Shown: one piece after another, positions 1 through 20,391 of the stretch | How the letters are laid out: every line of letters begins with the position of its first letter | How positions within the stretch are numbered: position 1 is the first letter of the stretch | Source: a virus | DNA: 20,391 nucleotides | IMG/VR virus record: IMGVR_UViG_3300017530_000153 | Location: 1-20,391 of that record | Reading direction: 5' to 3' (one strand) | The notes under the pieces: generated by a model | Told to the model about the DNA's origin: nothing | Database searches by the model: none | The model's input: the letters and a program-made list of their open reading frames with translations, nothing else | Translations under genes and position numbers: made by a program

Positions 1-44
1 GTATATACCAGAAAGTGGTTGGACATGGAAGGAGCACTCTATAA
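1..44 (+). CDS. 3' end of an upstream gene (partial)
   Basis: Reading frame 3 is open from the window edge and ends at a TAA (42-44). This stop overlaps by one base the ATG of the protease gene, the TAATG arrangement used at several later junctions. About 13 codons are visible, too few to identify a product. In phages with Mu-like head modules the gene before the protease is often a minicapsid or portal-type protein, but that is inference from order only. Frame 2 is also open to the edge, so a longer protease cannot be excluded. Confidence 0.45.
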   Translation, partial: IYQKVVGHGRSTL

Positions 45-1198
45 TGACTTATGTGGACCTTACTGACGTAGTTCCAGCTCCAGAGCGTCACTCTGGCTAT
101 CTTGTTGATCTCTTAGCCGACGGCGGAATCCAATTCGAGGATCACGACGGCAGCGACGCAAGCTGGGTACACGCACTCTCAATAGGCGAATTCAAACACC
201 CCCTGTGGGGAGTAATGAAGTTCACGGCAGATCGTATTCAACGGTTTGCTTCCAACGTAAACGAAAACGTGCGCGGCATTGACCTCGCTATCGACTACGG
301 TCACAACTCTGCAGATGAAGCAGCAGGGTGGGTTAGAAAGGCTAATACCAAAGAAAACGGTCTCTGGCTTTTTATCGAGTGGACGAAAAATGCTGCTCAG
401 CGGATAAGAGATAAAGAATTCCGATATTTCAGTGCCGAGTTCGTAGACGAATGGACTACAGGTGATGTGGTTCACAAGGATGTTATCCTAGGAGGTGGTT
501 TAACCAACCGGCCGTTTTTGAAAGATCTGCTCCCAGTCAATCTGTCGGAGCTGTACGAGAAAGGAAAGGATAAGTCTATGGAGTTGAAAGAACTTCTAGA
601 GACTCTGGACCTCTCTGAGGATGCTACTGAGGAGGACGCTATCGCAGCGATAGTGAAACTTCAGGAGCCAGACGAGCCTAAGGAAAAGGATCCTAAGCCG
701 GATCCTAAGGAGAAGGAGCCAGAGATGGATCCTGAGACCAAGAAGCTCGCCGAAGAGAGTCCAGTCGTAAAGGCTCTGGTAGACGAGGTGACGCAGCTGA
801 AGACAGCCCGGCGCCTTGACGAGGCCACGAGACTGACGGAGAACTGGAGCACGCGTAGTGATAAGAAGTTTGCACTTCCTCCCGCTACGACAGAGAAGCT
901 CACAGAGATCCTGATCTCAGCGTCACCAACCCTTACGGAGGGTCTCGCCGAAGTTATCGACCACATCCTAGACAACGGCCTAGTGTCGTTGAAGGAGGTT
1001 GGTACCAGCAAGCGTTCGGACAGAGGCGATACCACTGCATCGGCCGAGTTTGCTACTCGGGTTAAGAAGCTGCAGGAAGAGAACGAAGGCATAACCTTCG
1101 CGGATGCCTATTCTGAGGTGTCACGGGACGAGGACCTGTTCAAGAGGTACCGTGCCGAGACTATGTCAGGAGTTGTCACTGAGGAGGTGAACGAATAA
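44..1198 (+). CDS. Mu gpI-like prohead protease fused to scaffold
   Basis: Probable prohead maturation protease with a C-terminal scaffolding region, acting inside the assembling procapsid. Residues about 40-170 match the Mu gpI-like protease family in pattern: IDYGHN (His87), FRYFSAEF (Ser130) and a GGGLTNRPF segment (150-158). These are the likely catalytic and core positions; I assign them from family resemblance, not structure. Residues 179-384 are highly charged, with a Lys/Asp/Glu/Pro linker (about 208-235) and helical stretches typical of scaffolds. The ATG at 44 has GGAAGGAG at 27-34, nine bases upstream, which supports this start although the frame is open to the window edge. An internal ATG at 578 probably gives a separate scaffold product. 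The decoration and capsid genes follow, the usual head-gene order. Confidence 0.85.
   Translation: MTYVDLTDVVPAPERHSGYLVDLLADGGIQFEDHDGSDASWVHALSIGEFKHPLWGVMKFTADRIQRFASNVNENVRGIDLAIDYGHNSADEAAGWVRKANTKENGLWLFIEWTKNAAQRIRDKEFRYFSAEFVDEWTTGDVVHKDVILGGGLTNRPFLKDLLPVNLSELYEKGKDKSMELKELLETLDLSEDATEEDAIAAIVKLQEPDEPKEKDPKPDPKEKEPEMDPETKKLAEESPVVKALVDEVTQLKTARRLDEATRLTENWSTRSDKKFALPPATTEKLTEILISASPTLTEGLAEVIDHILDNGLVSLKEVGTSKRSDRGDTTASAEFATRVKKLQEENEGITFADAYSEVSRDEDLFKRYRAETMSGVVTEEVNE
561..570 (+). promoter_or_regulatory. Internal ribosome-binding site for the scaffold
   Basis: AAGGAAAGGA lies inside the protease gene, seven bases before the in-frame ATG at 578. It is as strong as the sites before true gene starts in this window. 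The same bases encode Lys-Gly-Lys-Asp, so a coding-only explanation is possible. Confidence 0.5.
578..1198 (+). CDS. Nested scaffold protein from internal in-frame start
   Basis: An ATG at 578 (residue 179 of the protease ORF) lies in frame and is preceded by AAGGAAAGGA at 561-570, a purine-rich ribosome-binding site seven bases away. Translation would give a 206-residue acidic, helix-rich protein without the protease domain. This matches the Mu I/Z and lambda C/Nu3 arrangement, where the scaffold is translated separately from the 3' part of the protease gene. The boundary falls just after the protease domain ends (GGGLTNRPF and a short tail), which fits. The product itself is inferred. Alternatively the scaffold could be made only as a fusion and cut free by the protease. 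Confidence 0.6.
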   Translation: MELKELLETLDLSEDATEEDAIAAIVKLQEPDEPKEKDPKPDPKEKEPEMDPETKKLAEESPVVKALVDEVTQLKTARRLDEATRLTENWSTRSDKKFALPPATTEKLTEILISASPTLTEGLAEVIDHILDNGLVSLKEVGTSKRSDRGDTTASAEFATRVKKLQEENEGITFADAYSEVSRDEDLFKRYRAETMSGVVTEEVNE

Positions 1199-1599
1199 TG
1201 GCCGCTGTAGGTGGAGTCGAAGTCATTGACTTAGGCTTTGTAGCTAACGAAGTGTTGGTCATTCACCGCTTCGTTAAGTCTGTCGCGGCTACGGCTCGAA
1301 CTGTTGACCAGTCCGACACAGCAGGCGCTGCAGCTCTCGGAGTTGCACAGCATGCTGTTAGCGCAGCGGATGCCGCAAGTGGTGCTCACGTGAACGTTCG
1401 TCTGATGGGTATTGCAGTCGTCGAAGCCGGCGCTGCTGTTACCCTTGACGACAACATTGCGTCTGACGCCTCAGGTCGAGCGGTGACAGGAGTGGCTACC
1501 GACATTCAGCTTGGCAAAGCTCTTGGAGCAGCAGCTGCAGCCGGTGATCTTTTCGCTGTAGCCCTAGCTGGGCCTGCCGCTCAGATAGTTATTCCGTAG
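1198..1599 (+). CDS. Capsid decoration (cement) protein
   Basis: A 133-residue Ala/Val/Gly-rich protein, probably a DUF2190-type capsid decoration protein that stabilises the head surface. The pattern GIAVVEAGAAVTLDDNIASD followed by GRAVTG and a run of short beta strands is characteristic of that group: a small beta-barrel with a TLDD-like turn. It starts at ATG 1198 inside the TAATG overlap with the protease stop and sits between protease/scaffold and major capsid gene, the standard place for a decoration protein. It has no signal peptide or membrane segment. Family membership is recognised by eye only. Confidence 0.7.
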   Translation: MAAVGGVEVIDLGFVANEVLVIHRFVKSVAATARTVDQSDTAGAAALGVAQHAVSAADAASGAHVNVRLMGIAVVEAGAAVTLDDNIASDASGRAVTGVATDIQLGKALGAAAAAGDLFAVALAGPAAQIVIP

Positions 1600-1615
1600 A
1601 AAGGAGGTTGACTAA

Positions 1616-2593
1616 ATGGTATATGATCCACTAGGTGGAGGCAATGTTCACATTGATCAAGTCCTCACCAATATCAGCCTCGGCTACCCGAATAACGGAC
1701 TTGTGGGACCAGTTTTGTTCCCCGAAGTTCGTGTACGTAAGCAGAGCGATCTGTATTACGAGTTCGGACGTGAGGCTTGGCTGCCAGAAGACGATGAGAG
1801 AGCTCCCGGATCTCGAACGGTCGAGATCCCAGGGCTGACGGTCTCCACAAACCCGTACTTCGCAAGAGAGTACGCACTCCAGATTCCGGTGACGGATGAG
1901 GAGAGGGAGAACGCCGATACACCTCTGTCACCTGATCGTGACGGAACTGAGCTAGTCACAAGCAAACTGATGCTCCGAAGGGAGCAGCGGATGCAGGTGC
2001 TAGTGCAGGCTACTGCTAATTACCACACCAACCACTCAGTGACGTTGGCAGGTGCTAATCAGTGGGATGTGTACGCCACATCGACACCGATCTCAGACCT
2101 TAAGACGGGACTCAGACAGGTTCACTCAGCTCTGTTCATGGAGCCGAACACCGCTGTGATCCCTTACGAGGTGATGACTCAGCTTGAAGACCACCCGGAC
2201 TTCATTGAGCGCATCAAGTACTCACAACCAGGAATCATCACTGCTGATATAATCGCTTCGGTGGTTGGTCTGCAGTCGATCATTGTTCCTGGCCTTGGGT
2301 ATGACTCATCTGGTAACCCAGGTGGGACACCGACGCTAGCTTACTTGTGGGGTAAGGATGTCGTCCTCGCGTGGGTTCCGGCCCGTGCTGGACTGAAGAC
2401 TCCTGCCTTCGCATACGAGTTCGTATGGAGGTACCCAGGAGGCCAGTCACAGGTTGTAGAGCGTTGGCGCTCCAACGAGAGGAAGTCTGACATTGTCAGA
2501 GTTTCTCGTCGATACGACCTCAGGATGATTGCGGTCGACGCGGGCACTGGCGGTACGATCGCCGGTTACGTAATTAAGGCAGCGGTGGCATAA
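1616..2593 (+). CDS. Major capsid protein
   Basis: A 325-residue protein in the major-capsid position, straight after protease/scaffold and decoration genes. It has a strong site (AAGGAGG at 1600-1606) before ATG 1616, consistent with high expression. The N-terminus (VHIDQVLTNISLGYPN) and the FPEVRV...YYEFGREAW segment resemble capsid proteins of a group common in phages with this head module. Later segments carry the long helix and beta content expected of an HK97-like fold, for example EREQRMQVL-type helical sequence around residues 115-135. No separate delta domain is obvious, in keeping with a separate scaffold. The fold is inferred; the identity rests mainly on position, length and N-terminal resemblance. 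Confidence 0.8.
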   Translation: MVYDPLGGGNVHIDQVLTNISLGYPNNGLVGPVLFPEVRVRKQSDLYYEFGREAWLPEDDERAPGSRTVEIPGLTVSTNPYFAREYALQIPVTDEERENADTPLSPDRDGTELVTSKLMLRREQRMQVLVQATANYHTNHSVTLAGANQWDVYATSTPISDLKTGLRQVHSALFMEPNTAVIPYEVMTQLEDHPDFIERIKYSQPGIITADIIASVVGLQSIIVPGLGYDSSGNPGGTPTLAYLWGKDVVLAWVPARAGLKTPAFAYEFVWRYPGGQSQVVERWRSNERKSDIVRVSRRYDLRMIAVDAGTGGTIAGYVIKAAVA

Positions 2594-2796
2594 TGGCACT
2601 TGTACTGACGACCACACTTCGAATAGGCGGTGATGTCAAAGGTGATGTCAAAGTCGTCCAGGAGGGTACGCCTTACGGTAAGCTCACCAAAAGAGAAAAG
2701 GCACTGGCGAAGGATCTTGATCTCCTTGCGCAAGCTTCTGAGTCAGTGCCTACTTTGGAGGAGGAGCTCGAGGCCGAGGATTCAGAGGAGGAGTAA
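2593..2796 (+). CDS. Small acidic head-region protein, unknown
   Basis: A 67-residue protein starting in a TAATG overlap with the capsid gene stop. The first half has short beta-type stretches with a GDVKGDVK duplication (residues 13-20). The second half is helical, and the end is strongly acidic (residues 56-67 nearly all Glu/Asp/Ser). I do not recognise a family. Small acidic proteins often sit between the capsid gene and the first head-tail connector gene, so a role in head completion or as an accessory capsid protein is possible. The 3' end also supplies GGAGGAG as the ribosome site for the next gene, whose GTG follows the TAA directly. Confidence 0.6.
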   Translation: MALVLTTTLRIGGDVKGDVKVVQEGTPYGKLTKREKALAKDLDLLAQASESVPTLEEELEAEDSEEE

Positions 2797-3255
2797 GTGC
2801 CTCTGATTGACGTCGATGACGTTCAGCCTTGGCTTGAAGTATCGAAGCTACGTCTGGATAGTGACGACAAACTACTGGAGGAACCCTTCCAGTCGGAGTT
2901 CGTTAAATCCAGACTAGCTTCGTGCGACATAGATGTTACCATCTGGGTAGACGCTGCTACTACCCCCAGCCTCATTAAGTCCATCATAGGGATGCTGGTT
3001 GCTGCTCAGCGATACAACACCTACTACTCAGAGACGGACGAGGACGCAGGAAACCCGTACGCTAACAAACTAGAGGAGCGTGGTATGCTGCTTCTCGAGG
3101 GTATCTGTGCGGGCACTATAGATTTACTAGATATCACTGACGACCCAGCCACCTCAGGCTTTGGATCGGTTCTCTTCTATCCAGACGACGATACAGGCGT
3201 ACTAGAAGAGAATAAGGAAGAGGCAGTTCGCTTCTCTATGGGTAAGGTGTTCTAA
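2797..3255 (+). CDS. Head-tail connector/adaptor protein
   Basis: A 152-residue mostly helical protein, probably the first head-tail adaptor (the gp6/gp36-type slot). The start is GTG at 2797 immediately after the preceding TAA, with GGAGGAG at 2787-2793 as ribosome site; no ATG in a suitable place competes. Residues about 50-110 show the alternating helical pattern common in such adaptors, including a LAAQRYNTYYSE-like helix and a second helix before an acidic loop. The C-terminal third is acidic. Assignment depends on its position between the capsid gene and the Mu gpG-like gene as much as on sequence. Confidence 0.55.
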   Translation: MPLIDVDDVQPWLEVSKLRLDSDDKLLEEPFQSEFVKSRLASCDIDVTIWVDAATTPSLIKSIIGMLVAAQRYNTYYSETDEDAGNPYANKLEERGMLLLEGICAGTIDLLDITDDPATSGFGSVLFYPDDDTGVLEENKEEAVRFSMGKVF

Positions 3256-3800
3256 TGGTCGCTCCAGGAGGAGTTAACATACTCATCCTTAACTCCAATG
3301 TGCTTAATCTACTCAAACGGGATTTGAGAAAGTTAGGTAGGGACTTTGCCTCTACTAACAAACTTCGCGAGCCGTTCGAAGACATACGCGATAAGGTTAT
3401 GATCCCTTCAATCGAAAAGAACTTTGAGGTCGGCGGTCGGCCTCGATGGGAGCCTCTCACCTTAGCGACCGTAGGAGGGGGTAGGGAAGCTTTTATCGCT
3501 AGCGCGGCATCTGGCGACATAGGGGGTAGAAAGCCTCTTACTAAGTCTGGCCAGATGAAAAAGGCTGCTATAGCTAAGGCGAGGTTTCAAATTCGTAATA
3601 ACGAGATGACCTATGGGAGGTGGCCTGAGAAGAGATGGTTTGGCCCTGTTCACAACCTCCCCGATCTTTCTGAAAAGGCTCAGATTCCTAACCGCCCGTT
3701 CACTCTGATTCAGCCTGAGGATAAAGAGGCTATCAAGGAGGTCATGATGGAGTGGATAGAGACAAGAGTTAGGCGACGTATAAGGCTTAGGTATGTCTGA
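3255..3800 (+). CDS. Phage virion morphogenesis (Mu gpG-like) tail-completion protein
   Basis: A 181-residue basic protein of the phage virion morphogenesis family (Mu gpG, P2 gpS type), which acts at the head-tail joint. Family-type landmarks are an N-terminal helix, IEKNFEVGGRPRWEPL (about 54-69), the PLTKSGQMKKA block (about 94-104), IPNRPFTLIQPED (about 144-156) and a basic C-terminal helix rich in Arg. The length is close to that of family members. It begins in a TAATG overlap with the upstream connector gene. Together with the gpI-like protease it shows that the head module is of Mu-like ancestry even though the tail is siphovirus-like. Confidence 0.75.
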   Translation: MVAPGGVNILILNSNVLNLLKRDLRKLGRDFASTNKLREPFEDIRDKVMIPSIEKNFEVGGRPRWEPLTLATVGGGREAFIASAASGDIGGRKPLTKSGQMKKAAIAKARFQIRNNEMTYGRWPEKRWFGPVHNLPDLSEKAQIPNRPFTLIQPEDKEAIKEVMMEWIETRVRRRIRLRYV

Positions 3801-4243
3801 TGCCACTGACAGATGCGAACTCTGTGGTCACCCAGGCGCTTGTAGATTTGCTCGTAGGGGACTGGGACACTTTAGGGGTCCCCTCCAAGAAGGATATCTA
3901 TTACGGAGACCAACCTCTGTATCCCCGGTTTCCCTCCCTCGCGGTGGAGTCGCAGCCTCAAAACCGCGAACTAAATCAGACCGGCTTACAACAGCGAATC
4001 TCATTCACAATGGCCATTATGGCGTTAACCGGAGGCTTAAAAGGTATGGAAGCGCGTCGTAAGTCGGGTGATCTATTCGCTGAGCGTGTGGTTACAAGAC
4101 TCCACACGGACCGCACTTTAGGTGGGATTGTTATTCACGGACACGCTGCAAGTGTTGAACCAGGATTTGTTACTAGAGGAGGTTCCTTACTAGTGACCCA
4201 TCTAATTACTTGGGAAGGGATTTCCAACTTTACAATGCCGTAG
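3800..4243 (+). CDS. Probable tail terminator / minor tail protein
   Basis: A 147-residue protein starting at the ATG in a TGATG overlap with the gpG-like gene. The pattern is an N-terminal helix (TQALVDLLVGDW), a PSLAVE strand, a long central helix with MEARRKSGDLFAERV, then strands near the C-terminus. This layout, and the slot between the gpG-like protein and the tail tube, fit tail-terminator or tail-completion proteins (gpU-like position). No motif decides it, so the function is inferred from order. No signal peptide or membrane segment is seen. Confidence 0.5.
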   Translation: MPLTDANSVVTQALVDLLVGDWDTLGVPSKKDIYYGDQPLYPRFPSLAVESQPQNRELNQTGLQQRISFTMAIMALTGGLKGMEARRKSGDLFAERVVTRLHTDRTLGGIVIHGHAASVEPGFVTRGGSLLVTHLITWEGISNFTMP

Positions 4244-4263
4244 GGCGTTAGCTAAGGAGAAGC

Positions 4264-4461
4264 ATGCCATTTAAGGTAAAAGTGAAAGCGGCCACTACGA
4301 GCAAGGTGTTTGTGCCAGGGCTTGGGCTGTTCGTTCCAAATGAGTGGACGGATGTATCGGATGAGGATGCAGTTCGGTTCGAATCCATTCGGGGCATAAG
4401 CCTGGAGGATTGTGGCCTGGAAGTAAAGAAGACCGCATCAAAGAGAAAGGAGAGTGAGTAA
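4264..4461 (+). CDS. Small basic protein before the tail tube, unknown
   Basis: A 65-residue protein with a clear ribosome site (AAGGAGAA) before ATG 4264. It ends in a Lys/Glu-rich tail, and its stop overlaps the tail tube start (TAATG). The N-terminal KVKVKAATTSKVFVPG and the VPNEWTDVSDEDAV segment resemble short proteins found next to tail tube genes, where a 'value, then threshold' type beta hairpin is common. I cannot name a family. Translational coupling with the tail tube gene suggests a tail role, but there is no direct evidence. Confidence 0.55.
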   Translation: MPFKVKVKAATTSKVFVPGLGLFVPNEWTDVSDEDAVRFESIRGISLEDCGLEVKKTASKRKESE

Positions 4462-5399
4462 TGCCAGCTGGAATTGGAGCTGCAGGTTCTATTGGACTAG
4501 CTTTTGAAGTTACTCCAGGTACCTACGTTGCTCCGACTAAGTTTGTACCAGTTAGATCGGAAGGTCTACGGTATATTCAGGAGATCAACTACACACGGCC
4601 GATCATAAAGACAGCCGTCGAACCAGTCTACGCTGTTAAGGGGCCAGGTCATGTAGAGGGCGATATCGTGTGGGAGGTTCTCACTGATACGTTCCCTTAC
4701 TTTTTGCATGCGGGTCGATACACAGTAGTTAAGGCTGGAGCGGCCCCGTACACCTATACCTACACACCAGCTGCTACGGCACAGGAAGCTAATAGGACGC
4801 TTTCTCTAACCGTAGTTCGCAACGGTATCGTATTTGGTTATACCGGGTGTGTTCTAGGTAGCATGTCGATAACCGTAGAAAATGGAATGCTCGTTGGCAC
4901 CATGGGTATGATGGGTCGTAACGAGGCTGTAGCGGCAGTACCAACGGAAACCTACGTTGAACTATCGCCTCTCGGTGCGGATTCTCTAACGATTGAGATT
5001 CCCACTGCGACAGCTATTACTGACGCAGGATCGTTTACCTTCGAGGTCGACGACAATGCGGAGGCTCAGTTCCGCCTAGGATCCCTAGCTGCACAGTACA
5101 TCGGCTACGGTGAGCGAGACATATCGGCAGAAGTCGAGAGGGATTTCATCGATAGGACACAGTATGATCTGTATAAGGCTCTGACTGCACAGTCAGTTCA
5201 CTTCAGATCAGAAGATCCAGCAGATGCTACCCAATACATTGACTTCCTGATTGATGCAGGAGTCATGGACACCTACGAGTCCTTCCTAGAAGGGCAAGGT
5301 GATATCATCACGGCGGCCCTCAGCTTCACTGGTAAGTACGACTTTACTAATACAAGGTCGCACGTCATCGAAGTCGGGACTAGCGAGAACATAACCTAA
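4461..5399 (+). CDS. Tail tube (major tail) protein
   Basis: A 312-residue beta-rich protein resembling the phage tail tube family found in actinobacterial and other siphoviruses. The start (GIGAAGSIGLAFEVTPGTYVAPTKFVPV) is typical of these proteins: a Gly/Ala-rich opening, 'E.TPGT...PT.F.P...', then a RPI.K strand and a KGPGHVEGDIVWEV block (about residues 55-72). Further strands follow to the C-terminus. Hexamers would stack around the tape measure to form the tail tube. There is no sheath-like gene after it and the chaperone frames follow directly, supporting a non-contractile tail. Confidence 0.8.
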   Translation: MPAGIGAAGSIGLAFEVTPGTYVAPTKFVPVRSEGLRYIQEINYTRPIIKTAVEPVYAVKGPGHVEGDIVWEVLTDTFPYFLHAGRYTVVKAGAAPYTYTYTPAATAQEANRTLSLTVVRNGIVFGYTGCVLGSMSITVENGMLVGTMGMMGRNEAVAAVPTETYVELSPLGADSLTIEIPTATAITDAGSFTFEVDDNAEAQFRLGSLAAQYIGYGERDISAEVERDFIDRTQYDLYKALTAQSVHFRSEDPADATQYIDFLIDAGVMDTYESFLEGQGDIITAALSFTGKYDFTNTRSHVIEVGTSENIT

Positions 5400-5427
5400 G
5401 CTAGCTAGATACGAAAAAGGAGATAAT

Positions 5428-5853
5428 ATGCCAAGAGCGACCACCTCTGTTGAAACAGTCCGCCACTCTCTAAAGTCGGCTCCACCGGATGGGTTTGTAG
5501 ACCTTCGTCCTATGGACTACGGCGACTTTCTTAAGCGCCGTGATATGGCTATGAAGATGGGAGTAAGGGGAGCTGGATCGAAAATTGAGAAAATTGACCT
5601 GGATATCCTTCAGGAGGAAGTAACACGCTTTGAGTTTAAAGTTTGTGTAGGAGAACACAACCTAGAGGATGCGAACGGTCGTCTTCTAGTACTAGGAGAT
5701 CCTAAGGATTTCAAGCGTCTTGACCCTAAAATAGGGCAAGAGATTTCCGATCTAATAAGTGAGATGATCCAATGGGAGGGACCTAAAAGAGACGGAGATG
5801 CTTCAGAAGGAGATAGAGCGGACGTTGATGTTCCCGAAGACGGCGAAGCCTAG
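5428..5853 (+). CDS. Tail assembly chaperone, upstream frame (G-like)
   Basis: A 141-residue protein in the tail-assembly-chaperone slot between tail tube and tape measure, with an AAGGAGAT site before ATG 5428. It is helical and charged; the last 25 residues are a low-complexity acidic tail (DGDASEGDRADVDVPEDGEA), as is usual for the zero-frame product of such genes. These chaperones bind the tape measure and recruit tube protein during assembly, and are not part of the finished virion. A second frame overlaps the 3' end and continues to the tape measure gene, which strongly suggests a G/GT frameshift pair. The sequence is too divergent to match a named family by eye. Confidence 0.7.
   Translation: MPRATTSVETVRHSLKSAPPDGFVDLRPMDYGDFLKRRDMAMKMGVRGAGSKIEKIDLDILQEEVTRFEFKVCVGEHNLEDANGRLLVLGDPKDFKRLDPKIGQEISDLISEMIQWEGPKRDGDASEGDRADVDVPEDGEA
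5768..5853 (+). other. Candidate programmed frameshift region (G to GT)
   Basis: The two chaperone frames are both open only here. The move needed is +1 (or -2), not the more usual -1. Two candidate +1 sites are visible in the upstream frame. The first is CCT-AAA-AGA (AAAA at 5785-5788), where the lysine tRNA can re-pair on AAA after slipping. The second is GTT-CCC-GAA (CCCG at 5833-5836), where a proline tRNA can slip from CCC to CCG. The second gives a fusion joining DVDVP to KTAKPSFEVL. Confidence 0.5.
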
Positions 5854-6037
5854 CTTTGAAGTCTTAAGCATTATAGAGCTGACTCAACTGTGTAAGGTGC
5901 TTAACGTTCTACCGAGAGAAGGCGGACTTTTAGATCAGGATGCTAGGACTGTACGGGGGATGCAAATGGTCCTGGTAGCAGAGACCAAACAGGCAGAGGC
6001 GGAGATGAAGAAAGCGAAGCGTGGCACTCGCAACTAG
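5798..6037 (+). CDS. Tail assembly chaperone, downstream frame (T domain of a GT-like fusion)
   Basis: This frame is open from 5768 (after a TGA at 5765-5767) to the TAG ending at 6037, overlapping the upstream chaperone frame by about 86 bases and the tape measure start by 17. It encodes a helical segment (SFEVLSIIELTQLCKVL, then a basic Lys/Glu-rich end). The first ATGs in frame are at 5798 and 5828; neither has a well-placed ribosome site (AAGGAG at 5807-5812 is 15 bases from 5828). I therefore think it is made mainly as a fusion with the upstream frame by a +1 (or -2) shift, as for lambda G/GT and relatives. The size fits a T domain. Confidence 0.6.
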   Translation: MLQKEIERTLMFPKTAKPSFEVLSIIELTQLCKVLNVLPREGGLLDQDARTVRGMQMVLVAETKQAEAEMKKAKRGTRN

Positions 6038-8657
6038 GGAACTAGAACTAGTTATTATCGCTCGTGATCGGGCGAGTGCCACTCTTGCGCGTGTTGGAGG
6101 CGCCTTAGCTATCTTGGGAGCAGGAGCCTCACGTCTTGGTGCTAAAGGTGTAGGCCTTTTTGCTTCAGCTACGAAAGAGGCTATTGAATTTCGCCGTAAC
6201 ATAGCTCTAGCCTTCACTCAGGTTGAAGTCGCCGGAGCTACGTTTGATGACGTTCTTGAATTAGTCAGGGAGAGCGCTAAGAAAACGGCTGTCCCTATTG
6301 AGGAACTAACCGAGTCAACGTTCGACATCTTCTCTACTCTTACCCTAGACACTATGGGTCAGGCTAGCGAGCTTCTAGACGAGTTTGCTAAGTCAGCCGT
6401 TTCTGGTCAAGCTCCCATCAGGGATATTGGGCGGGCTACCATCGCCTGGCTTAACGCTCTGAACCTAGCTCCTACCGCTAAGAACGCGGCTCGTATTCTG
6501 GACATTCAATTTGAGCTGGTCCGCAAAGGTGCTGGTACGTATACCGAGTTCGCTACAGTTATGGGTAAAGCCATACCTCCGTTTGTTGCCGCTAACCAAA
6601 CTGCAGAAACTATGGCTGCTTCCCTAGCCTTTCTTACCAGAAACGGTCTTAGTGCAGCTGAGGCAGCTACCTCAGCCTCTAGGGCTGTGGAGCTGCTCTT
6701 CGGTCCTAAGGCTGTTGTAGGTCTTCGTAAAGTAGGAATCGAACTGGTCAATGAAGAAGGCAGATTCCGAAGTATAAGGGACATGATGACTGATATTGTT
6801 CCTTTGTTCCAGAAGCTAGACGATGCGGAAAGGAAACTTAAGTTCAAGGAGATCTTCGGACAGGGTAGGATTCAGGCTCGAAGGTTCTTTGATCTAATCC
6901 TAGCTGAAGGTAACTTTGAGGAGTTTCTCTTCCTGCTAGACGAGGTGGAGGCCTCGCCTGGAGCTGTAGCTGAAGCCTTTAAGATCATGATGGATCAGCC
7001 TGCTATCCAACTTGAAGTTTTAACAAACCGGTTTAGAGTCCTTAGGGATGAGATCGGTGATGTCTTTATACCCTTCCTGACTACTAGAGTCATCCCTGTG
7101 ATGGATAAGATCCTTAAGATCTGGGAGGACCTTGACGATATTCAGAGAGAGAATATCCTCAAGTGGTCCGCCTTTGCTACGATCTTCCTTACAGTAGGTG
7201 GCGCTTTAACAGGGATAGTGGGTGCTTTTATTCTGATCATAGCTCTGCTCAAAGTGTTCACCGGGTCCGCACTTATCGCCGGTATCGCAGCTGGGTCAGT
7301 TGCCCTAGTGATTAGTACTATAGCGGCGGCTATAGCACTAGCTATTATCGACTGGGATAAGTTTGTAGAAATCTTTGGTCCTTGGTGGGATAAGATTTTA
7401 GATAAGATGCAGCCTGTGGTTGACTGGCTTGAGCGGATCTGGCCTGCGGCTTGGGAGGGGGCTAAGGATGCTTACCAGTCGGCGTTAGACTGGTTCGAAG
7501 ACGATTGGCCTGTCATATGGGAGGGCTTCAAATCAGGGATCGAGGATTGGCTTGAGAACGATTGGCCGGTTATCTGGGGGAATGCTGAAACCGCTATTGG
7601 AGGGTTCGTAGCCTTCTTTGTCGACCTTTGGGATAACAAACTCAGGCAGCCGCTAATTGATTTCTGGGGCTGGATTGTAGAACGTTGGGATCTCATCTGG
7701 GGGGATCTTAAAGGCTTCTTTGAGGACTTTGTCAGCGCTGACTGGGGGCCCCTATGGGATGAGATTAAAGGGGAAGTCGAGGACGTACTCCCAGAGATAG
7801 AGGAGTTACTAATCTCTCTAGGCAGGTTGTTCATTGCGATCTTTGGTGTCATCGTAGCGGTTGTTGGGTTTATATGGAAGAACTTCGGCGATGAGATAAT
7901 CGAAAGTGTACGTATTTTAGTTAACATCATCGGAGGGTTTGCAGAATTCCTGTTGTTAACAGTTACAGGCTTTGCAGATATTATTACTGGGATCCTTACA
8001 TTAGATCCTGGTCTAGTACTTGCGGGAGCCGAAAAGCTCGATGAGGCCGTCGTTGTGGGTATTGTTACAACCTTCGAAACGATTAGAGATGAGGCCATAC
8101 TAACCAAAGACGTTATAGAGTCCGCTCTTAAAATACCAGGAGATCCCCTCGTTAGGAACCTCAAGGAAGGGGCTGGGGATCTAAACAGGTTCTTAGCCAC
8201 AGTAGATCGTAACGCGCTTGAAAAACTTTTAGGACCAGAAGACTTCAAGTTCCTTGAAGAGTTCCTAGGACCAGTAGATCGCAGCATACTTGACTTCCTC
8301 TTCCCAGAGAAGGTTAAGGAAGAGAAGGTGACTGCACTAAAACAAAGCGCCATAGATGACCTGAACAGGATACTAGACGAAGTAGAGCAATCCGTTCAGC
8401 CGAGGACTATTGAGTCCTTCATAAAGGTACGTATTATCCCACAGTTCTTGGAGGAAGACATTTTAAGCGGTTTAATGCCTTCACCGATACTATCCCAGTT
8501 CAATGCAGACACGGGTGGCCAGTTCGTTTCTAGAGAGAATCAGCCAGGTGGCAGGGTCAATATGAACATCGAGAATTTCAATACCAATGCTGACCCGGAA
8601 CAAGTAGCGTCAGATCTAGCTTGGCGTTTGAACGTAGGAAAGATAGGAGCTGAGTAA
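6021..8657 (+). CDS. Tail tape measure protein
   Basis: The longest gene of the virion block (878 residues), directly after the chaperone frames. It sets tail length and is threaded through the tail tube. The N-terminal 300 residues are helical, with an MPIEELTEST...TAIAWLNALN...AEAATSASRAVELLFGP pattern common to tape measure N-domains. Residues about 385-440 are strongly hydrophobic (membrane-spanning type). Residues about 455-575 are rich in Trp in repeated units, and another hydrophobic stretch lies at about 610-665. The start is GTG at 6021, overlapping the previous frame by 17 bases, with only a weak ribosome site, so coupling to the frameshift product is likely. By the usual rule of about 0.15 nm per residue, the tail would be near 130 nm (inference). 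Confidence 0.88.
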   Translation: MALATRELELVIIARDRASATLARVGGALAILGAGASRLGAKGVGLFASATKEAIEFRRNIALAFTQVEVAGATFDDVLELVRESAKKTAVPIEELTESTFDIFSTLTLDTMGQASELLDEFAKSAVSGQAPIRDIGRATIAWLNALNLAPTAKNAARILDIQFELVRKGAGTYTEFATVMGKAIPPFVAANQTAETMAASLAFLTRNGLSAAEAATSASRAVELLFGPKAVVGLRKVGIELVNEEGRFRSIRDMMTDIVPLFQKLDDAERKLKFKEIFGQGRIQARRFFDLILAEGNFEEFLFLLDEVEASPGAVAEAFKIMMDQPAIQLEVLTNRFRVLRDEIGDVFIPFLTTRVIPVMDKILKIWEDLDDIQRENILKWSAFATIFLTVGGALTGIVGAFILIIALLKVFTGSALIAGIAAGSVALVISTIAAAIALAIIDWDKFVEIFGPWWDKILDKMQPVVDWLERIWPAAWEGAKDAYQSALDWFEDDWPVIWEGFKSGIEDWLENDWPVIWGNAETAIGGFVAFFVDLWDNKLRQPLIDFWGWIVERWDLIWGDLKGFFEDFVSADWGPLWDEIKGEVEDVLPEIEELLISLGRLFIAIFGVIVAVVGFIWKNFGDEIIESVRILVNIIGGFAEFLLLTVTGFADIITGILTLDPGLVLAGAEKLDEAVVVGIVTTFETIRDEAILTKDVIESALKIPGDPLVRNLKEGAGDLNRFLATVDRNALEKLLGPEDFKFLEEFLGPVDRSILDFLFPEKVKEEKVTALKQSAIDDLNRILDEVEQSVQPRTIESFIKVRIIPQFLEEDILSGLMPSPILSQFNADTGGQFVSRENQPGGRVNMNIENFNTNADPEQVASDLAWRLNVGKIGAE
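7422..7604 (+). repeat. Trp-rich repeat units in the tape measure
   Basis: Three imperfect protein repeats begin at residues 468, 490 and 509 (DWLERIWPAAWEG, DWFEDDWPVIWEG, DWLENDWPVIWGN), spaced 22 then 19 residues apart. More loosely spaced Trp pairs follow to about residue 575. Such periodic aromatic repeats are known in tape measures. Confidence 0.6.
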
Positions 8658-9475
8658 TGCCGCTAACTGACTATCAGTTCCAATTTGTTCGTAACTTCGA
8701 GAATGGCGGCTCTGATACTCTCTTATTTGGAGAAGGTACTAACGTAGATGTTCTTCGTACTACGGGTCTCTTTGATCAAGCCATTCGTGACGGAGATCGA
8801 GCCTTTACTAGGTTTCACGGCGACGTTCCTGGTGACCACACTATCCGTCCTAAACAAGTCGAGTTCGACGTTGAAGTTAGAGGTGATCCTACTTTAACAG
8901 CATATTGGGACACTGTCTATGCTGCTGTGGAAACTCTGCTAGCACAGCCTGAGTATAACGTGCTTGATCAGCTAAACTTTAAGTTCCCTGATCAAGCAGA
9001 ACGGTTTATCCGGTGTAGGGTTGAGAGGAGGAACTACCAGCGGACCGCTCGAACTGAATACGGTTTAGCTCCTATACAGTTTATCCTGAAGGCGCAAGAC
9101 CCTAGAGAGTACGGTCCTGAAGCTGGAAGGAACACAAGCGGAGCTGTATCTGGCACCTTTAACGTTACTAATGCTGGGAACGCGAACGCGTACCCAATTC
9201 TAACCTTCACCTCAACCGGTGGTAATGCTACTCTGGTGAACAATACACATGGCCTGACCTTTGCTATGACTGCTCCTCCCGCAGGTACTGTGGTAGCCGA
9301 TATGGACCGATACATTCGAGGCGAGAAAGGTTTGATCGTATATCAGACAACGGTTAACCACTACGACAAATGGGATCAGCCTCGAAACCCCTTCGCCTTA
9401 GGTAGGGGTATTAACAGCTTAACACTAACCAACGCCACTGACGTAACTGTGCAGTGGTATGATACTTGGCTATAG
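8657..9475 (+). CDS. Distal tail (Dit-like) protein
   Basis: A 272-residue protein starting in a TAATG overlap with the tape measure stop, the classic place for a distal tail protein that forms the ring joining tube to tip. The N-terminal half (to about residue 150) has the DYQF...RNFENGG, FHGD.PGDHTIRPKQVEFDVEV and QDPREYGPE features of Dit-like proteins. The C-terminal half is a beta sandwich (SGTFNVTNAGNANAYPILTF) ending with FALGRGINSLTLTNATDVTVQWYDTWL, the typical last strand pair of this family. Some relatives carry an inserted galectin- or carbohydrate-binding domain; none is obvious here. Confidence 0.72.
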   Translation: MPLTDYQFQFVRNFENGGSDTLLFGEGTNVDVLRTTGLFDQAIRDGDRAFTRFHGDVPGDHTIRPKQVEFDVEVRGDPTLTAYWDTVYAAVETLLAQPEYNVLDQLNFKFPDQAERFIRCRVERRNYQRTARTEYGLAPIQFILKAQDPREYGPEAGRNTSGAVSGTFNVTNAGNANAYPILTFTSTGGNATLVNNTHGLTFAMTAPPAGTVVADMDRYIRGEKGLIVYQTTVNHYDKWDQPRNPFALGRGINSLTLTNATDVTVQWYDTWL

Positions 9476-9478
9476 ACC

Positions 9479-10588
9479 ATGCCTTTCTATGAAGTCGTAG
9501 CCTACGCTAGAACTCAGCAAGCTGCTGCTATACCTACCTTTGTCGAGTTGGGACATATCTTCTCTGTGGCGGGTTCTAGAGGAGGGGGAGAGTCTCAGGA
9601 GTCAGGCGGACTTGCCTGGTCTAAGGAGCTGTATGGCGACGGCTTGATATCTGTATCTACCCTCCCCGAACAGCTAAACGACGACATCGGAGCACGTCTT
9701 AGAGACATGACAAATAAGCCGACAGAGTTAGGAATCTTCAGAGATGGAGTTCTTATGCAACGAGGTCCGCTTATTGCCTGGCAGGTGGAAGGCGAAACGC
9801 TAGTCCTTCACGCTCGAGGGCTTGCTTACTACATGCGCTATATGTTTGTGACTTCTGATCTGACCCTAAGTCAAGATCAGGCCTTTATTGCTCGAGATCT
9901 GATTGATCATCATCAGAATAAGAGCTACGGCAACTTCGGTCTTGTTACGTCCGGGATAACTTCACATAGCCAGAACCGTGCTCGGGAGTACAAGGCAGGC
10001 GAGCAAATAAACATATACGAGGAGATTCGTGATCTGGGTGAAATAGACAACGGCTTCGATATGGTTGTAAACCCAGTGACCAGAAACGTTGTTCTTACTA
10101 GCCCGTCTAAAGGTGCAGCCAAGCCAGCTTCTATTCTGGATAACAGGGTTATTGTTTCTCCAAACCTATCGTCAGTAGTAACAGCAGGACGGTTTGGCTC
10201 TGCTGCCTTTACTGCAGGAGTTGACTCAGCAGGAGCTCTCCAAACGGCTATTGTAGAGAACGCTGCTGTTAAGCAGAATTTCGGTCTAGCCTACGTTGCT
10301 AGAGCGGTACCAGGTATCGATAGTACTAGCGATCTGACCGATATAGCTACTCGGACGAGTGAGATTACCGGAGTGGAGTTATTTACGCCCAACAAGAAGT
10401 ACTTCTCCGCTACTGGCATAAGTGTTGACGACTTTGATATTGGCGATACCATCACCTTCGATTACGATGCTGGATTTGGCCGACTAGTAATTAACACTCG
10501 TGTTAAAAATATGTTCATCTCGGTTACAGCCGGCAACCTGGAGCTCCTAACACTTGAATTTGTAGAACCGGTTGGTGCGCAAATATGA
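9479..10588 (+). CDS. Tail hub / Tal-like minor tail protein
   Basis: A 369-residue protein after the Dit-like gene, in the position of the tail hub or tail-associated protein that closes the tail tip. The pattern resembles the ReqiPepy6 Gp37-like family of actinobacterial phage minor tail proteins: an N-terminal beta domain with LGIFRDGVLMQRGPLIAWQVEGETLVLHARGL (about 81-113), a helical insert with an ARDLIDHHQN segment, then IDNGFDMVVNPVTRNVVLTSP and a C-terminal domain with a long strand-rich region. No peptidase or glycosidase motif is visible. It ends in an ATGA overlap with the first of three paralogous genes. The family call is from memory of typical patterns, so treat it as probable. 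Confidence 0.6.
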   Translation: MPFYEVVAYARTQQAAAIPTFVELGHIFSVAGSRGGGESQESGGLAWSKELYGDGLISVSTLPEQLNDDIGARLRDMTNKPTELGIFRDGVLMQRGPLIAWQVEGETLVLHARGLAYYMRYMFVTSDLTLSQDQAFIARDLIDHHQNKSYGNFGLVTSGITSHSQNRAREYKAGEQINIYEEIRDLGEIDNGFDMVVNPVTRNVVLTSPSKGAAKPASILDNRVIVSPNLSSVVTAGRFGSAAFTAGVDSAGALQTAIVENAAVKQNFGLAYVARAVPGIDSTSDLTDIATRTSEITGVELFTPNKKYFSATGISVDDFDIGDTITFDYDAGFGRLVINTRVKNMFISVTAGNLELLTLEFVEPVGAQI

Positions 10589-11373
10589 CCACCTTTACTA
10601 ACAGCGAGCATGAGGTTAGTCGACGGCGAGATGTAGACGACCTCGAACATGCCGTTCGGCCTGACCACGTTCACCGCAGACGGCTACCTATACCCTGTAC
10701 CGAACCTCGTATACTCGGAAACTTACTAACCGACCCTGGATTTGAGAGCATCTTAGCAGACACTGGTGGAGGGTCTGAAGGTGACGAAATCTCAACCTTT
10801 GCGTACTTTTACGATTACTTTCTGTTTGGCAATGTTGGGCTTTCTGGTTCATATCAATACTGGCGCGATAAGGCTTTTGCACCGTTTAACCATTGGACTC
10901 AGTCTGATGGTGGGGGCTCTCCTTCTCCTAGTAGTGATAGGGTGCATGTGTCAACTAGCAATCCGAGAACGGGTGCCTACCACGTGCGCTGGGGGAGCAA
11001 TGCGGCGTTTGGAGACGTTGTCTTCAGTCAGCAACAACTGTGCACTTTAGGCGACCCTGCAAGTGCTGACCTTACCGGACAGTGGGGAGGCCAATATTCA
11101 GCTCGAGTCGACCCAGGTGATACTGTTACTTGGGGAGCCTTTTTAGAGGCCTCCACTGGAACGAATACCGTACGAATCCGCGCTAGTTATTGGAAGCAAG
11201 ATCAATCAAGCGCAGCCGATTTTTTCCCTGATTACACTATAGGTACAACCTATGCATATCGTGAGTTAGTGACCGTTGCACCGGCCGATGCCTACTACGT
11301 TGTTGTTTCCATACAGTTACGAACCTTTATAACTAGTCTTGACGCCGACGACTTCGTATTTACAATAACATGA
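10585..11373 (+). CDS. Tail tip/fibre paralogue 1, predicted carbohydrate-binding-like
   Basis: First of three tandem related genes, 262 residues, starting in an ATGA overlap with the hub gene. The N-terminus has basic and acidic residues, then VHRRR...CTEP.ILGNLLTDPGFE (about 30-54), a motif shared by all three copies. The rest is beta-rich, with PGDTVTWGAFLEA (about 176-188) and a last strand DADDFVFTI, as in galactose-binding-like (CBM) sandwiches. The N-terminal motif probably attaches the protein to a common platform while the sandwich faces outward for receptor contact (inference). This copy is the most diverged, with LGNLL where the others have LSANIL. Confidence 0.55.
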   Translation: MTTFTNSEHEVSRRRDVDDLEHAVRPDHVHRRRLPIPCTEPRILGNLLTDPGFESILADTGGGSEGDEISTFAYFYDYFLFGNVGLSGSYQYWRDKAFAPFNHWTQSDGGGSPSPSSDRVHVSTSNPRTGAYHVRWGSNAAFGDVVFSQQQLCTLGDPASADLTGQWGGQYSARVDPGDTVTWGAFLEASTGTNTVRIRASYWKQDQSSAADFFPDYTIGTTYAYRELVTVAPADAYYVVVSIQLRTFITSLDADDFVFTIT

Positions 11374-12185
11374 GCTACACTAGACCTGATCGTACTATCG
11401 AACCCTTTCGTGATCTGAGTATCGAGGGGTTTGGTAAGCGTGCGCACTCTCATAAAAGAACTGCAAATGTCGCGCCCTGTGTGGATCCGATAAGAGTCCT
11501 CTCGGCTAATATACTTAAGGATCCGGGGTTTGAACAGCAAACGGCTGTTTTCGGTACAGGACCTAACCTAGCTAACGATATACCTCACTCAACTATAGCC
11601 GCTAGTAATATCCCACTTAGGTGGGTGGACCCAAGCGATACTGATAGTACTAACGATCCAGAAGCTGGCAGGTCTACCTACTGGATGCAGGACTACACCC
11701 AGAAACTGGACGTGCGTTGGCAAACTTCAGCCGTAAGCCCTCGCTCTGGAACTAGACACGCTCGTAAGTTAATGGAGTCGCGAACCGTTTCTAACGGAGC
11801 AGGTCTTGATGACGGAATAATGTTTGCCGATCAGATTACTAGGTGCGAGGCTCCAATTGCTACTGGACAGGAGTTGGCTACAGCAGCTGTACTACCAGGT
11901 GACATTGTTACCTGGTCGTTTTACATGGCAGCTGATGTTCTGACCGCTTCGCCGCTTGTACACTTACAGATGAATGCCTTAGCGGCAGACTGGTCAAACA
12001 CTCTCTCAAACGCCTTCTGGGAGATCTTAAATCTAAACCTGACTGCCTCTTACGCTCAGTATTCACTTCAAGCTGTAATGCCTGCTGGAGCAGGGTGGGT
12101 ACAATGTTGGGCAGCTCCTGATCACACAACAGGAGTGGTAGCTACAACCGTTGATATGGACGACGCGGTGGTGAGTATAGCATGA
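11370..12185 (+). CDS. Tail tip/fibre paralogue 2, predicted carbohydrate-binding-like
   Basis: Second of the tandem set, 271 residues, linked by ATGA overlaps at both ends. The N-terminal region carries the shared signature: Pro-Asp-Arg opening, RDL, KRAHSHKR, Cys36, then RVLSANILKDPGFE (to about 54). The C-terminal part aligns with its neighbours at PGDIVTWSFYMAAD and at the final MDDAVVSIA strand. The middle is variable, consistent with a surface under selection for new receptors. It is the longest of the three. No enzymatic motif is visible. Confidence 0.55.
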   Translation: MSYTRPDRTIEPFRDLSIEGFGKRAHSHKRTANVAPCVDPIRVLSANILKDPGFEQQTAVFGTGPNLANDIPHSTIAASNIPLRWVDPSDTDSTNDPEAGRSTYWMQDYTQKLDVRWQTSAVSPRSGTRHARKLMESRTVSNGAGLDDGIMFADQITRCEAPIATGQELATAAVLPGDIVTWSFYMAADVLTASPLVHLQMNALAADWSNTLSNAFWEILNLNLTASYAQYSLQAVMPAGAGWVQCWAAPDHTTGVVATTVDMDDAVVSIA

Positions 12186-12895
12186 CCTCCTACCTAGTAC
12201 CCGATAGGGCAACAGGACGAGTTCGTGACTTAGACCTAGATAGTCACGTTAAGCGTTCGCACTCACACCGCGAACGGCTCATCGTCGAGTGCACAGAACC
12301 TCTCGTATTAAGTGCCAATATACTTCGGGATCCCGGATTTGAACTAATGCAAGGACTAACTGGAAAGACTGAGATCCCTGAGCTCAACCTCCTCTGGTCC
12401 ACTCTTACTTGGCAGGACTCCGCAGTAGCACCTGCTACTGTTGGCTGGGCAAACCAAGCATATACAAACGCAGCGTTTTGGGATCTTTCATCTGTAGGAC
12501 CAGAAACAGGAACCTGGTCAGCACGAATAGATGGCACAACAGGCACATCAACATCAACTGAGTTGGCTGTGATTGGTCTAAACGGTTGTGGTGACGGTGA
12601 TTTTTATTCGGGGAGGTGTGCTCCGAGTAACTTCACTCGTGCAGCCTGTCGTGCTATTGTGGATTCTACTGCTGGTACTCCATACCTGGATATCAATATG
12701 GAATGGTGGAGAGAGGATGGCTCGTTTATCGACTCAGCAGACTTACTTAATGCACCTCTTACAACCAGCTATGCTACCTATCAAACGTCCGGAGTTGCTC
12801 CTGCTGAATCGTACTTCCTTCGAGTTTACTACTCTGTAGCTAACGAGACAAACAGAATTATCTACCTAGACAACGCCGTCTTAGAGGTCACATGA
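12182..12895 (+). CDS. Tail tip/fibre paralogue 3, predicted carbohydrate-binding-like
   Basis: Third of the tandem set, 237 residues, again with ATGA overlaps at both ends. It shares with copy 2 the opening PDR, RDL, KRSHSHR, CTEP and VLSANILRDPGFE. The C-terminal half resembles carbohydrate-binding sandwiches best of the three: ETGTWSARIDGTTG, a LDINMEWWREDGSFID strand pair, YATYQTSGVAPAESYFLRVYY, and a closing RIIYLDNAVLEVT, close to the end of CBM4/9-type domains. It probably binds a host surface sugar, alone or with its paralogues (inference). Confidence 0.58.
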   Translation: MTSYLVPDRATGRVRDLDLDSHVKRSHSHRERLIVECTEPLVLSANILRDPGFELMQGLTGKTEIPELNLLWSTLTWQDSAVAPATVGWANQAYTNAAFWDLSSVGPETGTWSARIDGTTGTSTSTELAVIGLNGCGDGDFYSGRCAPSNFTRAACRAIVDSTAGTPYLDINMEWWREDGSFIDSADLLNAPLTTSYATYQTSGVAPAESYFLRVYYSVANETNRIIYLDNAVLEVT

Positions 12896-13401
12896 CTGTT
12901 ATTAAGCTGACCTCGAAACTTTCTACCACTACGATTGTCAATACCGTAACGGAGACTGACCTAGTTAACTTTGACGTTCCTGCGAACGCACTTGAATTTG
13001 CTGAACACTCGCTTAGAATCGTAGCTGCAGGAGAACTCCTAAACAACTCTGGAGGCGCTGATACTGTTACCTTCAGAGTTAAGTTAGGAGCGACCACCCT
13101 ACTAGCTACAGCGGCCTTATCATTCAACGCTAGTGCGAATCGTCGTAAGTGGTATATGGAGATCGATATTCTTTCGGCAGCTGCCGGTGCACAGAGAGTC
13201 ACGGGTATCCTTCAGATCTCGAACGCCGATACTGATAGCTTTGCTGGACACGGTACTGATGGCGCAGCTGCTACCGGCTACGGTACAGGTGCTGAAGTAA
13301 CTTCAGCCGCACTAACTTTTGTAATAACCGGACAATTAGGAACTGCCAACGCCCTTTTGGAGGTGACCTGCACTATGGCACAAATTGAATTCGTTAGATG
13401 A
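12892..13401 (+). CDS. Beta-rich tail or fibre protein, unknown
   Basis: A 169-residue protein of short beta strands separated by Gly/Asn/Ser turns, starting in an ATGA overlap with the third paralogue. The LRIVAAGELLNNSGGADTVTFRVKLGATTLLATAALSF region (two strands each side of a Gly turn) resembles jelly-roll domains at the ends of phage fibres and baseplate proteins. It has no signal peptide or membrane helix. The position between the tail tip genes and the lysis genes fits a fibre or head-fibre type protein, but I cannot name a family. Confidence 0.5.
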   Translation: MTVIKLTSKLSTTTIVNTVTETDLVNFDVPANALEFAEHSLRIVAAGELLNNSGGADTVTFRVKLGATTLLATAALSFNASANRRKWYMEIDILSAAAGAQRVTGILQISNADTDSFAGHGTDGAAATGYGTGAEVTSAALTFVITGQLGTANALLEVTCTMAQIEFVR

Positions 13402-13661
13402 TGACCGATAACTCTTTTACGGAAAAGGACCGTCAGCTGTTGAAGGCTACGCACGAACAGCTCCAAGGGATCAACGGATCCGTAAAGCGGCACGACGAAG
13501 AGATCTTCGGCTGTCCAGACCACAGTACTGTAGGGTTGATACAGGATGTAACCGAGCTACAATCATTAGCCTTGCAAGCTAGGACGGCTGTCAGAGTGGT
13601 CGTAGCTCTAATAGCGTTAGTAGGCATCACTAACATCTTAATCCTATTCAGAGGAGGTTAA
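13398..13661 (+). CDS. XhlA-like lysis-associated membrane protein
   Basis: An 87-residue protein with an N-terminal coiled-coil-like soluble part and a single C-terminal membrane segment (about 65-84). It ends in a short Arg-Gly-Gly tail. This layout matches XhlA-type hemolysin/holin accessory proteins, which sit before the endolysin in many Gram-positive phages and help permeabilise the membrane. The start is the ATG at 13398 in an ATGA overlap; a second ATG at 13401 is equally possible. GAGGAGG at its 3' end is the ribosome site for the endolysin, which begins right after the TAA. Confidence 0.6.
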   Translation: MMTDNSFTEKDRQLLKATHEQLQGINGSVKRHDEEIFGCPDHSTVGLIQDVTELQSLALQARTAVRVVVALIALVGITNILILFRGG

Positions 13662-14387
13662 ATGGCAAGTTCAGCTACGAAACGAATATGGTACGCGAAA
13701 TACGCGTGCCAAAAGTCTGGACCTTTTCCTTGGATCGAAATACTAGGAAAAGATAAGCGCAAAGTTACCCCTGTGGCTATTGAGGCCTTCACAGCTTTCG
13801 ACCAAGCCTTAGCTAGAACGGAGTACGACGCCAGGGTTGTAGGCACCTATAACTGTAGGGCTATCACTGGAGGTCGTAAGCTAAGTCTGCATGCCTATGG
13901 TATAGCAGTAGATCTAGATCCTTACAGCTTTGGTAACCCTTACTATGGACGATCACATCCTAAAGGGTGGAAGTTCTCTTGGTCTGAAACTAAGTTTACT
14001 CCTAACCAAGTTCAGTCCGTTGAAGCGATCCGAACTAACAGTGGCAAGAAGGTCTGGCTGTGGGGAGGCCGTTGGAATACCATCAAGGACTACATGCATT
14101 GGGAACTTGATGTTCCTCCCAAAGACCTAGAGACCGGAATAAATTGGAAAACAGTGCCCGGAGGTGGTACATTGGCATTCTTAAGCGAAGAGGCACAGAA
14201 GTTCTTCGAGGCTACTTTTCAGGATATGAAGGCGGAGCTCGACCCCAAAACCAGTAAGGAATGGGGAACCGTACTGATCGAGGACTACCGAGATCGGAAA
14301 GCAAATCCTAATGGAGGGCTGACCGAAGAAGAGCTTGACGAACGTTATGTTCGTCGAGGCATCCAACAGACACTGACCTTCAAGTAA
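13662..14387 (+). CDS. Endolysin, M15 family zinc peptidase
   Basis: A 241-residue lysin of peptidase family M15 (VanY/L-alanyl-D-glutamate peptidase type), which cleaves peptide bonds in cell-wall peptidoglycan at the end of infection. The key motifs are SLHAYGIAVDLDP (His77, Asp84, zinc ligands) and HWEL (His146, third ligand), with CRAITGGRKLS just before the first motif, as in phage members. The catalytic core is about residues 30-150. The last 90 residues are helical and charged, end in GGLTEEELDERYVRRG, and may bind the wall or oligomerise; no known wall-binding repeat is visible. No signal peptide is present, so export depends on the holin. GAGGAGG at 13651-13657 is a strong ribosome site. 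Confidence 0.88.
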   Translation: MASSATKRIWYAKYACQKSGPFPWIEILGKDKRKVTPVAIEAFTAFDQALARTEYDARVVGTYNCRAITGGRKLSLHAYGIAVDLDPYSFGNPYYGRSHPKGWKFSWSETKFTPNQVQSVEAIRTNSGKKVWLWGGRWNTIKDYMHWELDVPPKDLETGINWKTVPGGGTLAFLSEEAQKFFEATFQDMKAELDPKTSKEWGTVLIEDYRDRKANPNGGLTEEELDERYVRRGIQQTLTFK

Positions 14388-14397
14388 AGGAGAAGGA

Positions 14398-14700
14398 ATG
14401 GAACTGGACATTGTAGCAATTTCCGTTATCGTAGGATCACTCCTACCTCTAGTTATATCCCTAGTTAAGGGAGCCAACATGACTAGGGGGGTCAAGCAAG
14501 TTGTTTCCCTTCTAGTAGCAGGCGTAGCTGCCTTTGTCACCGTGTGGGCAGATGCAGGGTGGGCGTTTAATTCCGCCTTCGTCACTAACGCGCTTGGTAG
14601 CTTCGGAGCTATCTTCGCACTGGCTCAGACCACCTATACTGGCTTCTGGGAAGACCGTGCCGTAGAGGTTCGTCTATCCAACCTAGGGTCCAATATCTAG
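14398..14700 (+). CDS. Holin
   Basis: A 100-residue membrane protein with three likely membrane segments (about 5-23, 34-51 and 59-78), a small charged loop (KGANMTRGVKQ) and a short charged C-terminus with Glu/Asp/Arg. This is typical of class I-like holins that form the membrane hole for the endolysin. The ATG at 14398 has AAGGAGAAGG just upstream. It lies after the endolysin and is the last gene of the rightward block, followed within about 35 bases by the first of the intergenic hairpins. It resembles holins of actinobacterial phages, but the call rests mainly on topology and place. Confidence 0.78.
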   Translation: MELDIVAISVIVGSLLPLVISLVKGANMTRGVKQVVSLLVAGVAAFVTVWADAGWAFNSAFVTNALGSFGAIFALAQTTYTGFWEDRAVEVRLSNLGSNI

Positions 14701-14703
14701 TAC

Positions 14704-14728
14704 TCGATAACTAGCAGCTAGTTATCGA
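14704..14728. repeat. Perfect inverted repeat, 11-base arms
   Basis: TCGATAACTAG (14704-14714) and CTAGTTATCGA (14718-14728) are perfect complements around a 3-base loop (CAG), starting four bases after the holin stop. Neither strand has a T tract directly downstream, so it is not a standard intrinsic terminator. It could protect mRNA 3' ends, stabilise a transcript or bind a dimeric protein. Confidence 0.75.
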
Positions 14729-14733
14729 AAAGA

Positions 14734-14791
14734 GTTGAGCCCGCTCCCTGGCCTCCTAGAGCGTGGTCGCCGTCAGTGAAGCGGGCTCAAC
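14734..14791. terminator. Bidirectional terminator between convergent blocks
   Basis: GTTGAGCCCGCT (14734-14745) pairs perfectly with AGCGGGCTCAAC (14780-14791), a GC-rich 12-base stem enclosing a 34-base loop. On the plus strand the stem is followed by ATTTTAAC. On the minus strand it is followed by TCTTTTCG. Both directions therefore have a short T run, consistent with stopping both convergent transcripts. The large loop is unusual for an intrinsic terminator, and the T runs are short. Confidence 0.6.
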
Positions 14792-14805
14792 ATTTTAACC
14801 TAGTT

Positions 14806-14835
14806 AACTACTAATGTACCCACAATGTAGTAGTT
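14806..14835. repeat. Inverted repeat at the end of the leftward block
   Basis: AACTACTA (14806-14813) pairs with TAGTAGTT (14828-14835) around a 14-base loop that can itself form a small TGT/ACA stem. It lies one base past the stop of the last leftward gene. It is AT-rich with no clear T run, so it may be a 3' stabilising structure rather than a terminator. Confidence 0.55.
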
Positions 14836-14836
14836 C

Positions 14837-15016
14837 CTAGCGACGAGTTTCCCTCCAGATCTCCAAGGCCACAGTATCTAGGTCCTTACTATCGCCTCGT
14901 ACTAGATACTTGGCTAGTACGTTTCTGATCCTTCGTACCGCCTCTCGTTGTTTCCCGGTGCCCGGTACTAAGTTTGTTAGGTCTGGCTTCTCTCGTGGGA
15001 TATACTCTTCGGTCAC
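14837..15016 (-). CDS. Small 59-aa basic helical protein, unknown
   Basis: A 59-residue frame starting at GTG 15016 in a GTGA overlap with the resolvase stop, preceded by GGAGAGG six bases upstream, and ending at TAG (14839-14837) just before the intergenic hairpin. The product begins MTEEYIPREKPDLTN, then has a basic helix (KQREAVRRIRNVLAKYLVRGD) and a second helix ending RETRR. The coupling overlap, ribosome site and protein-like composition support a real gene. I do not recognise the family; the basic helices would suit nucleic-acid binding or a small accessory to the resolvase. Confidence 0.65.
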   Translation of the reverse strand: MTEEYIPREKPDLTNLVPGTGKQREAVRRIRNVLAKYLVRGDSKDLDTVALEIWRETRR

Positions 15017-15426
15017 TTCAACCTCTCCAGTAGGGTTTCGTCGTTCAGTTTGAATGCTCGAAAGTATAGCAAGTGGCGTAATGCATCCATTGCGTGAGGC
15101 TCGCCAGGCTCCCAGAGTCCTAATTTCTTGATCTTCTTGTCCGTCCAGAATCTCTTGCCTTGTGCTGGTGTTTGAGAGAGGATCGGTGTACTCGTTCGTT
15201 CGGCGTACAGCTTAATCACCCCTATGGCTTCCACTGGTCGTAGGTCCACCTTGTCCCTGCGCTGATACAAAAAACTCTCGTATACGATCATATCGGGCTG
15301 GCCCGTGTGGAGTACAGCCCACACGCCCGTGAGCCCTTTGATCTGCATCAGTGTCACGTTGGTTCCTTCTTGGAACGCTACTCCGGTGGTATACCCTGGA
15401 TCAAAGGCAATGATATTCTGTGACAT
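15013..15426 (-). CDS. RuvC-like Holliday junction resolvase
   Basis: A 137-residue protein with a RuvC/RNase H fold signature: NIIAFDPGYTTGVA (Asp9 in the first strand), IVYESF (Glu50) and PHAMDALRHLLY (Asp114, His118). These are the acidic metal-binding positions expected for phage RuvC-like endonucleases. It probably resolves branched replication or recombination intermediates before packaging, cutting symmetrically across four-way junctions. The length is a little short for bacterial RuvC (about 170), as is common for phage members. AAGGAGAG lies four bases before the ATG at 15426. The gene follows the only sizeable untranslated spacer in the leftward block, so it may have its own promoter. 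Confidence 0.8.
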   Translation of the reverse strand: MSQNIIAFDPGYTTGVAFQEGTNVTLMQIKGLTGVWAVLHTGQPDMIVYESFLYQRRDKVDLRPVEAIGVIKLYAERTSTPILSQTPAQGKRFWTDKKIKKLGLWEPGEPHAMDALRHLLYFRAFKLNDETLLERLK

Positions 15427-15540
15427 AGTCTCTCCTTGATTAGACTTGAGTTAGACTCTCGAAGATAGATTCGCGCACTAAGTGTACAGAGCAATAGAAT
15501 GCCGCGGTTAGACCTCAAGAGACTCTGTTAAACCTAGGCA
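15427..15540. promoter_or_regulatory. Spacer with repeated 7-mers, possible regulatory region
   Basis: This 114-base gap is the only untranslated stretch of note inside the leftward block. It holds AGACTCT at 15453-15459 and again at 15520-15526. AGAGACTCT at 15518-15526 is a perfect short palindrome. An inverted copy (AGTCTCT) lies at 15427-15433, and a CTTGAG/CTCAAG pair lies at 15445-15450 and 15514-15519. On the minus strand TTGAGG and TATTGC are spaced 16 apart, but the -10 match is poor. I see no confident promoter. Confidence 0.35.
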
Positions 15541-15843
15541 CTACGAGGTTTGCTCTAGCTCGTTTAACTGAGCTTGTAGTTCGTCTATCCTCGCTTCGAT
15601 ACGTGCCTTCCTCTTGGCAGTGGAAGCTTGGCGGATGCGGTGTACGTCAAGGTTATCTGGATCATCGAAATTGGATCTGTCACCGTCAATGAATCGGACC
15701 CTCTCATCATATTCGAGCGGTCTACCGATCTGTCGCTCCGCAGTAAGCCGGTGAGTAAGCTCCCATCCTCTTGCGGTTCTAGTGTAATGATAACCATTTG
15801 CTGCTACTCTCGTGTCTCCTGGCTTACTTTTCTGTCCGCGCAT
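15541..15843 (-). CDS. HNH-fold protein lacking catalytic histidines, with C-terminal coiled coil
   Basis: A 100-residue protein resembling the HNH_3 group of phage HNH proteins: NGYHYTR opening, THRLTAERQIGRPL (His31), then ERVRFIDGDRSNFDDPDNLDVH (about 47-68), matching the usual '(V/I)HHIDGDK.NN...NL' block. The two histidines expected before IDGD, one of them the catalytic base, are Arg50 and Phe51 here. Asp53, Asn58 and Asn64 remain. The C-terminal 30 residues form a likely coiled coil. It may bind DNA without cutting, for example as a regulator or replication accessory, or be a decaying homing-type nuclease. No strong ribosome site sits close to the ATG; it overlaps the preceding 49-aa gene by 20 bases. 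Confidence 0.6.
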   Translation of the reverse strand: MRGQKSKPGDTRVAANGYHYTRTARGWELTHRLTAERQIGRPLEYDERVRFIDGDRSNFDDPDNLDVHRIRQASTAKRKARIEARIDELQAQLNELEQTS

Positions 15844-15973
15844 TCTTAAGCAACTCCTGTAGATGTACCTTTATTAGCTCTAGCGCCTGTTCTGGTGTGA
15901 AGCCTGCTGTTATATACGACGAATACATCTCATGAAAGGCTGCTGCTCCTTCGTTTAAGGTCCAGTCACTCAT
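15824..15973 (-). CDS. Small 49-aa protein, unknown
   Basis: A 49-residue frame starting at ATG 15973 in an ATGA overlap with the stop of the 84-aa gene and ending at TAA (15826-15824), 20 bases inside the HNH-like gene. The product (MSDWTLNEGAAAFHEMYSS, then an AGFTPEQALELIKVHLQELLKN helix) is strongly helical. Short proteins with an 'AGFT..QAL.L' helix occur often in actinobacterial phages. The overlap arrangement matches the rest of the operon. I cannot give a function. Confidence 0.65.
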   Translation of the reverse strand: MSDWTLNEGAAAFHEMYSSYITAGFTPEQALELIKVHLQELLKNARTEK

Positions 15974-16224
15974 TCCTTATACCTTTCTACGACTATGTGA
16001 GATCCTAGATCCTTTACATAGAGAGAAGGTAGTACGGATCCAGGCGGCGTATGAGGTAGTTCCTCGCTTTCAACTTGGATGCCTATAGATCGTCGTTCGT
16101 AGTCAAACCACCACGAGCTGGGTACTACTTCGTAGCCCTCAGGTAGTACTAGGCCGTGTGTTATTACCTTATGAGCTAGGAGTTCTGGTATAAATGCAAT
16201 AGCTCTGTTGCGCTCTCGTATCAA
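15970..16224 (-). CDS. 84-aa protein, unknown
   Basis: An 84-residue protein whose only plausible start is TTG at 16224, forming a TTGA overlap with the polymerase stop. A GGGGTG stretch about seven bases upstream may serve as ribosome site. The sequence has a Trp-rich strand region (PSSWWFDYERRSIGIQV, about 35-51) and a Pro-rich loop, and looks like a small beta domain. No family is recognised. Its translational coupling to the DNA polymerase suggests a replication-linked role, but nothing in the sequence proves it. Confidence 0.55.
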   Translation of the reverse strand: MIRERNRAIAFIPELLAHKVITHGLVLPEGYEVVPSSWWFDYERRSIGIQVESEELPHTPPGSVLPSLYVKDLGSHIVVERYKE

Positions 16225-18611
16225 TCGAGTTCACCCCAATTCCTGCCAATTTTGATATCGATCGGAAATGGTACGAAGCCTTCCATTTTCTCGTAGGCCG
16301 TTTCCTCCATGACCGTTTTCATATGGTGTGCTATTTCGTCTGCCTCCTTCTGTGGTGCTTCCACAACAAGGGCATCGTGGATCGGTATCCTGAGTAGGTC
16401 CCAGAACCCGTCGCGAGCCAACCTGTTTGCCGACTCAAGTGTGATGTCTGATGCCGTGCTTTGAGGTAGAAACGATCTTGCTTCCTTAAGTACATCCTTA
16501 CGATTCTTTGACGTGATGAGCCAGAACCTTCTATGGCGTCCAAAGGGTGATACAAGATCGTCTCCTCCTAGTACTGTTTCCTCTATTTCCTCGATCCACT
16601 TCACTGTGTGTGGGATGACCTCAAAGAAGGCGTTGATATAATCCTGAGCCTCCCTTGTTGACATGTTATGCTCCATGCCTAAGGAATATGCTTCCCTACC
16701 ATAAGCGAGTCCAAAGACAACCGCTTTCGCACGGACTCTCTGTTCCTTCGTGAAGTTTTCGCCATAGAATCTTCGAGCCACTTCGCTATGAATGTCTCTG
16801 GACTCGTCGGAAAAGACCTCTCGGAAGTAAGCATCCCTAGCCAGGCAACAAACCACTCGAAGTTCAGCTTGCCTGTAGTCAGCCTGGATAAAGACGTTAT
16901 CAGGAGTTGAAGGTATGAATTGTCTACGGAGTCGAGATCCTCTTGTGATGTTTTGAAGGTTAGGGTTACGTGAAGAGAGCCGTCCTGTGACCGTCCCGTG
17001 CATAAGGAAGTCAGTGAAAACTCTTGGCCTATCGTCGATGGTGACTGTTCGTTTTCTGATTCCTTCGATGTAGGTTCCATATGCCTTGGCCTCCTTCTTG
17101 AACTCCAGGTGTATCTTGCAGAAGTCGTATAGGGCCGCGTTACCTCTCTTAGCGGCAGCTTCCATTACAGCTACGATAGTTTCCTTACGCGTGTTTCTAA
17201 CCCGCTTGTTAAACTGTTCCTGTAGAGCTACGCTCACCTGCTGCCACGAGTTCGGGTTGTAGCTAGCGTTCTCTACGATCTCCCTTAAGGTACTAAGGTG
17301 GTCCTGAATAGTGGCTTGAACCTCTTCGCCGATCTCCTTGTTATAGTCAAGGTCTACACCAAGTCCGTTCATCTCCATCCGCATTAAGGTAGGTGACGTT
17401 CGAACCAGGAAGTCGTGAAGATCACTGAGTCCTTCGTGCTCGAGCTCTTCCTGAAGATTGTCTTTGAGTAGATAAGTATTGGACGCATCATAGGCGTTAT
17501 ACTTATAGAGTAAGTCACGTGGTGCGGCTGCGTAGTTCTTCCCGATAAAAGAGCGACGAAACTCAGCCTTCCAATCTGGTGATCCGAGTCTCTCAATCGC
17601 AAGTTGATCGAGAGAATGCGTTCCACGTCTCTCATCAAGGCAATAGTGAGCGAGCATTGTATCGAACGCCAATCCATTTAAGGCTCCTTCGGGATTGAAC
17701 TGGTAGAGGCCGGCCATGTCGAACTTTCCATTCTGTGCAATAATTCGCTTGTGTCCCAAGATGTCGCCGATGAGACTGCGAACAAGTCCGTTCTGACTTG
17801 GACCCTCACCCACGACAAAGGCAGCATTTGCTCTGTGAGAGAATCCAACACAAAGGAGTTGGTATTGATCTGGTCTTCCAAGGTCGGTATCCTTTTCGAT
17901 ACCGACCTCAATATCGACTGCAACCTCCTGAAGTCGCTTGGTGTTAAGGAGCTCTCGAAGGGCGAGAGTCGCCCCATGTGTATCGTCAAAGATTCTGATC
18001 GTAGGTACAGTCCAATTTCTAGTGCCATATGCTTCTCCTTTCAGCGCTGACTTAATCTTTCCAAAGTCGGTGATGATGTCTGGGAAGCTACCCGGATTGT
18101 ATAGTGCCGCTGCTGGGTGAAAAGTAGGGATAACCCTAATGTCGCCATCCAGGACTTCGGTCGACTTCGGAGGTCCAACTCTAGATTTGGTGATTGCCAC
18201 GTCATTTCCAAGTATAGTCTTCGTGGCGTAATTGCCGAGACTGACAACGACCTTCGGTCGACGTTCTTCGATCTCCCATACCAGTCGATTCTTACAGGCC
18301 CGTATCGCCGGTGTAGGTGGGTTGGAGTTGTCTTTTGGTCTACAGAGGCATGTGTTGGTGACGAAAACACCCTCTCGGGAGATTCCGGCGTGCGATAGTA
18401 TCTGGTCCAATAGTTTTCCTGCTGCTCCGACAAAAGGTTTACCTTCCCTTGCTTCGTTAAGTCCCGGTGCTTCTCCTACTAGTACTACGTCTGCCTGGTC
18501 AGGTCCGTCACTAGGTACGAAAACACTGTCAGTATATAGAGGACAGATCTCGCATTCAGCTAGTGGGTGTTTTCGAACGACGTCCACAGGAGCACTTACA
18601 TTTGCCTCCAT
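16221..18611 (-). CDS. PolA-family DNA polymerase with N-terminal family-4 uracil-DNA glycosylase-like domain
   Basis: A 796-residue replicative polymerase. Residues about 14-190 match family-4 uracil-DNA glycosylases: GEAPG (46-50), FVGAAGKLL, HPAA (165-168), and four cysteines (20, 23, 90, 106) placed as iron-sulfur ligands. Residues about 205-390 are a DnaQ-like 3'-5' exonuclease with its motifs intact (Asp233/Glu235; Asn294/Asp298; Tyr371/Asp375). Residues about 405-796 are the PolA polymerase, with motif A Asp578, motif B Arg625/Lys629/Phe633/Tyr637 and motif C His745-Asp746. No 5'-3' exonuclease domain is present. A GTG at 18629 would add six residues, but the ATG at 18611 has AAAGGA five bases upstream, so I prefer it. 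The same architecture is known from phage SPO1-type polymerases. Confidence 0.9.
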   Translation of the reverse strand: MEANVSAPVDVVRKHPLAECEICPLYTDSVFVPSDGPDQADVVLVGEAPGLNEAREGKPFVGAAGKLLDQILSHAGISREGVFVTNTCLCRPKDNSNPPTPAIRACKNRLVWEIEERRPKVVVSLGNYATKTILGNDVAITKSRVGPPKSTEVLDGDIRVIPTFHPAAALYNPGSFPDIITDFGKIKSALKGEAYGTRNWTVPTIRIFDDTHGATLALRELLNTKRLQEVAVDIEVGIEKDTDLGRPDQYQLLCVGFSHRANAAFVVGEGPSQNGLVRSLIGDILGHKRIIAQNGKFDMAGLYQFNPEGALNGLAFDTMLAHYCLDERRGTHSLDQLAIERLGSPDWKAEFRRSFIGKNYAAAPRDLLYKYNAYDASNTYLLKDNLQEELEHEGLSDLHDFLVRTSPTLMRMEMNGLGVDLDYNKEIGEEVQATIQDHLSTLREIVENASYNPNSWQQVSVALQEQFNKRVRNTRKETIVAVMEAAAKRGNAALYDFCKIHLEFKKEAKAYGTYIEGIRKRTVTIDDRPRVFTDFLMHGTVTGRLSSRNPNLQNITRGSRLRRQFIPSTPDNVFIQADYRQAELRVVCCLARDAYFREVFSDESRDIHSEVARRFYGENFTKEQRVRAKAVVFGLAYGREAYSLGMEHNMSTREAQDYINAFFEVIPHTVKWIEEIEETVLGGDDLVSPFGRHRRFWLITSKNRKDVLKEARSFLPQSTASDITLESANRLARDGFWDLLRIPIHDALVVEAPQKEADEIAHHMKTVMEETAYEKMEGFVPFPIDIKIGRNWGELD

Positions 18612-18762
18612 GTCCTTCCTTTCTCCCACACAGGTGTGAACCTGAAAAGTAGGATGGAACCTCTTCGCAGGGTGCTTTTGCTAGCCACCCGTGAGAGCAG
18701 AGATCCTTCACGATCTTAAGCTCGTGATTCCGACTTCTCTGGAAGCTCTTCGGTTCTGTCAT
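18556..18762 (-). CDS. Small Cys-rich putative zinc-binding protein
   Basis: A 68-residue frame bridging the DpdA-like and polymerase genes, overlapping the first by 47 bases and the second by 56. It has a CSHGWLAKAPCEE segment and then HLCGRKEGHGGKCKCSCGRR, two Cys/His clusters like the small zinc-ribbon proteins common in actinobacterial phages. The ATG at 18762 has no good ribosome site; a GTG at 18711, four bases after the DpdA stop, would give 51 residues that keep both Cys clusters and avoid the overlap. If real it could act as a DNA-binding or adaptor protein. The 105-base gap between its neighbours argues for a gene here. Confidence 0.5.
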   Translation of the reverse strand: MTEPKSFQRSRNHELKIVKDLCSHGWLAKAPCEEVPSYFSGSHLCGRKEGHGGKCKCSCGRRSKTPTS

Positions 18763-19492
18763 AGTTTGCCCAATCTAGGTAGGTGTTGATGTTCGTTCTA
18801 ACTACTTTGTGATCCTTCGACATAGAGAAGTAGTCCTTTGGTCTTGGGAACCAAGGATCCATATTTGCTAAAACATAACCATCCAGGCCCATGTATATAG
18901 GAGCTGAAGTATCTATCCCTCTACCTACTCCTGTCTCTGCTAAGTATCCTACCTCATCCAAATGTTTGTTCGCTCCTAGAAAGTGAACCTCTAGGGCTCG
19001 GTTATAATCGTGCTTCTCTATAAAGTTCGCAACCTTAAACCTAGCGTGTCTGTCCTCTTGGTTTATCAGTCTTGGGATACCTATGGCAGTGACGTACATG
19101 AACTTGTTATCGGTAGCGATCATATCGATGGTCTGCATGACCTCTAGAATGGTACTGCCTTGCGCTACCATCATATAGCGATAGCCGTCTCTAGTGTAGC
19201 GGCTAAAGGCTAGTCCTTTAGCAATGGTGTCGTTAGCATCGCCCAGAGTATCAGGGATAACTATCTCGTGTGCTCCCAAGCCCTTTGCTATGGTATACAG
19301 GTGTTTGCTCCCAAACTCCAGACCCTCTGCAGCTCCATTGTCCAGAATTATAAAGTCCCCTTCATTGCTCCTTTTTTGATAGAAATCCTTGTATCTTTTC
19401 TCCTGGTATAAATGAGGCAGCACCAAGTGGTACTTGGTTGTCGCCCCATATCTCTTCAGAAGTGCTGGTGGATAAATCAATGCCACTTGCAT
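18716..19492 (-). CDS. dpdA: DpdA-like DNA transglycosylase (TGT fold)
   Basis: A 258-residue protein resembling the phage DpdA group of the tRNA-guanine transglycosylase superfamily, enzymes that exchange guanine in DNA for a 7-deazaguanine. Visible landmarks are an IYPPALLKRYG opening, FIILDNGAAEG (Asp51, the DSGGFQ-like position that acts as general base in TGT), EIVIPDTLGDA, MVAQG (Gln111-Gly112, base-binding loop), AIGIPRL, VHFLG and VGRGIDTSAP (Asp194, the likely nucleophile). It is shorter than bacterial TGT (about 370) and lacks the Cys-rich zinc site, as expected for phage DpdA. A FolE gene lies four genes upstream. The family call is from recognised motif order; catalysis is inferred. 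The substrate could be preQ0, preQ1 or another 7-deazaguanine. Confidence 0.78.
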   Translation of the reverse strand: MQVALIYPPALLKRYGATTKYHLVLPHLYQEKRYKDFYQKRSNEGDFIILDNGAAEGLEFGSKHLYTIAKGLGAHEIVIPDTLGDANDTIAKGLAFSRYTRDGYRYMMVAQGSTILEVMQTIDMIATDNKFMYVTAIGIPRLINQEDRHARFKVANFIEKHDYNRALEVHFLGANKHLDEVGYLAETGVGRGIDTSAPIYMGLDGYVLANMDPWFPRPKDYFSMSKDHKVVRTNINTYLDWANYDRTEELPEKSESRA

Positions 19493-19724
19493 TTAGGAGG
19501 TCCTCCATCATTCGCAATCGAACATACATGTATCGGCAATAGTTTGACATGTCGGCTAGTTCCTCTGCCGCCATTCTAATTAGGGGAGCTGTTAGGAAGG
19601 CTACGTCTCCGTACTCTTCCGCTCCCGTCTCGTGTCGTAGCTGAGTAAGAGTGTCGAACTCGTCACTCAGGTGCTGAACGTAGTCCAGTTCCTTAGTTGG
19701 ATCCTGTTCTGAATCTTCGGTCAT
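19362..19724 (-). CDS. MazG-like nucleotide pyrophosphohydrolase, second copy
   Basis: A 120-residue protein whose centre (EEYGDVAFLTAPLIRMAAEELADMSNYCRYMYVRL, about 36-70, read in two parts) shows the helix-turn-helix pattern of all-alpha NTP pyrophosphatases of the phage MazG-like type, with Glu36/Glu37/Asp40 and Glu54/Glu55/Asp58 as candidate magnesium ligands. The last 45 residues are not MazG-like and overlap the DpdA-like gene for 131 bases. AAGGAG sits five bases before ATG 19724; the gene overlaps the first MazG by 32 bases. It probably hydrolyses (d)NTPs to monophosphates, perhaps clearing nucleotides that compete with the phage's own pool. Confidence 0.65.
   Translation of the reverse strand: MTEDSEQDPTKELDYVQHLSDEFDTLTQLRHETGAEEYGDVAFLTAPLIRMAAEELADMSNYCRYMYVRLRMMEDLLNASGIDLSTSTSEEIWGDNQVPLGAASFIPGEKIQGFLSKKEQ
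19496..19506 (-). promoter_or_regulatory. Palindromic ribosome-binding site before the DpdA-like gene
   Basis: On the minus strand GGAGGACCTCC is followed by TAA and the ATG at 19492, so the GGAGG lies nine bases from the start. The bases are self-complementary (four pairs around GAC), so the site could be hidden in a small hairpin and opened when ribosomes translate the overlapping MazG-like gene. The stem is short, so this is tentative. Confidence 0.4.
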
Positions 19725-20013
19725 TATACTCCTTCTTTATCTCCCAGACCTCTTCTAGGTTTATGTTGAGTGCTCCTGCTAACAGCACTAGGTAAATCAG
19801 AACGTCTGGAAGTTCCGTTCCCAGACGGGTGGCGAGTTCAAAAGAGTCGAAATCACCTCGATGCCACTTCTTAAGATCATTGGCAATCTCACCGGCTTCG
19901 CCAACTAAACCTAAACCCATATGTAGTATTAGCTGTGCCCCATCTTTAGCTAGCTCAGGAAAGTATTCCTCAACGTCTCCGTACTCTAGCTCCTGAATTT
20001 CAAGTAGATGCAT
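19693..20013 (-). CDS. MazG nucleotide pyrophosphohydrolase
   Basis: A 106-residue single-domain MazG-type enzyme that splits (d)NTPs into monophosphate and pyrophosphate. The defining motifs are intact: GLVGEAGEIANDLKKW with Glu39/Glu42, then ELPDVLIYL with Glu67/Asp70, followed by a final helix EIKKEYNDRRF. The length is that of a single MazG domain. AAGGAGGT lies nine bases before ATG 20013. It begins in a TAATG overlap with the 55-aa gene and is followed by the second, divergent MazG-like gene. In phages such enzymes are thought to adjust nucleotide pools or alarmone levels; which applies here is unknown. Confidence 0.85.
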   Translation of the reverse strand: MHLLEIQELEYGDVEEYFPELAKDGAQLILHMGLGLVGEAGEIANDLKKWHRGDFDSFELATRLGTELPDVLIYLVLLAGALNINLEEVWEIKKEYNDRRFRTGSN

Positions 20014-20180
20014 TATTCTACTACCTCCTTCAACCTCTTACGTTCAGCCTTGAGTATCTTAAGCCTGTTGGACGTTTCTTCAATCAGTCCGTCTATCTTA
20101 TTAAGACGATTAAAAGCGTGAGAGAACCGCGCTTCTTTTTTACGCTCTTCGTCAGTCCACTCCTTATGTTTGCGACTCAT
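20013..20180 (-). CDS. Small 55-aa basic coiled-coil protein, unknown
   Basis: A 55-residue frame starting at ATG 20180 in an ATGA overlap with the FolE stop and ending at TAA (20015-20013), which overlaps the MazG start. The product is very rich in Lys, Arg and Glu (MSRKHKEWTDEERKKEARF, then NRLNKIDGLIEETSNRLKI) with heptad-like spacing of Leu/Ile, suggesting a coiled coil. Coupling at both ends and the strong ribosome site it carries for mazG support expression. No family is recognised. Confidence 0.65.
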   Translation of the reverse strand: MSRKHKEWTDEERKKEARFSHAFNRLNKIDGLIEETSNRLKILKAERKRLKEVVE

Positions 20181-20391
20181 AGGTCGCCTCCTATGATCCG
20201 TAGGAACTCGTGTCGTGCTTCTCTGTCAGGATCAATAAAAACTCCTCTCATGATGGATGTCGTTGTCTTGGTCCCCGGCGATTGCACACCTCTCATAGTC
20301 ATGCAAAGGTGTTCAGCCTTCATTATAACTGCCACTCCTAGCGGACTAAGTCGTTCCTCAAGATGCTCGGCTATGGTCCATGTCAAGTCCT
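20177..20391 (-). CDS. folE: GTP cyclohydrolase I (FolE), C-terminal part, runs off the window
   Basis: Only the last 70 or so codons are in the window; the true start lies beyond 20391. The visible sequence (TIAEHLEERLSPLGVAVIM, then EAEHLCMTMRGV-like KAEHLCMTMRGV, TKTTTSIMRGVF, REARHEFLRII) is the standard C-terminus of GTP cyclohydrolase I, including the zinc-ligand cysteine in HLCM. The enzyme converts GTP to dihydroneopterin triphosphate, the first step of both folate and 7-deazaguanine (preQ0) synthesis. With a DpdA-like gene downstream, the second role is likelier. A TTG that looks like a start at 20386 is internal, since the frame continues upstream. Confidence 0.9.
   Translation of the reverse strand, partial: DLTWTIAEHLEERLSPLGVAVIMKAEHLCMTMRGVQSPGTKTTTSIMRGVFIDPDREARHEFLRIIGGDL

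Follow-up and report, generated by a model that had tools for sequence, protein, structure and literature searches.

A tail assembly chaperone pair that appears to be joined by a +1 frameshift in a phage family in which almost all relatives are -1

The DNA analysed in this work, hereafter the window, is a stretch of 20,391 nucleotides corresponding to positions 1 to 20,391 of the IMG/VR virus record IMGVR_UViG_3300017530_000153. On its plus strand, two overlapping ORFs are located between a tail protein gene (4461-5399, phrog_290), whose product is probably the tail tube judging from its position, and the gene of the tape measure protein (6021-8657, phrog_1533, E 5.6e-28), that is, in the place characteristic of a tail assembly chaperone pair. 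The upstream ORF (5428-5853, 141 aa), recognized from the ORF list and from its relatives, is G-like and terminates with a TAG stop codon at 5851-5853. The downstream open frame, which is T-like, extends from 5768 to 6037 (frame scan, relatives and a weak match to phrog_9001), and its first ATG, at 5798-5800, could be an independent start. The two ORFs overlap by 86 nt, and the downstream frame is +1 (equally -2) relative to the upstream one. This arrangement had been described in a first-pass annotation made from the letters of the sequence, and was found to be exactly as stated there. The same annotation had concluded that the pair needs a +1 or a -2 shift, which the frame relation confirms: a TAA at 5784-5786, at the very position of the slip site discussed below, closes the -1 frame, which is otherwise open for just 12 codons near the stop of G, and therefore a -1 shift cannot give a long product. 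The part of the T-like frame predicted to be translated after the shift is 5789-6034.

No match of the window G to named tail chaperone families was obtained in phrog and Pfam searches, and the Pfam search of the chaperone pair returned nothing relevant. The kinship of T to a named tail chaperone family is weak (phrog_9001, E 0.0084 for the window and 0.0079 for its relative L137), and one out of 17 G proteins of the relatives matched phrog_344 (E 0.0035). Because the support from named families is weak, the chaperone identity rests on position, architecture and relatives. On the strength of these features of the sequence, we take 5428-6037 to be a tail assembly chaperone pair of the G/GT type, and the identification proposed in the first-pass annotation is borne out by the location between tail gene and tape measure. 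Elsewhere in the window, three consecutive ORFs (10585-12895) with similar N-termini, ATGA overlaps and no Pfam matches appear to be tandem paralogues that lie within the tail genes; a Peptidase M15-like protein (13662-14387; PF13539, E 1.6e-12) is probably the endolysin; and an 802-aa ORF on the minus strand (16221-18629) encodes, in one protein, a uracil-DNA glycosylase domain (PF03167, E 6.9e-33) and a family A DNA polymerase with 3'-5' exonuclease.

Relatives were gathered from IMG/VR with G, T and the major capsid protein as queries, and both halves of the pair were then located by profile search. The resulting sample is composed of 104 loci, window included, with both G and T, forming 82 clusters at 90% DNA identity. 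It includes two weak T matches (L054, E 0.026; L075, E 0.001) and three loci (L063, L066 and L117) whose T frame was set by eye and counted as -1. Left out of the counts were L037, which is the window itself, L069 and L095, which lie at contig ends, four loci in which T was missed by the profile and is -1 by eye (L141, L142, L143 and L146), and L042-L048 along with further capsid loci without a G match to the profile. The tail tube query found no relatives and the tape measure query led to one distant locus; phage GenBank records gave nothing with the G query and nothing with the T query, and the search for relatives in prokaryote genomes was empty.

The T half is homologous to the post-shift half of the relatives, and out of frame with G, in each of the 104 paired loci. 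The frame relation is -1 in 97 loci and +1 in seven or, by cluster, -1 in 79/82 and +1 in 3/82, the only +1 clusters being the window, the L106 group and L137. An in-frame X_XXY_YYZ heptamer is present in the overlap of 66 of the 79 -1 clusters, whereas in either wrong register it is found in one of the 79; the commonest heptamer is GGGAAAC, found in 28 of the 62 heptamer-bearing clusters of an earlier set with 75 -1 clusters. A strict heptamer is absent from 13 of the 79. One further string may be mentioned, at 7387-7412 of L049, where the -1 shift would take place at GAG CTT TTT ACC, which is not a strict X_XXY_YYZ.

Judging from these frames and heptamers, the rule of the family is the classical -1 shift, and the window breaks this rule, as its frame relation is +1 and none of the frames at 5740-5853 contains an X_XXY_YYZ. 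Among the sequences searched, the window had no close relative. Its nearest capsid relative, L049 (79%), is -1 and, because the nearest searchable relatives are all -1, the site of the window has no conservation behind it. The first-pass annotation had held that its reading would fall if neither of its two candidate slip sites were conserved in related phages; taken literally, this is the case for the direct relatives, which use -1, and the site is specific to the lineage.

In order to locate the junction, fused proteins for every possible +1 junction were scored against a profile built from the fused proteins of 62 -1 relatives. The scores form a plateau of 218.5-222.7 bits across 5766-5799, all within 4.2 bits of the best; in a leave-one-out control on the -1 clusters, the heptamer fell within the 1-bit-of-best interval in 54/62 cases. 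The scan places the predicted junction of the window between about 5766 and 5799. Two candidate sites had been put forward in the first-pass annotation, AAAA at 5785-5788, before an AGA codon, and CCCG at 5833-5836; both are present in a register that fits +1 re-pairing, but only the former stood up to the scan. A junction at AAA_A scores 221.8 bits, within 1 bit of the best (222.7), while one at CCC_G scores 210.6 bits, which is 12 below the best and 11.2 below AAA_A. In addition, the T frame already encodes at 5813-5833 the segment IERTLMF, which junction scan and alignment pair with the IRASVVL-type segment of the -1 relatives; because homology has begun there, the shift must be upstream of it. 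Re-pairing of the P-site codon in the +1 frame, as required for a programmed +1 shift, is full (3/3 positions) at AAA_A alone among the codons of 5767-5848, and is at most 2/3 at the others.

At this favoured +1 slip codon, AAA would occupy the P site with AGA waiting in the A site, to be replaced by GAG after the shift. It should be noted that AAAA alone is weak evidence, because an in-frame XXX_X would turn up by chance in a stretch of 16 codons in about 12% (from the codon frequencies of the window) to 25% (996/4,000 codon shuffles) of cases. However, an SD-like GGGAGGG is present at 5774-5780, whose GGAGG core (5775-5779) ends 5 nt before AAA. Its energy with the anti-SD is -10.2 kcal/mol, compared with -7.1 each for the window starts at 5428 and 4461; of 3,794 coding positions, about 1% have energies so low. 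The combination of an in-frame XXX_X with an element of this strength within 1-8 nt is found at none of the 5,970 other codons of the window genes, at none of the 10,978 codons in the G genes of 75 -1 clusters, in none of 262 non-overlapping 16-codon stretches and in 9/4,000 codon shuffles, in a joint test that was framed after the site had been seen. As to the codons involved, GAG is used at 40.1 per thousand and AGA at 13.8, as in the forward-site rule of PRFect, by which the +1 A-site codon is commoner than the 0-frame one (excerpts of PMC10885494). Starvation at a rare Arg codon was considered and is not indicated by phage usage, AGA being the commonest Arg codon of the window (87/377), although the usage of the host may differ. 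Downstream RNA structure (pseudoknot or hairpin) was no better than in shuffled sequences (z -0.41 and 0.89).

We infer from these data how the shift might occur, at which codon, with what efficiency and with what role of the SD-like element. Ribosomes would mostly read G through to the stop at 5853. In a minority of them, the tRNA-Lys placed on AAA (5785-5787), with AGA waiting, would move forward by one base and re-pair on AAA (5786-5788), and reading would go on with GAG ACG GAG ATG into the T frame, yielding a fused protein of about 202 residues, ...MIQWEGPK-ETEMLQKEIERTLMF.... The shift would probably be promoted by GGGAGGG pairing with the 3' end of 16S rRNA, as in bacterial prfB. The +1 pair is real and probably functional, with AAA_A as the most likely site, and the specific mechanism, i.e. 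+1 slippage at AAA_A aided by the upstream SD-like element, appears to us reasonably likely.

Other explanations of the frame relation deserve consideration. A one-base error in the contig, or a recent indel in the lineage, might conceal a phage that uses, or used, -1 like its relatives. This would agree with the -1 relation of 79/82 clusters, among them L049, L050 and L051, which are closest by capsid, and with the fact that the -1 stop TAA at 5784 is about where the G genes of many relatives end. However, no X_XXY_YYZ is left in the region 5740-5853, whatever the frame, long ORFs elsewhere in the window are intact, the SD-like element and AAA_A would have to be together by coincidence, and two further lineages of the family are +1, one of them in four contigs; such an error is therefore considered unlikely. 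It appears a little less likely still that the downstream protein is made without fusion, from its own start at ATG 5798 and coupled to the translation of G. While the 79-aa protein starting there would include nearly all of the conserved part, the SD sequences are weak (-2.9 kcal/mol for 5798 and -3.2 for 5828; TTG 5825 reaches -6.8, but at the long spacing of 10). Nor is a start of this kind a feature of the family: any ATG, GTG or TTG is present 25-50 codons upstream of the core motif in 15/78 clusters, an ATG in seven of these 78, and an SD of -5 or better in four. An own start of T was rejected on these two grounds.

If, instead, a +1 shift is accepted and the site is questioned, the flatness of the junction scan, within about 4 bits over 5766-5799, would be compatible with slippage at some other codon within 5766-5811, but no remaining codon there re-pairs at more than 2/3 positions, and we give this possibility just as little weight as the unfused product. 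Slippage at CCC_G (5833-5836) appears very improbable. Pro CCC is a known +1 slip codon in Listeria phages, according to excerpts of PMC5009743, and is rare in the window (5.1 per thousand); nevertheless, apart from the low score of the junction, the conserved IERTLMF would in this case give way to the acidic tail of G. Least credible of all is a -2 shift in the manner of phage Mu, whose gpGT uses -2 (excerpts of PMC3498833 and PMC5009743). The same frame would indeed be reached, but -2 re-pairing is at most 2/3 at any codon of the region, and the junctions score about 2 bits lower (220.6 and 219.7, compared with 222.7 and 221.8 for +1).

The +1 shift at AAA_A, which we prefer to these explanations, can be compared with the other two +1 lineages. 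The L106 group (chaperone locus at 10555-11245 of L106; other members L129, L130, L131 and L132) is composed of four contigs, L106 and L131 being on the same contig, all +1 and free of indels over the part of the chaperone region that was compared; the candidate site of the group is UUU_CGC (L106 10945-10947). Over 746 bases, L106 and L132 differ at 24 sites. Of the 18 changes up to G position 363, 17 are at G third positions, while both overlap changes after the candidate site (418 and 454) and three out of four changes beyond the G stop are at third positions of the +1 frame. Judging from these substitutions, small in number, the constraint on the L106 group changes frame near the candidate site, as a real +1 shift predicts, which would make +1 workable in the chaperone family. 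The second lineage, L137 (2501-3074), is known from one contig only. It contains CCC_AAA_AGC_UGA, which is +1, also holds AAA_A, coincides with the best junction score (187.0 bits) and is directly followed by the stop of G. The string CCCAAAAG is shared by L051 (about 7202-7242), where it is read as C_CCA_AAA_G in the -1 register, and by L137 (2858-2869), where it is read as CCC_AAA_AGC in the +1 register; the window counterpart is CCU_AAA_AGA. This sharing suggests a way in which the direction could flip by an indel.

In a capsid tree of 55 clusters, L049 (-1) is the sister of the window, followed by L050 and L051 (-1), whereas L106 and L137 are placed elsewhere; three changes of direction are needed, also when the starred branches alone are considered. 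In contrast, the short chaperone alignment does not reject a single +1 clade (p-AU 0.739), and the tree held to such a clade scored better. A common +1 ancestor of the window, L106 and L137 is thus disfavoured by the capsid tree and not rejected by the chaperone alignment. Because the two data sets differ, and because tail genes may have recombined, we claim one to three switches. It is tentatively proposed, as a conjecture we would not yet favour, that within one tail-chaperone family the frameshift reversed from -1 to +1 on more than one occasion, a small indel re-registering an old slippery string and a new stimulator, for instance the SD-like GGGAGGG, tuning the new shift, so that the fused product is conserved while the direction is not.

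Programmed frameshifting has one of its classic model systems in phage tail chaperones, and no general motif is available for +1 sites. In the present gene family, three +1 lineages coexist with many -1 sites at one and the same junction, which allows one to ask how a frameshift reverses its direction and yet keeps its product. The window, which appears to be +1 when almost all its relatives are -1, indicates that a conserved phage frameshift can reverse its direction and still join the same proteins. It also supplies a concrete candidate, testable at low cost, for a phage gene in which an SD assists a +1 shift on a sense codon. Devaraj and Fredrick are said to have dealt in 2010 with short spacing and +1 shifting.

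Among known systems, the pair resembles lambda G/GT in that a short and a frameshift-extended chaperone are encoded beside the tube and tape measure genes (excerpts of PMC5009743), but lambda is -1 like 79/82 clusters of the family, and the window is +1 and without X_XXY_YYZ. A +1 shift in a tail chaperone is already known and is not very rare. For these genes, shifts of -1, -2 and +1 are all in use among tailed phages, and haloarchaeal HSTV-2 very likely uses +1 (excerpts of PMC5009743); in the joined genes of SEA-PHAGES, nearly all of them tail chaperones, 350 forward slippery-site cases stand against 2,368 backward ones (excerpts of PMC10885494), so that the 'small set' of +1 cases spoken of in the first-pass annotation was an overstatement. 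The window shares direction and gene with HSTV-2 and with the SEA-PHAGES forward cases, for which no general forward motif is described, and no arrangement of SD and AAA_A is found, in those excerpts. The literature searched, outside which most subscription papers lie, yielded neither a tail chaperone reported to have an SD-assisted AAA_A +1 site nor a chaperone family in which the direction is reported to have switched. Phage Mu gpGT (-2) reaches the same frame in a tail chaperone pair, but the window has no -2 re-pairing to match it. Influenza PA-X, with UCC_UUU_CGU (excerpts of PMC3498833), is an analogue for UUU_CGC of the L106 group only, having UUU in the P site and an Arg CGN codon waiting; it differs in its eukaryotic ribosome and its gene, and is not a parallel to the site of the window. 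That site resembles the one of prfB (RF2), without being identical to it: in prfB a purine-rich SD-like element likewise stands just upstream of the +1 re-pairing codon. However, prfB has AGGGGG, a spacing of 3 nt and CUUU followed by UGA (excerpts of PMC12421855), whereas the window has GGGAGGG, a spacing of 5 nt from the GGAGG core to AAA, and AAAA followed by the sense codon AGA. The new parts are the type of site, SD with AAA_A, and the switch of direction within a family.
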